A stretch of 64,000 nt of DNA from assembly GCF_900129135.1 (NCBI RefSeq), contig NZ_FQVI01000012.1, positions 61,345 through 125,344 on the forward strand, read 5' to 3'. The position numbers and the translations under genes are program-made. The notes under the pieces were generated by a model. That model was given only the letters and a program-made list of their open reading frames with translations. It did not search any database and was not told where the DNA came from. The DNA is from Lactonifactor longoviformis DSM 17459 (GTDB lineage Bacteria; Bacillota; Clostridia; Lachnospirales; Lachnospiraceae). Shown here in pieces: positions 1 through 64,000 of the stretch. Position 1 is the first letter of the stretch. Each line of letters opens with the position of its first letter.

Positions 1-128
1 GCATCGGCCACATTGCTCTTTCCGCTGCCGTTGGGACCCACAATACCGGTGATGCCGTTGTGGAATTCAAAGGTTATTTTGTTGGCAAAGGACTTGAATC
101 CCTGCACATCGATACTTTTAAGATACAT
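1..128 (-). CDS. smc: Chromosome segregation ATPase SMC, N-terminal fragment
   Basis: Only the first 42 codons are in the window; the gene continues beyond position 1. The fragment starts [15 protein letters not shown] and carries the Walker A motif GPNGSGKSN, which is diagnostic of the SMC head domain. SMC forms the bacterial condensin with ScpA and ScpB and organises newly replicated chromosomes. It lies 11 bases after rnc on the same strand, the usual rnc-smc arrangement in Firmicutes. The start ATG at 126-128 is where the family's conserved N-terminus begins. Confidence 0.93.
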
Positions 129-139
129 ACTTCACCTGC

Positions 140-829
140 CTATTTTTTTAGTAAGCGGATGGCATTATAGGCAGCCTGTTGTTCTGCGGCCTTTTTCGTC
201 CTTCCCTGTCCGTGCCCGATGACTCTTCCTTCCAGCTGCGCCTCCACGGTGAAGGTCTTATTGTGATCCGGGCCTTCTTCCTTTGTCAGTACATATACTA
301 CTTCTGATGTGTATTCCCCCTGGACAATTTCCTGCAGGGTAGTCTTGCTATCATAAAAGAGCTGTTTGTGCTCCACGTCATTCAGCACGTGGGTCAGAAT
401 AAACTCTTTTGCATTAGCAAAACCACCATCCAAATAGATAGCTCCAATGACAGCCTCCACAGCGTCTGAGATAATGGAGTCCCGCGTTCTTCCTCCTGTG
501 GCATCTTCACCCTTTCCCAATCTGAGGTACCTGCCCAAAGTCAGCTCCCGGCCGCAAAAAGCAAGGGTGGGCTCACATACCAGACTTGCGCGCTTTTTCG
601 TCAGTTCCCCCTCCGGCTGGTCCGGGTAATTCAGATATAAAAATTCGCTGGTAACCACCTCCAGCACCGCATCGCCCAAAAATTCCAGGCGTTCATTGTT
701 ATAAAGCTTATCCATTCTGTGTTCATTGGTAAAGGAGCTGTGTATCAGCGCCTGGTTCAGAAGCTCCATGTCCTGAAATGTGTATCCGATGATACGCTCC
801 AGCTCCAGCAGTCCGTCGTAACGTCCCAT
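140..829 (-). CDS. rnc: Ribonuclease III
   Basis: 229 residues, the full family length. It cleaves double-stranded RNA in rRNA and mRNA processing. The RNase III signature NERLEFLGDAVLE is near residues 45-57, with a second acidic cluster DAVEAVIGAIYLD near 120 that supplies metal-binding residues. A double-stranded RNA-binding domain ends the protein (residues about 158-229, with TKKAAEQQAAYNAI). It follows acpP across a 90-base gap containing a terminator-like hairpin and is followed closely by smc. Confidence 0.97.
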   Translation of the reverse strand: MGRYDGLLELERIIGYTFQDMELLNQALIHSSFTNEHRMDKLYNNERLEFLGDAVLEVVTSEFLYLNYPDQPEGELTKKRASLVCEPTLAFCGRELTLGRYLRLGKGEDATGGRTRDSIISDAVEAVIGAIYLDGGFANAKEFILTHVLNDVEHKQLFYDSKTTLQEIVQGEYTSEVVYVLTKEEGPDHNKTFTVEAQLEGRVIGHGQGRTKKAAEQQAAYNAIRLLKK

Positions 830-871
830 AAATTCTCTCCTTTTTTCTGTTCTTCAGATATCCTTTATCAG

Positions 872-902
872 AAAAGCTGCTGCACCAAGATAGTGCAACA
901 GC
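872..902 (-). terminator. Terminator-like hairpin between acpP and rnc
   Basis: On the minus strand, a 10-bp stem (876-885 with 893-902, one G-U pair) with a 7-base loop is followed by TTTTCTG. It lies just after the acpP stop codon. It probably reduces read-through from plsX-acpP into rnc-smc, because no clear new promoter was found before rnc. Confidence 0.55.
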
Positions 903-918
903 CCTGTTCCTCTAAGCA

Positions 919-1149
919 TTATCCGATTGCTTTTTTAATCTGCTCAACGGCATCGCCCACTGAGACAATCTGCTCAGCCTCCTCCGTTGGGATTTCAATA
1001 TCGAATTCCTCTTCAATCCCCATAATAATCTGGAAAATGTCAAGGGAATCTGCCCCTAAATCATCTACAAATGTAGTTTCCGGTGTAATCTCCTCCGTAT
1101 CAACATTTAATACCTCTGCAATAATCTTTTGTAACTTTTCCAATTCCAT
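919..1149 (-). CDS. acpP: Acyl carrier protein
   Basis: 76 residues, acidic, with the GADSLD motif in which Ser35 accepts 4'-phosphopantetheine. It carries growing acyl chains in type II fatty acid synthesis. It lies 16 bases after plsX on the same strand, so the two are surely co-transcribed. PlsX uses acyl-ACP as substrate, which fits the pairing. A strong GGAGG site precedes the start. Confidence 0.97.
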
Positions 1150-1165
1150 GTCATGTAATCCTCCC

Positions 1166-2185
1166 TTAATTTTCTTCTACATTACCAGAAATATGGTCTT
1201 TGATTTTGCCGTTGATCTCCTGGTTTTTAAATTGAATACATTGGATAATAGAATTCTTGAATTCTGCCGCTTTGGAACTCCCGTGGCACTTTACCACCAG
1301 TCCTTTCAGACCCAGAAGCGGCGCGCCGCCGTACTGGCTGGCATCAAAGCTTTTCAGCACCTTTTTCAGAGAAGGCTTCACCAGAAGTGCCCCCAGCTTG
1401 CCTCTGACGCTGGATACCATCGCCCCTTTTATCTTGGATATAAGGGTATTGCCCACGCCTTCGTATAATTTCAGTATAACATTTCCCACAAATGCCTCGC
1501 AGACAATAACATCGGCATCCCCGTTGGGAATGTCCCTGGCCTCAATATTCCCCACAAAATTAATATCGCTGCACGCTTTCAGCAGGGGAAAGGTTTCCTT
1601 CACCAGAGCGTTGCCCTTCTCCTCCTCCGCACCGATATTGACTATCGCTACCCGGGGATTCCTGATGCCTACGACATGTTCCATATAGATGGACCCCATA
1701 CGGGCAAACTGCACCAGATGGGACGGCCGCGCGTCTACGTTGGCCCCGCAGTCGATCAGAAGAGAGACACCGTCTCTGGTGGGAATCAGCGGTGCTAAAG
1801 GGGGGCGTTCCACGCCTTTGATTCTCCCTACCAGAACCTGCCCGCCGACCAGCACAGCTCCTGTGCTTCCCGCGGACACAAAGGCATCGGCCTCCTGGTT
1901 TTTGACCATCTTCATCCCCACTACAATGGAAGAATCTTTCTTCCCTCTGATGGCTGTTACCGGAGGTTCCCCGGTCTCAATCACCTCTGCTGCCGGTATA
2001 ATAGTTACTCTTTCCTTTGGGTAGGTGCAGCCCGCCAGTTCTTTCTCAATCAGCGGTGCCTGTCCTACCAGGAGTACCTGCAGATTCTCTTTTTCATTCA
2101 CTGCTTCTATGGCACCTTTTACAGCCTCCGCCGGGGCATTGTCTCCGCCCATGACGTCCACTGCCACTTTTACTAACTCGTCCAT
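1166..2185 (-). CDS. plsX: Phosphate acyltransferase PlsX
   Basis: 339 residues from the ATG at 2183-2185, chosen because AGGAGG (2192-2197) precedes it and the conserved [12 protein letters not shown] motif follows at once. A longer reading frame to 2215 has no such support. PlsX converts acyl-ACP to acyl-phosphate, the acyl donor for PlsY in phospholipid synthesis. The glycine-rich [12 protein letters not shown] and [11 protein letters not shown] segments typical of the family are present. It heads the plsX-acpP transcript. In related genomes rpmF normally lies directly upstream, but here rpmF is 17 kb away. Confidence 0.96.
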
Positions 2186-2214
2186 GTGTTTCCTCCTAAT
2201 AATACCTACCCACA

Positions 2215-2243
2215 ATATTACTAAACATCGAAGGAAAATGCAA
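2215..2243 (-). promoter_or_regulatory. plsX: Sigma-A promoter of plsX-acpP
   Basis: On the minus strand TTGCAT (2238-2243) and TAATAT (2215-2220) are separated by 17 bp, about 30 bp before the plsX start. No clear FapR operator was recognised. Confidence 0.6.
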
Positions 2244-2261
2244 CATTTCCGTTATTTTTCT

Positions 2262-2999
2262 TTATTCCATCTTTCCGTCGCTGCCCAGATGATAGCCTTC
2301 CACATCTTTATCTGCAGCCATAGACCCATCTTCGTTCAGATAATACCAGCTGTCGCCGTCCTGGAACCAGCCGGTTCTGATATAGCCGTTCTCATCAAAT
2401 GCGTACCATTTGCCCTGAATCTCTTTCCACTGGCTCTTTATAAAGCTTCCGTCAGCATTTTCAAACCACCAGCCCTTGTCATCCTGCTTCCACTGACCGG
2501 CTTCCGCGTTCACTACATCGCCCTCTTCATCATTTACAATGACTTCCGCGGTCTCACTGGTGGTTCCCTCCGTAGAATTCTGAACCGTGTTGGTGGCTAC
2601 TACATAATAATAGTAGGTCCCCGGCTGATCTGTGGGAGGGGTATACGTATCGTCCGTGGCACCCTCGATTATGGTTCCGCCCCCATTGGTATTGGTCATA
2701 TTCCGGTACCACTGGTAGGTCAGCGTTCCTGAATCGCTGACAGAGGCTTCTACCTTCAGGGGCGTTGCTCCCTGGTGCAGGCCGTAGGTCATGCTTCCGC
2801 TTAAGTTGGCGGTGAATTCAGGCTTTGCCACAGGAACCTCCGGTTCCTCCTGAATCACTTCCTCCTGCACGGATTCCTCCTCGTCTGCCTTCTCTGTGCC
2901 CAGTATTTTGTCAATATATTTCTGCGGACTACAGGCTGTCAGAGACAGTACGCAGCATCCAAAGAGAATGCCCAGTAACCCCTTTTTTAATTGGTGCAT
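2262..2999 (-). CDS. Lipoprotein with Ig-like domain and cell-wall-binding repeats
   Basis: 245 residues from the ATG at 2997-2999, which is preceded by CCTCC (3007-3011 on the plus strand). The longer frame to 3062 would hide the signal peptide. The N-terminus is a lipoprotein signal with lipobox LTAC. An acidic linker (about 35-55) leads to an Ig-like region (about 60-155) with YQWYRN and YYYYVVATN. The C-terminal 75 residues hold aromatic/glycine repeats (GWWFENADGS, GWFQDGDSWYYLNEDGS) of the choline-binding/cell-wall-binding type. It is therefore probably a membrane-anchored protein that also grips the wall. Function is unknown. It has its own promoter. Confidence 0.85.
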   Translation of the reverse strand: MHQLKKGLLGILFGCCVLSLTACSPQKYIDKILGTEKADEEESVQEEVIQEEPEVPVAKPEFTANLSGSMTYGLHQGATPLKVEASVSDSGTLTYQWYRNMTNTNGGGTIIEGATDDTYTPPTDQPGTYYYYVVATNTVQNSTEGTTSETAEVIVNDEEGDVVNAEAGQWKQDDKGWWFENADGSFIKSQWKEIQGKWYAFDENGYIRTGWFQDGDSWYYLNEDGSMAADKDVEGYHLGSDGKME

Positions 3000-3061
3000 T
3001 ATAATTCCTCCTTTTCTCATAGTGAGGGGAGAATCTCCCGTGATAAATTTATTTCTCCACA

Positions 3062-3090
3062 AGTGTACTCATTCTCGAACAATTTGTCAA
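3062..3090 (-). promoter_or_regulatory. Sigma-A promoter of the wall-binding lipoprotein gene
   Basis: Minus-strand TTGACA (3085-3090), 17 bp, TACACT (3062-3067). The leader before the start codon is about 55 bases. Confidence 0.65.
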
Positions 3091-3101
3091 CTGTACAGGG
3101 G

Positions 3102-3135
3102 AAAAAAAGAAGCCCCTGACATTATAAGGCTTCTT
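3102..3135 (-). terminator. Intrinsic terminator of the nitrogen operon
   Basis: On the minus strand a 7-bp stem AGAAGCC/GGCTTCT (3108-3114 with 3128-3134) is followed by a run of T (3102-3108 on the plus strand). It lies 18 bases after the stop of the transporter ATPase and closes the operon that starts near 12.9 kb. Confidence 0.85.
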
Positions 3136-3152
3136 TCCTGCACACAGTAATA

Positions 3153-3986
3153 CTATGCAAACTTTTCATGTTCTATATACCCGTTTACTTCCTTTCTCAA
3201 CCGGATAAATGCCTCTGTATCCTTCAGTTCCAGCTCCCGGTGATAAGGAAGAAGGACCGGTACTTCTCTCTTAACCCTTCCCGGCCTGCTGGTGAGAACG
3301 TAGATTTTATTAGAGAGAAATACAGCCTCCTCAATGTCATGGGTTACAAAGAGCACCGTTGGCTTCTCCTCCTGCCAGATCTGCCGCATTAAAAGCTGCA
3401 TATCTGCCTTTGTCTGAGGGTCCAGGGCGGAAAACGGCTCATCCATGAGCAGCACCCGGGGGCTGTTGGCCAGCGCCCGGGCTATGGCCACACGCTGCTT
3501 CATGCCTCCGGACAGTTCCCCTGGATAACGATTGCGGAACTTTTCCAGTTTAATGGTTTTCAGATATTTATCCGCGATTTTTTCCTGCTCCCCCTCCGGC
3601 ATCTTTTTCAGCTTCAGCCCGAACTTAATATTCTCTTCCACAGTCATCCATGGGAATAAGGTGTAGGACTGGAACACCATCCCCCGATCCTCTCCGGGTC
3701 CTATAATATCATTATCCTCAATTACAATCCTGCCCCCGGAGGCTTCCTCAAGACCGGCGACCATCCGTAACAGTGTTGATTTTCCGCATCCCGAGGGACC
3801 CACGATGCAGACAAAATCATTTTCCAGTACATTGATTTCCACATCCTTCATGGCAGTTACGGCTCCCTTCTTGCCGGGATATTCTTTGTACAGCCCTTTC
3901 ACATACACGGTACTATTGGCCAGATTGGCCTCGATATGCCGCTCCCGGGGCGGAAGCTCTTTTTCTTTTTTCTTAAACCATCTCAT
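3153..3986 (-). CDS. ABC transporter ATPase, NrtD/SsuB/TauB type
   Basis: 277 residues. Walker A GPSGCGKSTLL (about 65-75), signature LSGGMKQRVAIARALA and Walker B LLMDEPFSALD are all intact, followed by the switch histidine in FVTHD. It powers uptake by the membrane protein encoded just upstream. Its start overlaps the permease stop by 4 bases (ATGA). The family includes nitrate, taurine, sulfonate and pyrimidine-precursor importers. The operon context suggests a nitrogen compound such as urea, guanidine or a derivative. Substrate is not readable from the sequence. Confidence 0.93.
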   Translation of the reverse strand: MRWFKKKEKELPPRERHIEANLANSTVYVKGLYKEYPGKKGAVTAMKDVEINVLENDFVCIVGPSGCGKSTLLRMVAGLEEASGGRIVIEDNDIIGPGEDRGMVFQSYTLFPWMTVEENIKFGLKLKKMPEGEQEKIADKYLKTIKLEKFRNRYPGELSGGMKQRVAIARALANSPRVLLMDEPFSALDPQTKADMQLLMRQIWQEEKPTVLFVTHDIEEAVFLSNKIYVLTSRPGRVKREVPVLLPYHRELELKDTEAFIRLRKEVNGYIEHEKFA

Positions 3987-4777
3987 ACCTGCCTACCTCC
4001 TTTTGCCCAGGGAAACAGTTTCTTATTCAGAAGTGCAAAGATGCGGTCTGTAACCAGTCCCAGAAGCCCAATCAGCAGAATTCCTCCAAAGATAGCATCT
4101 GTCTTAAGAAAACGCTGTGATTTCAGTATGGTATAGCCCAGGCCGGTATCCGCAGCTACCAGCTCCGCACTGACCAGATATGTCCAGGCCCATCCGATCA
4201 TCATACGCAGGGTTTCCATTAGTCTTGGCATCATAGCCGGGATAAGAATTCTGAAAACAGCCTGTTTGGTATCTGCTCCCAGAGTATACCCGGCATTAAT
4301 GAGATCCCCCGGAACGGATAAGGCGTCGTCCGCTACCATCAAAACCAGCTGGAAAAAGGTACCGATAAAGATTACCGCAACTTTAGCGCTCTCCCCTATC
4401 CCAATCCATACCATAATCAGGGGTACAAAAGCCGGAACCGGCATATAGCGGATGAATTCACAAAGCGGGCGTACGGCTGCCTCTGTCTTTGCAAAGGTTC
4501 CCACAAGAATACCCACGGGAATTCCAAGGACAACAGCCATCAGAAATCCCAGGCTGATGCGGATAATGCTGATCTTTGTATTCTCCCAGAGAGTGCCGTC
4601 GGAAACAGCAGTGAGATAGTACCTCAGCACACTGGATGGCCTGGGAAGGAAAATTTCCTTTACCATCCCCGCGCTGCTGACCGCAGACCAGACCAAAAAA
4701 ACTGTCAGAAAAGCCGCTGCTGCCAGAAGAAGGTATTTTTTCCTTGATATTGGTTTTCGGATTTTAACTTTAATCAT
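3983..4777 (-). CDS. ABC transporter permease, NrtB/SsuC type
   Basis: 264 residues with about six membrane segments, the first at residues 15-35. The family's cytoplasmic loop that contacts the ATPase is visible around residues 165-185 (GADTKQAVFRILIPAMMPRL). It forms the channel of the importer with the ATPase and the binding lipoprotein. Spacing to both partners is operonic: 12 bases after the binding-protein gene and a 4-base overlap with the ATPase gene. Confidence 0.92.
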   Translation of the reverse strand: MIKVKIRKPISRKKYLLLAAAAFLTVFLVWSAVSSAGMVKEIFLPRPSSVLRYYLTAVSDGTLWENTKISIIRISLGFLMAVVLGIPVGILVGTFAKTEAAVRPLCEFIRYMPVPAFVPLIMVWIGIGESAKVAVIFIGTFFQLVLMVADDALSVPGDLINAGYTLGADTKQAVFRILIPAMMPRLMETLRMMIGWAWTYLVSAELVAADTGLGYTILKSQRFLKTDAIFGGILLIGLLGLVTDRIFALLNKKLFPWAKGGRQV

Positions 4778-4789
4778 GGGTCCTCCCCC

Positions 4790-5794
4790 CTATTGAATCC
4801 ATGTGTCATCCAGAATAGAAGCAGTATCCTTTGGCATTTTATCAATCATCTTTGTATCCAGGAGAAACTCTGCCGATTTCTGCAGCGTATAGTTCAGATG
4901 GGTGTAATCGCTGCCTGGTGTAAAGGTTTCCTGGTTTTTCTGCCTGTCAAACAGCGTAACGCCGTCCAGCATGGCAATATAGTCCTCCTTCTTAAGTTCT
5001 GCCCCCTGGCAGACAGCATCGATAAATGCGTCATCCCTCTCATTGAGCTTCTCCACGCCCTCAAACCAGGAATCTACAATCTTTTGTATTTGCTCTGGGT
5101 CTCTGTCCAGAACCTCCTGCCGTACAGCCAGTGTGTCGGGAATGAGGCCCGGCTCTTCCTTCGTACTATATAAAAGACTGCCTCCTGCCTCTATAGCGGT
5201 GGAGAGCGTTGGTTCCCAGAGTACAGCTGCATCCACGCTTCCCGCTATAAAGGCAGGCCCTGCATCATTGATTGTCATATTCGTAAAATTCACATCGTCA
5301 ATGGTCATATTATTGTCTTCCAGGATCTTCAGCAGAAACATATGCTCCAGTGTTCCCACCTCGGTTGCCACCGTTTTTCCTTTCAGGTCTTGTACAGATG
5401 TAATTCCGTCCCGGACTACCAGGCCGTCGGCACCGTAAGAATTGTCATTGACCAACACGATTTTAAAGTCCACGCCCTCGTTCAGGGGTGCAATGGCGTC
5501 TGAACCGGCAATACAGATTCCATCCACCTGTCCTGAGTAGAACGCTGTCAGAGAATCACTGTACACAGGGAAGAATTCAAGTTTTACATCTGCCCCGTTT
5601 TTTTCAAAAATCCCTGTGCCCTTCACGCCGTACCAGCCATACCAGCCGGTCATAGGACTGATCCCCAGTACAAAAGGTTCTTCCTTATCTGTCCCGGCAG
5701 TCTCCTTTGTGCTGCCTGCGGCTTCCTGTCCGCATCCGGCAAGCATTCCGGCTGTAAGAACAGCCGTCAGTAATATTCCTGCTAATTTTTTCAT
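4790..5794 (-). CDS. ABC transporter substrate-binding lipoprotein, NrtA/SsuA/TauA type
   Basis: 334 residues with signal peptide and lipobox LAGC near residue 20. The mature part resembles NMT1/NrtA-like binding proteins (FVLGISPMTGWYGWYGVKGTGIFEKNG, shown here in pieces: ISPMTGWYGWYG, then GIFEKNG). Segments typical of two-lobed binding proteins follow, such as LKGKTVATEVGTLEHMFL. It delivers substrate to the permease. It lies 28 bases after the second PII-like gene, so transport and regulator genes share a transcript with the carboxylase/allophanate pathway. Confidence 0.92.
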   Translation of the reverse strand: MKKLAGILLTAVLTAGMLAGCGQEAAGSTKETAGTDKEEPFVLGISPMTGWYGWYGVKGTGIFEKNGADVKLEFFPVYSDSLTAFYSGQVDGICIAGSDAIAPLNEGVDFKIVLVNDNSYGADGLVVRDGITSVQDLKGKTVATEVGTLEHMFLLKILEDNNMTIDDVNFTNMTINDAGPAFIAGSVDAAVLWEPTLSTAIEAGGSLLYSTKEEPGLIPDTLAVRQEVLDRDPEQIQKIVDSWFEGVEKLNERDDAFIDAVCQGAELKKEDYIAMLDGVTLFDRQKNQETFTPGSDYTHLNYTLQKSAEFLLDTKMIDKMPKDTASILDDTWIQ

Positions 5795-5821
5795 AATCCT
5801 CGCATCCTCTCTCTTATTCCT

Positions 5822-6166
5822 TTACATAATCGCCTCTAATCCCTGTTCCCCGGTACGGATACGCATGGCATTGTCAACCGGCAGGACAAATATCTTCCCG
5901 TCCCCGGCATGGTTGGTTTTGTTGACCTCAACTACCGTATCGATCAAATGCTGCACGTCCTCATCCCTTACAAACATATCCACCATTTTTTTCGCGGCCA
6001 GACGGTGGCGGATCTCACCGTTCTCCTGGTCCAGTACATACTGAACCGGTTCCTTTCCCCGTCCGATGACTTCATGGACATTCAGGGAATGAAACCCAGC
6101 CCCATCCAGGGCTTCTTTTGTCTTAAAATACATTTTCGGCCGCAGTATAATCAATACTTCTTTCAT
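5822..6166 (-). CDS. PII-family regulator, NifI2-like
   Basis: 114 residues. The family signature GDGKIFVLPVDNAMRIRTGEQG is visible (positions about 89-110), as is the N-terminal strand MKEVLIILRPKMYFKTKEAL. The long T-loop segment and the ending GLEAIM resemble NifI2 rather than GlnB/GlnK: the uridylylation Tyr motif of GlnB is absent. NifI proteins sense 2-oxoglutarate and ATP/ADP and regulate nitrogenase post-translationally. No nif gene is present here, so the target is probably another protein of this operon (inference). It follows the NifI1-like gene by 14 bases, the same order as in nif clusters. Confidence 0.8.
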   Translation of the reverse strand: MKEVLIILRPKMYFKTKEALDGAGFHSLNVHEVIGRGKEPVQYVLDQENGEIRHRLAAKKMVDMFVRDEDVQHLIDTVVEVNKTNHAGDGKIFVLPVDNAMRIRTGEQGLEAIM

Positions 6167-6180
6167 AGCAGCTCTCCTTC

Positions 6181-6507
6181 CTACAGTTCATCTTTCCCGC
6201 TGCTGATAGTAACTGCCCGTTCCACACCGCTGACGAATATTTTTCCGTCCCCGTAGGTTCCGTTTTTTTCTGTCTTCGCAGCATCTGATATAATCCTGAC
6301 CACGCACTCCTCATCCGAATCCTTCACCACCAGCATCAGCATTTCCTTGGGTATCTCGTCATAGTAAGTATCGCCCACTTTGAGTCCCTTTTGTTTTCCT
6401 CTGCCCAGAACACTTATCTTGGTAGTGGCCGCAAATCCCTGTTCCATCAGTGCATCCAGAACATCTTCCGCTTTTTCCGGTCTCACAATTGCTTTTATCA
6501 TCTTCAT
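6181..6507 (-). CDS. PII-family regulator, NifI1-like
   Basis: 108 residues beginning MKMIKAIVRPEKAEDVLDAL, close to the NifI1 N-terminus. It has the LGRGKQKG segment and the YGDGKIFVSGVERAVTISSG signature near the end. In NifI pairs the two different subunits form a mixed oligomer that reads 2-oxoglutarate and adenylates. It lies 24 bases after the allophanate hydrolase gene. Likely role: tuning transport or guanidine/urea breakdown to nitrogen status. The assignment to NifI1 rather than another PII clade is by eye. Confidence 0.8.
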   Translation of the reverse strand: MKMIKAIVRPEKAEDVLDALMEQGFAATTKISVLGRGKQKGLKVGDTYYDEIPKEMLMLVVKDSDEECVVRIISDAAKTEKNGTYGDGKIFVSGVERAVTISSGKDEL

Positions 6508-6531
6508 GGCATCCGCCTCCTTTATATTTTT

Positions 6532-7890
6532 CTATAACTGGCTCCCCGGCTCTGCTTTCAGAAAGGCATCCGCCAGCCCCAGAACCAGGCTTTCTGCGTC
6601 TGCTGTACCGAAAAACGTAATTCCAAAGGGCAGTTCCTCATCGTTTTTCTTCTGAGGGATCGCTGCCCCGCACAGTTCCAGCAGGTTGCAGTGGTTGGTA
6701 TACAGCCCCATCTGACTGTTTGTCATTACAGGATTATCTCTCACCTGCCTGCGGGTAAAGGTTCCTCCCGCAGTGGGAAGCGCCAAAACGGCATCCTTCA
6801 ATACTTTTTTTGCCTCTCGTCTGAGTTCCTGCAGGCGGTGTATCGCCCCAAAAGTCTTCGCAGCGGTATATTCTACCCTGTCCCCGTTTCTCAGAATCTC
6901 CTCTGTCACAGGAAGCATAACTCCCGGATGCTGCTCTGCAAAAATTCCCAGATCACACCACCGTTCTGCCACCCAGGGACCCTCGTATAAAAGCTTTGCT
7001 GCTTCTGCAAAGATGCCATAGTCCATATACTGTATTTCCGGCCCGAGCCCTTTCAGCCTTGCGGTCCCCTCTTCCCATTTTTCCCGGTATATCCGGGCAT
7101 AATCTCCGAAAAAGGTGGGTTCGTCTTTGGGAATGCATATCCTTTGGGGAAGCTTTGCTTTTGGCTCCGGGTACTCCCGGGACCAGCAGCAGTCTTCGTC
7201 ATAGCCCCTGGCCAGACGGTTTATCTCAGCCGCATCCTCCAAATTGTTGGCAAATACGGTCACACAGTCCAGGCTGGCGCAGGCCGGGACTACCCCTCTA
7301 ACGGACCAGGCCCCCAGAGGGGGTTTATATCCCACAAGCCCATTTAAGGCTGCCGGGACTCTTCCGGATCCTGCCGTATCTGTCCCCAGGGAAAAGGCCG
7401 CCATGCCAAGAGCCGCCGCCACCGCTGAGCCGGAGCTGGAACCTCCGCTGATAAGCTTTGGGTTGAGGGCATTTTTCACCTCCCCATAGGGACTCCTGGT
7501 TCCCACCAGCCCTGTGGCAAACTGATCCAGATTAGTCTTTCCCACCGGAAACGCTCCGGCATCTATGAGCTTTTGTACTACCGCAGCATTCTCTTTTGGT
7601 ATATAGGCGTATTCCGGGCAGGCGGCAGTCGTGGGCACACCCGCCAGGTCAATGTTGTCCTTTACCGCAAAAGGGATTCCCCACAGGGGGAGTGAATTTC
7701 TTTCTTTGGGAAGGCGGTCTGTGTATGCCTTCATTTTCTCCCGGGAGGGCTTATCAATCCATATATGGTAGGATGCATATTGTTCCGCCCTTCGCGCGAT
7801 TTCCTCTGCCAGTTCACAGGGGGTGAGTTCTCCTGCTGCATAGCTGTCCCTCAGCCATGCAAAGGTAAGTCTGTTGGGAAACCTTTTCAT
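6532..7890 (-). CDS. atzF: Allophanate hydrolase, amidase domain only
   Basis: 452 residues from the ATG at 7888-7890, with GGAG 6-7 bases upstream. A longer frame to 7956 overlaps the carboxylase gene and is not supported. It is an amidase-signature enzyme: catalytic Lys in FAVKDNID, the Ser-rich GGSSSGSAVAAA, and the Ser nucleophile region GTDTAGSGRVPAA. It hydrolyses allophanate, the carboxylated urea product, to ammonia and CO2. Full-length AtzF or DUR1,2 hydrolases carry an extra C-terminal domain of roughly 140 residues that handles N-carboxycarbamate. This protein stops at the end of the amidase domain. Confidence 0.9.
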   Translation of the reverse strand: MKRFPNRLTFAWLRDSYAAGELTPCELAEEIARRAEQYASYHIWIDKPSREKMKAYTDRLPKERNSLPLWGIPFAVKDNIDLAGVPTTAACPEYAYIPKENAAVVQKLIDAGAFPVGKTNLDQFATGLVGTRSPYGEVKNALNPKLISGGSSSGSAVAAALGMAAFSLGTDTAGSGRVPAALNGLVGYKPPLGAWSVRGVVPACASLDCVTVFANNLEDAAEINRLARGYDEDCCWSREYPEPKAKLPQRICIPKDEPTFFGDYARIYREKWEEGTARLKGLGPEIQYMDYGIFAEAAKLLYEGPWVAERWCDLGIFAEQHPGVMLPVTEEILRNGDRVEYTAAKTFGAIHRLQELRREAKKVLKDAVLALPTAGGTFTRRQVRDNPVMTNSQMGLYTNHCNLLELCGAAIPQKKNDEELPFGITFFGTADAESLVLGLADAFLKAEPGSQL

Positions 7891-7915
7891 GTCAATCTCC
7901 TTTCTTCCCCGCCTG

Positions 7916-10900
7916 TCACTGTCTGATCCGTATACAGGCTGCCATCTGGCCCGCATTCACCTGCTCCCCGGGGGTCAGGTAAATCCGCTCAATGAGTCCG
8001 GCATGCTCTGCCTCCACAGGGAACTCCATTTTCATACTCTCCAGAACAATCAGGGTTTCCCCTTCTTTTACTTCCTGTCCTTCCTCTACCAATACCTTCC
8101 AGACGCTGCCCGGAATGCTGGTCCTGGCAGCCTCGCAGCCCCCGGGTATCTCTTCCTCGGCAATTGCCGGGGCGTCCTGCATCTGAGAGTCGAATTCATC
8201 CAGTCCTTCCCTCTTCCACATCTGCCGTTCTTCCTCAAATGCGGCTTCCTGCCTGGTTTTAAACCGGGAAATGGACTCCCTGTTCTCCTCCAGAAACTTT
8301 TGATATTCTCCCAGATGAAAGGTGGTTTCTTCTATTTTTATGGGGAATTTCCCTCTCAGGAAATCCTCCCTGTCTTTCAATATTTCTTCCGCACTTACCG
8401 GATAGAATTTTATCTGGTCAAAGAAGTCCAGAAGCCACGGTTTTCCTGGTTTAAACTGTTCGGTCTCGCAAAGAGAATTCCACATCTGGATGGTCCTGCC
8501 CACAAACTGATAACCTCCCGGGCCCTCCATCCCATAGACACACAGGTAGGCTCCTCCGATCCCAACCGCATTTTCAGGCGTCCAGGGCCGGGCCGGGTTA
8601 TACTTGGTGGTAACCAGACGGTGCCGGGGATCAACCGGTGTGGCGACAGGAGCCCCCAGATACACATCTCCCAGTCCCAGCACCATATAATTGGCACCAA
8701 ATACAATACGCTTTACTTCCTCCAGGCTATCAAGCCCGTTCACCCGCCTGATAAATTCCGGGTTGCTGGGACACCAGGGAGCATTCGGCCGCACCGTCTG
8801 CTGATACCTTTGTGCAGCAAGCTGTGTCTGGGGATCATCCCAGGACAGAGGCAGATGGACAATCCTGGAGGGAACCGTGATGTCCCACAATTCAGGAAGC
8901 CGGGTATTGGCGCCCACCACAGCTTCAGCCATCTCCTCTGCACTGATTTTATCTGCATCAAAGTGTACCTGCAGAGAGCGGATGCCCGGCGTAAGGTCTA
9001 TGATGGGAAGCTTTGCCTTCTGAAGTTCCTGCATTAGAATATGTACCCGGAAGCGAAGTTCTATCTTCAGCTCCATCTCACCGTATTCCACAAGAATATT
9101 TTCTTCTCCGTCCAGTCTGACCACCATTCTGACTTGGTCTGCCTCTGTTTCCGCCAGAACCGCGTAAGAAGGATTGAGATTCTCATGCTCCGGCACAGGA
9201 AGTCCTTTGTAATCCTGCTTCAGATTTTCCTCCTGAACCCTCCGGATGTCTTCCGCCTGTTTCAGACTCATCAGGCGAAAATGTACTTTGTCTCCCGGAT
9301 GCAGCTGCCCCAGCTTCCACCTTTCTCCCCTGGCGGTGGTAACCGGGCATACAAAGCCTCCCAGACTGGGGCCGTCCGGACCCAGCAGGATGGACTGATC
9401 TCCTGTCAAATCCAAAGTTCCCACCGCATAAGCATTGTCATGGATGTTCGACGGATGAAGCCCTGCTTCTCCTCCGTCCTCCCTGACCCACTCAGGGACA
9501 GGGCCGTTCAGCCGGATCCCCGTTCTGGCACTGTTAAAATTCACCTCATACTCTGAATTCACCAGGGTATGCAGATATTCTTCCCTCAGATATTCTCCGG
9601 TAGGCTGCGGACCTGGAATCACCCCGAGTACCCAGCGGTTGGTGAGTCTCGGCCTGGATTTCTCAGGAAATGACTCTATAGAGTCAATCAGGCAGTGTTT
9701 CTGCAGTCTCAGAACATCCCCAGCCCTTAAAACCCTGCCGTTATGCCCTCCGAATTTTCCGTCAATAAAGGTTGCACTGCTGTCCATAACTTTGGGCATA
9801 TCCAGCCCTCCCGCCACCAGCAGATAGGTGCGCATCCCCTTTTTGCATTCCTTAAATCTCAGCACCTGGAGGGGGGCTGCATGGATTACCTGGTACATGC
9901 CCACAGTCTCCCCGTCCAGAGTCGCGCGCATATCTGCCCCTGTAATGCAGAAACTTACACTGGTCCGGAAACGGAACCTGCCGCCGCGCAGAGTCATCTC
10001 CAGTCCCGGGGCATCCTCCGGGTTTCCCAGAAGGCTGTTTCCTATCCGGAAACTATAATCGTCCATGGGACCGCAGGGGGGGACTCCCACAAACCAGTAA
10101 CCGGTTCTTCCCGGATAATCCTGGACAGTGGTCTGTACACCCCCGTCCAGGACCTCCAGAGCTGCCTCCTGGGGAGAAAAGCGCTTCAGCATCCCTGTGG
10201 AGAGAAGTCCGTTTCTGTAATCCTCTGTCTGCAGAAGGGCCTCCAGGTACTGCAGATTGGTTGTCACACCATAGATCCTGGATTCTCCCAAAACTTTCTG
10301 CATTTTTTCCACTGCATCTGCCCTGTCTTTTCCGTGTACGATGAGCTTAGCCAGCATGGGATCGTAGAGGGCAGTAATCTCCGCTCCCTTCTGAATCCAG
10401 GTTTCAACCCTGGCTTCAGGGGCAAAAGAAACTTCATCAATCTTTCCTGTACCAGGTCTGAAGTCATTCAGACAGTCCTCTGCGTACACCCGTACTTCTA
10501 TGGAATGTCCCTCACTGCAGCCTGTCAGGGTGTTCAAATCCCGAAGTTCCCCTGCCGCCTCCTTTACCATCCACTCTACCAGATCGATCCCATACACTTC
10601 CTCTGTGATGCCATGCTCTACCTGCAGCCTTGTGTTCACCTCCAGGAAATAAAAGGATTCTGTCTCCTCCTCATACAGAAATTCTACCGTTCCGGCACTC
10701 CGGTAGCCGACACTTTTAGCCAGGCGCCGGGCAGCCTCGTGCATCTGCCGGCGGACTTCGCCGCTGAGGTTCGGCGCGGGGCTTTCCTCCACCACCTTTT
10801 GGTTTCTCCTCTGTACCGAACAGTCACGCTCTCCCAGTGCCGCTGCTTCCCCATACTCGTTGCCGAAGATCTGTACCTCTACGTGCCTGGAACGGGGGAT

Positions 10901-11503
10901 ATATTTTTCCAGAAATACACCGTCATTTTTGAAGTTTGCCCCTGCCAGGTGACGGACACTTTCATATGCCATCTCCAATTCCTCCCGGGAATACAGAATC
11001 CGCATGCCGATTCCTCCGCCTCCCGCAGTACTTTTCAGGATTACAGGATAACCGATCCTCTCTGCCGCTCTCACTGCTTCCCGTATTCCGCGCAGCAGTC
11101 CTGTGCCCGGAAGGAGAGGCACCTGTGCCGTCTCAGCCAGCTCTCTGGCAGAATGCTTTAGTCCGAATCGCTCGATCTGCTCCGGTGCAGGACCGATAAA
11201 TGTAATACCCTTTGCCCGGCACTGTCTGGCGAATTCCGTATTTTCACTGAGGAATCCATACCCCGGATGGATGGCTTCTGCGCCGGTCCGCAGGGCAGCC
11301 TCCAGAATCTTCTCCGTATCCAGATAAGTTTCTTTCGGTGAACCATCACCCAGGAAAACCGTCTCATCTGCGTTCTTTGTATGAAGGCTGTCCCGGTCTG
11401 CGGCTGCGTAAACTGCCACGCTGGCAATGCCCATCTTTTTCAGGGTTCTCTCAATGCGGACTGCAATTGCCCCGCGGTTTGCTATTAATATCTTCTGAAA
11501 CAT
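7916..11503 (-). CDS. uca: Biotin-dependent urea/guanidine carboxylase
   Basis: 1195 residues, the usual length of bacterial urea carboxylase. Order: biotin carboxylase domain (1-450; KILIANRGAIAVRI, ATP-grasp GGGGIGMRI), carboxyltransferase part of KipA/KipI-like lobes (about 470-1090), and a C-terminal biotin carrier domain with the biotinylated Lys in LESMKMEF. It carboxylates urea, or guanidine in the guanidine-carboxylase subgroup, using ATP and bicarbonate. The two upstream genes are the partners known from the guanidine route, so guanidine is the favoured substrate. Sequence reading alone does not settle urea versus guanidine. AAGGAG precedes the start. Confidence 0.93.
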   Translation of the reverse strand: MFQKILIANRGAIAVRIERTLKKMGIASVAVYAAADRDSLHTKNADETVFLGDGSPKETYLDTEKILEAALRTGAEAIHPGYGFLSENTEFARQCRAKGITFIGPAPEQIERFGLKHSARELAETAQVPLLPGTGLLRGIREAVRAAERIGYPVILKSTAGGGGIGMRILYSREELEMAYESVRHLAGANFKNDGVFLEKYIPRSRHVEVQIFGNEYGEAAALGERDCSVQRRNQKVVEESPAPNLSGEVRRQMHEAARRLAKSVGYRSAGTVEFLYEEETESFYFLEVNTRLQVEHGITEEVYGIDLVEWMVKEAAGELRDLNTLTGCSEGHSIEVRVYAEDCLNDFRPGTGKIDEVSFAPEARVETWIQKGAEITALYDPMLAKLIVHGKDRADAVEKMQKVLGESRIYGVTTNLQYLEALLQTEDYRNGLLSTGMLKRFSPQEAALEVLDGGVQTTVQDYPGRTGYWFVGVPPCGPMDDYSFRIGNSLLGNPEDAPGLEMTLRGGRFRFRTSVSFCITGADMRATLDGETVGMYQVIHAAPLQVLRFKECKKGMRTYLLVAGGLDMPKVMDSSATFIDGKFGGHNGRVLRAGDVLRLQKHCLIDSIESFPEKSRPRLTNRWVLGVIPGPQPTGEYLREEYLHTLVNSEYEVNFNSARTGIRLNGPVPEWVREDGGEAGLHPSNIHDNAYAVGTLDLTGDQSILLGPDGPSLGGFVCPVTTARGERWKLGQLHPGDKVHFRLMSLKQAEDIRRVQEENLKQDYKGLPVPEHENLNPSYAVLAETEADQVRMVVRLDGEENILVEYGEMELKIELRFRVHILMQELQKAKLPIIDLTPGIRSLQVHFDADKISAEEMAEAVVGANTRLPELWDITVPSRIVHLPLSWDDPQTQLAAQRYQQTVRPNAPWCPSNPEFIRRVNGLDSLEEVKRIVFGANYMVLGLGDVYLGAPVATPVDPRHRLVTTKYNPARPWTPENAVGIGGAYLCVYGMEGPGGYQFVGRTIQMWNSLCETEQFKPGKPWLLDFFDQIKFYPVSAEEILKDREDFLRGKFPIKIEETTFHLGEYQKFLEENRESISRFKTRQEAAFEEERQMWKREGLDEFDSQMQDAPAIAEEEIPGGCEAARTSIPGSVWKVLVEEGQEVKEGETLIVLESMKMEFPVEAEHAGLIERIYLTPGEQVNAGQMAACIRIRQ

Positions 11504-11519
11504 GATGATTCACTCCTTC

Positions 11520-12176
11520 CTATTGTCCGGCGTCCCAGATCAGCAGCCTTACGGGGGTTGGATGGTAGGCATTGCAGGGATTATTGAGCTGAGGGCAGTT
11601 GCTGATCAGCACCATAGTGTGTTCCAGAGCCTTCATCTCCACATATTTCCCCGGGGCCGACACTCCGTCGTCAAACTTCAGTCCCCCTTCTCTTGTTACC
11701 GGCACATTCATAAAAAAGTTAATATTGGGGGCCAAATCCCGCTTTCTGATGCCGTTAGTATCTTCGGAAAGCTGGAGCATAAAGCTGTCCCTGCAATTGT
11801 GCATATCTATCTTTTCCCTGGCATATCTGACCGTGTTGCTTTGGGCGGAACAGGCGCCCCCCAGAGTGTCATGCCTTCCGGTAAGGTCTCCGGTAATCTC
11901 CAGAAGGGGTTTTCCTGACTCCGTCCTCAGAATGCTTCCTGTGGTCAGATAAATATTTTTCTGTGCCACAATAGTGGCAATTGCTCCGTAGTGGTCCTCC
12001 GGATTTGTCATATCATAAAAGGTGGTATCCACAGCCTGGTTCCCTTCCAAATCCTGAATTCGGAAGTACTGCCCCGGAAGCAGTTCATGCATCCATCCTT
12101 TTCCGGCCTCCAGAGTTTCATCCCATACTGCATCCTCTGTCTTTAAACTGCTTTCTTTTCTGATAAAACCATACAT
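11520..12176 (-). CDS. Urea carboxylase-associated protein 2 (carboxyguanidine deiminase subunit)
   Basis: 218 residues of the DUF1989/UAAP2 family. Conserved pieces are DLEGNQAVDTTFYD, LTTGSILRTESG, TGRHDTLGGACS, NCRDSF and the Asn-rich NINFFMNVPV. Published work on guanidine users (Schneider and co-workers, 2020) assigns UAAP1 and UAAP2 together as carboxyguanidine deiminase (CgdAB), which turns carboxyguanidine into allophanate plus ammonia. It lies 16 bases before the carboxylase gene and 46 bases after UAAP1. AGGAGG precedes the start. I leave the A/B letter open. Confidence 0.88.
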   Translation of the reverse strand: MYGFIRKESSLKTEDAVWDETLEAGKGWMHELLPGQYFRIQDLEGNQAVDTTFYDMTNPEDHYGAIATIVAQKNIYLTTGSILRTESGKPLLEITGDLTGRHDTLGGACSAQSNTVRYAREKIDMHNCRDSFMLQLSEDTNGIRKRDLAPNINFFMNVPVTREGGLKFDDGVSAPGKYVEMKALEHTMVLISNCPQLNNPCNAYHPTPVRLLIWDAGQ

Positions 12177-12222
12177 TGCTCTTTTCCTCCTGTCTTTTGG
12201 TTCTCCATCATCTTTTCCTCTG

Positions 12223-12939
12223 TCAGTGCAGCAGATTCAGATAATCCCAGGTATTTTCATACGCTCTAAAGTTCTCTGGCCTGTGAGTAACACATTTATC
12301 TGTAAGTTCCGTCTGCGGGGCCCGGTAAACTTCCATAATTACCGGCACCGCGGGATATTCCCCGGAAGGATTCAGAGGATTGGGGGTATTGGATACTATC
12401 AGTATTACATCCATCTCTGTCCTCAGAGTTACCGATGCCCCTTCGGTGCAGTGACCCTTCTCATAATGCATGCTTCCGTCCTCCTCCACATAAACCTTGG
12501 AAAACAGGTTAACGCATGGAACCAGATCTCTGGCACTCATGTTGTTTCTTACCAGCTCAATCCTGAAATTCTCCTCCCCGCAGCGAAGCCATTCGTTCTG
12601 TTTTTCCTGGTACGTGGTTTTTCCATACTTCTCGTCTGTCATAGCTCTTGTAGTATATCCAGTTATGGTATCGTGCCATCCCAGACTATCCTCCACAATG
12701 CCGGCCAGCACTCTCCCATTGTCGCTCATCAGCACGTTGCCCCTGGTCAGACGGGAGGTATACTGTGCCTTCAGGGTATCCGGCATGTTATATCTCTCCG
12801 AGGTATCATACATGTTATACAGCAGCAGGGATACGTTGGCATCTTCCCCAAGAGCTTTAAAACGGATATATTTTCCCCTGCCTATATTTCCCGACCACTT
12901 TTCACCAGGTTTTAATTGTTTGCTCCAAATTTTTTTCAT
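12223..12939 (-). CDS. Urea carboxylase-associated protein 1 (carboxyguanidine deiminase subunit)
   Basis: 238 residues from the ATG at 12937-12939, preceded by AAAGGAGG; the longer frame to 12963 reads through that site. UAAP1 family markers are visible: GANVSLLL-like DANVSLLLYN, SERYNMPDTLKAQYT, LMSDNGRVLAGIVEDSLGWHDT, split here for length, and the late NPLNPSGEYP. It is the first gene of the operon and pairs with UAAP2 as the probable carboxyguanidine deiminase. A promoter and a leader hairpin lie directly upstream. Confidence 0.88.
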   Translation of the reverse strand: MKKIWSKQLKPGEKWSGNIGRGKYIRFKALGEDANVSLLLYNMYDTSERYNMPDTLKAQYTSRLTRGNVLMSDNGRVLAGIVEDSLGWHDTITGYTTRAMTDEKYGKTTYQEKQNEWLRCGEENFRIELVRNNMSARDLVPCVNLFSKVYVEEDGSMHYEKGHCTEGASVTLRTEMDVILIVSNTPNPLNPSGEYPAVPVIMEVYRAPQTELTDKCVTHRPENFRAYENTWDYLNLLH

Positions 12940-12962
12940 TCTGCTTTCCTCCTTTTTCCACA

Positions 12963-12998
12963 AAATAAAAAATGCAGGGGTACCATATGCACCCTTGC
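12963..12998 (-). terminator. Terminator-like hairpin in the leader of the nitrogen operon
   Basis: On the minus strand an imperfect stem (AATGCA and GGGT pairing with ACCC and TGCATT) is followed by TTTTTTATTTT. It lies between the operon promoter and the first ribosome binding site, so transcription of the operon must pass it. It is a candidate attenuator. No guanidine-I, -II or -III aptamer consensus was found in the roughly 60-base leader ahead of it. Confidence 0.6.
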
Positions 12999-13047
12999 AT
13001 TCGTCTCACATCATCTGTTTTCTATTTTTCTTTGGATGTCATGTATT

Positions 13048-13076
13048 GTATCACTTTCATTTTTCCTGTGCAATTC
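13048..13076 (-). promoter_or_regulatory. Sigma-A promoter of the guanidine/urea operon
   Basis: Minus-strand TTGCAC and TACAAT with a 17-bp spacer, just downstream of the terminator of the LuxR-type gene. It drives the nine-gene operon through the leader hairpin. Coordinates are accurate to a base or two. Confidence 0.65.
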
Positions 13077-13106
13077 TACAAAGTAAGGATTTTGCAGAAA
13101 AAAATT

Positions 13107-13140
13107 AGAACTTTCTTACCGAAAGTTCTATAAAAGTTCT
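13107..13140 (-). terminator. Intrinsic terminator of the LuxR-type regulator gene
   Basis: Minus-strand stem AGAACTTTC / GAAAGTTCT with loop GGTAA, followed by AATTTTTTT. It separates the regulator gene from the nitrogen operon promoter. Confidence 0.8.
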
Positions 13141-13151
13141 ATTCTTTTTTC

Positions 13152-13910
13152 TTACATTTTATCCAGGGCAGCCAGAAGCTGTGTTCTTGTATTCACTTCC
13201 GTTTTCAGGAATACATTATACACATGCTTTTTTACCGTGGATTCGCTGATGGACAGCTTTTCACTGATTGCCGCATTTGAACAGCCTTTTACAATACACC
13301 GAACCACCTCTTTTTCTCTCCGGGAAAATCCATATACTCCTGCAGCCCGTTCCAGGCTTTTCCCTGAACCGGAACCCGAAGCCTCCCCCAGATAATGCAC
13401 ATGATTGGCCAGATGATCTTTCATAATCTCCAGTATGTACAAATCCTTATCTGAAAAATCCCCCAGTTCCCTGCTGCGGAACAGGTTTGCAATTCCCAGA
13501 AGTCTGCCCTCCCGCCTGAGAACAATTCCCAGACCATATGGGATATTGTTTGGACTGAGAAATTCCCGGTAGAACTCTGTTTTCTTCCGCATAGTTTCAT
13601 CCATAATATCGGTGTCCCGGTAGGTCACCGTCGCGTCTGCCAGCTCAAATACATATTTTAGATAATCTTTTTCATAATATTGGTTCACATATACCTCAAA
13701 AGCCTTGGGCGCCATCTCCAGGAAGGAAGAATCCGAGGTATTTATCTCTCCTTCACTGTCATAGATCAGAAAATATCCCTGGGAATAGGGAATCAGCATC
13801 CGGAAGATCCTCAGTACCTTCTCTGTCAGCCTGGGAAGATCCTTAATCTCGTAGAGTTCCATCAAAACCCGACTGATGGTGTTCCATTCCGTTTCCTTTA
13901 ATACAGACAT
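13152..13910 (-). CDS. LuxR-type transcriptional regulator with GAF-like sensory domain
   Basis: 252 residues from the ATG at 13908-13910 (MSVLKETEW), with GAGG upstream. The frame open to 14021 would run through a strong hairpin. Residues 1-180 look like a GAF-like ligand-sensing domain. Residues 190-250 form a LuxR/GerE helix-turn-helix (FSRREKEVVRCIVKG, then SISESTVKKHVYNVF). There is no receiver domain, so it is not a standard response regulator. It lies directly upstream of the guanidine/urea operon in the same direction and is the best candidate for its activator (inference from position). Confidence 0.85.
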   Translation of the reverse strand: MSVLKETEWNTISRVLMELYEIKDLPRLTEKVLRIFRMLIPYSQGYFLIYDSEGEINTSDSSFLEMAPKAFEVYVNQYYEKDYLKYVFELADATVTYRDTDIMDETMRKKTEFYREFLSPNNIPYGLGIVLRREGRLLGIANLFRSRELGDFSDKDLYILEIMKDHLANHVHYLGEASGSGSGKSLERAAGVYGFSRREKEVVRCIVKGCSNAAISEKLSISESTVKKHVYNVFLKTEVNTRTQLLAALDKM

Positions 13911-13973
13911 ATATCCATCCCTCTTTCCGCTATATATTTGCAGTGCATTCCCGGCGGATGCCTGAAACATAAT

Positions 13974-14003
13974 AAGGGAGCACAGCCGAAGCTGCACTCC
14001 CTT
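13974..14003. promoter_or_regulatory. Strong UUCG hairpin in the LuxR-type gene leader
   Basis: A 13-bp stem (13974-13986 with 13991-14003, two G-U pairs on the minus-strand RNA) closed by a TTCG tetraloop. It lies between a promoter at about 14031-14059 and the regulator start at 13910. Only a weak T-rich tract (TTATTATGTTT) follows, so it may be a leaky terminator, an attenuator or an RNA-stabilising element. Confidence 0.55.
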
Positions 14004-14030
14004 GTGCACTTTGATATTCAAATCGGGATT

Positions 14031-14059
14031 ATCTTATCACATTAACCATAAGATTGCAA
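14031..14059 (-). promoter_or_regulatory. Sigma-A promoter upstream of the LuxR-type regulator
   Basis: Minus-strand TTGCAA (14054-14059), 17 bp, TAAGAT (14031-14036). It implies a leader of about 115 bases that contains the UUCG hairpin. Confidence 0.5.
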
Positions 14060-14082
14060 GTGTTATCCCGCTGACCGCAGTC

Positions 14083-14382
14083 CTACAGCAAACGCCAGAT
14101 GTGTTCGCTGATCTCATAGAGCAGCTTCACCTGCTGCTGCCTGTCCCCCACTGTCACCAGGCACTGAAACACAATGGTATCCGTCCACTCAGACTGGCAG
14201 GAAAGCACACGGTCAATGCGGACATCAAATTTCTCTTCCTCTGTCTCGAACCGGAGTGCTACCGGCTCCATCCTTCCCAGCTTGTTAAAGGTAGCAATCA
14301 CACAGACAGAGCGGTACATATGAGCTTTGGGATTCCTGACCTGGTGGAGGGTCATAGCATCCATATTAAAATTCTTGGACAT
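14083..14382 (-). CDS. Small hypothetical protein
   Basis: 99 residues, no signal peptide or membrane segment, mixed alpha/beta composition. It starts MSKNFNMDAMTLHQVRNP and ends EISEHIWRLL. I do not recognise the family. It has a clear promoter and GAAGGAG-like site, good codon use, and lies alone between the LuxR-type regulator and the hybrid kinase, so it is probably a real gene. No function is proposed. Confidence 0.65.
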   Translation of the reverse strand: MSKNFNMDAMTLHQVRNPKAHMYRSVCVIATFNKLGRMEPVALRFETEEEKFDVRIDRVLSCQSEWTDTIVFQCLVTVGDRQQQVKLLYEISEHIWRLL

Positions 14383-14432
14383 TGCAAGTCATCTCCTTCC
14401 CGTTTTCGAACATTTGTTCTTTTCTCAGTTTT

Positions 14433-14461
14433 ATTATACGGAATCTCCCCCTATACTGCAA
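14433..14461 (-). promoter_or_regulatory. Sigma-A promoter of the 99-residue protein gene
   Basis: Minus-strand TTGCAG (14456-14461), 17 bp, TATAAT (14433-14438), about 50 bases before the start codon. Confidence 0.65.
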
Positions 14462-14504
14462 GAGGAAAAAATATCCACACATCGGCTGAGATACAAACAC
14501 ATGC

Positions 14505-17500
14505 CTAAGCCCCGGAATCCGATAAATATTGATCCAGCAGCTGATTCAGCACCTCTGTGTCAATGGGCTTGGAGACATGGGCATTCATCCCCATATGAAG
14601 AGCCATCCGCACATCCTCCTCAAATGCATTGGCTGTCATGGCCACAATGGGAATGGTTCTCACATCCCTGCGGTTCATGTTTCGAATCACTCTAGTAGCC
14701 TCATAGCCGTCCATATTAGGCATCTTTATATCCATGATTATCATGTCATAATAGCCTTCTTCTGAGGCCTCCACCTTTTTCACCGCTTCCTCTCCGTCGC
14801 AGGCTTCTTCTATCTGCACGCCTGTACTGCCAATAAGCTCCACAGCAATCTCCCTGTTGAGTTCGTTATCCTCCGCCAGCAGAAGGCGCTTCCCGGAATA
14901 ATCCGGGACTCTCTCTTCTTGCTGCTCAGGCAGTCTTTTGCCGCTGTCCAGTTCTTTCAGGAGATGGTAAACCTTAGACCGATAAAAGGGCAGAGATAAA
15001 AATGCTGCGGCATCCGTCTCTTTTCCCTCATATTGTATCTCTGCCCATTCTCCTGCAGCGAGTACCAGCGCAGGCCCCTTAGGACCACATTTTTTTCGGA
15101 TAAGCCGGACAGCTTCTGCACCCTGGCCGTCTCCGGAAGAACAGTTAATAAATACCAGGCCGCATGGGTTCCCGGAGTCCCGGGCTTCCATAATAAAGGA
15201 GACTGCCTCCTCTCCTTCCCCCACAGCCTCTGCCGGAAGTCCCATATCCGCCAGAAGCCGGGCAGTGCTCTCCCGGGAACAGATATCCCCATCTACAATC
15301 AGGGTGCGTATTCCCATCCAATGGGCAGGGACTTTCTCTTCAGGAGCATCCTGCACCTTCAGAGGAATCCTTACGGTAAACACAGATCCTATGCCCGGCC
15401 TGCTTTCAACCTGGATCTCCCCATTCATCAGATCTACAAGATTCTTCGTGATTGCCATACCCAGTCCGGTCCCCGCAATCTTACTGCTGGTAGAATCCTT
15501 GGCACGCTCAAACGGCTGAAAAATCACCTTTAAAAACTCTTCCTCCATGCCGATTCCTGTGTCCGCACAGCGGAAAACATAACATTGATAGCCAAACCCT
15601 GCACTATCCTCCTGACTGACCTCAATGCTTATCCTTCCCCCTGAGGGCGTATACTTAACCGCATTGCTCAGAATATTCAGGCACACCTGCTGAAGACGCA
15701 GGGGGTCCCCTGTTACATTCTCATTTTTCAGCGCAGTCAGGCAGACATCAGTCTGCAGCTGCTTCCCATAGGCCTGCGGCCGTATTAATTCTGCGGTCTC
15801 TGTCACTAATTCGGCAAAATTAAATGACTCCTCCCGGAGTGTCAGTTTTCCGCTCTCAATTTTTGACATATCCAGGACGTCGTTGATCAGTCCGAGAAGA
15901 TGCCTGCTGGAAAGCGCAATTTTCTTCAGACATTCCTCCACCCGCCTGGTATCGTCCAGATGGGCAGCGGCAATGGAAGTCATGCCTGCTATGGCGTTGA
16001 TGGGAGTTCGGATATCATGGCTCATATTAGACAAAAACTGGCTTTTCCCCCTGTTTGCGGCATTTGCATTGTCCAAAGCGCTCTGAAGGGCCTGACGCCT
16101 CTGCTCCTCCTCGTAACGCTGTTCATCGCTTCGTCTGGATATGAGGATTGCCAGCTCATCCCCGGAATAGGGATTATCCACATAAATAATCTGCGTAGAG
16201 ATCCAGTGATACCGGCCGTCTGCAAGTATTTGCTTTGCCTCTATGAAAACTTCATTTTTCCTGTGCCCGAGAGTAGCATATAGATTTTCAGGGGCAAAAT
16301 GAAGCCGGAACTTAGTCACATAATCCGGATGAACGGTAGCTGCCATATCTTCATAGAGCTCACTGTACACTTTTTGTCTGCCAAGATCCAGCATCAGACC
16401 GGGCTGTACATAGATAAAACTGAGCTTTTCATTGGTGAGATTCACCTGGATAATAACCGGGTAAGCATTGGCAAGTGCTCCTACCAGCGTAATACGCTCC
16501 TGGAGCTGTTCTTTTTCTTTTGCCTCTTCTGCCGCTTTTTCCTCCGTGATATCATGAAAAGCCGCAATCAGGACAGGTTCACCATTTTCGTCCTGTGTCT
16601 TTTCCACAATGCATCCGGCCCAAAAATAGATGTCCCCTGCGCGTTTTAATCTGGCTGTAAATACATGCTTCCGGCCGTCCTCGGAGATTTCCTGAAAAAG
16701 CTGTGCGGCCTCCCCATAGTCCTCCGGATGAATCATATGTCTGAGCGAAGCCTCCTCTGGCACATCCCTTTGAGAACTCTCCTGGTATCCCAGCAGGCGC
16801 AGGCCTTCTTCGTTGATCTGATGAAAACGATACGGCGGATCCGCAGTAATCAGTGCAATCCCCTCAGGAATAACATTGTACAGATGCACAATATACTCCG
16901 CCTGGTGATCCAGCTTTCTTTTCGCCTTAGCTGCAGACTGGAGGTAAAATAATACCAGAAGAATGATTCCCAGAATTATGCTGGCGATAAGGACCATCGA
17001 GCGCCTTAGAATATCCCTGCTCTGTTCACTTACCACTTTTTCCGGAATAATGGAAATCAGATACCAGTCTGACTCCAGCTTCAGAGGTGTATAGCAGAAA
17101 ACCGTATCTTCTCCCTGGTAGCGGAATACTGCCCAGCCCGTACGGAACTCCTGGAGGGAGGCGGCAAATGCCTCCAGGCTATCCGGCTGATTCTGTGATT
17201 CCGGCAGCATATCAAACAGATTTTTAACCGTTTTATTACTGTTCGGATGAGGAGAGCGGATAAGAACATCCCCCTTGGTATTGATAATATAGGAGAATCC
17301 GGCATCCTTGTAGAAGGACAAGCTGAAGCTGTCCGCGATGCTGACTACCTCATACTCTTTCACAAGACAGCCCTCTGTACCGTCAGCCATAATTACTTTT
17401 ACGTACAAATCAAATACATTCATTCCGGTTGCACTGCTGATATGGGGATTCAGAATTCCTTCCTGCCTCTCCCCCTCCCACAGCTCCGCCTCTGCCCGGC

Positions 17501-17855
17501 TGTCCTTCTGCAGCCCCTCCGGATAGCTGCTTCCATCTCTCAGATACAGACTGACATTGCTTTCTATGCGGCTATACTGTTCCATCATCCCGGCCGCCTG
17601 CTCCATCTGATCCCCGGAAAATTCACTGAGTTTTTCAGCGGCGGCTTCCATAGCCGCAAAGTCGTGCTGGAGCTGCATTTGCAGCCCATTGCATCCCTGA
17701 CTGGTGCTCTCCATGATAGCATTGACCGATTGTTCCCAGAGCTGCTTTTTGACATACTGTATAAAAGAAAAAGTAAAGAGCATAAGAACAGCTCCCATGA
17801 GGACAGCTGCCAGAGCAATTTTCCTCTTTGAGCTTCTGCTTTCTTCCCTGGTCAT
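14505..17855 (-). CDS. Hybrid sensor histidine kinase with two receiver domains
   Basis: 1116 residues. Membrane segment at about 12-35, extracellular Cache-like sensor to about 285, second membrane segment to about 310, then two PAS-like domains (about 325-570). The HisKA domain carries the phospho-acceptor His in SNMSHDIRTPINAI, followed by the ATPase domain (DTGIGMEEEF, GTGLGMAITKNLVDLM). The first receiver domain is degenerate: Asn replaces the phospho-Asp in LVFINCSS. The second is intact (LLLAEDNELN, MDIKMPNMDGYEA). It overlaps the solute-binding lipoprotein gene by 4 bases. No output domain, so a separate partner must act. Confidence 0.92.
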   Translation of the reverse strand: MTREESRSSKRKIALAAVLMGAVLMLFTFSFIQYVKKQLWEQSVNAIMESTSQGCNGLQMQLQHDFAAMEAAAEKLSEFSGDQMEQAAGMMEQYSRIESNVSLYLRDGSSYPEGLQKDSRAEAELWEGERQEGILNPHISSATGMNVFDLYVKVIMADGTEGCLVKEYEVVSIADSFSLSFYKDAGFSYIINTKGDVLIRSPHPNSNKTVKNLFDMLPESQNQPDSLEAFAASLQEFRTGWAVFRYQGEDTVFCYTPLKLESDWYLISIIPEKVVSEQSRDILRRSMVLIASIILGIILLVLFYLQSAAKAKRKLDHQAEYIVHLYNVIPEGIALITADPPYRFHQINEEGLRLLGYQESSQRDVPEEASLRHMIHPEDYGEAAQLFQEISEDGRKHVFTARLKRAGDIYFWAGCIVEKTQDENGEPVLIAAFHDITEEKAAEEAKEKEQLQERITLVGALANAYPVIIQVNLTNEKLSFIYVQPGLMLDLGRQKVYSELYEDMAATVHPDYVTKFRLHFAPENLYATLGHRKNEVFIEAKQILADGRYHWISTQIIYVDNPYSGDELAILISRRSDEQRYEEEQRRQALQSALDNANAANRGKSQFLSNMSHDIRTPINAIAGMTSIAAAHLDDTRRVEECLKKIALSSRHLLGLINDVLDMSKIESGKLTLREESFNFAELVTETAELIRPQAYGKQLQTDVCLTALKNENVTGDPLRLQQVCLNILSNAVKYTPSGGRISIEVSQEDSAGFGYQCYVFRCADTGIGMEEEFLKVIFQPFERAKDSTSSKIAGTGLGMAITKNLVDLMNGEIQVESRPGIGSVFTVRIPLKVQDAPEEKVPAHWMGIRTLIVDGDICSRESTARLLADMGLPAEAVGEGEEAVSFIMEARDSGNPCGLVFINCSSGDGQGAEAVRLIRKKCGPKGPALVLAAGEWAEIQYEGKETDAAAFLSLPFYRSKVYHLLKELDSGKRLPEQQEERVPDYSGKRLLLAEDNELNREIAVELIGSTGVQIEEACDGEEAVKKVEASEEGYYDMIIMDIKMPNMDGYEATRVIRNMNRRDVRTIPIVAMTANAFEEDVRMALHMGMNAHVSKPIDTEVLNQLLDQYLSDSGA

Positions 17856-19129
17856 GGCACGCTCCTTTCTTCCTCCGCTCTTTGATCCATCCAGTCCAAA
17901 ACCGAATCCAATGCCTCCCCTGCAAGCAGCTTCTCCGATGCCTGGGCTGTCAGATCCCAGATAGGAAGATTCAGCATTCCGTCTGCGCCAATCACCGTCC
18001 TGCCTGACTGGTAACAGGCAATCAGAGGCTGAATTTCTTCCCTGGAGGACGGGCTTCCCTCCTTTAAAGGACTGAAGGAGGATTGCTGATCCGCAAATTT
18101 TTGAATATTCTCTCTCTGCGTAAAATACTCCACAAACTTTTTGGCCGCAGCTTCATTTTTGCTGTGCGCATTTACACTCAGACGTGTATCCGCATTGATT
18201 ACCATAAGCGCACCGTTCTCCAGTACCGGAATGGGAACTACCTGAAATTCAAATCCCGGTTCCATATCCCTGGTCCGTCCGGCAGCCCATGCCCCTGTGA
18301 GCATAAACGGAGCCTCTCCCTTCACAAACTCTTCCAGATCATCCGAGGTCTTTTTTGTATGCACTGCCCTCTCTCCGTCAATATACCCCTTGCGGATAAA
18401 GCGATCCGCCAGTGAAAACCCCTCAGTCAGATACTGGCTTAAGCTGTCTTCTCCCCGGTTCAGCCGGGAAAACACCTCTTGCTGGCGCCCCTCCTGATAC
18501 ACAGGATAAAATCCGGCGCCAATTGCCAGTGTTTTTAAGGAGATATCATTGTTGGCGATAATAGGCGTGATTCCCTGCCCCTTAAAATACCCGCAGACCT
18601 CTTCCCACTGAGAAAGATTTTCCGGGATCTTTTGCTTATGCTTCTCCAGCAGATCCAGATTACAGTAAAGACCGAAGGCCGACACCGTGGTGGGGACCCA
18701 GAAAATCTTTCCTTCACGGTCCATCTGACTGAGCATCCGGTCCGTATACTCAGAGATAGCGGTAAGCTCCGAGAGATCCGCCAGCTGTCCCTCTGCCCCC
18801 AGTCTCAGCACAGCATCATGATTTACCATAAAAACATCGTCTCCCTTTCCGGCAGACATCCTTTTCTCCAGGGCCTCATAATATTCTGTCCCCTTCAGAC
18901 TTTCATAGGAAACCCTTATTTCAGGATTTTCACTCATAAAATCCGATATAATCTCTTCAATAACCGTAACATTCTCCGGTTCATACTTATTCCCGAAAAA
19001 TGTAATGGATGCAGCCTCTTCTTTTGCATCCCCATAGTTTACCACCTGGTTTTTGCTTCCACATCCCGGAAGCACCAGGGAGAACATGAGCAGCACCGAA
19101 CACATACCCGCAATCTTTTTCCTTTTCAT
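17852..19129 (-). CDS. Family 1 extracellular solute-binding lipoprotein, kinase-linked
   Basis: 425 residues with signal peptide and lipobox (LPGC, near residue 22). The mature protein is a sugar-type (family 1) binding protein with VTVIEEIISDFMSENPEIRV, GKGDDVFMVNHD and the late GAWAAGR segment. No permease or ATPase genes accompany it. Instead its stop overlaps the start of the hybrid kinase gene (ATGA), so it probably senses a ligand at the cell surface and presents it to the kinase, as LuxP does for LuxQ. Ligand unknown. Confidence 0.88.
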   Translation of the reverse strand: MKRKKIAGMCSVLLMFSLVLPGCGSKNQVVNYGDAKEEAASITFFGNKYEPENVTVIEEIISDFMSENPEIRVSYESLKGTEYYEALEKRMSAGKGDDVFMVNHDAVLRLGAEGQLADLSELTAISEYTDRMLSQMDREGKIFWVPTTVSAFGLYCNLDLLEKHKQKIPENLSQWEEVCGYFKGQGITPIIANNDISLKTLAIGAGFYPVYQEGRQQEVFSRLNRGEDSLSQYLTEGFSLADRFIRKGYIDGERAVHTKKTSDDLEEFVKGEAPFMLTGAWAAGRTRDMEPGFEFQVVPIPVLENGALMVINADTRLSVNAHSKNEAAAKKFVEYFTQRENIQKFADQQSSFSPLKEGSPSSREEIQPLIACYQSGRTVIGADGMLNLPIWDLTAQASEKLLAGEALDSVLDWMDQRAEEERSVP

Positions 19130-19278
19130 CTGCAGCCTCTCTTCTTATTTCAGACATGCCGGACTCCCTTCCTGAACAATATTCCCTTCCATCAGGTGTA
19201 CGGCACTCATTATACAGTAAAGTATAACATACTTAACTATAGTAATCCATTATTTCCAGCCGGGTATGACGCTTTCCC

Positions 19279-19333
19279 ATGCAAAAGAAGACCGGGAAAA
19301 AGCAATTAGCCTTTTCCCGGTCTTCTTTTGCAT
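19279..19333. terminator. Bidirectional terminator after rpmF
   Basis: A perfect 22-bp inverted repeat (19279-19300 with 19312-19333). The stem has A/T-rich runs that give T tracts on either strand. It ends the yceD-rpmF transcript and isolates the housekeeping genes from the accessory block to the left. Confidence 0.9.
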
Positions 19334-19341
19334 TCCCAGAA

Positions 19342-19521
19342 TTAATCCATGGAAATGATTTCTTTTTTGTTGTAAGAGCCGCATGCCTTGCATACTCTGT
19401 GAGGCATCATTAATTCTCCGCATTTGCTGCATTTAACTAAATTCGGAGCGCTCATTTTCCAGTTTGCTCTTCTTTTATCTCTTCTAGCTTTAGAAGTTTT
19501 ATTCTTTGGACAGATGGACAT
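19342..19521 (-). CDS. rpmF: 50S ribosomal protein L32
   Basis: 59 residues starting MSICPKNKTSKARRDKRRAN. It has a zinc-ribbon with CSKCG and CKACG cysteine pairs, so it is the zinc-binding form of L32. GGAGGTG precedes the start at 19519-19521. It follows yceD by 3 bases, the conserved yceD-rpmF pair. In relatives plsX normally comes next, but here a strong terminator and a 17-kb accessory block intervene. Confidence 0.96.
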   Translation of the reverse strand: MSICPKNKTSKARRDKRRANWKMSAPNLVKCSKCGELMMPHRVCKACGSYNKKEIISMD

Positions 19522-19524
19522 TGT

Positions 19525-20052
19525 TTACACCTCCTTAAACTTGCTGAATATATCACTGATTACCGCCATTCTGGGATCCAGGTTCTCGACCCTGCAGTCA
19601 CAGGGACCCTGATTCAAATTCTTTCCACAATGGCTACAGATTCCTTTGCAGTCATCTTTGCACAGTACCCGTAAGGGCCAATTGATTAAAATCTCATTAT
19701 AAACTAACTGCTCTACATCCAGGTTTCCGCCTGTGATATAGTTGCTTTCATCCAAATCTTTTATCCGTTCTTCTTCTGACTGCTTCATATCTACTTCCCG
19801 TTCAAAATCAAACACAAACTCTACAGGCACGTCCGAAAGACAGCGCCCACAGGGAATCAACAGAGTCAGACTTCCTTCTCCATTAATCTGCAGTACTTTT
19901 TTTCCTTTGTTTTTAATGGTAAAATGTACCGGTGTTTTCTTTTGTACAGGGAACGTTCCCAGCCTGGAGGTGAAGTTTTCCATGTCCACCATGGCTTCCA
20001 CACGTTGTGTTTCTCCCTCTTTGGATAAAATATCTGATAAATTAATTAGCAT
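19525..20052 (-). CDS. yceD: YceD/DUF177 family protein
   Basis: 175 residues. C-terminal cysteine motif CKDDCKGICSHCGKNLNQG (about 136-154) is typical of the Firmicutes YceD family, which is nearly always found beside rpmF. In plants and bacteria DUF177 proteins are linked to 23S rRNA processing or accumulation. AGGAG precedes the start, and a near-perfect sigma-A promoter lies 27 bases upstream of it. Confidence 0.9.
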   Translation of the reverse strand: MLINLSDILSKEGETQRVEAMVDMENFTSRLGTFPVQKKTPVHFTIKNKGKKVLQINGEGSLTLLIPCGRCLSDVPVEFVFDFEREVDMKQSEEERIKDLDESNYITGGNLDVEQLVYNEILINWPLRVLCKDDCKGICSHCGKNLNQGPCDCRVENLDPRMAVISDIFSKFKEV

Positions 20053-20078
20053 AACAGTCTCCTAATCACACCTTATTG

Positions 20079-20107
20079 ATTATACCTGGGGCATGGCCAT
20101 TTGTCAA
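20079..20107 (-). promoter_or_regulatory. Consensus sigma-A promoter of yceD-rpmF
   Basis: Minus-strand TTGACA (20102-20107), 17 bp, TATAAT (20079-20084). Both hexamers are perfect, in line with high ribosomal-gene expression. Confidence 0.85.
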
Positions 20108-20157
20108 CTATTTTTTCCAGAATAGAACAATTCCGGTTTTGGATGTAGAAGCGGCAA

Positions 20158-20191
20158 AAGGGAGATACACTGGTATTGTGCATTCTCCCTT
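20158..20191. terminator. Hairpin after ackA
   Basis: 8-bp stem AAGGGAGA/TCTCCCTT with a 17-18 base loop, followed by TTTTG on the minus strand and by a stretch with TTTTTT on the plus strand. Probable terminator of pta-ackA. Confidence 0.55.
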
Positions 20192-20218
20192 GTCTTTTTT
20201 ATCAAAACATACGGATTC

Positions 20219-21412
20219 TTATTTTACCAGCCCAACAGTCTCCCTGCAAATTGCAAGTTCTTCGTTGGTAGGAATGGACACTACTGTAACCTTGGAGGAT
20301 TCTTTGGTGAGAACTCTCTCAACGCCTCTGCAGTTGTTTGCCTCTTTGTCGAATTCCACACCCAGATATTCCAGACCTTCGCATACACCTTCGCGGATGG
20401 CTGCTGCGTTCTCTCCCAGTCCTGCTGTGAAAGCAATGACATCCACCCCGTTCATGGCTGCAGCATATGCACCGATGTATTTTTTAACGCGGTAGCAGTA
20501 AGCTTCCAGGGTGCTGATGGCAGCTTTATTGCCTGCATCTGCAGCTTCCTGGATGTCGCGGCAGTCGCTGGAGATTCCGCCGGATAAGCCTAACATACCG
20601 GATTCTTTATTTAATACATTCATGACCTCTGACAGTGTCAGATTTTCTTTTTTGCTGATAAACTCAAGGATCGCCGGATCCAGATCACCGGAACGTGTAC
20701 CCATAATCAATCCTTCCAGAGGAGTAAGCCCCATGGAAGTGTCTACGCATTTGCCGTGGTCTACTGCGGATACAGAAGCGCCGTTGCCTAAATGGCATAC
20801 GATAATCTTCAGATCTTCTGCCTTTTTGCCCAGGAACTCTGCTGCTCTCTTGGATACAAAGCTGTGGGAAGTTCCGTGGAATCCATATCTTCTCACCCCG
20901 TACTGCTCATAATATTTGCGGGGAAGTCCGTACAGGTATGCTTTCTCAGGCATTGTCTGATGGAAGGCTGTGTCAAATACACCTACCATTGGCGTGTTCG
21001 GCATAAGTTCCTGGCATGCGCGGATACCGATTAAGTTTGCAGGGTTGTGAAGAGGAGCCAGATCGTTGCACTCTTCCACTGCTTTTAAAACCTCGCCGTC
21101 GATAACAACGGAGGAAGCAAACTTCTCGCCGCCGTGTACGATACGGTGGCCTACAGCATCTACCTCTGTCAGGCTCTTGATTACACCTGTCTTCTCATTC
21201 ATCAGCGCGTCCAGAACCATCTGAATGGCTTGTTTGTGTGTAGGCATGGCAGCTTCTGTCACTTCTTTTTCACCGTCTGCCGGCTGGTACACCAGGCGGC
21301 CGTCGATACCGATTCTTTCGCAGAGGCCTTTGGCAAGCACTGCCTCTGTATCGGAATTGATTAACTGGAATTTCAGGGAAGAGCTTCCGCAGTTGATTAC
21401 TAATACATTCAT
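20219..21412 (-). CDS. ackA: Acetate kinase
   Basis: 397 residues, full length. Signatures MNVLVINCGSSSLKFQL at the N-terminus and YGFHGTSHSFVS in the middle are present, as is the nucleotide-binding GLGENAAAIRE. It makes ATP and acetate from acetyl phosphate in fermentation. It follows pta by 31 bases, so pta-ackA is one transcript. A nearby tmcAL makes sense, as related genomes keep these genes together. Confidence 0.97.
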   Translation of the reverse strand: MNVLVINCGSSSLKFQLINSDTEAVLAKGLCERIGIDGRLVYQPADGEKEVTEAAMPTHKQAIQMVLDALMNEKTGVIKSLTEVDAVGHRIVHGGEKFASSVVIDGEVLKAVEECNDLAPLHNPANLIGIRACQELMPNTPMVGVFDTAFHQTMPEKAYLYGLPRKYYEQYGVRRYGFHGTSHSFVSKRAAEFLGKKAEDLKIIVCHLGNGASVSAVDHGKCVDTSMGLTPLEGLIMGTRSGDLDPAILEFISKKENLTLSEVMNVLNKESGMLGLSGGISSDCRDIQEAADAGNKAAISTLEAYCYRVKKYIGAYAAAMNGVDVIAFTAGLGENAAAIREGVCEGLEYLGVEFDKEANNCRGVERVLTKESSKVTVVSIPTNEELAICRETVGLVK

Positions 21413-21443
21413 TTTCTAATTTCCTCCGTAGATTTATTATTCC

Positions 21444-22496
<1,053 letters not shown>

Positions 22497-22529
22497 CTAC
22501 CAATTCCCTGGAAAGCCTCACTTATCACA

Positions 22530-22558
22530 ATTATACAACCTTTTATTTGCAGGCACAA
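22530..22558 (-). promoter_or_regulatory. pta: Sigma-A promoter of pta-ackA
   Basis: Minus-strand TTGTGC (22553-22558), 17 bp, TATAAT (22530-22535). The intergenic region 22440-22747 holds this and the divergent tmcAL promoter; I see no other gene in it. Confidence 0.65.
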
Positions 22559-22670
22559 GGCTTTCAGCCCCCTTAATCCTCCACAAAATTGTATTTAATT
22601 CAATACATGGATTATTTCCTGGGTTTTCCAAATTTATACACCCCAAAGGCGGCAGACTTCTTACTTTCTC

Positions 22671-22699
22671 TTGATTTTTATTCCGGTTCTGCGTATAAT
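22671..22699 (+). promoter_or_regulatory. tmcAL: Sigma-A promoter of tmcAL
   Basis: TTGATT (22671-22676), 17 bp, TATAAT (22694-22699), about 50 bases before the start codon. Confidence 0.7.
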
Positions 22700-22747
22700 G
22701 CAGTCAAATAAAAGATACCATAATTTTAGAGGGGAGCCTGCACGCCT

Positions 22748-24004
22748 ATGAAAACAGTAGCTCTGATTACAGAATATAATCCATTTCACAACGGACATGC
22801 CTATCATATGAACCAGGCCAAAGCTCTGACCGGGGCCGACTATGTGCTTGTAGTAATGAGCGGCGATTATGTACAGCGGGGCGTACCTGCAATATTCGAC
22901 AAATATACCCGCACCCGTATGGCACTGGACTGCGGGGCGGATCTGGTTCTGGAGCTTCCCGTCTGCTACGCTTCCGGAAGCGCTGAGTACTTTTCGAGAG
23001 GAGCGGTTTCCCTTCTGGACAGTCTGGGGGTGGTAGACGCCCTTTGCTTTGGAAGCGAGGCCGGAGACCTCCGTCCGTTTAACACTGCGGCGTCCATCCT
23101 TCAGGAGAATCCGGCCACTTACTCTGAGTGTTTAAAATCCGCCTTAAGAGAAGGGAAGTCCTTTCCCGCCGCCCGCCAGGCAGGTCTGGAGGCATACCTC
23201 GCCGAACAGGGAGAGGATTCCGGCTGGATCAGGGATTTCATCACTGCCCCGAATAACATCCTGGGGATTGAATACTGCCGGGCTTTAAAGGCGCTGAATT
23301 CTTCTATTAGCCCCTGCACCATACAGCGCAGAGGAAACGGATATCACGATGAGGCCCTTCAGGAGACCATGAGTTCTGCCAGCGCCATCCGAAAGGCCAT
23401 GGATACCGGGAAGGGGCTCTCTTTGCTGGAGGGGCAGATGCCTTCAGCTGCTTACCGGATTTTTGCCGATGCCCTGGGGGTACACGGCCCTGTAAATGAG
23501 GATGACTTTTCACTTCTGCTCCGGTATAAGCTTCTTCTGGAAACATCCGCCTGCCCCCGGGAGGATGCCGGACGGCAGCTTCTTCGCTACTGCGATGTGT
23601 CTCCGGATCTGGGACAACGGATCCTCCGTCAGATCAACCAGTGCGACAGTGTTTCCTATTTTACGGAGATTCTGAAAACCAGGGATATGACGTATACCCG
23701 CATCAGCAGGGCCCTGCTCCATATCCTTCTGGAGATCACGGCAGGTGATATTCCTCCCCGGGCTCCCTATGCCCGCATCCTGGGATTTCGAAAAGAGGCC
23801 TCCTGCCTTTTGTCAGCCATAAAAAAAGCAGGGGGGATTCCGGTGATTTCCCGCCCTGCTGCGGCAAAAGACATTCTCTCAGATACAGCGTATCGGGTAT
23901 TTGAAAAAGAGATTTTTGCCTCTAACCTATATGAAAGTATTCTGGCCGCCAAATATCGCAGGCCATTCTGCCATGAGCTTACCCGGGGGATCCTTATCTC
24001 CTGA
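22748..24004 (+). CDS. tmcAL: tRNA(Met) cytidine acetate ligase
   Basis: 418 residues. Nucleotidyltransferase-like N-terminus with ITEYNPFHNGHAYH (HxGH-type motif) and VVMSGDYVQRGVPA. TmcAL activates acetate with ATP and acetylates cytidine 34 of elongator tRNA-Met. Its use of acetate fits its place next to pta-ackA, a neighbourhood kept in related Firmicutes. AGAGGGGAG lies just before the start. The gene converges on the 2-hydroxyacid dehydrogenase with an 8-base gap. Confidence 0.92.
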   Translation: MKTVALITEYNPFHNGHAYHMNQAKALTGADYVLVVMSGDYVQRGVPAIFDKYTRTRMALDCGADLVLELPVCYASGSAEYFSRGAVSLLDSLGVVDALCFGSEAGDLRPFNTAASILQENPATYSECLKSALREGKSFPAARQAGLEAYLAEQGEDSGWIRDFITAPNNILGIEYCRALKALNSSISPCTIQRRGNGYHDEALQETMSSASAIRKAMDTGKGLSLLEGQMPSAAYRIFADALGVHGPVNEDDFSLLLRYKLLLETSACPREDAGRQLLRYCDVSPDLGQRILRQINQCDSVSYFTEILKTRDMTYTRISRALLHILLEITAGDIPPRAPYARILGFRKEASCLLSAIKKAGGIPVISRPAAAKDILSDTAYRVFEKEIFASNLYESILAAKYRRPFCHELTRGILIS

Positions 24005-24011
24005 TCCCGGT

Positions 24012-25001
24012 TTAGGCCGACACTTCGTTGCCGTTTTGGATTCCCTTTTGGAAAGCCACAGCATTGTCCAGGGTTGTTCCTGAGATTGCCGCCAGTGCCT
24101 CCTGGGTGAAGAATCCCTGGTGTGAGGTAATCATCACATTGGGGAAGGATAACAGTCTGGCAGTAGTGGAATGTTCCAGGATTTCATCGGAGCGGTCTTC
24201 AAACACATTGTTGGTCTCCTCCTCGTACACATCCAGGCCTACTCCAAAGAACTTCCGGGCGCGGATGCCCTCGATGAGGTCCGCTGTCTTCACCAGCCCT
24301 CCTCTGGAGGTATTGACCAGGATTACCCCGTCCTTCATCTTGGCAATGGTGTCCCTGTTGATTAGGTGATAGGTGCTGTCCATCAATGGGCAGTGAAGTG
24401 AGATAAGGTCACTTCTTGACAGCAGTTCATCCAGGCTCACATACTCCGCAAAATCCAGCTCCGGATTCCGGTGTACATCATAGGCAATTACCTTCATACC
24501 GAATCCACGGCAAATCTTTGCCATAGCCGCCCCAATCTTACCAGTTCCCACAATCCCTGCCGTCTTCTCATAGAAATTAAATCCCATCAGGCCGCTTAAA
24601 CTAAAGTCATTTTCCCTTACCTTAACATAAGCCTTGTGAATCCTGCGGTTAGCCGTAAGAGCCAGGGCCATGGCATGCTCTGCCACCGCCTCCGGGGAAT
24701 ATCCCGGCACACGCATCACCTTGATGCCATACTCCTCAGCCTTTTCCAGATCCACATTGTTGTATCCGGCACAGCGCATCAAAATAAGCTTAATTCCGGC
24801 TTCCCGGAGCGCATCCATAGTCTCAGAGCCCACATCAGAGCTTACAAACCCGCAGACCGCGTCATATCCCTTAGCCAGAGGCGCCGTTCTGGGGGCCAGA
24901 TCCGCCTTCAGGTACTCAATCTCAATCTCCGGGTAATGCTCCAATTGTTTATTAAACGATTCTTTGTCGTAAGTTTTGGTATCAAAAAATAATATTTTCA
25001 T
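24012..25001 (-). CDS. D-lactate dehydrogenase-like 2-hydroxyacid dehydrogenase
   Basis: 329 residues from the ATG at 24999-25001 with AGGAGG 6-7 bases upstream; the frame open to 25031 lacks a site. Rossmann motif GIVGTGKIGAAMAKICRGFG (about 146-165), catalytic Arg in NTSRGGL, Glu, and His in SHQGF are all visible. It reduces 2-oxoacids such as pyruvate with NADH. Best match in style is fermentative D-lactate dehydrogenase (LdhA); a 2-hydroxyisocaproate-type role cannot be excluded. Confidence 0.9.
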   Translation of the reverse strand: MKILFFDTKTYDKESFNKQLEHYPEIEIEYLKADLAPRTAPLAKGYDAVCGFVSSDVGSETMDALREAGIKLILMRCAGYNNVDLEKAEEYGIKVMRVPGYSPEAVAEHAMALALTANRRIHKAYVKVRENDFSLSGLMGFNFYEKTAGIVGTGKIGAAMAKICRGFGMKVIAYDVHRNPELDFAEYVSLDELLSRSDLISLHCPLMDSTYHLINRDTIAKMKDGVILVNTSRGGLVKTADLIEGIRARKFFGVGLDVYEEETNNVFEDRSDEILEHSTTARLLSFPNVMITSHQGFFTQEALAAISGTTLDNAVAFQKGIQNGNEVSA

Positions 25002-25106
25002 ATGAATTCCTCCTCGTGTCCTTGCTGACATACTTTATAGTTTAGTCTTTCCAGTTATAGGTTAGATCATTCTAACCATTTTTGTCAAGTTAAACTTTTA
25101 ACGAAA

Positions 25107-25144
25107 TTTGGGACGTGTACTTTCTAGAAAGTACACGTCCCAAA
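25107..25144. repeat. 38-bp perfect palindrome
   Basis: A perfect self-complementary sequence with no loop, centred on TTTCTAGAAA at 25121-25130. Next to it, 25151-25187, is a weaker GGGG/CCCC-bounded repeat with GGGACA and TGTCCC words. It sits between the dehydrogenase promoter region and the end of the DUF711 gene. It could end transcription of the DUF711 gene, or be a REP-like dispersed repeat; copy number cannot be judged from one window. Confidence 0.8.
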
Positions 25145-25189
25145 ATAGGCAAGGGGTGTCCCAAACTCAGACAGCCCTGTCCCCTTTCA

Positions 25190-26554
25190 TTAATTTTTAA
25201 AGCTGTGAATCGGCGCAGGAATTCTTCCTCCCCTGTTGACAAATGCCTCACAGGAGTACGGATTCACCGGCATAACCGGCGCATATCCCAAAAGTCCGCC
25301 GAATTCCACGGTATCTCCCACGGTTTTCCCTATCACGGGGATCAGCCTTACCGCGGTGGTCTTCTGGTTTACCATACCGATAGCGCACTCATCAGCAATG
25401 ATTCCGGATATGGTGGACGCCTTGGTATCTCCCGGAACGGCAATCATATCCAGTCCTACGGAGCAGACGCAGGTCATGGCTTCCAATTTTTCCAGAGTGA
25501 GGGCATTGGCCAGCACTGCATCGATCATGCCCTGATCCTCACTTACAGGGATAAATGCCCCGCTTAAGCCCCCTACATAGGAGGATGCCATTACCCCGCC
25601 TTTTTTCACCTGGTCATTGAGAAGGGCCAGGGCGGCTGTGGTTCCCGGTGCCCCGGCATATTCCAGGCCGATTTCCTGGAGAATTTCCGCCACGCTGTCA
25701 CCGATCGCCGGAGTCGGTGCCAGGGACAGATCAATGATACCAAAGGGTATCCCCATCTTTCTGGATGCTTCCTGAGCTACCAGCTGTCCAACTCTCGTAA
25801 CTTTAAAGGCTGTTTTCTTAATTGTCTCACACAGAACCTCAAAGTCTTTCCCCCGGACAGCTTCCAGTGCGGTCTTCACAACACCTGGTCCGCTGACCCC
25901 CACATTGATGATGGCATCTGCCTCTGTGACGCCGTGGAATGCCCCTGCCATAAAGGGATTGTCGTCCGGCGCATTGCAGAACACCACCAGCTTGGCACAT
26001 CCTAAGGAATCCTGCTCTTTGGTATACTCTGCAGTTTCCAGGATAATCTCACCCATAAGCTTTACCGCATCCATATTGATTCCTGTCTTGGTGGATCCCA
26101 GGTTCACGGAACTGCACACCCGCTCTGTCACAGAAAGAGCCTTGGGAATTGACCGGATGAGCATCTCGTCCGCAGGGGTCATCCCTTTGGACACCAGCGC
26201 AGAGTATCCCCCGATGAAATTCACTCCCACCTCTTTTGCCACTTGATCCAGCGTACGAGCAAGGGTCACAAAATCCTCCGGTGTTTTGCAGGCGGCAGCT
26301 CCCACAAGGGAGATCGGAGTAATAGAAATTCTTTTATTTACAATGGGAATCCCGTATTCTTTTTCAATCTCATCCCCTGTGCTTACCAGATTTCTGGCCA
26401 GACGGGAGATCTTCTCATACACCTTCCGGTTTACCTCCTCCAGACTGGAGTCAATACAGTCCAAAAGGCTGATTCCAAGGGTTATGGTACGTACATCCAG
26501 ATTCTCCTGTTCGATCATCTTGTTGGTTTCATGTACTTCAAATATATTAATCAT
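25190..26554 (-). CDS. DUF711/PFL family protein (UPF0210)
   Basis: 454 residues, full length, cytoplasmic, glycine-rich. Recognisable pieces are [17 protein letters not shown] near the start and [15 protein letters not shown] in the middle. The family is distantly related to glycyl-radical/PFL-like folds by name only; its biochemical role is not established. It follows the ACT-domain gene (UPF0237), with which it is nearly always paired, so the two likely work together. Confidence 0.9.
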
Positions 26555-26592
26555 GTACTTATCCTTCCTTTGTTCATCCTGTATCTTCCGTC

Positions 26593-26865
26593 TCAGATCC
26601 GGTGCATTTTGTTAAAAATATCCTCATGCTGGCAGCGAATCATAACACCAATCTCTTCTCCCACCTTTTCCAGCTCTTTTCCCATCTCCCCGATTTCTTT
26701 GGGAGATTTGGTCGCGTCTGTAATCATCATCATATTAAAAAATCCATCCAGAATCGTCTGGGAGATATCCAGGATATTTACCTGATTCTCCGCAAGGTAC
26801 GTACATACTTTTGCAATAATTCCAACAGTATCTTTTCCTACAACAGTAATAATGGTTTTTTTCAT
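26593..26865 (-). CDS. ACT domain protein (UPF0237)
   Basis: 90 residues consisting of one ACT domain ([20 protein letters not shown], then [15 protein letters not shown]). ACT domains bind small molecules such as amino acids. It is the conserved partner of the DUF711 gene 38 bases downstream and probably senses the ligand for it. GAGGATG precedes the start. Confidence 0.92.
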
Positions 26866-26893
26866 TTTCTCACATCCTCCTATGTATGAAAGC

Positions 26894-27691
26894 TTAAAAG
26901 CAGATCATTTCTGATGCCTGTTCTCTGTGCGCCACCTGTATGGGAAAATCTTTGGAGTGGTAGGGATTATCTCCCATGGTCACCTCCGCACATACGGTTT
27001 CATAGGCCAGTTTCTCGTAGTTGTTTTCTTTGCTCAGATGCCCCAGCATCACAGACTTCAGGTTGTCGTGGAGCAGTTCACACAGAAGCCGCCCGGCCAG
27101 CTCGTTGGACAGATGGCCCCGCTCTCCCAGTATCCTCCGTTTCAGATAGTAGGGATACGGCCCCACCTGAAGCATGTTCACATCATGATTTGCCTCCAAA
27201 AGCAGCACATCCGATCCGGCCAGCTTTTCCACAATATAATCCGTGTATTTTCCCAGGTCAGTGGCAATCCCCACTGACTTGTCCTGATGGCGGATCCTAT
27301 ATCCCACAGGCTGGGCTGCGTCATGTGAAATAGTAAACGGCTCTACCTTCAAATCCTCTATCTCAAAATTCTCATCCGCCTCAATGGGACGGAAAATGCC
27401 TTCCGGCAGTTTTCCCAGGGAACTGCATCTTTTGATCTCTTCAATGGTTCCCGGCGTAGCGTACACAGGCACCTCGTACTTCCGTACAAATACTCCAAGT
27501 CCTTTGATATGGTCCGAGTGCTCATGGGTAATCAGAATCCCGTTCACATCCCGCCCCGTCATATCAATGGTATTGAGCCCTTCCTCTACTTTTTTCTTGC
27601 TGATGCCTACATCTACCAGCAGGGTAGTTTTGTCACTGCCTACACAGATACAGTTCCCGCTGCTGCCGCTGGCTATACTACATAGTTTCAT
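26894..27691 (-). CDS. MBL-fold metallohydrolase, YycJ/WalJ-like
   Basis: 265 residues. Metallo-beta-lactamase motif HEHSDHIKG (about 57-65) and later His/Asp ligands in SHDAAQPVG, LEANHD and GHLSKENN. The family includes YycJ of the WalRK locus and other nuclease-like hydrolases. Its start overlaps the end of coaE by 14 bases, so the two are translationally linked. Confidence 0.88.
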   Translation of the reverse strand: MKLCSIASGSSGNCICVGSDKTTLLVDVGISKKKVEEGLNTIDMTGRDVNGILITHEHSDHIKGLGVFVRKYEVPVYATPGTIEEIKRCSSLGKLPEGIFRPIEADENFEIEDLKVEPFTISHDAAQPVGYRIRHQDKSVGIATDLGKYTDYIVEKLAGSDVLLLEANHDVNMLQVGPYPYYLKRRILGERGHLSNELAGRLLCELLHDNLKSVMLGHLSKENNYEKLAYETVCAEVTMGDNPYHSKDFPIQVAHREQASEMICF

Positions 27692-28277
27692 ATTTTCTCA
27701 TCCTTCGGTCGATTTGTAAATGGGTATGCTCCACATCCTCGCTGTTGTAAAGTACAAAGTCTGCGGCAGCTTCATATTCATCATCGCTGAGCTGATTGGA
27801 CAGAATCTCATCGATTCTCTGATCCGTATACCCCCGGTCATTCCGGAGGCGCTCCCTGCGCACCTGGGGCTCACAGTATACCACCCAGAGCTCATCGTAG
27901 ATTTCATCGTATTTTTCCTCTATCAAAAGAGCGGCCTCTATAAAGAAGTAAGGAACATCTTCCTTTCCTGCCCTGGCCACTTCCTTTTTTATGTATTCCT
28001 TCACCGCCGGGTGGATAATACCGTCCAGCCGGTCCAGCATCTCTCTTTTCTGAAATACAATCTCTGCAATCTTCATTCTGTCCAGAGTGCCGTCTTCCAT
28101 CACAATCCACTCACCGAACAGCTCTATTACCTCCTGATAGCAGTCACCGCCGGGAAGCATCAGCAGATATCCCACTTCATCTGCCTGCACCACACGGGCA
28201 TCATAATTCTCTTCTATATAGTTCAGCACGGAACTTTTTCCGGAGCCCACACCTCCGGAGATTCCAATCACTCTCAT
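27678..28277 (-). CDS. coaE: Dephospho-CoA kinase
   Basis: 199 residues from the ATG at 28275-28277, which has a strong GGAGGAGG site; a longer frame to 28346 lacks one. P-loop GISGGVGSGKSSV, then the QADEVGYLL substrate segment and the C-terminal lid region RNDRGYTDQRI. It carries out the last step of coenzyme A synthesis. Downstream of polA with about 100 bases between them, as in many Firmicutes. Confidence 0.95.
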   Translation of the reverse strand: MRVIGISGGVGSGKSSVLNYIEENYDARVVQADEVGYLLMLPGGDCYQEVIELFGEWIVMEDGTLDRMKIAEIVFQKREMLDRLDGIIHPAVKEYIKKEVARAGKEDVPYFFIEAALLIEEKYDEIYDELWVVYCEPQVRRERLRNDRGYTDQRIDEILSNQLSDDEYEAAADFVLYNSEDVEHTHLQIDRRMRKYETM

Positions 28278-28380
28278 ACTCTTCCTCCTCCTGCCGGGGT
28301 GCCCCGCCCTTCCCGGCTTCGGACACCCACGAAAGCATTTTATCATAAGTTACAGCGGAATTCTACCTTTATTTCACGGC

Positions 28381-31026
28381 CTATTTGGCCTCATACCAGT
28401 TTCTTCCGGTATGCATATCAATCTCCAGAGACACTGCAAGGTCCGCAGCCTGCTTCATTTCCTTTTCCAGGATACGGGACACCTCCTCCAATTCTTCTTC
28501 ATACACCTCCAGGAGAAGCTCATCGTGAACCTGGAGAATCAGCTTTGTCTCAAGTTTTCTCTCCTTAAGCGCCTCATTGACCCGGATCATAGCAATCTTA
28601 ATAATATCTGCCGCAGTTCCCTGAATAGGCGCATTCATCGCCACCCGCTCCCCAAAGGATCTCTGCATAAAGTTGCTGGACTTTAGCTCCGGAACCGGAC
28701 GCCTTCTTCCGAACAGTGTGGTCACATACCCCTGTTCCTTTCCCTGCTTCACCAGACCGTCCAGAAACCCTTTGATTTTGGGATACGTTTCAAAATAATT
28801 CTCTATATACTGGGCAGCCTCTTTTCTCGTAATACTCAGGTCCTGACTCAGGCCAAAGGAACTGATGCCGTATACGATTCCAAAGTTTACTGCCTTCGCA
28901 TTCCGCCGCTGAAGATCCGTCACCTGGTCAAAAGGCACGTGAAAGACCTGAGAGGCCGTCATACGGTGAATGTCCTGGGCCTCGCTGTATGCCTGTATGA
29001 GTTTTTCATCCCCGGACATATGCGCCAGAACCCGCAGTTCGATCTGGGAATAATCTGCATCCAGAAAGATGCAGCCCTCTCTGGGCACAAATACCTTTCG
29101 AATCAGACGCCCAAGCTCCATGCGCACCGGAATATTCTGAAGATTAGGCTCTGTGCTGCTGATACGCCCCGTTGCCGTTATCGTCTGGTTAAAATTCGAG
29201 TGAATCCTTCCGTCCTCACCAATATAATTTGCCAGCCCGTCCGCATAGGTGGACTTTAGCTTGGTCAGCTGGCGGTATTCCAGAATATCCGCAACCACAG
29301 AGTGATCCGGCGCCAGTTTGTCCAGGACATCCGCAGCCGTGGAATAGCCGGTCTTCGTCTTCTTCCCCCCGGGAAGCTGCATCTTCTCAAATAGGATGAC
29401 CCCCAGCTGCTTGGGAGAATTGATATTGAATTCCTCTCCTGCTTTCTGGTAAATAATGCTCTCCAGCTCTTTGATCCTGACCTCCAGACGGCTTCCGTAC
29501 TCCTTCAGTTCCTCCCCTTCCACCTGGATCCCCGCAGCCTCCATGTCATGCAGGGTGAACAGCAGAGGCATCTCCATCTCGCGGAAAAGGGAAAGCATCC
29601 CCGTCTCCTCCAGAGCCTTTGTCAAAGGCTCTATACCGGCCAGTGCCACATACGCCATGTAGCAGCAGCTCACCGTCACTTCCTCTTCTTTTTCCTCCAG
29701 CCCCTTTTTATAGGAAACTTTTCCCAGCAAATCTTCCCGGGCAGGCACCATAAGCCCGAGGTACTCCTTGGCAATGTCGTCGTAGGTATAGGCAGATTTC
29801 AGAGGATTCAGAAGGTAAGCGGCGATCCCTCCGTCGAACATCCTTGAGTGTTCCTCAATCTGTATCCTACTGAGCATCTCCTTCACGTTCAGTGAAGCGG
29901 TCTGTCCCGCCCCTCTGCAGATCCCTTCCAGCTGTTCCAGAAGATATCTTTCTGTGAGAAATCCCTCCACAGGGAAAAATGCTGCTTCTATTTTCTCTTT
30001 TTCCCCCAGGGCCACCCCAAGCCCCAGAACCTCTCCCTTCTCCAGAAGAAGGTGCACTCCGGCCCGGTCAGCCTTTTTTGCCTTAGACAGAAAGGCATCT
30101 GCCTGTGAAAGATCAGTAACTCTCTGAAAATGCTCCTCTGCCTTGTTTTTTGATGAAGTATTCTCAAAACGGTTTAAAAGGTTTTTGAATTCCAGTTCTT
30201 TAAACCATTCATAGGCCTCCTGGGTAAACAAATCCTTCAGTCTGGCCTCCTCAAAGCTGTAGTCCAGCGGACAGTCTGTACAGATGGTTGCCAGCTCCTT
30301 GCTCAGCTTAGCCAGATCATAGTGTTCTTTTAAGGATTCCTTTGCCTTGTTGGGTTTGATCTCCTCCACATGGGCATAGGCATTTTCAATAGTGCCGTAC
30401 TCCAGCAGAATCTTAGTGGCTGTTTTCTCTCCTACCCCCGGTATTCCCGGTATATTATCAGAAGAATCCCCCATGAGGGCCTTTAGCTCAATAATCTGGG
30501 GCGGTGTCAGCTGATAGGCCTCCAACACCCCCCTGCCGTCATAGTCCTCTACGGTTGTCTTACCCCCTCTGGTCTTGGGAATCCGTATTTTTACGTGCTC
30601 CGTGGCCAGCTGCAGCAGATCCCGGTCCCCCGAAAGCACGGTGACTTCCATACCTGCCGCCTCTCCTTTTCTGGCCAGGGTGCCCAGGATGTCATCTGCC
30701 TCGTACCCCTCCCTGGAAACAATCGTTACGCCCATAGCCTCCAGGACATCCCTGATAATAGGAACCTGCTCCCGCAGTTCCTGGGGCATAGGTTTTCTCG
30801 TCCCCTTGTAGGCCTCATACATATTGTGCCGGAAGGTGGGTGCGTGTTCATCAAAGGCAACCGTGAGATACTGGGCGTTCTCCTCCTCCAGCGTCTTAAA
30901 TAATATAGTTAAAAAGCCGTAGATGGCGTTGGTGTGCAGACCCTCCGCGTTGGTAAGGTCCGGCAGACCGTAAAAAGCCCTGTTCAGTATACTGTGTCCG
31001 TCAATTAGTACAATTTTTTCACTCAT
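28381..31026 (-). CDS. polA: DNA polymerase I
   Basis: 881 residues. N-terminal 5'-3' exonuclease domain (1-290; VLIDGHSILNRAFYG, GDRDLLQLA). The central 3'-5' exonuclease-like part (about 300-470) lacks the acidic DxE metal motif, so proofreading is probably absent. The polymerase domain shows motif A DADYSQIELRVLAHMSGD, motif B RRNAKAVNFGIVYG and motif C VHDELLLE. It acts in Okazaki fragment maturation and repair. AGGAGA precedes the start. Confidence 0.97.
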   Translation of the reverse strand: MSEKIVLIDGHSILNRAFYGLPDLTNAEGLHTNAIYGFLTILFKTLEEENAQYLTVAFDEHAPTFRHNMYEAYKGTRKPMPQELREQVPIIRDVLEAMGVTIVSREGYEADDILGTLARKGEAAGMEVTVLSGDRDLLQLATEHVKIRIPKTRGGKTTVEDYDGRGVLEAYQLTPPQIIELKALMGDSSDNIPGIPGVGEKTATKILLEYGTIENAYAHVEEIKPNKAKESLKEHYDLAKLSKELATICTDCPLDYSFEEARLKDLFTQEAYEWFKELEFKNLLNRFENTSSKNKAEEHFQRVTDLSQADAFLSKAKKADRAGVHLLLEKGEVLGLGVALGEKEKIEAAFFPVEGFLTERYLLEQLEGICRGAGQTASLNVKEMLSRIQIEEHSRMFDGGIAAYLLNPLKSAYTYDDIAKEYLGLMVPAREDLLGKVSYKKGLEEKEEEVTVSCCYMAYVALAGIEPLTKALEETGMLSLFREMEMPLLFTLHDMEAAGIQVEGEELKEYGSRLEVRIKELESIIYQKAGEEFNINSPKQLGVILFEKMQLPGGKKTKTGYSTAADVLDKLAPDHSVVADILEYRQLTKLKSTYADGLANYIGEDGRIHSNFNQTITATGRISSTEPNLQNIPVRMELGRLIRKVFVPREGCIFLDADYSQIELRVLAHMSGDEKLIQAYSEAQDIHRMTASQVFHVPFDQVTDLQRRNAKAVNFGIVYGISSFGLSQDLSITRKEAAQYIENYFETYPKIKGFLDGLVKQGKEQGYVTTLFGRRRPVPELKSSNFMQRSFGERVAMNAPIQGTAADIIKIAMIRVNEALKERKLETKLILQVHDELLLEVYEEELEEVSRILEKEMKQAADLAVSLEIDMHTGRNWYEAK

Positions 31027-31075
31027 AAGTTCTCCTATATCTGTCTGGTTTTATTTTCTGATACTCTCTTTTCTT

Positions 31076-31909
31076 CTACACAATTTTATTCATAGCCAAA
31101 ATACTTTCCGTAATCAGCTTTTTAAACATGGGGGCAGCCTTGTCGGCAATTTCCTGGACCTCCAGATGGCTGAGAGGCTGATCCGTCATCCCGCATCCCA
31201 GATTGGTAATGCAGGAAATTCCGCAGATTTTCATGCCCATATGGTTTGCGGCCATAGCCTCGCAGGCAGTGCTCATTCCCACAGCATCCGCTCCCAGAAT
31301 CCGGCACATTTTCACCTCGTGAGGGGTCTCAAAATTAGGACCTGTAAGCTGGATGTACACGCCTTTCTGCAGTGGGATCTTCTGTTCTGCCGCCGTACGT
31401 TCTATGATTTCCTGAAGCTCTCTGTCATATACCTGGCTCATATCACTGAACCGCTCCCCAAGCTCGGGAATACTTTCCCCTATCAGCGGGGAAGGAACAA
31501 AGTTTGAAATATGATCCGTGATCATCATAAAGTCTCCTGCCTGAAACTCAGTATTCACACCCCCTGCCGCATTGGTGAGAAACAGAATCTCTGCCCCCAT
31601 AAGCTTCATCAGACGGACCGGCAGCACCACATCCTCAATAGAGTATCCCTCATAATAATGGACTCTTCCCTGCATAATCACTACAGGTACCTCCCCCACA
31701 TATCCAAAGACGAACCTGCCTCTGTGTCCCGGAATTGTGGAAACCGGAAATCCCTCGATCTCTTTGTAGTCCAGTGTATCTGCAATTTGAATCGTTTCTG
31801 CGTAATCTCCCAGCCCAGAGCCCAGAACCAATGCTGCCCGGGGCTTAAAATTTATCTTTTTCTGAAAACAGTCATAACATTTCATAAGCTTTTTATATGC
31901 TGGATTCAT
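31076..31909 (-). CDS. punA: Purine nucleoside phosphorylase I
   Basis: 277 residues, trimeric PNP class. Phosphate-binding LVLGSGLGD, HRGRF, QGRVHYYEGY and the base-site LTNAAGG and TGPNFETPHEVKM segments are all present. It cleaves guanosine and inosine to base plus ribose-1-phosphate for salvage. AAGGAG precedes the start. It sits 50 bases upstream of polA. Confidence 0.95.
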   Translation of the reverse strand: MNPAYKKLMKCYDCFQKKINFKPRAALVLGSGLGDYAETIQIADTLDYKEIEGFPVSTIPGHRGRFVFGYVGEVPVVIMQGRVHYYEGYSIEDVVLPVRLMKLMGAEILFLTNAAGGVNTEFQAGDFMMITDHISNFVPSPLIGESIPELGERFSDMSQVYDRELQEIIERTAAEQKIPLQKGVYIQLTGPNFETPHEVKMCRILGADAVGMSTACEAMAANHMGMKICGISCITNLGCGMTDQPLSHLEVQEIADKAAPMFKKLITESILAMNKIV

Positions 31910-31960
31910 TCTGACACTCTCCTTTTGGCACTCTTTTCCCTTAAGTATACCCTGTAATAG

Positions 31961-32038
31961 AAAAAAGTTCCACCTGTCCTTTGCTGTTTTTTAGGATAAA
32001 GCCCAAAAAACTGCATAAAGTATCAGGTAGAACCTTTT
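31961..32038. repeat. Nested inverted repeats in the punA/membrane-protein divergent region
   Basis: An outer pair of about 15 bases (around 31962-31976 and 32024-32038, two mismatches) surrounds an inner pair with T6 and A6 runs (around 31982-31995 and 32002-32014). The region is between two divergent genes, so it may be an operator or a mobile-element remnant. No riboswitch consensus was recognised. Confidence 0.5.
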
Positions 32039-32085
32039 ATAGTTTGCTTCGTTCTGTTTTACTTTGAAGAAAAGAGGAGAAACCT

Positions 32086-32607
32086 ATGCACCGGAAAATC
32101 AAGTATCTTCACTGGGCCGGCTTTCTGTTTGCCGCCGCAGCGGGAAGCCTCCTGCACTTTTTATACGAATATTCAGGCCAGAATCCCCTGGCTGCCTTTA
32201 TCTCACCAGTCAATGAATCCACCTGGGAGCATCTGAAGCTGTTATTTTTCCCCTATCTCGTCTTTCTTTTTATAGAAAGACTTCTGCTCAGAGGCACATA
32301 TCCGCGCTTTTTCACCGCTCATCTGTTAAGCCTCCTTGCCGGACTGTGCGCCATCCCTGTTCTTTTTTATACCTATACAGGTATCCTGGGCAAAAACTAT
32401 CTGGCAGCCGACATTGCCGTATTTCTCATCTCCACAGGTCTTTCCTGTTTTCTCAGTCAGCGCCTGCTTACGCATTCGCCGTTCCAGAGAAAAGGAACAG
32501 AGGCAGGAGCGTGGATTTCATGTGCCGTCCTGGCCGCCCTGTTTCTCTTCTTTGTATATGCTTCCTTCTTTCCTCCGGATCTTGCCCTCTTTCAGCCTCC
32601 GGCATAA
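32086..32607 (+). CDS. Small integral membrane protein (DUF6512-like)
   Basis: 173 residues with about five membrane segments. The start is MHRKIKYLHWAGFLFA and there is a conserved-looking SPVNESTWEHLKLLFFPYL stretch near residues 43-61. This pattern matches small membrane proteins of gut Clostridia named DUF6512. No function is known. AGAGGAGAAA precedes the start. It converges on the thioesterase gene with a 7-base gap. Confidence 0.75.
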   Translation: MHRKIKYLHWAGFLFAAAAGSLLHFLYEYSGQNPLAAFISPVNESTWEHLKLLFFPYLVFLFIERLLLRGTYPRFFTAHLLSLLAGLCAIPVLFYTYTGILGKNYLAADIAVFLISTGLSCFLSQRLLTHSPFQRKGTEAGAWISCAVLAALFLFFVYASFFPPDLALFQPPA

Positions 32608-32614
32608 ATTCAGG

Positions 32615-33085
32615 CTAATATCCTTCTTTTCTTCTCTGCTTTCTGAGTGCGTAACGCTTCATACCGCTCTCCCACTCGGCTTTTTGGGACTCTGTCTCAA
32701 TTGCAAGGCCGGGGACCGGTATGGGGTTATTGTTCTCGTCCACAGACACCATAACAAGATATGCCCGGTTAATCATCTTCCGGAGTCCGTTTAGATCCTC
32801 CACATAGGTATCCACCCGGACCTCCATAGAGGTTGTCCCCACATATGTCATCTTTCCCCGAAGCACCAGCATATCCCCCGTCTTGGCGCTGGCCTTAAAG
32901 TTCAGATTATCAATACAGGCTGTAGTGGTCTCTGTCTGGCAGTGGCGGCGGGATACAATCCCCGCCATCTCATCAATCCACTCTACCAGCTTTCCTCCAA
33001 ACAGCCTTCCATATCCATTGCTGTGCTTAGGCATCAGCAGATACGTCTGCTCTGTCAAAGAATCCTCCACACGTTTTACTTCCAT
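32615..33085 (-). CDS. Acyl-CoA thioesterase, YciA/BACH hotdog family
   Basis: 156 residues from the ATG at 33083-33085 (GGATGG upstream); the frame to 33109 has no site. Single hotdog domain with NGYGRLFGGKLVEWIDEMAG, including the catalytic Asp helix, and TTACIDNLNFKA. It hydrolyses acyl-CoA thioesters. The natural chain length is not readable. Monocistronic. Confidence 0.88.
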   Translation of the reverse strand: MEVKRVEDSLTEQTYLLMPKHSNGYGRLFGGKLVEWIDEMAGIVSRRHCQTETTTACIDNLNFKASAKTGDMLVLRGKMTYVGTTSMEVRVDTYVEDLNGLRKMINRAYLVMVSVDENNNPIPVPGLAIETESQKAEWESGMKRYALRKQRRKEGY

Positions 33086-33162
33086 ACATCTTCCATCCTT
33101 TAGTATCAATTATAATCACATCACACGGGATCTATTATATCATAAATTGGATGGAATAAAAC

Positions 33163-35925
33163 CTATTCCTTATTTTTCTTCTGGCTGTTAATTCCGGCAA
33201 AGGATATTATCATTCCGGCAGAAAAAGCGAGCAAAAGAATCCAGAGGCCCATATTGGAAGTATCACCTGTTTTTGCAGCGGTCGCGTTGTCTTTCTTCGT
33301 ATCTGTTTTCTTTTCATCTGTTTTTTGGGATTCTGTCTTCTCTTTGGTTGTTACTTTCAAGGCTTCACTGTTTTTACTTGCATAATGGGTATCTGTTTCC
33401 TTGATTCGAGTTATGATTTCATATTCTCCAGCCGGCTTAAGTCCGGAGAATTCCCCGCTGTCCTGCCATTTTTTGCCGCCGTCAATGGAATATTCCTGCC
33501 CTTTAACAGCCTCAACTGTAATGGTATCGGAGGTTACTTTTTTAAGTGCCGGTTTCCCGGGAGCAGCCATAGCCGATTTATCAGTAGTGACTTTTAAAGG
33601 TTCGCTGGCAGCACTCATGCTCCTTGTACTGGTCTCCGGTACGCGGGTGATGATCTGGTATTCAGCAGCGGGATTCAGATTGGTAAACACACCATCCGAT
33701 ATCCAGGAATTTCCGTTGTCAATAGAGTACTCTTGTCCTGCTACTGCTTTTACAGAAATAGATGTGTCCGTTTTCGCCAGCAATTCAGGTACAGCCGGTG
33801 TTGCCGCCGGAATTTTCTTAAGACCGTCAATCGCATTTTTCAGTGTCTCTGTAAGAGCATCCACCTCATCCTGTCTGCGAATATCCCAATTCTCATCCGA
33901 TGGTTTCTGCGCCGCTTCTGCAGCATCGTATAATGCCTCAAGGGAATCCGGCGTATAGATTTCGAGAAGTTCAGGTATTCTTTCCATCTGCTCGTCTAAT
34001 CCGCTCAAATCGGCATCTCTATACTTCATTGAAGTAACTGCTTTTCTTAACTTGTCAATATAACCATCAATATGTACCCCCATAGCAGTATCATAACCAT
34101 TAAGAATCTTCTTATCAAGGTCCGACCCCGACAAAGTGCGAATCTCAGGCAGCTGTGCAAGAAGTGGCGCGATTTTTAATATAGACGGGTCATCAAGAAC
34201 CATTAGATCGTTCGTTGGTATTTGTGAGAGCAGCTTATCCAGTTCCGTAAAGTCCGCTGTTACTAGGCTAAGCTCCGCAGTAATAATGATATTGCCTGTG
34301 ATTTCAAATGTCAGTGTATCACCTGTGCTTGATGCTACTTCCTGTCCGGTAGTTTTGTCTGTTGCAGTGGCTTTATTAACTGTATATTTCCCGCTTTCTA
34401 CCAGCGTTATTTTTGATGTAACCGTGGAACCGTCCTTATAATATGTAACACCATTGCTTCCAAAACTATCATTGGGGGCAGCTGGTGTATTTGTAATATT
34501 TACAGTTGATTTCATCGTATCATCCAGTTCTGCCGTATACCATATTCCGGTTTTATACTTGATGTCGTAAAGCGTGATATCATATCCCCGCATTTTAAAA
34601 GAAAGACTATATTTATATTTTCCATTTCCATCCGGAGTGATTAAGCACCGGACAGATTCATCTGTGGACGAATACCCGCCAGTTTGCTGACAGGTAATGG
34701 CTGTAATGAATAGAGCATTGGTTGGAAGGGTCGCACTGAGGGTTACGAGAGACCCTTCGGTTGCCGTGCTTGGATAACTGATATTTGTAGCTCCGACCGT
34801 GTTGGTCAGATAATTGCCCAGCCACGTTCCCATGGCAATAGCATGGGGAGTACCTGCCGGAACGGTTACTTTTACTGAGTTAAGCCCGGCCAGCATAGAG
34901 TCTGTTTCACCGTATCGTATCTCATATACTCCCGAACTCAGTCCGGTTACTTCTGCCGCATTTTCTGGTACAGGTGTCCAGGTTGATGCACCTGCTTTTT
35001 TGTAATCATATGTAAGTCCCGGTTCAAACCCTGTAATACCCCCATCTGCTGCAGTATCTGTAGAGGCTGCAATGGGATAGAATTGGTTTACTGAAGGAGC
35101 ATTGTTTTGGGGTGATTTGGTGCGTTCAATCGTGAGCCGATAATAAGTAACGCTTACCTGATCCCTTGCAACTACTTTTAAGTTAATGGTGTTTGCCCCA
35201 TAATTCAGTGCCTGTTCAAAGCGTTCGCCCCCTCCGTTAATCGAGGCCTCAGAATCAATTGCCTGTACTATAAATGTATCCTTGCTGGCTCTTCCCGACT
35301 GTACTTTTGGATCTTGCTCGGTACCACTTCCCGGCCAAGACATAGAATCATCGCCCAAGCTGAAATTTGTTAGAATTCTTGTCTGTGATGACGGTACCGC
35401 GGCTCTGTCCTGGAGTAAAGGTGAAGCCGCTGAAACTTGAGACTCAAGCTTTGGCTCACTCGTCCGGTCCTTTTTGTCGTCAGCTTTCTGGTCACTCGCT
35501 GCTGGTGCAATTTCAGGAGCTTTACTTTCTGATTTTTTATCCTCAGCATTGTCTGTGCTTTTTTCCGCTTTTTTATCATCCCCTGTCACTGGCTGCTTCC
35601 CCTGGGCATTTTCCTCAGGTTTTCCAGAACCATTGTCTGTAATATTGTCTTTCGGAGCTGTCTGTGTATCTCCAGCGTCTTCAGTCTTGTTAACTTTTTC
35701 TGGTGCCTGAGTGTCTGTATTACTGTTTGCATTGGGGACGTCCTTATCATTTGACAAAATATCTGTATTATTTTCCGGAACGATATCACTTTTTTCTTTC
35801 GTCTGTGCCTTTGTCTCTGTCTGGGCAGGCAGCTGCGCGGCAAGAACTGCGCTATTTCCTGACAGACAGAAGACTATTGTAAGTAATAATGCCGCAATTT
35901 TTCTTTTTCCTTTTTTCATCCTCAT
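33163..35925 (-). CDS. Large secreted surface protein with C-terminal anchor
   Basis: 920 residues. Signal peptide (1-30), then a long Lys/Asp/Thr/Asn-rich low-complexity stretch (35-175), a cadherin-like beta-sandwich domain (about 180-270), Ig-like parts, a FIVAR-like helical region (about 560-720), and two repeats of about 80 residues (EYSIDNGNSWISDG and EYSIDGGKKWQDSG). The end has KTGD, a hydrophobic helix and a basic tail, as in sortase substrates, but AAKTG replaces the usual LPXTG. Start chosen at 35925 because CTCCTTT (plus strand, 35933-35939) lies at good distance. Likely a wall-attached adhesin or binding protein. Confidence 0.85.
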   Translation of the reverse strand: MRMKKGKRKIAALLLTIVFCLSGNSAVLAAQLPAQTETKAQTKEKSDIVPENNTDILSNDKDVPNANSNTDTQAPEKVNKTEDAGDTQTAPKDNITDNGSGKPEENAQGKQPVTGDDKKAEKSTDNAEDKKSESKAPEIAPAASDQKADDKKDRTSEPKLESQVSAASPLLQDRAAVPSSQTRILTNFSLGDDSMSWPGSGTEQDPKVQSGRASKDTFIVQAIDSEASINGGGERFEQALNYGANTINLKVVARDQVSVTYYRLTIERTKSPQNNAPSVNQFYPIAASTDTAADGGITGFEPGLTYDYKKAGASTWTPVPENAAEVTGLSSGVYEIRYGETDSMLAGLNSVKVTVPAGTPHAIAMGTWLGNYLTNTVGATNISYPSTATEGSLVTLSATLPTNALFITAITCQQTGGYSSTDESVRCLITPDGNGKYKYSLSFKMRGYDITLYDIKYKTGIWYTAELDDTMKSTVNITNTPAAPNDSFGSNGVTYYKDGSTVTSKITLVESGKYTVNKATATDKTTGQEVASSTGDTLTFEITGNIIITAELSLVTADFTELDKLLSQIPTNDLMVLDDPSILKIAPLLAQLPEIRTLSGSDLDKKILNGYDTAMGVHIDGYIDKLRKAVTSMKYRDADLSGLDEQMERIPELLEIYTPDSLEALYDAAEAAQKPSDENWDIRRQDEVDALTETLKNAIDGLKKIPAATPAVPELLAKTDTSISVKAVAGQEYSIDNGNSWISDGVFTNLNPAAEYQIITRVPETSTRSMSAASEPLKVTTDKSAMAAPGKPALKKVTSDTITVEAVKGQEYSIDGGKKWQDSGEFSGLKPAGEYEIITRIKETDTHYASKNSEALKVTTKEKTESQKTDEKKTDTKKDNATAAKTGDTSNMGLWILLLAFSAGMIISFAGINSQKKNKE

Positions 35926-36040
35926 ACCGTTTTCTCCTTTGCTTGTAAAAGAAATTATTCTTTTACCAAGATCATATCATCTCACGGTTTAGGATTCGAC
36001 TGCCTTTGGGTATCTTTCCATGCTTTTCGGTTATCCGCAA

Positions 36041-36079
36041 AATAAAAGCCAAAAGCTTTCCAGGCAGCTTTTGGCTTTC
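36041..36079 (-). terminator. Intrinsic terminator after the Cu/Zn SOD-like gene
   Basis: Minus-strand stem AAAGCCAAAAGCT with AGCTTTTGGCTTT, 8-base loop, followed by TATTTT. Confidence 0.85.
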
Positions 36080-36104
36080 ATTTTCCATGGGATTTCCCAG
36101 TAAA

Positions 36105-36590
36105 TTAAATAATTTCTCCGCACGCAATCTTCCTCCCGGAATCTCCCGAGGGCTGACTTCGGAAATCATCCGGCATATCATGTATCACAACGGTTTTGCC
36201 CACAACCTCCTCCGGGTAAAACCGATCGGTATAGAACATCATCCAGGCAAATCCCCGGTTCCCAAACAGCGAGGGCATATCCCCCGCATGCTCCGGATGT
36301 TCACACCCCTCCGGATTCCAGTGGTTTTTCGTATCTGCAAAGGGATCCTCAGGGGTTCCCGTACAGGTATTGCCTTCATGAATGTGAAAGCCAAAGATTC
36401 CATTGGGACATTTCTGATCTTCATAGGGCAGACCCTCGATCTCGGCCAGCACCAGGGAGCCGCCGGCACTTCCGTAAAAATACACATATCCCACCAGGCC
36501 TCTGTGGTTTTCATCCCCCTTCACCTTGGCTACCGCATCCGGAGTGCCTAGAAGAACATCGCTGAACATATAATTTCTGGATTGGCGCAT
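36105..36590 (-). CDS. sodC: Cu/Zn superoxide dismutase family protein
   Basis: 161 residues from the ATG at 36588-36590 with AAGGA at good spacing; the frame to 36626 has no site. Copper ligands in FGFHIHEG, copper/zinc ligands in GCEHPEHAGDMP, a further His in VVIHDMPDDF, and the conserved Arg in SGDSGRKIACG are all there. Two Cys fit the family disulfide. There is no signal peptide, unlike most bacterial SodC, so it appears cytoplasmic. It should dismutate superoxide, but activity without copper in an anaerobe's cytosol is unproven. Confidence 0.82.
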   Translation of the reverse strand: MRQSRNYMFSDVLLGTPDAVAKVKGDENHRGLVGYVYFYGSAGGSLVLAEIEGLPYEDQKCPNGIFGFHIHEGNTCTGTPEDPFADTKNHWNPEGCEHPEHAGDMPSLFGNRGFAWMMFYTDRFYPEEVVGKTVVIHDMPDDFRSQPSGDSGRKIACGEII

Positions 36591-36667
36591 ACTCGTTTCC
36601 TTTTGATTCACATACAGTCCTTTCATACTATGCAGAAATCAGGATATTGTGAATCTGTACGGCCCTC

Positions 36668-38161
36668 CTACAATGCTTCTATAAACCGCATAAACGCTTC
36701 CCGGCCTTTTGGAGTGCACTTGTAAACCCCTGCATCCTCCAGCACCTTTACAAAAACCTGTCCGATTTCTTCCTGAAGGATCTCCGTCACATTATCTTCC
36801 GTTACTGCCTCATATCGGGGAAGGAAATCCTTTACCCACGCAGCATGCTTCTCTAAGGCCTCATGCTCCGCGGGATCTCTACCCTCCAGTATATATTCCG
36901 CCAGAAGCTCCATCTCCCCTTTCAGCCTTGCCGGGAGAACTGCCAGTCCCATCACTTCGATAAGGCCGATGTTCTCCTTCTTGATGTGATGGTACTGGGC
37001 ATGGGGATGATATACCCCAAGGGGATGCTCTTCTGTCGTGATATTATTTCTAAGGGTCAGATCCAATTCAAACAGATTTCCCGCCTTCCTTGCTATAGGC
37101 GTGATGGTGTTGTGGGGGACTCCCCCTGTCTCGGCATAGACAAATGCCGCCTCATCCGTATAGCCTCTCCAGATCTCCAACACATGGGAAGCCAGATCAA
37201 TCAGCCGTTTTTCATCCTCACACCGGATCCGAAGCACCGACAGGGGCCATTTTACAATGCCGGCCTCCACATCCTCATAGCCCGGAATCGTCACCTGCCG
37301 TTCCACAGGGGCTTTTGCCATAGCAAAGGTATAGTTTCCTCCCTGGAAATGGTCGTGGCTCAGGATAGACCCCCCTACAATGGGCAGATCCGCATTGGAA
37401 CCCAGAAAATAGTGGGGGAAGAGCTTCACAAAGTCAAACAGCTTCACAAAGGCAGATCTGTCTATCTTCATAGGTATATGCTCAAAGTTAAATGCGATAC
37501 AGTGTTCGTTGTAATACACGTAAGGGGAATACTGAAGCCCCCACCGGCTGCCGTTTATGGTGATCGGTATGATTCTGTGGTTCTCTCTTGCCGGGTGGTT
37601 CAGCCTCCCCGCATACCCTTCGTTTTCCGCACACAGCTGGCATCTGGGATAAGCGCTCTGTCTGGCATTCAGCGCAGCAGCAATGGCCTTGGGGTCTTTT
37701 TCCGGTTTTGAGAGATTGATGGTAATATCGATCTCGCCGTATGGACTCTCCACCTTCCATTTCTTGTCCTTTTTAATTCGGTATCTCCGGATATAATCGC
37801 TGTCCTGGCTGAATTTGTAAAAATACTCTGTAGCAGCCGCCGGAGACTCCTTATATTTTTCAAAAAACTCTGCCTGTACCTGCGCCGGCCGGGGCAGCAG
37901 ACAGTTCATAATTTTCGTGTCAAAGAGATCCCGGTATCCGATGCTGTCCTCAATAATCCCCCGCTTTACCGCCTCATCCAGAAGGGCTCCCAGGATCTCT
38001 TCCAGATCTGCCCCGCCGCAGTCTTCCTCCGGCTCCTGGTATTCGTCCTCATGGAACAGATCCAAAAGAAGATTTGTTGCATATATCTGCTCGCAGGCCG
38101 GAAGAATTCCTGTCTCAATACCGTACTGTACTAACTTTTTTATATTCTGATTCAGACTCAT
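36668..38161 (-). CDS. galT: UDP-glucose--hexose-1-phosphate uridylyltransferase (GalT, class II)
   Basis: 497 residues, the length of the Firmicutes GalT2 family (distinct from the 350-residue E. coli type). Segments include SPYVYYNEHCIAFNFEHIPM and VGGSILSHDHFQGGN with the catalytic His pair region. It exchanges UMP between UDP-glucose and galactose-1-phosphate in the Leloir pathway. Follows galK by 17 bases, so galK-galT is one transcript. Confidence 0.95.
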   Translation of the reverse strand: MSLNQNIKKLVQYGIETGILPACEQIYATNLLLDLFHEDEYQEPEEDCGGADLEEILGALLDEAVKRGIIEDSIGYRDLFDTKIMNCLLPRPAQVQAEFFEKYKESPAAATEYFYKFSQDSDYIRRYRIKKDKKWKVESPYGEIDITINLSKPEKDPKAIAAALNARQSAYPRCQLCAENEGYAGRLNHPARENHRIIPITINGSRWGLQYSPYVYYNEHCIAFNFEHIPMKIDRSAFVKLFDFVKLFPHYFLGSNADLPIVGGSILSHDHFQGGNYTFAMAKAPVERQVTIPGYEDVEAGIVKWPLSVLRIRCEDEKRLIDLASHVLEIWRGYTDEAAFVYAETGGVPHNTITPIARKAGNLFELDLTLRNNITTEEHPLGVYHPHAQYHHIKKENIGLIEVMGLAVLPARLKGEMELLAEYILEGRDPAEHEALEKHAAWVKDFLPRYEAVTEDNVTEILQEEIGQVFVKVLEDAGVYKCTPKGREAFMRFIEAL

Positions 38162-38178
38162 TCTCTCACCTTTCCCCG

Positions 38179-39348
38179 TTAGGATAATCTGCGGGCACCC
38201 TCACCGATCTCTACCACATAAAAATCAGCCGCATAGCCTATCTTTTCTTTATAGATGCTGCCCACATTTTCGATAAACGCATCCACTGCCTCATTTTTCA
38301 CGATGCTTACAGTACAGCCGCCGAACCCTGCCCCTGTCATACGGGATCCGATGACTCCTGGCTGCTGCCAGGCAGCTTCCACCAAAGCATCCAGCTCCGG
38401 ACCGGTGACCTCGTAATCATCTCTCAGGGATATATGGGACTCATTCATCAGTTCCCCAAAGGTCTCCAAATCATTGGCCTTTAAGGCTTTCACAGCCTTC
38501 ACCGTCCGCTGATTCTCAAAGACCGCATGCTTCGCCCTCTTTGCCTTCACCGGATCAAAGACCGCGCCCTTTACCTTTTCGAACTGCATCTCATCCAGTT
38601 CTCCCAGGGATCGGATATCTGCCACCTCCTGAATCTGGGCCAGGGCAGTTTCACACTCGCTTCGGCGCTCATTGTATTTGGAATCTGTAAGCCTTCTCTT
38701 TTTATTGCTTGCCGCAATTACAATCTTGGCATCCTCCAGCCTGATTGGGGCATACTCATAGTGCAGTGTGCTGGTATCCAGAAAAATAGCATGGTCCTTC
38801 TTACCCATAGCTATGGCAAACTGATCCATGATCCCGCAGTTCATCCCGTTAAATTTATTCTCCCCATACTGTCCGTACAGGGCAATGTCAACCATGCTCA
38901 CATCCTGAAAGCCAAACATATCTTTTAAAATCACACCCGTAAGTACCTCCACAGACGCTGAGGAAGAAAGGCCGGAACCATTGGGAATATTGCCGAAAAG
39001 GAGCAGGTCCATTCCCTTTGGAGTCTCATACCCGTGTTCCCGGAAGGCCCAGATCACTCCCTTGGGAAAATTGGTCCAGTTTGCCTCCTCATGATACACC
39101 AGATCCTCCAGGCTGCTTTCCACAACGCCCAGAGCTTCAAAGTTCATAGAGTAGAAGCGCAGCTTCCTGTCCTCACGCATTCTGGCAATCCCATAGGTCC
39201 CAATGGTAAGCGCGCAGGGAAATACATGGCCTCCGTTATAGTCCGTATGTTCACCGATAAGATTCACTCTCCCCGGTGAAAAATAGGTGCGGATGTCCCC
39301 TCCGTCCTGGTATAGCTCCTTGAATTTCTCCATCAGTTTTTCCTGCAT
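38179..39348 (-). CDS. galK: Galactokinase
   Basis: 389 residues from the ATG at 39346-39348 with AAAGGA upstream; an earlier start at 39369 has no site. GHMP kinase motifs: galactokinase signature GRVNLIGEHTDYNGG, ATP loop PNGSGLSSSASVEVL, and C-terminal GSRMTGAGFGGCTVS. It phosphorylates galactose at C1. First gene of the galK-galT transcript; the ArsR-like regulator next upstream may control it. Confidence 0.96.
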   Translation of the reverse strand: MQEKLMEKFKELYQDGGDIRTYFSPGRVNLIGEHTDYNGGHVFPCALTIGTYGIARMREDRKLRFYSMNFEALGVVESSLEDLVYHEEANWTNFPKGVIWAFREHGYETPKGMDLLLFGNIPNGSGLSSSASVEVLTGVILKDMFGFQDVSMVDIALYGQYGENKFNGMNCGIMDQFAIAMGKKDHAIFLDTSTLHYEYAPIRLEDAKIVIAASNKKRRLTDSKYNERRSECETALAQIQEVADIRSLGELDEMQFEKVKGAVFDPVKAKRAKHAVFENQRTVKAVKALKANDLETFGELMNESHISLRDDYEVTGPELDALVEAAWQQPGVIGSRMTGAGFGGCTVSIVKNEAVDAFIENVGSIYKEKIGYAADFYVVEIGEGARRLS

Positions 39349-39486
39349 AGTCCCATTCCTTTCTCTCATTACGGAATAATTATATTGTTTTAAAACACTT
39401 TTCTTGTTCTTTTCAACCCAATTATACCATATGAGATTGAAAAGTAAAGCAAAACCGTGCCGTGAAAATAACGAAATTTCCTGTAT

Positions 39487-40398
39487 TTAGTAGTGCAGTT
39501 TTAAGCGGATATCCTGTGGGTGATCTCCGAAATGGCTGCCGAAAATATTGACCCCTCCGATATGCTCTGCCTCTTTTTTTATACCTATCCTCACTGAGAT
39601 ATAAGGCGTCTCTGTCATCCTGTACTCCTCAATTCTGCAGTCACTGACCTTTACATCATCCAGATAGGTTCCCGTCTCATCGATCCTCCAGGTTTTCAGA
39701 ACTCCGAACTGAGTATTTTTGTCCTCCCACCAATCCGGATTCAGCTTTCCTCTTCTCCCTCCGAAGTCGCTGGGACAATAATAAGTTCCCGCATCAATGC
39801 CGTTCAGCCACAGGGTAATATCGGAAGGACAGTCCAGATCATAATCCGCAGTCTCTGAACACAGCTCCGCTGACAGCTCTGCCATCTTCAGAACCTTTTT
39901 CTGCACTCCCGCATTGGAAAAACGGTACTCTACGTATCCTGCTCCAAACCAGATCAGCTGGGCTGTAGTGCGCAGAGGATTATAGAAACACCGGGGCTCA
40001 TCCTCCCCGTCAATATAGTCCGTGTCATTTACCATCCCGCAGGTAGGGGATACTTCGTAGTCCACATAGTTGCCCACAGGCATGTTAATCACCTCTACCT
40101 GTGCATCCGTACCGGTCTCTTTCAGCAGGATTTCCACTTCCCCGCACTGCTTGCTGCAGATTTTCATGGAGCCTCTTACCCCCGGCTTAAGCTCTGTACG
40201 GATTAACCCGGCATCCTCCAGAACTCTTACGTTCATCGCCGCAGAGGAGGCGGGAATCTCCAGCCTTTCAGCAATCTCATTTACATTGAGAGACTGCTGT
40301 TCCAGCAGCTTCAGAATCTCTATCCTCACCTCCGAGGACAGAGCTTTTCCCAGACTGCATAATTCCTTTTTTTTGTCAAAATCCAGATACAATTTCAC
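39487..40398 (-). CDS. ArsR-like winged-helix transcriptional regulator
   Basis: 303 residues. N-terminal ArsR-type DNA-binding domain (1-80; SSEVRIEILKLLEQ, IPASSAAMNVRVLEDAGLI). The remaining 220 residues have no membrane segment and look like a beta-rich ligand-sensing part not found in small ArsR repressors, with Cys at CSKQCGEV. Position just upstream of galK on the same strand suggests control of galactose genes, but this is inference. A gap of about 140 bases separates them. Confidence 0.8.
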   Translation of the reverse strand: MKLYLDFDKKKELCSLGKALSSEVRIEILKLLEQQSLNVNEIAERLEIPASSAAMNVRVLEDAGLIRTELKPGVRGSMKICSKQCGEVEILLKETGTDAQVEVINMPVGNYVDYEVSPTCGMVNDTDYIDGEDEPRCFYNPLRTTAQLIWFGAGYVEYRFSNAGVQKKVLKMAELSAELCSETADYDLDCPSDITLWLNGIDAGTYYCPSDFGGRRGKLNPDWWEDKNTQFGVLKTWRIDETGTYLDDVKVSDCRIEEYRMTETPYISVRIGIKKEAEHIGGVNIFGSHFGDHPQDIRLKLHY

Positions 40399-40420
40399 TT
40401 TGCTTACACTCCGTACTCTA

Positions 40421-40858
40421 TTATATTATAAAATCCAATGCCCCCGACTTCCTGTGCTCCTCTGCCAGATCCTGCAGCGTCACAGAATCCACATACTCGT
40501 TGATTACCCGGTACAGTCCCTCCCAGAATTTAAGAGTTGCACATGCTTCCTGTCTGAGGCATTGGTTTGTCTCATCTTCCAGACAGGCAACCGGTGCCAG
40601 TTTTCCCTCAATAAGCCGCAGGATATCTCCCGCCGTATATTGTCCGGGATCCTTTGCCAGCATATATCCCCCCTGAGGTCCTCTGGTACTTCGCAGATAA
40701 CCGGCCTTGCCAAGGATCACAACAATCTGCTCCAGATATTTGACAGAAATCTCCTGACGCCTGGAGATCTCCTTCAGTGGAATATACTCTCCGCTGTTAT
40801 GCTCTGCCAGATCAATCATCAGGCGCAGGGCATATCTTCCTTTTGCTGATATCTTCAT
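40421..40858 (-). CDS. Rrf2 family transcriptional regulator
   Basis: 145 residues. Winged helix (GRYALRLMIDLAEH, SVKYLEQIVVILGKAGYL, TRGPQGGYMLAKDP) and three Cys in CLEDETNQCLRQEAC near residues 92-106, the place of the Fe-S ligands in IscR and RsrR relatives. It may sense Fe-S status, redox or cysteine. Its own promoter has an inverted-repeat operator, suggesting autoregulation. Confidence 0.9.
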   Translation of the reverse strand: MKISAKGRYALRLMIDLAEHNSGEYIPLKEISRRQEISVKYLEQIVVILGKAGYLRSTRGPQGGYMLAKDPGQYTAGDILRLIEGKLAPVACLEDETNQCLRQEACATLKFWEGLYRVINEYVDSVTLQDLAEEHRKSGALDFII

Positions 40859-40926
40859 TCGTTACCTCCCCCGGCTGTAATTGCCTGTAAGGCCGGGATT
40901 CTTTTCCTACTATTTTGCTATGATAA

Positions 40927-40960
40927 ATTCTACTCTACCTGGCAGGAGCTTGTCAAGTAG
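40927..40960 (-). promoter_or_regulatory. Promoter and probable operator of the Rrf2 gene
   Basis: Minus-strand TTGACA (40951-40956), 18 bp, TAGAAT (40927-40932). An inverted repeat CTACCTG (40935-40941) and CAAGTAG (40954-40960), one mismatch, covers the -35 and spacer and resembles IscR-type sites (GAC...GGTA words). Confidence 0.6.
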
Positions 40961-41002
40961 ATACCGTATTTTTGATTTGCTGTGGCTGCCTTGCGTCTGA
41001 CC

Positions 41003-41041
41003 GAAAAAAACACCCCGGGGTCTGTAACCGCCGGGGTATTA
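41003..41041 (-). terminator. Intrinsic terminator of the YbgC-like thioesterase gene
   Basis: Minus-strand stem ACCCCGG / CCGGGGT followed by GTTTTTTT, directly after the stop codon at 41042. Confidence 0.85.
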
Positions 41042-41467
41042 TTACGCTTCTTCAATTGCTTTCATAAATACTGTATGGAATGTGGGCCTGCTCTTCTTCA
41101 GAGACACCAGGTTTCCTCCCTCTTTTTCCATGAAACAGTGTCTGCTGCTCCCTCTGCACCGAAGCTCACGGGTGGTATGATCCGTAATTTCATAAGAGAG
41201 CTCCAGACGGATTCCGTCGTACTTTGTAATCTCCGTATGAATATCCACGGTATCACCGAATCTGGTCATGGATTTGTATTCACAGGCAACCGCAAGCACA
41301 GGGCTCATAATTCCCTCCGCCTCCATGCGATCATATCCTACTCCTATCTGCTCCATCAGGGATACCCTGGCTTCCTCAAACCACCGGATATAGTTGGAGT
41401 GGTGAATAATCCCCATCTGATCCGTCTCGTAATACTGCGCTGTGTGCTCATATGCAGGTAACTTCAT
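41042..41467 (-). CDS. Acyl-CoA thioesterase, YbgC/4HBT family
   Basis: 141 residues, single hotdog domain. The active-site region YYETDQMGIIHHSNYIRWFE includes the catalytic Asp of the 4-hydroxybenzoyl-CoA thioesterase class. It hydrolyses short acyl-CoA or acts on acyl-ACP. It follows the four-helix membrane protein gene by only 4 bases, so they share a transcript. Confidence 0.9.
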   Translation of the reverse strand: MKLPAYEHTAQYYETDQMGIIHHSNYIRWFEEARVSLMEQIGVGYDRMEAEGIMSPVLAVACEYKSMTRFGDTVDIHTEITKYDGIRLELSYEITDHTTRELRCRGSSRHCFMEKEGGNLVSLKKSRPTFHTVFMKAIEEA

Positions 41468-41471
41468 ATGT

Positions 41472-41981
41472 TTACTCCTGTACTTCCTCTGAGGTGCCGG
41501 CAGAAGTCATCTCCGCAAGTTCCAGCATCTGTTTATTTTTATTCGCTCCTATCAGATACAAGACGGGCAGAATCAGATTTATAATAGTACCCAGAATTCC
41601 GAAGCTGCCGTTCATGGCCTGATAAATAGCCTGTGCAAGAACTACCACAATCATGACAATTGCCATGATAAAGCATATTTGGGCTTTGTGCGGTTTGTTG
41701 CAGTTGGCCACACCAATAATACCGCCTGCTAAGAATACAGCTCCGGTCACCAGTGCTATAATGGCCGCAACCATCAGTCCCTGTGCCGTGTAGGTATAAT
41801 TGATCCCCTGGGATTGTGCTATGGCGTTCATGCTCTCAATCAGAGCTCCCCCGTCCGATGCGGCCATTCTTGCTGTAAAGACGGAAATTGCACCGCTCAC
41901 CAGCGTAAATGCCCCCAATATAATCAGAATAATCCCCGGTACCTGCAGCAGTCCCTTACCCTTCGCTTTTTTGTTCATCAC
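41472..41981 (-). CDS. Four-helix membrane protein, unknown function
   Basis: 169 residues with four membrane segments: about 12-32, 65-90, 98-125 and 125-150. I do not recognise the family name. Topology is like small Clostridial DUF proteins. It has a consensus sigma-A promoter (TTGACA 42075-42080, TACAAT 42052-42057, 17 bp) and an AAAAGGG/CCCTTTT hairpin in its leader just before the ribosome binding site. Co-transcribed with the YbgC-like thioesterase. Confidence 0.72.
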   Translation of the reverse strand: MMNKKAKGKGLLQVPGIILIILGAFTLVSGAISVFTARMAASDGGALIESMNAIAQSQGINYTYTAQGLMVAAIIALVTGAVFLAGGIIGVANCNKPHKAQICFIMAIVMIVVVLAQAIYQAMNGSFGILGTIINLILPVLYLIGANKNKQMLELAEMTSAGTSEEVQE

Positions 41982-42051
41982 TTTCTCCTCCTGTTCCCAT
42001 AAAAGGGATTCCCCTTTTATATTTCATTAGCTATTCAGGTTGTCACTTATA

Positions 42052-42080
42052 ATTGTAAATACAGTGCGTGTATTTGTCAA
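42052..42080 (-). promoter_or_regulatory. Sigma-A promoter of the membrane protein/thioesterase pair
   Basis: Minus-strand TTGACA (42075-42080), 17 bp, TACAAT (42052-42057). Confidence 0.7.
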
Positions 42081-42138
42081 GATTTTTAATGTTTCAGTAT
42101 TAGTACAATAGTACAATTGTATTTTTGCAGAAACAAGG

Positions 42139-42167
42139 TTGCTGTAAAATTTGCCGGCATGTATAAT
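42139..42167 (+). promoter_or_regulatory. Sigma-A promoter of the cation transporter gene
   Basis: TTGCTG (42139-42144), 17 bp, TATAAT (42162-42167). A short repeat with GTAC words (around 42100-42118) lies upstream and could bind a regulator. Confidence 0.6.
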
Positions 42168-42198
42168 AATTTTAAGAAATAAAAATAGAGGTGAAAGT

Positions 42199-43110
42199 AT
42201 GCACGCGCCGAAACGACAGATAAAAACAGAAAAAAGGGCAATGAACATCTCCCTCACCGGAGGGATTCTTTTCGTGTCCCTGGAGATCCTAATGTCCTTT
42301 GTGACCCGCTCGCAGGCAGTACTGCTGGATGCTGTTTATGACGGGGTTGAGCTTTTTATGATCCTGATCTCCATCAGTCTGATCCCTCTGCTCTACCGCC
42401 CTTCCAACGAAAAGCACCCTTTTGGGTACCTCCAGATCGAGTCCCTTTTTGTGGTCATCAAGGGCTTTATGATGGTGGCTGTAACCATCGGGCTCATTAT
42501 GAACAATGTAGAGATCGCCCTTCACGGAGGACGCCATGTGGCATTCGGGCAAATCGCTTATTTTGAACTGTTTGCCACAGTGCTGAGCGTAATCATCATC
42601 CTCCTGCTCAATAAAAGAAACCGTTCCCTCACTTCGCGCCTGGTAGACATGGAAATCCAGGAGTGGAAAATTGATGCCTGCGCCTCCCTGGGGATGTCCC
42701 TGGCCTTTTTCCTACCCGCATTTCTGACTGCGGACTGGTTTGAAGCCTTCACCCCTTATCTGGATCAGGTGATTGCTATTGTACTGTCAATTTTCATGCT
42801 GCCCACTCCCATCCGGGCCATTATCACCGGCCTCAGAGACCTCTTTTTGCTGGCGCCGGAGGAAGAAACGGTTGAGTCTGTGAAGCAGATCGTCACCCCC
42901 ATTCTGGAACAGCATGGCTATCATCAGCTCTATTATGATATTGTCCGCACCGGAAGAAAGCTTTGGATCAGCGTGTACATCACATTTGAAAAAGACCTGG
43001 TCTCCATCCGGAGATTCCAGGCCCTTCAGTCATTGATTATCCGGGAGCTGGCCAAAGAATATCAGGACTTTTACTTTGAACTCCTCCCGGATATTGAATT
43101 TGAAGAATAA
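42199..43110 (+). CDS. Cation transporter, CDF-like
   Basis: 303 residues from the ATG at 42199, preceded by GAGGTG; the frame open from 42151 has no site. Five to six membrane segments (about 15-210), then a cytoplasmic C-terminal domain of about 90 residues (TPILEQHGYHQLYYDIV) as in cation diffusion facilitators. The membrane metal motif is partly unusual: DAVYDGVE in the second helix and EWKID in the fifth rather than the standard HxxxD pair. It probably exports a divalent metal. Confidence 0.82.
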   Translation: MHAPKRQIKTEKRAMNISLTGGILFVSLEILMSFVTRSQAVLLDAVYDGVELFMILISISLIPLLYRPSNEKHPFGYLQIESLFVVIKGFMMVAVTIGLIMNNVEIALHGGRHVAFGQIAYFELFATVLSVIIILLLNKRNRSLTSRLVDMEIQEWKIDACASLGMSLAFFLPAFLTADWFEAFTPYLDQVIAIVLSIFMLPTPIRAIITGLRDLFLLAPEEETVESVKQIVTPILEQHGYHQLYYDIVRTGRKLWISVYITFEKDLVSIRRFQALQSLIIRELAKEYQDFYFELLPDIEFEE

Positions 43111-43117
43111 AACTTGG

Positions 43118-45235
43118 CTATTCAAAAGCCCGGATCACGCACTCAGGTATCTTTCCTTCTGTAAAGTAGTAGACTCCGTTTGATCTGGCCCCGTCGATAT
43201 TCCAGGTTACATCCACTTCTACGGAATAATCTGTACTCTCTTTGACCGGACCATATTCCCCTCCCCAGTTTATTGCACCCAAAATCTCAGCGATGTCCCC
43301 TTTCTCTGTGAAAGAAGCCGTGGGCGGAGTATTGGTTCCCGACTCATAGTAATTGGTGATCTGAATGCTCTCCGCATATTCAGGATTCCACTGTTCGTCC
43401 ATTTCGTTTCCAAGCTCCCGCAGTAGGGCAATGGTCTGAGTGAACCCGGGACTGATGCTGTACTGGTACATAGAGGTGCTGTACTCATCTTCGTTTACCT
43501 CTATCGACAGCACTCCTGCAATTGGCCCTTGTGTCATTGTCTCATAGGAAGCATTATTTTGTTCCTCCCGAAACGTACGGATCAGTCTGATTTTCTGCTC
43601 ATCCGTCAGTTTCAGAATGGTCTCCCTCTGATACCGATCTGTCAGTGTACACTTGGCTACATTTTCTTCCTTTACATAATTGATGGGGAAAAGACTTTCT
43701 TTATATTCCTTATTACTGCACAGCTGCTCAATGCACTTCTCTGAGCTTTCATAGTTCACAAAATACCTGCGGTAAACATCCCTGCCGCTTTTCAGATGAT
43801 ATTTAATAAACACATTATCGTACTGTTCCTCGCTGCTCGTCTCCCCAATTTTTGCCCGTGACACGGCAATGCGGGACTCCTCCATGGCATATACTTCTTT
43901 TCTCAGATTTTTATTCTTTACCCCTTCCTCTGCCAGGTCATAGATCATCTGGAAGTCCTTTACATTTACCTGATCCAGCGTTCTCTGCTCACTTCCTGTA
44001 TTGTAGCTGAGCTCTGAATCATAGGGATAGCTGAAGCGTCCGTTGAAGTTGCTGGTAAAGACGGACATACCGTCAATCTTGTCCTCCCTGGGAAGGTAGC
44101 TGTCATAGCCTGTCAGGTCAAAGAAGAATACTGCCGAACACCCAAAGGCCAGCACTGCCGCTGCCAGCAGAGACCATTTTCTTCTCAGGATCTCCCTGAA
44201 ATCCATATGGTAGATGAATTCCACGATGGTGTGCAGGAGGATCAGGGAAATCAGGACACCGAAGATAAACCATCCTATGTTCACACTGCTGTCATAGGTG
44301 TTGAAGCTCCCCATCAAAAGCCCTGCCCAGAGAGATGCCGGCACAATCATACATACTTTGACGATCCCTTCTGTCCTGGGGAATGCCATAGCAGACTCTG
44401 CCGCCTCTGAAGCCCTCCTTTTATACAGCCAGAGATCCAGCACCAGCAAAAGAATGGTGATCACCAGTGCGGCCAGTAAAAATACTCCCGGAAACTTTCC
44501 CTTAGTTCCCAGGCGTCCCGCGGCATAGAAATAGCCTTTTATGGGAGACAGGGCTGACCGTATGGCTGTCCCCGTTTCGCTGACCGTGGTGAAATACGTA
44601 TCGTAAAAGCTTTGAAAGAGCCTGGTTTGCAGCATACTCACTGCCGTACCTGCCCCGCATAATACAGCAGTCCCAAGAATCCCCACCAACAGCTTGCCGG
44701 TGAGCATCATGGCCAGTATGGCCACATGGTAAATCATGAGGAAATACAGTGTCCCCAGTCCTATGCTTCCGGTACAGTACAGCACATGTCTGGCAGTTAC
44801 CACCCCCTGAAAAGCCCCGATAAGGAGGCACAGCACCATGCAGAGAACATACGGAATCAGAAAAAACAGAATGCCTGAGACGTACTGTACCAGGAAAAAC
44901 TTTTCTCTCTTTACCGGTATGCTGTGAAACAAATCCACTTTCGTTCTGGAATGCAGGTACTGATATCCGGTAACAGCGCAAAGCACAGCGCAGATGCAGA
45001 CAGCAGCCATCAGCAGCCCATTGTTAAATCCCACAAATCCCAGAAACCACTCTTTCACATCTTTCAGCGTGTATTGTCCCATATTCAGCCGCACTCTTCT
45101 AAACTGGCTTTCCAGGTTCATCAGACAGATCACCGGCCCCAGCAGAAAGAACACTACTGTGCACAGAGCCAGCAGCCAGCTTCTGCGCTTCATATCTTCT
45201 CTTAATAATTTAGCAAATGAGATTTTTGATGTCAT
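43118..45235 (-). CDS. ABC-2 type transporter permease
   Basis: 705 residues. About ten membrane segments in the first 380 residues, then a long extracytoplasmic domain (about 385-700) with many charged residues, such as LPREDKIDGMSVFTSN. It pairs with the ATPase encoded upstream; the two genes overlap by 26 bases. This arrangement is found in YtrA-regulated exporters that respond to cell-envelope stress. Substrate unknown. Confidence 0.86.
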   Translation of the reverse strand: MTSKISFAKLLREDMKRRSWLLALCTVVFFLLGPVICLMNLESQFRRVRLNMGQYTLKDVKEWFLGFVGFNNGLLMAAVCICAVLCAVTGYQYLHSRTKVDLFHSIPVKREKFFLVQYVSGILFFLIPYVLCMVLCLLIGAFQGVVTARHVLYCTGSIGLGTLYFLMIYHVAILAMMLTGKLLVGILGTAVLCGAGTAVSMLQTRLFQSFYDTYFTTVSETGTAIRSALSPIKGYFYAAGRLGTKGKFPGVFLLAALVITILLLVLDLWLYKRRASEAAESAMAFPRTEGIVKVCMIVPASLWAGLLMGSFNTYDSSVNIGWFIFGVLISLILLHTIVEFIYHMDFREILRRKWSLLAAAVLAFGCSAVFFFDLTGYDSYLPREDKIDGMSVFTSNFNGRFSYPYDSELSYNTGSEQRTLDQVNVKDFQMIYDLAEEGVKNKNLRKEVYAMEESRIAVSRAKIGETSSEEQYDNVFIKYHLKSGRDVYRRYFVNYESSEKCIEQLCSNKEYKESLFPINYVKEENVAKCTLTDRYQRETILKLTDEQKIRLIRTFREEQNNASYETMTQGPIAGVLSIEVNEDEYSTSMYQYSISPGFTQTIALLRELGNEMDEQWNPEYAESIQITNYYESGTNTPPTASFTEKGDIAEILGAINWGGEYGPVKESTDYSVEVDVTWNIDGARSNGVYYFTEGKIPECVIRAFE

Positions 45236-46112
45236 ATCCTGCTACCTCCGTTTCACTGATAAAAATCTCCTCCAGAGAAAGAGGAAGCACTTCACCGAAC
45301 ACCGGATATTTACTTTCTACTCTTTCCATAATCTCCTCCTTGGTCCCCCTGGCGATGATGGTCAGAAGAGACCCTCTCTTTTCATGCTGCATAACGTCCA
45401 GCTCCCGCAGAAGTTCTTCTTCCAGGACCGGATTCTGGATCACGCACTGAATCTTCTGGATGTGGAATTTCATATCCTCCAGATCCCTGGAAAGTAGAAT
45501 TCCTCCCTGGTGCAGCAGCCCCACATGATCACAGATGTCTTCCAGCTCTCTTAGATTGTGGGAGGCAATCACAGGGGTAAAATTCCGGTTCAGAATCTCA
45601 GAGGCGAAGATGCTTTTCACCGCCTGGCGCATCACCGGGTCTAACCCGTCAAAGGTCTCATCACAGAAAAGGTACTGGGTATTGGTGCATATCCCCAGAA
45701 GCACGGAAACCTGCTTTTTCATTCCTTTGGAGAAGGTATTGATCTTGGCATCCTGTTCCATGCCGAATTTGTTCAGCAGTTCATCAAATCTTTTCTTATC
45801 AAATTCCGGATAGACAATCCCGTAATAATGTGCCATGGTTTTGGGTGTTGCCCCCGGAAAAAAGTAGGCGGTATCTGACAGAAAGCAAATCTTTGCCTTG
45901 GCCTTCTCATTTTCGAATACCGGCAGTTCATCAATGGTGACAGTACCCGCCTCCGGTTTTAGTACACCGCTCAGGATGCGCAGGAAGGTACTTTTGCCCG
46001 CTCCGTTAGTGCCCACCAGTCCAAAAATATTTCCTTCCTGAATGGTCACCGTAATATTGTTAATGGCTTTTCTGCAGCCGAATGTTTTCCGAATTCCCTC
46101 TGCCCGTATCAC
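45210..46112 (-). CDS. ABC transporter ATPase of the YtrA-regulated exporter
   Basis: 300 residues. Walker A GTNGAGKSTFLRI, signature TFSKGMKKQVSVLLGI (a variant of LSGGQ), Walker B YLFCDETFDGLDPV, with Glu present. Start overlaps the GntR regulator stop by 4 bases. It drives the ABC-2 permease encoded next. Confidence 0.93.
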   Translation of the reverse strand: MIRAEGIRKTFGCRKAINNITVTIQEGNIFGLVGTNGAGKSTFLRILSGVLKPEAGTVTIDELPVFENEKAKAKICFLSDTAYFFPGATPKTMAHYYGIVYPEFDKKRFDELLNKFGMEQDAKINTFSKGMKKQVSVLLGICTNTQYLFCDETFDGLDPVMRQAVKSIFASEILNRNFTPVIASHNLRELEDICDHVGLLHQGGILLSRDLEDMKFHIQKIQCVIQNPVLEEELLRELDVMQHEKRGSLLTIIARGTKEEIMERVESKYPVFGEVLPLSLEEIFISETEVAGYDIKNLIC

Positions 46113-46483
46113 AATATCCCCTCCTCGTATATATGATCCACCTCATTTACGCACTCGTCTCTGGACACTCCCATATCCATCCCTTCTCTCAACAGATTGC
46201 GCAAATCCAGGAAAAACGTCGTCTTTCTCCGTTCGATAAGCAACTTCTTATCTCCGGAAACAAAATTCCCTTTTCCTTTCACAGCGTAAATAAACCCCTC
46301 CTGCTCCAGGACAGCATAGGCCTTCTGAATGGTATTCGGGTTGATTGACAATTCCATGGCCAGAGAACGCACCGAAGGTATCTGCGAATCAGGCTCCAGG
46401 ATTCCCCTTACAATCAACAGCTCAAACCGCTCTACAATCTGTTCATAGATTGGCTTTCGATTCTGGTAATCAATCACTATCAT
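46109..46483 (-). CDS. GntR family regulator, YtrA type
   Basis: 124 residues from the ATG at 46481-46483 with AAGGAG upstream; a longer frame to 46576 runs through the operator. N-terminal GntR helix-turn-helix (KPIYEQIVERFELLIVRG, then SIRSLAMELSINPNTIQKAY-like region) and only a short C-terminal part, the mark of the YtrA subfamily. It likely represses its own operon and is released by a signal such as antibiotic or envelope stress. Confidence 0.92.
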   Translation of the reverse strand: MIVIDYQNRKPIYEQIVERFELLIVRGILEPDSQIPSVRSLAMELSINPNTIQKAYAVLEQEGFIYAVKGKGNFVSGDKKLLIERRKTTFFLDLRNLLREGMDMGVSRDECVNEVDHIYEEGIL

Positions 46484-46515
46484 AGAGGCTCCTTCTTTCT
46501 TTTCAAGTAAGTGTA

Positions 46516-46546
46516 TCAGGTGTACTATTGTAATTAGTACACCTGA
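46516..46546. promoter_or_regulatory. Perfect operator palindrome of the YtrA-type regulator
   Basis: 12-bp perfect inverted repeat (46516-46527 with 46535-46546) with a 7-base spacer, beginning TCAGGTGTACTA. It lies immediately downstream of a minus-strand promoter TTGACA (46571-46576), 18 bp, TATATT (46547-46552), so bound repressor would cover the transcription start. Confidence 0.8.
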
Positions 46547-46576
46547 AATATAGCACGGGGACAAGGGGGCTGTCAA
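46547..46576 (-). promoter_or_regulatory. Sigma-A promoter of the YtrA/ABC operon
   Basis: Minus-strand TTGACA (46571-46576) and TATATT (46547-46552), 18-bp spacer, touching the operator palindrome. Confidence 0.7.
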
Positions 46577-46632
46577 TGGAACCCCCGAATCTTAAGGATA
46601 TATTCAGAAATGCAGCTTCTGTCTTGGCTCTG

Positions 46633-46664
46633 AAAAAGGAGCGGCTGTCAAGCAGCCCCTCCTC
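46633..46664 (-). terminator. Intrinsic terminator of the FadR-type regulator gene
   Basis: Minus-strand stem GGAG.GGCTG / CAGCC.CTCC with a short loop, followed by TTTTT, starting a few bases after the stop codon. Confidence 0.85.
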
Positions 46665-46668
46665 ATTG

Positions 46669-47379
46669 CTATTTTCCATTAGATTCCTGCAGATATTCTG
46701 TAATATCCTTGTCAATCTCGCAAATTTTTTTCAGAGCACTCTGTGCATCTCTCAGTTCTCCCTCCCGGATGGCCTCCACCAGCTTTCGGTGATACGGCAG
46801 GGTGGAGATCCATTGTGCGTCCTCTCCTTTCAGGTTCTTCCAATAGGAGTGCAGCGACTGTATCAGTTCGTCAATCAGCTGAATCAGCGTCTGGTTCTTG
46901 GAATAGCTCCTCATGGTTTGGTGAAATGCAATATCTGTTTCATGGAGAAATGTCCCTGTCTTCTCTGCGTTTTGCTCCATCTCCTGCAGGTATTCCTCCA
47001 GAGGGCGAAGCTCCTCCGGGGAGAGTTTTCCGCAGATTTTTTTGACCATATTTCCTTCCAGAATCTCTAAAATTTCCAGGATCTCAATGTAATTCACCTT
47101 CCACAGCTTCAGATAAAAGGAATCTGACTCTTCATGTGCCCGTACAAAGGCTCCGCTGCCGGCCCGCACTTCAATGATGTTGTCCCTCTCCAGCACCCGG
47201 AGAGCCTCTCTCACGGAGTTCCGGCTAGTGACAAACTGCTCCGCCAGAATGCGCTCGGAGGGCAGTTTGTCACCCTCCGATAGCTGATTTCCCTTTATAT
47301 ATTCCATGATTGCATCTGCGATTTTCGCGTGCAGCAACTCTTTATGCACTGGTTTAACTGCCGTTTGCTGTTGTTTCAT
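46669..47379 (-). CDS. GntR family regulator, FadR subfamily
   Basis: 236 residues. GntR helix-turn-helix (KLPSERILAEQF, SRNSVREALRVLERD, AGSGAFV) and an all-helical FCD ligand-binding domain (about 90-225) with metal/ligand His residues in HETDIAFHQTM and LPYHRKLVEAI. FadR-type regulators bind organic acids or acyl-CoA. It lies at the end of the amino-acid fermentation cluster and is its likely repressor, because a FadR-like operator lies in that operon's leader at 54767-54781. Confidence 0.92.
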   Translation of the reverse strand: MKQQQTAVKPVHKELLHAKIADAIMEYIKGNQLSEGDKLPSERILAEQFVTSRNSVREALRVLERDNIIEVRAGSGAFVRAHEESDSFYLKLWKVNYIEILEILEILEGNMVKKICGKLSPEELRPLEEYLQEMEQNAEKTGTFLHETDIAFHQTMRSYSKNQTLIQLIDELIQSLHSYWKNLKGEDAQWISTLPYHRKLVEAIREGELRDAQSALKKICEIDKDITEYLQESNGK

Positions 47380-47540
47380 GATACCTTCTCCCTAACGTTC
47401 AAATAAATTTTACTCTAATGTTTTTATTATAGCATATCAGGAGCCTGTTTGCACAGCTTCCAATTTATTTCGCGCAGGAACAGTCACGGCAATACTGCCG
47501 TTCCCGGGCTGTATAAAAGCATTCCGGAAACGGCAGTCCA

Positions 47541-48890
47541 TTAGTTCTCCTCCAGCCAGGAGGGATCATAGGTTTTCATCTGAGTTATAAGATCCACCCC
47601 TCTCTTTTTCAGCAAGCTTACCCTGATGAAAAAGTATACGATTCCTCCTCCGTAAAACAGAAGGATCCCCAGAATCGTTTTCAGATCCAACGTAGCAAAC
47701 AGACTGAAGCTGAGCACAAGGGTCAGCGCGATATTCCCCAGCACCAGTGTCCAGATGATCCATTTCGGCATCCTGAACCACGCGTGTGCAAACTTGCCCT
47801 CTAATTTTCTCGGGGCAATCAGCACCGGCACGGTGGCAAGAAGGCCCAGCATCATGCCCGGAGCGTTCATCACGGCAAACACATAGTCCAGGGGCAGATC
47901 CAGCACAACCGGCAGAAGGCCTATGGCTCCCATAATCAGTATGATTTTATAGGGAATTCCAAAACGGTTGGTTGACTGAAGCCATTTGGGAAAAAGGCCG
48001 TCGTCTGCCGCCGCCCAGATTGCACGGCTGTAGGACATAATCATAGAAAGTAGTGTTGTGAGGATGGCAAACAGTGCGCCTCCGATTACAAAGAAGCTGA
48101 AGATCCACAGAGGCATATAACTTTTTGCCGCGTAAGACAGAGGTTGTTGGATCATCTCCTCCCAGGGCACTACGCCTACCGCAATAAAGGCAACCACTGC
48201 ATACAGAACCGAAACGCCTATGGTAGACGTAGCAATGGCGCTGGGCACCGTTTTCTTCGGATTTTCCACTTCCCCGGCAAGATCCACCACTCCTACGGCG
48301 CCGTACGCTGAACTTCTCACGTAGCTGACTGCCAGTATAATTCCCGAAAGACTGGAACCGGCAACCATTTTCGGCAGTGAGATATGCTTGATGTGGGGTA
48401 TTCCAAGAACAATAAACAATCCCAGGGCAATAAGCACCAAAATCACCATAAAGTTCTGTATCTTAGCCGAAGTGCGGATATTAAACAAACAGGCGGTTAC
48501 AATCCCCAATACTACGATGGTTCCTGCCAGCCTCGGGGAAAGACCTGGTATAATGTTAGGCAGATACTGTCCCGCGGAAATTCCCAGCACACTAACATAA
48601 AATATTTCAAATACCAGATTCCAGACCAGCAGGAATCCCAGAACCGGGGAGAGGAAACGGGCCACATACAGATACTGCCCTCCTCTCACCGGGATAGCAG
48701 AAGAGATAACCATGAAGGGAAGACACACCATCATCGCCGCAGCTCCTGCAATCAAAAACGCTATAGGCACCCCCGGCCCTGCCGCGCCAACGGCTACGCC
48801 GGTCATACTGAACACACCAGCACCGATAATGGCTCCTACGGCCATTAACGTAACGTCCAGAGCACTCATCTTTTTCCCTTTATTCTCCAT
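47541..48890 (-). CDS. APC family amino acid permease
   Basis: 449 residues, twelve membrane segments predicted by eye. The family N-terminal segment ALDVTLMAVGAIIGAGVFSM (about 10-29) and the substrate-site region follow. It imports an amino acid, probably the substrate of the dehydrogenase and oxidoreductase encoded upstream. Gap to the dehydrogenase gene is 37 bases. Specific amino acid not readable. Confidence 0.9.
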   Translation of the reverse strand: MENKGKKMSALDVTLMAVGAIIGAGVFSMTGVAVGAAGPGVPIAFLIAGAAAMMVCLPFMVISSAIPVRGGQYLYVARFLSPVLGFLLVWNLVFEIFYVSVLGISAGQYLPNIIPGLSPRLAGTIVVLGIVTACLFNIRTSAKIQNFMVILVLIALGLFIVLGIPHIKHISLPKMVAGSSLSGIILAVSYVRSSAYGAVGVVDLAGEVENPKKTVPSAIATSTIGVSVLYAVVAFIAVGVVPWEEMIQQPLSYAAKSYMPLWIFSFFVIGGALFAILTTLLSMIMSYSRAIWAAADDGLFPKWLQSTNRFGIPYKIILIMGAIGLLPVVLDLPLDYVFAVMNAPGMMLGLLATVPVLIAPRKLEGKFAHAWFRMPKWIIWTLVLGNIALTLVLSFSLFATLDLKTILGILLFYGGGIVYFFIRVSLLKKRGVDLITQMKTYDPSWLEEN

Positions 48891-48927
48891 CTATTTATCT
48901 CCTTTCAGCATCAGGGGCTTTCTCCAT

Positions 48928-50055
48928 TTACATTTCCGGCTTAAACAGAATCCATGCCGCGTCTCTGGCATATATCCCATGCTCTGACGCATAGGCAAAG
49001 GTCTTCTGCACATCTCTTCTTATCACATCCTCCAGCCGGTCCATGACACCCTGAGGGGTAGGCTCACATTTGCAGCTCTCTACGGAATTAAAGAAGCACA
49101 CAGAACCCAGGTTGGCAATAAAGTCAGGAACCAGATGAATCCCCCTCTGTTTGATTACTTCATCCGCCTCTGGGGTAGTGGGAATATTGGCGCCCTCCAC
49201 AATCAGGCCTGCTTTTATCGTCTCAGCCGCCTCCCTGGTGATTACATCCTCTACCGCGGCCGGGATAAGAATATCCACATCCAAATCCAGCCATGCATCA
49301 CGGTCTCTCACCTGGCACCTGCTCTTCATTTTATCCAAATCCACTTCTCCCAGCTTATTTCTGGCATCCAGCAAGTCCCGGATATCCAGTCCTTCTTCAT
49401 TATAGTACATCCCTTTGATGTCCGCTATGGCAACCACTTTGTATCCCAGCTTTTCCAGCCACAGGGCAGCGCTTCCTCCCACGCTTCCGAATCCCTGAAT
49501 GGCCACAGCGGCACCCGGGGTCCCGCCGGTCAGCTTCCATCCCTCATCAGCCGCCACTGCCACTCCGTATCCGGTTACGAAACGGTCCATATCCAGACCC
49601 TCAACGGTCTCCTTTAATATCTTTGGAATGACTTCCTGGGATCTGGCCGCCAGTTCCGGATTCTCCCGGATAGTTTTTGGTTCCTTTTCCTCGATCCCCA
49701 GCTTCTGCTTTATCCGTCTTACATCTTCCGCCCTGGTTCCCAGATCTGCTCCCACGGTAATGCCGTTTTCCAGGTAGGGTTTCATCGCTTCCAGATAGCG
49801 TTCCATAACTTCCAGCGCATCCTCTTTGTGATAGTCATAGATAATACCGCCCTTTGCGCCGCCAATCTCTGCTTCCGCTGCCACATACTTGTAAGACATT
49901 ACCTGAGCCAGACGCTCCACCTCTTCCCGGTTTACCGTTACATTCATCCGCAGCCCCCCGGCAGCAAACTCATCCCTTATACTGTCAATCACCAGCCAGC
50001 CCTTTGCCTCGCTTTTCCTGTCAGACCATTCAATTACTACATATGGATCTCTCAT
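48928..50055 (-). CDS. Glu/Leu/Phe/Val dehydrogenase family protein
   Basis: 375 residues. N-terminal part has the substrate-binding GGLRM region and GGAKGGI, with the catalytic Lys, and the C-terminal Rossmann fold has IQGFGSVGGSAALWLEKLG, GANIPTTPEADEV and the late NSVESC. It oxidatively deaminates an amino acid to its 2-oxoacid and ammonia, feeding the oxidoreductase. Compared with standard glutamate dehydrogenase (about 420-450 residues) it is short. Substrate is uncertain: glutamate or a branched-chain amino acid. Confidence 0.9.
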   Translation of the reverse strand: MRDPYVVIEWSDRKSEAKGWLVIDSIRDEFAAGGLRMNVTVNREEVERLAQVMSYKYVAAEAEIGGAKGGIIYDYHKEDALEVMERYLEAMKPYLENGITVGADLGTRAEDVRRIKQKLGIEEKEPKTIRENPELAARSQEVIPKILKETVEGLDMDRFVTGYGVAVAADEGWKLTGGTPGAAVAIQGFGSVGGSAALWLEKLGYKVVAIADIKGMYYNEEGLDIRDLLDARNKLGEVDLDKMKSRCQVRDRDAWLDLDVDILIPAAVEDVITREAAETIKAGLIVEGANIPTTPEADEVIKQRGIHLVPDFIANLGSVCFFNSVESCKCEPTPQGVMDRLEDVIRRDVQKTFAYASEHGIYARDAAWILFKPEM

Positions 50056-50080
50056 AATACAAAACCTCCCAAATTGTTTT

Positions 50081-52168
50081 TTACCCTTTCACAATTAATG
50101 CGTCAGCGGCATACACGCCCTTTTCATAGAGAAATACCGGATTCATATCCAACTCCTTCAGATCGCCGCAGTGTTCCACGGCCAAATCCCCTAATTTTAC
50201 AATCATATCCGCCAATGCCTCTGTGTCCAGCGGATTGCTTCCCCGGTACCCCTTCAGAATGGCATAGGATTTCAGAGACTGTATCATCTCCATTGCCTCC
50301 TTCCGGTTCAGCGGCGCGGGATAGAGAGCAGCATCCTGAAATACCTCTGTATAGATTCCACCCAGACCTGCCAGTACCATTGGCCCAAACTGAGGATCCC
50401 GGTTAATTCCCAGAATCATCTCCGTTCCTTTAGGAAGCATCTGCTGCATAAGCACTCCCCGGATTCGTGCCTGGGGTTTATGGGTTTGTGCGTTGTTCAT
50501 AATTTCTTCAAAGGCGGCAATGGCCTCCTTCTCATCTGCAATTCCCAGTTTTACTCCTCCCATATCGGTTTTATGGGGAATATCCGGAGAATCAATTTTC
50601 ATAACCAGAGGATATCCCAGTTTTTCTGCCGCCCGGGGGATCTCATCGGCAGCTGTCACAACAATCTCCTCCGGTACCGGAATCCCGCTGTCCTTCAAGA
50701 TCAGTTTACTTTCATGCTCTGAGAGGATGCAGCTCTTTGTCTCTCTGTCCTGAGGAGGCACAGCCGGGATAAGCGTCCGGTCATCCGGGGAATACATACA
50801 AAATTCTCCATAACGGCGCAGGGCGCTGAGTCCGTACTTCGGGCTGTCCAGAATCGGAATATGATGTTCTCCGTAAAACTCTCTCAATTCCGGATCTCTT
50901 TTTCTGGACATGCCCGGCAGGATCACAATAGGCTTTTCAGTCTCCCGGTTAATTTCTGCCAGAGCCTCTGCGAAGCCAAAGTCAACCTCCCGGTCTCTCT
51001 CGGGTATCTTTTCCGGCGGATTATGACCCATGGCTATCCCCCCGACATTCTCATCTTCCATCATGATTTTCACTGCGGATTTGTACTTATTCAGCTCAAA
51101 TACAAGGGTTGCTGTCATATCCAGAGGATTGTTGGGTGTTGCGTACCCCGGAAGCATTTCCTTAATCTGTCTCAGGGTATCTGCCGACAGATTCGCCAGA
51201 CTTGCCCCCTGCATCTGTGACACATCCGCTGATATAGCGGCCTCTCCTCCTGAGACATTCATGATCGCCAGATTCTTGTTCCTCAGGGGCTTTTCCAGCG
51301 TGCTAAACACCAGGCAGGTATTTACCAAATCCTCCATATCGTCCACACGGATGACCCCATACTTTTTGAAGAGAGCATTAAATGTGCCGTCGGAACCGGC
51401 CAGGCTTCCTGTGTGGGCAGTAGTTGTCTGCCTCGCCTTCTCCGATGCGCCTACTTTTAAGGCAATAATAGGTTTTCTCTTCCTGGCCGCATTCCCCAGA
51501 ATTCTAACAAACCTCTCCGGTTGTCTGACTCCCTCCAGGTACACAGCAATAACCTTCGTAGCATCGTCCTCCACCAGGAATTCCAGATAATCCTCCGCCC
51601 CTGCCACTGCATTGTTGCCGCTGGATATGGCATAGGAAAAGTTCAGATACGGGACACTTGCCAGAAGTGAACATACCTGTCCGCTCTGGGAAACCAGCCC
51701 GATATTCCCCGCCTTACGCCTTTCCGGCATTAAAAGTCCAAAGGCAAAGACTCCGTCCCGGTTATTGATGAATCCTCCGCAGTTCGGTCCGCACACTGCC
51801 AGCTCACAGGCCTTCGCCACCTCTGCCAGTTCCTTTTGCGCCGCCTTTCCTTCTTCTCCTGCCTCGCTGTAGCCGCTGGCATAGACCACCGCTGCCTTTG
51901 TTCCGCAGGCAGCCGCCTCTCTCAGCAGCCCATTGACCGCGGCCATAGGCGTGCAGATCACTGCCAGTTCCACCGGTTTTCCAATCTCCGCAATGCTTTT
52001 ATAGCATTTTCTTCCCAAAACCTCCTCTCTTTTGGGGTTTACCAGATAGAGCTGATCTCCCAGATCCCCCTTCATAAGATTCTCTGCGGCATCTCTCCCA
52101 AACCCCAGTTTTTCACTGGCCCCGATGACCGCTACTGAACCGGGGCGGAGAAGACTTTTCAGATTCAT
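50081..52168 (-). CDS. ADP-forming acyl-CoA synthetase, fused alpha-beta
   Basis: 695 residues. CoA-binding domain (1-130, SVAVIGASEK), two succinyl-CoA-ligase-like domains with the phospho-His motif AHTGSLAGSDG (about 250), then an ATP-grasp domain (about 480-695, LVMKIDSPDIPHKTDMGG, split from KLGYP). It converts acyl-CoA, ADP and phosphate to acid, CoA and ATP, so it conserves energy from the preceding oxidation. The 4-base overlap with the gamma subunit gene ties it to the oxidoreductase. Confidence 0.92.
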   Translation of the reverse strand: MNLKSLLRPGSVAVIGASEKLGFGRDAAENLMKGDLGDQLYLVNPKREEVLGRKCYKSIAEIGKPVELAVICTPMAAVNGLLREAAACGTKAAVVYASGYSEAGEEGKAAQKELAEVAKACELAVCGPNCGGFINNRDGVFAFGLLMPERRKAGNIGLVSQSGQVCSLLASVPYLNFSYAISSGNNAVAGAEDYLEFLVEDDATKVIAVYLEGVRQPERFVRILGNAARKRKPIIALKVGASEKARQTTTAHTGSLAGSDGTFNALFKKYGVIRVDDMEDLVNTCLVFSTLEKPLRNKNLAIMNVSGGEAAISADVSQMQGASLANLSADTLRQIKEMLPGYATPNNPLDMTATLVFELNKYKSAVKIMMEDENVGGIAMGHNPPEKIPERDREVDFGFAEALAEINRETEKPIVILPGMSRKRDPELREFYGEHHIPILDSPKYGLSALRRYGEFCMYSPDDRTLIPAVPPQDRETKSCILSEHESKLILKDSGIPVPEEIVVTAADEIPRAAEKLGYPLVMKIDSPDIPHKTDMGGVKLGIADEKEAIAAFEEIMNNAQTHKPQARIRGVLMQQMLPKGTEMILGINRDPQFGPMVLAGLGGIYTEVFQDAALYPAPLNRKEAMEMIQSLKSYAILKGYRGSNPLDTEALADMIVKLGDLAVEHCGDLKELDMNPVFLYEKGVYAADALIVKG

Positions 52169-52716
52169 ACGTCTACCTCCCCTTTCTCCTTCTGTTTATA
52201 TCCCTCCAGAAGCGCCTTTTTATTAAAGGCGATCATCTTTTCCCCCTTAGGCTTAAAGTATTCTTCCAGGGACAGGCAGGCGGCCTCTGCAGACACCAGA
52301 GGGATCCGGGATAAAAGTACCCCCGTCATAAAGACGTTGGCGGCCCTGGCATTTCCCAGTCCGGCGGCCAGTTCTGTGACAGGTGACTTTACCACAGTTA
52401 CATCGTCCCGTTCCACTTCCCGGTGAATCAGAGAGCTGTTTACGAAGATGGTTCCCCCAGGTTTCACCTGGGACTCAAATTTCTTCAGGGACGGTTCGTT
52501 AAAAACCACCAGAATATCCGGCTCATCAATATAGGGACTGGCAATTTCCTCCTCTGCTATTTTTACAGAGCAGTTGGCTGTGCCTCCCCGCATGGTTCCC
52601 CCGTAGGCCGGCAGCCAGGTCGTGTTCAGGTCTGCCCGCAGCGCCGCATTGGCCAATATGACTCCGGCTGCAAGAACGCCCTGTCCCCCAAAACCGGCAA
52701 ATAAAATCTCATGCAT
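52165..52716 (-). CDS. 2-oxoacid:ferredoxin oxidoreductase, gamma subunit
   Basis: 183 residues. Conserved FAGFGGQGVLAAGVILANAA near the N-terminus and AYGGTMRGGTANCSVKI. It is the small subunit that holds the four-subunit enzyme together. One base separates it from the beta gene. Confidence 0.93.
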   Translation of the reverse strand: MHEILFAGFGGQGVLAAGVILANAALRADLNTTWLPAYGGTMRGGTANCSVKIAEEEIASPYIDEPDILVVFNEPSLKKFESQVKPGGTIFVNSSLIHREVERDDVTVVKSPVTELAAGLGNARAANVFMTGVLLSRIPLVSAEAACLSLEEYFKPKGEKMIAFNKKALLEGYKQKEKGEVDV

Positions 52717-52717
52717 A

Positions 52718-53455
52718 TCAGACTCCCTCCTTTTTGACCAGTTCCCCCGGTGTGTAGTAGGGGATTACTTCCTGTTCGATTCTTTCCATGGATGCCAGAG
52801 GACTCAGGTGCCAGTTGGTGGGGCAGGGAGCCAGAACCTCCACCATAGAGAATCCCTCTTTGTCCACCTGTGCCTGGATTGCCTTTTTGATATAGCTCTT
52901 CGTCTTTTTGATGGATGCCGGATTATGTACGGAGCCCCTGGCTACATAGGCAACCGGCAGCACGGCAATCATCTCCGACAGCTTTACAGGCATTCCTGTA
53001 AGACTGGTATCTCTCCCTCTGGGTGAGGTGGCCGTCACTTGATGGGGAAGGGTGGTAGGCGCCATCTGCCCCCCTGTCATTCCGTATACACCGTTATTGA
53101 CAAATATCGTTGTAATCTTCTCATTCCGGGCGGCTGCATGGATGATTTCGGCACAGCCGATGGAAGCGATATCTCCGTCCCCCTGGTACGTCAGAACCAG
53201 ATTATCCGGCCGCATCCTCTTGATCCCTGTTGCTGTGGCGGGCGCTCTCCCGTGGGGAGCCTGAATCTTATCTACCTCTACGTAATCTCCCATGATACAG
53301 GAGCACCCTACTGCCAGAGATATGATTGTCTTTTTCTCCAGACCCATCTCTTCCAGCACCTCGGCGATGAGACGGTTGATAATGCCGTGCCCGCAGCCTG
53401 CACAGTATCCGGATGTTCCCTTGATACAGTCCGGCCCTTTATATTCCTTTCCCAT
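52718..53455 (-). CDS. 2-oxoacid:ferredoxin oxidoreductase, beta subunit
   Basis: 245 residues from the ATG at 53453-53455; GGAGGTG upstream and one-base overlap with the alpha stop (TGATG) favour it. A frame open to 53680 lies inside the alpha gene. Thiamine pyrophosphate-binding segments: CAGCGHGI, GDGDIASIG and NNGVYGMTGGQ. Cys residues near the N-terminus (CxxC) fit an Fe-S cluster. Confidence 0.94.
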   Translation of the reverse strand: MGKEYKGPDCIKGTSGYCAGCGHGIINRLIAEVLEEMGLEKKTIISLAVGCSCIMGDYVEVDKIQAPHGRAPATATGIKRMRPDNLVLTYQGDGDIASIGCAEIIHAAARNEKITTIFVNNGVYGMTGGQMAPTTLPHQVTATSPRGRDTSLTGMPVKLSEMIAVLPVAYVARGSVHNPASIKKTKSYIKKAIQAQVDKEGFSMVEVLAPCPTNWHLSPLASMERIEQEVIPYYTPGELVKKEGV

Positions 53456-54513
53456 CAGAACACCTCCTCTAATTTTCCGTCCAGAATCTCTCTGGCCATA
53501 GTCAGAATCCTCTGTTCCTTCGGCGGAACCATTCCGGCCGTATAAACATGTACCGGCGCTTTGCCCTTCACGGCAAGAGCCACGTCTTCTACCATCTGGC
53601 CGATGGCGCTCATCTCCACCGAGAGGAATGCCTGTGCGGTATCTCTCACCGGCCGGAATGCCTGGAAGGGGAACGGCCACAGAGTCACCGGCCGGATCAG
53701 GCCCAGACGGATCCCCTGTGCCCTTCCCATTTTAACCGCACGCTTACAGATTCTGGCTGATGTGCCGTAGGCAACCAGTATGATGTCTGCATCCTCCGTC
53801 TCTATAGATTCCCACCTTTGTTCTCTGTCTTCGATCTGTTTATATTTTTTCCTCAGCCCCTCGTCATAGGCCGGCCCGCCGTAGGCATCTGTAATCAGGA
53901 ACCGGTATTCACCTTCTCCTTTTCCTTTCAGTGCCCAGGGCTTATCCGGATCCACCGGCTGCATTTCGGGCAGCTCTACGCCTTCCATCATCTGTCCCAG
54001 GGCTCCGTCTGTGAGAAGAATCACCGGAGTTAAATACTCTTCTGCCTTCTCAAATGCCAGTGTCACCAGATCCACACATTCCTGAAGGGTGTGCGGCGCA
54101 TACACAGGCAGGCGGTAATCTCCGTGACCTCCCCCTTTGGTGGCCTGAAAGTAATCTCCCTGTCCCGGACAGATAAGGCCCAGGCCGCTTCCATAACGGC
54201 ACACATCCACAATCACTCCCGGCAGATTCTGGGACGCCATATAGGAAATCCCTTCCTGCTTCAGACTGAAGCCCGGCCCGGACGAAGCCGTAATCACGCG
54301 ATAGCCGGTGCTTGCCGCCCCATACAGCATAGAGATCGCCGAGACCTCTGATTCTGCCTGCACAAACTGTCCCCCAACTTCCGGCAGGCGCCCCGACAGA
54401 TATTCCATTAGCTCTGTCTGGGGTGTTATCGGATACCCGCAGTATAATCTGCATCCGGCTCTCACGGCAGCCTCTGCCAGAGCCTCATTTCCTTTCATCA
54501 ATACCTTTCCCAA
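53455..54513 (-). CDS. vorB: 2-oxoacid:ferredoxin oxidoreductase, alpha subunit (VorB-like)
   Basis: 352 residues. GNEALAEAAVRAGCRLYCGYP at the start, then AESEVSAISMLYGAASTGYR and TASSGPGFSLKQEGISYM, the pyrimidine-binding part. Best match in form is VorB, the alpha subunit of 3-methyl-2-oxobutanoate (branched-chain) enzyme; a 2-oxoglutarate or indolepyruvate preference cannot be excluded. Preceded by the ferredoxin subunit gene with 18 bases between. Confidence 0.92.
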   Translation of the reverse strand: MGKVLMKGNEALAEAAVRAGCRLYCGYPITPQTELMEYLSGRLPEVGGQFVQAESEVSAISMLYGAASTGYRVITASSGPGFSLKQEGISYMASQNLPGVIVDVCRYGSGLGLICPGQGDYFQATKGGGHGDYRLPVYAPHTLQECVDLVTLAFEKAEEYLTPVILLTDGALGQMMEGVELPEMQPVDPDKPWALKGKGEGEYRFLITDAYGGPAYDEGLRKKYKQIEDREQRWESIETEDADIILVAYGTSARICKRAVKMGRAQGIRLGLIRPVTLWPFPFQAFRPVRDTAQAFLSVEMSAIGQMVEDVALAVKGKAPVHVYTAGMVPPKEQRILTMAREILDGKLEEVF

Positions 54514-54531
54514 TACTTTTAACCTCCTCCG

Positions 54532-54732
54532 TTAACTGATCGTAAATACCAAATCCGGACAAACCGTATAGCAGGTTCCGCATCCGACACATTTCTCCAG
54601 GTCTACACTTATGTACTCGATCCCCTGGCTGTTTCTTTCGCCGGACAGGGAAACTGCATCCTTGGGACATGCCTTGATACAGTACTGGCATCCCTTGCAC
54701 CTTTCCTTCTCCACCTTGACTGCCAACCCCAT
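54532..54732 (-). CDS. 2-oxoacid:ferredoxin oxidoreductase, ferredoxin-like delta subunit
   Basis: 66 residues with two CxxCxxCxxxC motifs (CKGCQYCIKACP and CVGCGTCYTVCP), so two [4Fe-4S] clusters. First gene of the operon; it takes electrons from the thiamine-binding core and hands them to external ferredoxin. GGAGGAAT precedes the start. Confidence 0.95.
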   Translation of the reverse strand: MGLAVKVEKERCKGCQYCIKACPKDAVSLSGERNSQGIEYISVDLEKCVGCGTCYTVCPDLVFTIS

Positions 54733-54748
54733 ATTCCTCCTTTCCTTT

Positions 54749-54781
54749 AACTGGTTTAATTGGTTTACTGGTCCAACCAGT
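54749..54781. promoter_or_regulatory. FadR-like operator array of the amino-acid fermentation operon
   Basis: Perfect inverted repeat ACTGGT CCA ACCAGT (54767-54781), matching the FadR-subfamily pattern TNGTNNNACNA. Two further TGGTTTA words follow at spacing 8-9 (54752 and 54761). The sites lie between the transcription start and the first ribosome binding site, so a bound protein would block elongation or initiation. Confidence 0.8.
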
Positions 54782-54795
54782 TTTGATTTGCCTTC

Positions 54796-54824
54796 ACTAT
54801 ATCACCAGTCCTTGAACCTGTCAA
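54796..54824 (-). promoter_or_regulatory. Sigma-A promoter of the oxidoreductase/acyl-CoA synthetase operon
   Basis: Minus-strand TTGACA (54819-54824), 17 bp, TATAGT (54796-54801). The spacer contains another ACTGGT word. Confidence 0.85.
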
Positions 54825-54979
54825 TTTTATTTTGATACTTTTCAGGATTTTATTAGATTTTAATGAATTTAGCAGAATATTTTTGTTTATATTTTTATAG
54901 CTTTTCATTATTGATTATTTTTTCACATATTTTAGGTTTTTTCTCCTTTTTGTTAAATAAATATCTCTCCTATGCATTA

Positions 54980-55019
54980 AAACAGCCAATGGAAGAACTT
55001 TTTTGTTCTTTCATTGGCT
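54980..55019 (-). terminator. Intrinsic terminator of the 57-residue protein gene
   Basis: Minus-strand stem AGCCAATG... / ...CATTGGCT with AGAAC/GTTCT inside, 6-base A loop, followed by GTTTTAAT. The interval 54825-54980 is A/T-rich and holds no recognisable gene. Confidence 0.8.
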
Positions 55020-55030
55020 GTCCCGGAGAT

Positions 55031-55204
55031 TTAGAATATATTCTCCACATAATGTCTCATTTCATTTCTGCTTTTTATCTGTTTTGCCCCGTCTATAATA
55101 TTTTCCTGCTCTTCCTTGTTCATAGCAGAGAAACGCACAAGAGCGTCTGAATGCATAGCCAGTTCCATGGTAAAGCCGATGGGCAGTTCTTCATTATCTA
55201 TCAT
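55031..55204 (-). CDS. 57-residue hypothetical protein
   Basis: Starts MIDNEELPIGFTMELAMHSD and ends MRHYVENIF. It is alpha-helical, soluble, with no Cys. GAGGTG precedes the ATG at 55202-55204 and an intrinsic terminator follows the stop, so it is a real small gene. The pattern (LPIGFTMELAMHSDALVRF) is one I associate with small unnamed proteins in Lachnospiraceae. Function unknown. Confidence 0.8.
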   Translation of the reverse strand: MIDNEELPIGFTMELAMHSDALVRFSAMNKEEQENIIDGAKQIKSRNEMRHYVENIF

Positions 55205-55283
55205 ACTATCACCTCACATGGATAGTATTTGTGCAATCGGGCCGGTTTATTCTCCCGTTATCTTTCCAATTTTTCTATGTTCA

Positions 55284-55312
55284 TTGACAAAGATTTAACT
55301 TTATCTTATGCT
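55284..55312 (+). promoter_or_regulatory. Sigma-A promoter of the nitroreductase gene
   Basis: TTGACA (55284-55289), 17 bp, TATGCT (55307-55312), about 30 bases before the start codon. Confidence 0.65.
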
Positions 55313-55341
55313 GAACAAATAAAAAAGAAGGAGGATATTCT

Positions 55342-55914
55342 ATGTTCAAAGATTTAGTAAAACAAAACAGGAGCTTCCGCGGGTACGATCCCACCAGAAA
55401 AATAACAGAGGAAGAGCTGCTGGATCTGGTGGACTGCGCCCGATACACCCCGGCCAGTGTAAACATTCAGCCTCTGAAATATTATCTGGCATACCAGGAA
55501 GACACCGCAGCCCGGATCCATCCCCTTGTAAAATGGGCCGCCGCACTCCCTCACCTCACGCTCCCCCATCCCGGCAAAGAGCCTGCCGCCTACCTAGTCA
55601 TCTGCCAGGATACCAGGATTCACGCCTCTCTGACCTTGTTCCAGAAAGACGTGGGGATCGCTGCACAGACAATACTTCTCGCTGCAGCTGAAAAAGGCCT
55701 GGGCGGATGCATGATCGGCAACTTCAGCCCCGAAAAACTGTCCGCCGCCCTGAATCTCCCGGAATCCCTCATTCCTATGCTTGTAGTTGCCCTTGGCAAA
55801 CCTGACGAAAAAATCATCCTTACCGAGGTAACCGATGAGAATACAAAGTATTATAGGGATGATAATGATGTGCATTATGTGCCGAAGAGGAAGTTAGAGG
55901 ATATTGTTTTGTGA
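55342..55914 (+). CDS. Nitroreductase family protein
   Basis: 190 residues. The N-terminal RSFRGYDPT (FMN-binding Arg), PASVNIQPLKYYL and the late LAAAEKGLGGCMIGNFSP segments match the nitroreductase fold. These flavoproteins reduce nitro compounds or quinones with NAD(P)H. AGGAGG precedes the start. Monocistronic; the long inverted repeats follow it. Confidence 0.9.
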   Translation: MFKDLVKQNRSFRGYDPTRKITEEELLDLVDCARYTPASVNIQPLKYYLAYQEDTAARIHPLVKWAAALPHLTLPHPGKEPAAYLVICQDTRIHASLTLFQKDVGIAAQTILLAAAEKGLGGCMIGNFSPEKLSAALNLPESLIPMLVVALGKPDEKIILTEVTDENTKYYRDDNDVHYVPKRKLEDIVL

Positions 55915-55964
55915 TTTGGAGTTTGACTGTTAAAATCGGGATTGTCGCAGACGGACGATGAGAG

Positions 55965-56247
55965 GGAGATTGTGTGGGGCTGGCCGTTGGAGGGAGGACT
56001 GTGTTCCGGGGACACCTCCGTCGCGAAGAGAGTCTAAGACAAAACCAGAATCCCCTCCGGAGCACCGTTCGTATGGTCAAAGAATGCTTTAGATGCATTC
56101 TCTGCCCATTCTCACTTTTTTTCGGCCTGGACTGCCGAAAAAATCTCCTGCGGGGATTCTGGTTTTGCCTAAGACTCTCTAATCACTCCTGCGGAATCGT
56201 CCTCGGAACACAGTCCTCCCTCCAACGGCCAGCCCCACACAATCTCC
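55965..56247. repeat. Long inverted repeat element 1
   Basis: Outer arms 55965-56008 and 56204-56247 are perfect over 44 bp. An inner pair (56027-56055 with 56152-56180) matches over 29 bp with two mismatches. The central part holds two smaller hairpins, including a TTTTTTCGGC/GCCGAAAAAA stem near 56115-56141. It is non-coding and lies between convergent genes. It could be a bidirectional terminator, a structured RNA or a MITE-like element. Confidence 0.85.
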
Positions 56248-56386
56248 TTCTCATCTGTTTGCTCAGAAAAAATCTCAGATTTTGCATTCACAAAATGGAG
56301 ATAGGATAAGTGATGAAAAAAGTTGCAGATTTTAACATACGACTTTACCCTCCCACTTTCTATGGATATAAAGTGAGCCTATGTCA

Positions 56387-56631
56387 GGATATGGAAGGGG
56401 GCCGGAGGGGAGGGCACTGGCACAGGGGGACCCAGGGGATGAGGCAGGTCAGCTCGAGGCTTTGCTCCCCTCAGCTCAGTCCTGCCAGCTGCTAGGTTCG
56501 TCAGGAGAGCCTTCCTCACCAATCAGCTGGCGGCCTGGATCTTCGGCTCGCTCCGCTTAACCTCCCTGACCTGCCTCATCCCCTGGGTCCCCCTGTGCCA
56601 GTGCCCTCCCCTCCGGCCCCCTTCCATATCC
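56387..56631. repeat. Long inverted repeat element 2
   Basis: Perfect 66-bp arms (56387-56452 with 56566-56631), strongly G/C-rich (GGGGGCC, GGGGGACCC words), around a 113-bp centre. It lies 140 bp after element 1, and together they fill most of the non-coding 55915-56685. The arms are unlike those of element 1. A 61-codon frame overlaps it but is not convincing. Confidence 0.9.
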
Positions 56632-56685
56632 GTCCGTCTGATACTGTTCCTTCTATAACCAGCGCGCTTTATAATCTTAAACCAA

Positions 56686-59214
56686 TCACTTAAACATCTC
56701 TTTATACGTCAGGCTCTTTTCCATGGCCTGTGTTACCTGTGCCATCTTTGAGGTGTCTCCAATTAGGATTGCCCCTGCCAGCCGGTTATTTACAAAGTAG
56801 TATTTCTCGTAGGTATTCTTCCACTCATCCGCCAGCTCTGCCTTTTTATATTTTGTCTCCGGTTTCTTGCCCGGATCGCCGATGGCATACAGGGAAGTAT
56901 TCATTCCGTGAAAACTCAAAGCCGCAGGAACAGGCTCATATGCCAGGCTGTCACCGGCAGCATTTGCGCCTGCTACCTTGCCCATCTCCAGGGCCTGGGG
57001 CCAGATGGCATAATTGATTCCCTGGTACTGGGCGCAGTCGCCGCAGGCATAGATATCCTCTTCACTTGTCTCCATTTTCTCGTTTACCACCACAGAGCGG
57101 TCGATTTTGATTCCGGCTTTATCCGCAACCGCGGTATTTGCCCGGACTCCTGCGGAGATAATCACAAGTTCTGCGGGAATCACCTCCCCGTCGTCCATGC
57201 GTACCCCTGCTGCGCTGGTCTCCCCCTCAACCGCACTGATTTTGGCATTCAGGCGGATCTGGATGCCCTGTTCTTCCGCTATTTTTTTCAGAAGGGCGCT
57301 GGCTCCGTCATCCAGCTGACGGCCCATAAGCTGGCTTCCTGCTTCTAAAACGGTGACCTGGCATTTGGATTTGCTGATCTCCCAGGCAGCTTCCAGTCCC
57401 AGAACACCCCCTCCGATGACAACTGCATGCTTTATCTTAGGCAGAAGGCTTCCTACCTCCACCGCATCGGTAAGCCTGCGGATGGCGATTACCCCTTCTT
57501 TTTCTGTGCCCGGTATTGGCGGTACAAAGCATTCAGACCCCAGGGCATAGATGCATTTATCATATTGCAGGCGCATGCCGTCGGTAAATTCCACTTCTTT
57601 TTCCTTTGTGTTAATCTTTGAGACGGTTCTTCCCAGCACATTTATTATATTCTTCTCCTGATACCAGCTCTCCTCATGGATCGCAAGCTGGGAGGGCTGA
57701 AAAGCGGCCAGGATGGATTTTGTAAGCATAGGGCGGTTATAGCTGAGAACTTCCTCATTGGAAACCATAACAATGGAGCATGTGGCGTTTCGCTCCCGGA
57801 TCGCAGCCGCGGCGCTGACGCCTGCGGCGCCGTTGCCCAGGATCAGGAATTTTTCGCTCGTATCCCTGCGGAAATTGTTCTCCTCCTCCTCAACCGGCAC
57901 AAAGTTTTCCTTTCCCACGCCGCATACCGGGCAAATCTGCAGACTCTCGTCAAAAATTTCCCCGCATACCAGACATTTTACCAGACCGCGTTTTGCCGAT
58001 TTCGTTCTGGGATTCTCTTTGTTTTGAAGGATACAGCCAAAATTGTATCCATATTCATAGGCTTCAATCAAGTCATTTTTGCCGGATTTAAAGCGTACCT
58101 TCAGTCCGTCAACTACTTTCATCCGCAGCTGGCGAAGCCGCTCCAGAATATGTTCCACGCCTTCTCCGCTCCACCCGTAGCTGCCAAAGGCGCTGGCCAG
58201 CTTTTTGCCGTGGATTCTGGGGAACATAGAGGTGGTGAGATCCCAGATAGGCTTCAGGGCCTCCCCCACAATCGTAGGCGTTCCGAACAGTACGCCGTCC
58301 GCATACCCCAGTTCCTCCATAACCTTCGCCGGATCTGCTTCTACCATGTCATACATGCGCACAGCAACCTCCCCGCTGTCCTGTATGCCCCGGGCTATCT
58401 CTTCTGCCATCTCTTTGGTGTATCCGTAAGCACTTACATAAGGAATAATGACGGTTTTTTCCGTGTTCGGATTTGTCTCTTTGCTCCACTCGTCACTCCA
58501 ACCGATGATTTCTTTGACTCTGCAGTCAATCACCGGGCCGTGGCCTGTACAGATCATACTCACCGGAAGATCTTCAATCCTTTTCAGTGCTTTTCTCATA
58601 TATGGCTTAAAGGGTCCTATAATGTTGTCAAAGTAATACTTTGCCGCTCTTTTATACCCTTCCTCATCTGTCACTTCACTGAGAAGGATTCCGTCAAAGC
58701 TGTAGTGGCTGCCGAAGGAGTCACAGGTAAAAAGCACCTGCTCTTCTTCCAGATAGGTATACATGGTATCCGGCCAGTGGAGATTGGGAAGGATCATAAA
58801 CCGCAGGTTTTTGTCTCCCAGAGACAGTACATCATTTTCCTTCACCGCAATACTGTAAAAGTCCCGGTTTACAATATTCTTCAGGAATCCCAGCGCCGCC
58901 GCGGTTCCCACAATTTTAATATTGGGGTTCAGTTCTATCAGCTTCTCCACACTCCCCGCATGGTCAGGTTCTGTATGGTTGACAATAATATAATCAATTT
59001 TGCGCAGATCAATAAGGCTTTCCAGCTTCTTTACGTAAGAATCAAAAAATTTATATTTGGCTGTCTCAATAAGGGCTGTCTTTTTGCTGCCTTTTATCAG
59101 GTAAGAATTGTAAGTAGTGCCGAATTCGGTCTCCATGATAATGTCAAATACCCTCAGCTCAGTGTCGCAAATCCCTGTCCAGTACAGGTTCTTTTTAAGT
59201 TCTGTCGGTTTCAT
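56686..59214 (-). CDS. Flavodiiron protein fused to rubredoxin and NADH:rubredoxin oxidoreductase
   Basis: 842 residues from the ATG at 59212-59214 (GAGAGGA upstream); the frame to 59253 is not supported. Order: beta-lactamase-like diiron domain (1-250; iron ligands in HTEPDHAGS), flavodoxin domain (about 255-400; VSAYGYTKEMAEEI), rubredoxin (about 410-450; CLVCGE and CPVCGVG) and an FAD/NAD-binding oxidoreductase (about 460-842; LILGNGAAGVSAAAAI, VVIGGGVLGLEAAWEI). One chain thus carries electrons from NADH to O2 or NO. It follows nrdB by about 50 bases. Confidence 0.93.
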   Translation of the reverse strand: MKPTELKKNLYWTGICDTELRVFDIIMETEFGTTYNSYLIKGSKKTALIETAKYKFFDSYVKKLESLIDLRKIDYIIVNHTEPDHAGSVEKLIELNPNIKIVGTAAALGFLKNIVNRDFYSIAVKENDVLSLGDKNLRFMILPNLHWPDTMYTYLEEEQVLFTCDSFGSHYSFDGILLSEVTDEEGYKRAAKYYFDNIIGPFKPYMRKALKRIEDLPVSMICTGHGPVIDCRVKEIIGWSDEWSKETNPNTEKTVIIPYVSAYGYTKEMAEEIARGIQDSGEVAVRMYDMVEADPAKVMEELGYADGVLFGTPTIVGEALKPIWDLTTSMFPRIHGKKLASAFGSYGWSGEGVEHILERLRQLRMKVVDGLKVRFKSGKNDLIEAYEYGYNFGCILQNKENPRTKSAKRGLVKCLVCGEIFDESLQICPVCGVGKENFVPVEEEENNFRRDTSEKFLILGNGAAGVSAAAAIRERNATCSIVMVSNEEVLSYNRPMLTKSILAAFQPSQLAIHEESWYQEKNIINVLGRTVSKINTKEKEVEFTDGMRLQYDKCIYALGSECFVPPIPGTEKEGVIAIRRLTDAVEVGSLLPKIKHAVVIGGGVLGLEAAWEISKSKCQVTVLEAGSQLMGRQLDDGASALLKKIAEEQGIQIRLNAKISAVEGETSAAGVRMDDGEVIPAELVIISAGVRANTAVADKAGIKIDRSVVVNEKMETSEEDIYACGDCAQYQGINYAIWPQALEMGKVAGANAAGDSLAYEPVPAALSFHGMNTSLYAIGDPGKKPETKYKKAELADEWKNTYEKYYFVNNRLAGAILIGDTSKMAQVTQAMEKSLTYKEMFK

Positions 59215-59263
59215 AGCAAATCCTCTCTTTCTAATTTTTACGGAAGAAAACAAGCCTCATCAA

Positions 59264-60307
59264 TTACAAATCATCCACCAATGCGCTGCTTTTTGCATAG
59301 GCTGTGCTCCGTGCCTCAAAAAAGTCAGTCTTTATCATATTGGCATTGCTGTATTGGCTTACCCATCCCATACTGGAGGGTTCTTCTTCTCTACCCTCAT
59401 ATAATACTGCGAATCCCAGGCTTTGGCAACGGAGGTTTCCCAGATACTGGATATATTCCGTTATCATTTCCCGGGTAAGTCCCGGCACGTCATCTCCTAT
59501 GGCATAATGGCCCCAGCGGATCTCCTGTTCACAGCCCTGACGGATCATATCCCGGTAGACCGCGTTTTTTTCCTCTGTAAAAAGCTCCGGTTCTTCCTCC
59601 TTCAGTTCCAGGAGGATACTGCGGAAAAGCCACAGATGTGTGTTCTCATCCCGGTTGATGTACCGGATCTCCTGGGCAGAGCCCGGCATCTTATGGTTCC
59701 GCCCCAGATTATAGAAAAACATAAATCCGCTGTAGAAATAGATGCCTTCCAGGATATAGTTTGCCACCAGTGTCTTTACAAAGGTAAAGGGACTTTTATC
59801 TCTCTGAAATTCATTATACAAGTTTCCGATAAAAGTATTCCTCTCTAACAGATATTCGTCATTCTTCCATTGGTACAGAACTTCATTTCTGGTCTGGGGC
59901 TCGCAGATACTGTCCAGCATATAGCTATAGCTCTGACTGTGGACTGCCTCCTGGAAGGTCTGGATAGAGAGGCACAGGTTGATTTCATTGGCCGTAATAT
60001 ATTCCCCTACCGCAGGAAGATTTGCTGTCTGTATGCTGTCCAGGAATACGAGAAACGATAAGATCTTATCATAGGCTCTTCTCTCTCCCTCCGCCAGCTG
60101 CACGTAGTCCTTCACATCCGTCCCCAGGTTAATCTCTTCCGGGATCCAAAAATTATTCATAGCCTGGCGGTACCAGTCACTGACCCATGTATATTTCATA
60201 TTATTAAAATCATTCAGGTTTGTTGTATTTCCGTTAATCATGCGGCGTTTTCTTACATCAATGTCTCCCTGAGGGTTAAACAGGGGTTTCTTTTTCAGCT
60301 GTTCCAT
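59264..60307 (-). CDS. nrdB: Ribonucleotide reductase, class I beta subunit
   Basis: 347 residues from the ATG at 60305-60307, picked because GAGGAG lies 7 bases upstream; an earlier ATG at 60361 overlaps nrdA and lacks a site. Iron ligands are all visible: FLDSIQ (Asp), FQEAVHSQSY (Glu, His, and the radical Tyr), a later YILEGIYFYSGF (Glu) and YINRDENTHL (Glu, His). The radical Tyr suggests an oxygen-dependent class Ia-type enzyme. Confidence 0.93.
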   Translation of the reverse strand: MEQLKKKPLFNPQGDIDVRKRRMINGNTTNLNDFNNMKYTWVSDWYRQAMNNFWIPEEINLGTDVKDYVQLAEGERRAYDKILSFLVFLDSIQTANLPAVGEYITANEINLCLSIQTFQEAVHSQSYSYMLDSICEPQTRNEVLYQWKNDEYLLERNTFIGNLYNEFQRDKSPFTFVKTLVANYILEGIYFYSGFMFFYNLGRNHKMPGSAQEIRYINRDENTHLWLFRSILLELKEEEPELFTEEKNAVYRDMIRQGCEQEIRWGHYAIGDDVPGLTREMITEYIQYLGNLRCQSLGFAVLYEGREEEPSSMGWVSQYSNANMIKTDFFEARSTAYAKSSALVDDL

Positions 60308-60348
60308 ACTATTCTCCTCTTCCATTGCTTCCTGATTCACCTGCTCCT

Positions 60349-62892
60349 TCAGCTGGAGCATACCTCACACTCTTCTATCTCCAGGCTTTTTGAGCGGATA
60401 TAATACAGCGTTTTCACCTTGCACTCCCAGGCCAGAATATACAGACGCAGCACCTGGCTGTAAGTATAATCATTAGTAATGTATAGATTCATGCTCTGGG
60501 CCTGGTCAATGTGCCGCTGGCGCACGCCCCCCGCCCTCACAGACCACTCCTGGTTAATATGATGGGCATTTTTATAAAACCAGAAGGTGGAGAGATCCAG
60601 CTCCGGTGCTACCCGGGGCATAAGGCCATTCTTCTTCTCCTCAAGAAAATAGCGGTTCATCACCGGATCTACCCCCGCAGTTGTACCCGCAATGACACTT
60701 GTACTGCTGGTGGGCGCCACTGCCAGAAGATAGCCATTGCGCAGTCCGTCCGCCTTTACGCGGTTTTTCAGGGTCTCCCAGCGGCTGCTGTCATATCCCC
60801 GCTTTTCAAAATAAGCACCTGTCTGCCAGTCACTTCCCTCAAAATATTCGTAACAGCCTTTTTCTGCCGCATTTTCCCAGCTGGCTGTGACAGCCGCATA
60901 ATTGATCTCTTCAAATACCTGATCCGCCAGCTCCAGATGTTCTTTTGACTCCCACAGAACCCCCTGTTTGGCCAGCATATGATGATAGCCGCTGACGCCA
61001 AGGCCAATGGGACGGTATCTTTTGTTGTTTACCTCTGCATAGGGGACAGGAAAGAAATTCAGATCGATTACATTATCCAATGCCCGCACCGCACTTCTTG
61101 TGATCTCCATAATCTCTTTTGGGTTCTTCACATCGATCTTTCCAAGAGAAAGGCTTGCCAGGTTACAGACCACAAAATCTCCGGGTTTTGTCACTGTCAC
61201 AACAACGGTTTCTCCGTCTATGGTCTCCACCCTCTGATCCACCTGAGAAATCCCGCTCATATTCTGAGCGATTTCTGTGCAGAGATTGCTGCAGTAAATA
61301 ACTCCTTTGTGGCCGTTTGGATTTGCCCGGTTCACCAGATCCCTGTTAAACGTAAAAGGAGTGCCTGTCTCCACCCCGCTCTTTATAATCAGCCGGACAA
61401 TATCCTTGATGGGGATAATCCGCTTATGAATTCTGTGATCCTCCACACAGTCCAGGTATTTTTCCGTCCATTCTTCCCCCCACGTATCTTCCAGGGCATA
61501 CCCTTTGACTGTCTGTACTTCGTGGGGACACATAAGATACCAGTCTCCCTCCAGATTATCCCTGGCCTGCTCCCAGAAATAGTCGGGATAGCATACCGCC
61601 GGGAAGACATCATGGGCCTTCATTCTGTCATCCCCGTTGTTTGTCCGAAGTGCCAGAAATTCAGGGAGATCTTTGTGCCACACATCCAGATATACAGCCA
61701 CCGCTCCCTGGCGGACCCCCAGCTGATCTACCGCCACCGCCGTGTCGTTGGCCAGCTTGATCCATCGGATAACACCTCCTGCCGCACCTTTAAACCCGCG
61801 GATGCTGCTTCCCGCTGCCCGCACCTTTCCAAAGTACAGCCCCATACCGCCCCCAAACTTACTCACCTGGGCGAAATTATCTATGCTTCTGTATATTCCG
61901 GTAAGGCTGTCCGGCACCGTATCTATAAAACAGGAAGAGAGCTGATGGTATGGCTTTCTGGCATTGGAAAGAGTGGGTGTTGCCATAGTGACCTTCAGGG
62001 TACTCAGCATATCGTAGAAGCGCTTCACCCATCCATCCCTGTCTTTTGTTTCCAGCATAGCCAGATGCATGGCAATCCCCAAAAACATCTCCTGGGGCGT
62101 TTCCAGCAGAATCTGCTGCCGGTTCCGAATCACATACCTGCCCAGCAGCAGCTCAAGGCCGGAATAGTTCAGCAGATAATTCCGTTCTTCCTGCAGATAG
62201 GTTTCATAGAAAAGCAGCTCTTCCCTGGAGTAATGCTCCAGTATATAACTCCCATATAATTCCTCTTCTGTCAGATACTTCACTTTTTCATAAAAATTCG
62301 TAATTTGGTACTGCTTCATATTCTTTTTTAACTGCTTATCAAACTGCAGCATATAGAGTCTTCCGGCGATAAACTCCCATTTTGGAGCTTCCTGGGTAGT
62401 CAGCTCCACTGCCGCCTGGGTGAGAATTCTAAGCCTTTCCTTCCCATTCATGCTCTGTTTAAAAAAAGAGGTAAATTTAATCAGCAGATGCTCCAGATCA
62501 TAGGGTGTGTCCGGATATTCTGACTGAACAGCCTTCAGGGTTCTGTCTATCTCCTCCCTTTCCGTCTCTGTCTCTGCAAAATAGGCGGCGATATTCTGTC
62601 TGGCTTTTCTCTTTCTGCTTCTCTCCTCCCGATAAAGGATGTAGCTTTTCAGTACTTCATAATAATTTCTCTCAGTCAGTGTCTTCTCCACCTGATCCTG
62701 GACCAGTTCTACATGAAGGGTTTCCCCCTCCCGGACCAGCTTCTGGATCCTGGCCTCCACAGCCTCTGTGAGATCCCGCAGTGTATCCTTATCCGGCTCC
62801 TGTCCCACGCTTCGGAATGCCAGACGTACTGCGTGTTCTATCTTTTCCCACTGATAGGGTTCTGCCTGCCCGTTTCGTTTCAAAATTTCCAT
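60349..62892 (-). CDS. nrdA: Ribonucleotide reductase, class I alpha subunit
   Basis: 847 residues from the ATG at 62890-62892, the usual family start (MEILKRNGQ). An upstream GTG at 62916 with AGGA is possible. N-terminal ATP-cone (about 1-95), catalytic barrel with SCFIDTVPDSL, GGGMGLYFGKVRAAGS, the active-site NLCTEI region and APTSSTSVIAGTTAGVDP, and C-terminal Cys pair EECEVCSS for re-reduction. Makes deoxyribonucleotides. First gene of the nrdA-nrdB-flavodiiron transcript. Confidence 0.95.
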   Translation of the reverse strand: MEILKRNGQAEPYQWEKIEHAVRLAFRSVGQEPDKDTLRDLTEAVEARIQKLVREGETLHVELVQDQVEKTLTERNYYEVLKSYILYREERSRKRKARQNIAAYFAETETEREEIDRTLKAVQSEYPDTPYDLEHLLIKFTSFFKQSMNGKERLRILTQAAVELTTQEAPKWEFIAGRLYMLQFDKQLKKNMKQYQITNFYEKVKYLTEEELYGSYILEHYSREELLFYETYLQEERNYLLNYSGLELLLGRYVIRNRQQILLETPQEMFLGIAMHLAMLETKDRDGWVKRFYDMLSTLKVTMATPTLSNARKPYHQLSSCFIDTVPDSLTGIYRSIDNFAQVSKFGGGMGLYFGKVRAAGSSIRGFKGAAGGVIRWIKLANDTAVAVDQLGVRQGAVAVYLDVWHKDLPEFLALRTNNGDDRMKAHDVFPAVCYPDYFWEQARDNLEGDWYLMCPHEVQTVKGYALEDTWGEEWTEKYLDCVEDHRIHKRIIPIKDIVRLIIKSGVETGTPFTFNRDLVNRANPNGHKGVIYCSNLCTEIAQNMSGISQVDQRVETIDGETVVVTVTKPGDFVVCNLASLSLGKIDVKNPKEIMEITRSAVRALDNVIDLNFFPVPYAEVNNKRYRPIGLGVSGYHHMLAKQGVLWESKEHLELADQVFEEINYAAVTASWENAAEKGCYEYFEGSDWQTGAYFEKRGYDSSRWETLKNRVKADGLRNGYLLAVAPTSSTSVIAGTTAGVDPVMNRYFLEEKKNGLMPRVAPELDLSTFWFYKNAHHINQEWSVRAGGVRQRHIDQAQSMNLYITNDYTYSQVLRLYILAWECKVKTLYYIRSKSLEIEECEVCSS

Positions 62893-62964
62893 AGTATGTG
62901 ACCCTTTCTTTCTCACTATCAGTTTTTCCTGAATTCCCTGTATTATCCTGGATCATTCTTGATT

Positions 62965-62994
62965 ATTATAGTCCACTTTACTATGGTTTGACAA
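62965..62994 (-). promoter_or_regulatory. Sigma-A promoter of the nrdAB-flavodiiron operon
   Basis: Minus-strand TTGTCA (62989-62994), 18 bp, TATAAT (62965-62970). No clear NrdR box pair was recognised. Confidence 0.7.
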
Positions 62995-63036
62995 GAGGTA
63001 TCTTCTGTCTTACCAGTAGATTTTTGTTCCGCAGAT

Positions 63037-63045
63037 TGGTATAAT
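63037..63045 (+). promoter_or_regulatory. Extended -10 promoter of the nuclease-like gene
   Basis: TGGTATAAT (extended TGN before TATAAT at 63040-63045), 29 bases before the start codon; no good -35 was seen, as is common for extended -10 promoters. Confidence 0.55.
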
Positions 63046-63073
63046 AGACAAAACACACTGAGGGAGGAAAACT

Positions 63074-63613
63074 ATGTCCAGAATACCTAACATCCACGGA
63101 GGCGGGGCCAGAACCAATGCTAACGGCCTTCTCTTTGAACAGACAACTTCACTGAATGAGGCCCTGGAAAACAGAGGCTATCAAGTGATCGACTGCAGCA
63201 TTTATCGAAAAGACGGCTTTATGCTCCAGCAGCCCATCGGCATGTCCGTGGCTAAAACCAAGCTTTATACCCACTTTCTGGAACCCAGAGGGATCGACTA
63301 CAGATACTGTAATTCTAAACGGTGGCTTCCAGACGAAGCATTCATTAATTATAACAACGCAACCGTCTATATTATAGAGAAAAAATTTCAGAGTTCCCCG
63401 GGGTCTGTGGATGAAAAGCTGCCCAACTGCCATTTTAAGAAATGGGAATATCAAAAGCTTTTCAAGCCTCTGAATATGTGGGTGGAGTATGTCTATCTGC
63501 TGAATAACTGGTTTCGGGCGGATCAGTATAAAGACACTTTGGATTATATAGAACTGATGGGATGTCATTACTTTTTTAATGAGATTCCCCTGAATGTTTT
63601 AGGATTGAATTAG
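63074..63613 (+). CDS. Putative PD-(D/E)XK endonuclease
   Basis: 179 residues. The N-terminal GGGARTNANGLLFEQTTSL resembles the first helix, with its Glu, of type II restriction enzymes of the PD-(D/E)XK fold. Asp in LPDEAF followed by the ExK in VYIIEKKFQ fits the metal site. Such enzymes cut DNA at specific sites. No methyltransferase gene lies within the window, though the intron hides what follows. GGGAGGAAAA precedes the start. The family match is by eye and moderate; another nuclease class is possible. Confidence 0.55.
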   Translation: MSRIPNIHGGGARTNANGLLFEQTTSLNEALENRGYQVIDCSIYRKDGFMLQQPIGMSVAKTKLYTHFLEPRGIDYRYCNSKRWLPDEAFINYNNATVYIIEKKFQSSPGSVDEKLPNCHFKKWEYQKLFKPLNMWVEYVYLLNNWFRADQYKDTLDYIELMGCHYFFNEIPLNVLGLN

Positions 63614-63622
63614 AGAAAGGGT

Positions 63623-63663
63623 AAAAACGGCGCCCGGACCTGCGGTCCGAACACCGTTTTTTA
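63623..63663 (+). terminator. Intrinsic terminator of the nuclease-like gene
   Basis: Hairpin with inner GGACC/GGTCC and outer AAAACGG/CCGTTTT pairing, then TTTTTTAT. It is 10 bases after the stop codon and is the site at whose end the group II intron begins. Confidence 0.85.
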
Positions 63664-63664
63664 T

Positions 63665-64000
63665 GTGCGCCCGGCGGCGCACGTTTCTAACCGGTGAAAG
63701 TCCGGAATCCGCCCGGTGGTGGGAAGGATATAGCCGAAGGCAAGGGTGTCCATTGTGAGGTGGAATCCGAAGGAAGCCGGATATGGGGAACATACGAACC
63801 CATGGGCAAATCTCTGGTCTGACGAACAGAAACCACATAAGAGGCTATGCATGAGGATAAGGCTGCATGACAAGTCGAAGTCCAATAACTACCCGGAATC
63901 ATGTATGGTAGATGTGGCAGATGGATGGAGAGAAAGAAACGTGTGGTACCCGGGGAGGTCTGCACGACACGCCCTGAAAGGGGTAACCATTATGGAGAGA
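63665..64000 (+). mobile_element. Group II intron, 5' part, partial
   Basis: Begins GTGCGCCCGG, fitting the GUGYG 5' end, with the structured segments of a widespread group II intron family of gut bacteria: CCGGTGAAAGTCCGG, AAGGGTGTCC, GGAATCCGAAGGAAGCCGG, GGTCTGACGAACAGAAACC and TACCCGGGGAGGTCTG. The 3' end and the maturase gene lie outside the window. An ATG at 63992 after GAAAGGGG could open the maturase, but only three codons are visible. Insertion directly after a terminator T tract resembles class C introns; the class is not decided from this part. Confidence 0.88.

What the first reader, a model, noticed from the sequence alone, without database searches (positions are those of the whole stretch)
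5822..6507. NifI1/NifI2-like PII pair inside a guanidine/urea operon
Two different PII proteins, in nifI1-nifI2 order, sit between allophanate hydrolase and the transporter genes, with gaps of 14-28 bases. NifI pairs are known as nitrogenase regulators. No nif gene is present. This suggests a 2-oxoglutarate-gated control of a carboxylase, hydrolase or transporter, which I have not seen described.
Basis: partly seen in the sequence, partly recalled or inferred. Interest (0 to 1): 0.72.

Follow-up and report, generated by a model that had tools for sequence, protein, structure and literature searches.

The report
Nitrogenase-type sensor pair rewired to transporter
Two nitrogen-sensing proteins of a kind known as nitrogenase brakes sit, in a bacterium in whose genome no nitrogenase core genes were found, beside the genes of a predicted guanidine importer, where they likely shut off uptake when nitrogen is plentiful.

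Summary
Two PII genes lie in one tight operon between allophanate hydrolase and an ABC importer. By phylogeny they are NifI1 and NifI2, not GlnB/GlnK, and no NifD/K was found in the genome. The pair recurs at 14 guanidine-carboxylase loci (window included) in Bacillota and Treponema. With pairs from ureohydrolase/urease, aldehyde/alcohol-dehydrogenase and amidohydrolase loci these form one group apart from 70 nif pairs (SH-aLRT 99). Three features point at the transporter rather than the carboxylase or hydrolase. (1) An ABC-transporter gene lies directly 3' of NifI2 in 17 of 18 non-nif pairs, while the enzymes change. (2) The NifI2 T-loop is 19-26 residues in 18 of 18 and 27-37 in 70 of 70 nif pairs. 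(3) The partner ATPase carries an IEANLANS-type motif 45 residues before Walker A in 16 of 16 non-nif-group ATPases, in 0 of 50 other ABC ATPases of the same loci, and in 0 of 26 homologues away from any NifI1. This association may have a single origin. Most likely NifI1,2 is a 2-oxoglutarate/ATP-gated brake on the importer's ATPase; binding, sign and substrate are untested.

The parts
6181..6507 (-). NifI1-type PII (108 aa)
   Evidence: Pfam P-II 79.0 bits; best PDB match 9p1x chain H, 94.3 bits; in the NifI1 clade 100/98
5822..6166 (-). NifI2-type PII (114 aa)
   Evidence: Pfam P-II 73.5 bits; best PDB match 9p1x chain G, 74.7 bits; in the NifI2 clade 100/99; model mean pLDDT 85.7, matches PII folds
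5993..6055 (-). short T-loop of NifI2 (21 residues between GRG and Lys59)
   Evidence: 18 of 18 non-nif pairs 19-26, 70 of 70 nif pairs 27-37, no overlap
4790..5794 (-). substrate-binding protein, SsuA/NMT1 family
   Evidence: TIGR01728 167.1 bits, over its cut-off of 163.5; urea-type TIGR03427 118.9, below cut-off
3983..4777 (-). ABC permease, BPD_transp_1
   Evidence: Pfam PF00528 87.4 bits
3153..3986 (-). ABC ATPase, NrtCD/TauB/SaoA-like, the proposed target
   Evidence: PF00005 115.4 bits; SaoA, taurine and NtrCD models match below their cut-offs
3912..3935 (-). IEANLANS motif (residues 18-25 of the ATPase), proposed docking site
   Evidence: Found 45 residues before Walker A in 16 pair-linked ATPases and in 0 of the 50 other ABC ATPases of the same loci; 0 of 26 homologues away from NifI1
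6532..7890 (-). allophanate hydrolase, amidase part (listed ORF begins at 7956; ATG at 7890 is the likelier start)
   Evidence: PRK08186 528 bits, over cut-off; TIGR02713 491, below its cut-off of 511
7916..11503 (-). biotin carboxylase of the urea/guanidine type, with Asp698 where yeast urea amidolyase has Asn1330
   Evidence: TIGR02712 1704 bits; alignment with 5i8i; Asp in 55 of 56 aligned sequences, window included
11520..12176 (-). UAAP2 (carboxyguanidine deiminase subunit; this role and subunit label recalled)
   Evidence: TIGR03424 292 bits, over cut-off
12223..12942 (-). UAAP1 (carboxyguanidine deiminase subunit; this role and subunit label recalled)
   Evidence: TIGR03425 287.9 bits, over cut-off
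13152..14021 (-). LuxR-type regulator upstream of the operon
   Evidence: PF00196 56.6 bits; a homologue is found near many of the clostridial and Treponema uca loci

Best explanation
The two genes encode a NifI1-NifI2 pair that lies apart from nitrogenase and likely works as a 2-oxoglutarate- and ATP-gated brake on the neighbouring ABC importer, a predicted guanidine importer. Shown by sequence: NifI1/NifI2 membership, linkage to ABC genes rather than to one enzyme set, a shorter NifI2 T-loop than in nif pairs, and a distinctive N-terminal motif on the partner ATPase. Inferred: when nitrogen is plentiful (low 2-oxoglutarate) the NifI1,2 complex would bind the ATPase through the NifI2 T-loop and the IEANLANS-type motif and stop ATP hydrolysis and uptake; high 2-oxoglutarate with MgATP would release it, as described for NifI1,2 on NifDK. 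That would spare the ATP that the carboxylase and importer spend when ammonia is already available.
For: (a) NifI1 and NifI2 clades 100/98 and 100/99, with 9p1x chains H and G inside; 9p1x also holds NifD. (b) In 392 genomes of the order, 4 (the window's own included) have the carboxylase and all 4 have the pair in the same gene neighbourhood. (c) 17 of 18 non-nif pairs have an ABC gene directly 3' of NifI2, with enzyme sets carboxylase/UAAP/AtzF, ureohydrolase/urease, aminotransferase/Fe-ADH/TauE and ALDH/Fe-ADH. (d) Where the locus is split (L055, L109, L131, L219) the pair stays with ABC genes. (e) T-loop 19-26 against 27-37, no overlap. (f) ATPase motif: 16 pair-linked ATPases have it, 0 of 50 other ABC ATPases of the same loci do, nor do 26 of 26 homologues that lie away from any NifI1. 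In L218 the ATPase directly 3' of NifI2 has it and the second ATPase of the locus does not. (g) 2-OG/ATP residues kept: NifI1 Q39 16/17, K54 17/17, GDGK 17/17; NifI2 R9 16/17, K59 17/17 (residue roles from passages of PMC8395244). (h) 6 of 14 uca-pair genomes have no PF00148 match. (i) Precedent: cyanobacterial PII interacts with NrtC, NrtD and UrtE (PMC6603209, passages). (j) In seven other uca loci a GlnK-like PII follows AtzF; in five of them an APC permease follows it directly, and in two an APC permease lies beside a second PII.
Against: No interaction or activity was measured. The motif pattern was written from the 16 sequences themselves, and these ATPases form one clade (SH-aLRT 97), so motif and pair may share one origin and are not 16 independent events. 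One non-nif pair (L132) lies beside an amidohydrolase, not a NitT/TauT gene. The L144 pair has an ATPase without the motif. The Gln39 place of NifI2 is not conserved, and NifI1 (of nif and non-nif pairs alike) has Thr/Ser where GlnK has the ATP-binding Arg101/Arg103, so ligand binding may differ from GlnK. Six of the 14 uca loci have AtzF as the next gene 5' of the pair, so an effect on the hydrolase is not excluded. The Bacilli and Thiobacillus loci fetched have the pathway without the pair.
Confidence: 0.62

Rival explanations
1. The pair regulates an enzyme of the pathway (carboxylase or allophanate hydrolase), by analogy with PII control of acetyl-CoA carboxylase (recalled).
For: AtzF is the next gene 5' of NifI1 in the window and in five more uca loci, and the carboxylase uses ATP.
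Against: The pair also occurs with no carboxylase or AtzF in the stretch held (L179, L218, L144, L132) and sits with ABC genes when the locus is split.
Confidence: 0.13
2. The pair is a leftover or hitchhiker from a lost nif cluster, or still acts in trans on nitrogenase or general nitrogen targets.
For: In the PII tree the non-nif NifI1s nest among nif NifI1s; 4 of 14 uca-pair genomes have strong NifD/K matches.
Against: Open frames and most ligand residues are kept across 17 pairs and the NifI2 T-loop differs consistently; 6 of 14 genomes have no PF00148 match. The four with strong NifD/K (G026, G754, G784, G790) have further NifI1 genes beside those.
Confidence: 0.12
3. The pair works on the transporter with the opposite sign, as an activator at high 2-oxoglutarate, or senses mainly ATP/ADP.
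For: The sign cannot be read from sequence, and the NifI2 Gln39 place is variable, which could weaken 2-OG sensing.
Against: NifI1,2 on nitrogenase (PMC9765008) and PII on Nrt (PMC6603209) are described as inhibitors, relieved by 2-OG or proposed not to bind in the 2-OG-MgATP state.
Confidence: 0.13

Closest known systems
NifI1,2 regulation of nitrogenase (methanogens; nif clusters of Bacillota and Spirochaetota)
   Same: Same two protein clades, same gene order and close spacing, most 2-OG/ATP residues kept
   Different: No NifD/K target found in this genome; NifI2 T-loop 21 residues instead of 27-37; neighbours are ABC importer genes
Cyanobacterial PII control of NrtABCD and UrtABCDE (PMC6603209, abstract and passages seen)
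   Same: A PII protein acting on an ATPase of a nitrogen-compound ABC importer; the window's ATPase matches the NtrCD model (220 bits, below its cut-off of 292)
   Different: There one PII works on several transporters; here a dedicated NifI-type pair is encoded in the transporter operon
GlnK-AmtB
   Same: PII gene beside the transporter it would gate; this genome has a GlnK gene next to an AmtB-like gene elsewhere (L015; AmtB named from the sequence, not searched)
   Different: Different PII clade, two PII genes instead of one, ABC importer instead of Amt
Guanidine carboxylase pathway with ABC importer (PMC12186494, passages seen)
   Same: Same enzyme set, Asp in the specificity position, ABC importer
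   Different: No guanidine riboswitch in the window at Rfam cut-offs; PII pair added; that review's main text has 0 occurrences of 'PII'

Membership tests
NifI1/NifI2 (PII subfamilies) | Clusters with NifI1 / NifI2 rather than GlnB/GlnK | tested here: met
   Clades 100/98 and 100/99, each including a 9p1x chain; 40 GlnB/K and other PII rows outside
NifI1/NifI2 (PII subfamilies) | Adjacent pair in the order nifI1-nifI2 | tested here: met
   14-base gap; the same order in the relatives
NifI1/NifI2 (PII subfamilies) | Lies in a nitrogenase operon | tested here: not met
   None among the operon's proteins; PF00148 0 matches in the draft genome
NifI1/NifI2 (PII subfamilies) | Long NifI2 T-loop as in nif pairs | tested here: not met
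   21 residues against 27-37 in 70 nif pairs and 31 in 11 further ones
NifI1/NifI2 (PII subfamilies) | 2-OG/ATP-binding residues | tested here: met
   Window NifI1 has Q39, K54, GDGK; NifI2 has R9, K59, GDGK, R102, R104 but Glu at the Gln39 place; NifI1 lacks the Arg101/Arg103 equivalents, as nif NifI1 does
NifI1/NifI2 (PII subfamilies) | Binds and inhibits NifDK, reversed by 2-OG | not testable with these tools
   Needs protein work; no NifDK found in this genome
GlnB/GlnK | Clusters with GlnB/GlnK | tested here: not met
GlnB/GlnK | Linked to amtB or glutamine synthetase | tested here: not met
   Neighbours are AtzF and ABC genes; the genome's GlnK-AmtB-like pair lies on C35
Guanidine carboxylase operon | Carboxylase with Asp in the specificity position, UAAP1/2, AtzF | tested here: met
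   the Asp/Asn rule from a passage of PMC12186494
Guanidine carboxylase operon | Guanidine riboswitch | tested here: not met
   Only a group II intron domain reached a gathering score in the window
PII-gated ABC importer | Physical PII-ATPase interaction | not testable with these tools
   Proposed as the decisive experiment

The most novel reading that the evidence does not exclude
NifI1-NifI2 plus an ABC importer whose ATPase carries the IEANLANS-type N-terminal motif is a portable, self-contained 2-oxoglutarate-gated uptake module, split off from the nitrogenase switch and re-used across guanidine carboxylase, ureohydrolase/urease and other nitrogen-scavenging operons of anaerobes; the NifI2 T-loop is the part retuned for the new target.
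Probability: 0.5. Interest if true: 0.82.

Novelty: new variant of a known kind. Interest (0 to 1): 0.7.

Why it matters
NifI1/NifI2 are known as nitrogenase regulators; [quoted passage not shown] A retained non-nif group, in several genomes without a NifD/K match, suggests that the pair is a general sensor that can be re-aimed, and the NifI2 T-loop length suggests where target choice is written. It also gives a directly testable candidate docking motif on an ABC ATPase. PMC6603209 (passage) states that how PII inhibits the Nrt ABC transporter still awaits a structure-functional explanation.

Tried and rejected
GlnB/GlnK identity: rejected. Chance adjacency: rejected, because the four carboxylase genomes of the 392-genome order sample all have the pair in the same neighbourhood. 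Nitrogenase elsewhere in the genome: PF00148 has no match; the NifH-like gene lies in an ABC operon and was not pursued. Guanidine riboswitch control: nothing at Rfam gathering scores. Carboxylase or AtzF as the constant partner: rejected as the main reading, since the pair occurs without them in the held stretches of L179, L218, L144 and L132. Independent origin of the L144 pair: the quick tree puts it among nif pairs, but an AU test does not reject all 18 non-nif pairs as one group (p 0.578, the held tree even 2.4 log units better), so I do not claim two origins of the short T-loop. Structure search: the NifI2 model matches PII proteins in general; 9p1x was not among the 50 rows shown, and I never saw its title, so its nature is read from its chains. 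Docking of the pair on the ATPase could not be run. My first check that the 26 motif-less ATPases have no PII within the roughly 3 kb held is weak, because it also misses the pair of the window's own ATPase (L221) and of L248; I rest that point on genome positions instead.

Rows dropped: the tally of the Asp position covers 56 sequences; my filter asked for a long ORF with the literal string GPMD, and 27 of the 83 sources given (window, L051-L131, L178) gave none and were not examined. L054 was dropped from the pair tree because its NifI2 is cut off at the locus end; the same pair is in the tree through L219. Lone NifI1-like hits and L191 (partner outside my gap limit of 250 bases) were not in the pair tree. 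The first motif count (16 of 49) used a Walker A pattern too narrow for some ATPases; the wider one gave 16 of 66.

Papers: ten searches, 11, 12, 30, 31, 32, 69, 75, 77, 78, 89 (listings and abstract starts; in some only the top 10-30 of the papers found were listed). None of the titles and abstract starts listed by the searches that paired NifI or PII with guanidine, urea carboxylase or ABC transporters reports this pair; (NifI + PII + guanidine) found 0 papers. The library holds open-licence papers only, so this is not proof that nothing is in print.

Full report
What is there. The window lies in a 4.84 Mb draft genome. An operon on the minus strand runs UAAP1, UAAP2, carboxylase, allophanate hydrolase, PII-A (6507-6181), PII-B (6166-5822), SBP, permease, ATPase. 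The carboxylase scores 1704 bits with TIGR02712. Its Asp698 aligns with Asn1330 of the yeast urea amidolyase structure 5i8i, and 55 of 56 aligned sequences, the window's included, have Asp there. A passage of PMC12186494 gives Asp for guanidine and Asn for urea carboxylases. So guanidine is the likelier substrate; this is inference. No guanidine riboswitch reached the Rfam cut-off in the window.

What the PII proteins are. Both have 9p1x as best PDB sequence match, chain H for PII-A (94.3 bits) and chain G for PII-B (74.7 bits). The same entry holds a nitrogenase alpha chain, so it is a nitrogenase entry with two PII proteins; I did not see its title. In a 96-row tree, 28 NifI1 and 28 NifI2 rows each form a clade (100/98, 100/99), with the window's two inside and 40 GlnB/K or other PII rows outside. 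The genome has four other PF00543 matches, one of them GlnK beside an AmtB-like gene. It has no NifD/K match and one NifH-like gene inside an ABC operon on another contig.

How often it recurs. In 392 genomes of the order (the window's own included), 4 have the carboxylase at E <= 1e-150, and all 4 have a NifI1-NifI2 pair in the same neighbourhood. Among 78 named loci found with the carboxylase, 9 have the pair within the stretch held (L051, L053, L054, L055, L084, L106, L107, L108, L109); short flanks make this a lower bound. In L054 the pair heads its own transporter unit some 8 kb from the enzyme genes. In seven more (L052, L056, L074, L083, L104, L115, L121) a GlnK-like PII follows AtzF. 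In five of these an APC permease directly follows that PII; in L083 and L121 a permease lies beside a second PII on the other side of the enzyme genes. The Bacilli, Paenibacillus and Thiobacillus loci fetched have the pathway without the pair; several Thiobacillus loci have a GlnB/K-type PII about 9 kb away. A NifI1 profile over 398 genomes of the phylum hit 64 genomes at 69 places. I fetched all but the window's own place (68). Two of these are below 86 bits and are not NifI1. Of the remaining 66, 61 lie with NifH-like and/or NifD-like genes, 2 are non-nif pairs (L178, L179) and 3 are lone (L192, L194, L203). In 198 Spirochaetota genomes, 13 have a hit: 11 nif, 1 uca (G788, the genome of L084), 1 lone gene between urtE and urease (L261).

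Where the non-nif pairs sit. Eighteen are known here: 14 with the carboxylase; L179, with perm-ATPase-SBP, a ureohydrolase (agmatinase model, 182 bits), a PucR-type regulator and urease genes; L144, with a class III aminotransferase, Fe-ADH, taurine-like SBP (218 bits, below its cut-off of 304) and TauE; L218, with aldehyde and alcohol dehydrogenases and an ATPase directly 3' of NifI2; L132, with an amidohydrolase. In 17 of 18 the gene directly 3' of NifI2 on the same strand is an ABC-transporter gene; L132 is the exception. In L055, L109 and L219 the pair heads an SBP-perm-ATPase unit on its own strand, and in L131 it heads perm-ATPase-AtzF, divergent from SBP and the other enzymes. The gene 5' of the pair varies: AtzF in 6 of the 14 uca loci, the UAAP2 type or another gene in the rest. 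G754 carries two non-nif pairs, one with the carboxylase pathway and one with ureohydrolase/urease, both with the same kind of transporter, and two nif pairs besides.

Tree of pairs. With 88 pairs (216 columns) the 14 uca pairs and those of L179, L218 and L132 form one side of a branch (SH-aLRT 99). The L144 pair falls among the 70 nif pairs, but holding all 18 non-nif pairs together is not rejected (p-AU 0.578). The tree is unrooted, several non-nif rows have long branches, and the number of departures from nitrogenase is open.

What differs. NifI1 is hardly changed: the stretch between GRG and the Lys58 equivalent is 16 residues in all 17 group members and in the median nif pair. In NifI2 it is 19-26 residues in all 18 non-nif pairs and 27-37 in all 70 nif pairs; 11 further Spirochaetota nif pairs all have 31. 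Ligand residues are mostly kept, but the Gln39 place of NifI2 is variable (residue roles from PMC8395244), and NifI1 of both kinds lacks the Arg101/Arg103 equivalents.

The partner. ATPases beside the pair carry an N-terminal motif, [IL][ES][AV]xx[AGS][NS][ST]. I derived this pattern from these same sequences, so the 16 of 16 is by construction and the test lies in the others. Among 66 distinct ABC ATPases in the fetched loci of at least 5 kb the motif occurs in 16, all beside non-nif pairs and all 45 residues before Walker A, and in none of the other 50 (a narrower filter gave 16 of 49). In a separate set of 29 best homologues from 388 genomes the 3 with a pair have it and the other 26, in 25 genomes, do not. 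Of those 25 genomes 16 have no NifI1 match; the other 9 have NifI1 on another contig or at least 197 kb away. The L144 ATPase, beside a non-nif pair, lacks the motif. The 16 are one clade (SH-aLRT 97), so this may be a single shared inheritance.

Nitrogenase in the hosts. Of 14 genomes with a uca pair, 6 have no PF00148 match (G000, G211, G785, G788, G789, G791), 2 have only weak ones (G161, G787), 2 have matches of up to 243 and 273 bits (G786, G792), and 4 have strong ones (G026, G754, G784, G790). Several are MAGs, so absence is provisional.

Mechanism. Shown: identity, linkage, T-loop and motif. Inferred: NifI1,2 binds the ATPase when 2-OG is low and is released by 2-OG and MgATP. The model joins two reported systems: NifI1,2 blocks the NifH site on NifDK and is reversed by 2-OG, magnesium and ATP (PMC9765008, passages), and cyanobacterial PII inhibits nitrate uptake through NrtC/NrtD and interacts with UrtE (PMC6603209, passages). 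The PII genes beside APC permeases in other uca loci suggest that gating of uptake is the shared need.

Verdict. A real, recurrent arrangement that stretches the known role of NifI. It is best called a new variant of PII control: NifI-type proteins by descent, likely working like PII on ABC importers, with the target untested.

Noticed in passing
L261:6364-6684 (-) (unnamed Spirochaetota genome G896): A lone NifI1-like PII (127 bits) lies between urtE and the urease genes, another link of a NifI-type protein with a nitrogen-compound ABC importer.
   Followed up: partly
L194:7222-7545 (-) and L192:7248-7601 (+): Lone NifI1-like PIIs before a livH-type branched-chain amino-acid ABC operon and before phoU-pstS.
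   Followed up: partly
L052, L056, L074, L104, L115 (also L083, L121): A GlnK-like PII follows allophanate hydrolase in carboxylase loci that have an APC permease instead of the ABC importer; these seven PIIs form their own clade, 100/100.
   Followed up: partly
G000:C23:38728-39516 (L011:9690-10535): A lone NifH-like gene in an ABC-transporter operon without NifD/K, beside a 317-aa ORF with no Pfam match.
   Followed up: no
G000:C29:300940-301257 (L012:6917-7258): Another PII of this genome sits directly before genes that look like a polyamine-type ABC transporter (named from the sequence, not searched).
   Followed up: no
window 6532-7956: The allophanate hydrolase is 474 aa while many relatives are 560-590 aa, so it seems to lack their C-terminal part; L056, L083, L108 and L115 are similarly short.
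   Followed up: no
window 63749-63945: Group II intron domain RF02001, 138 bits, at the window's end.
   Followed up: no
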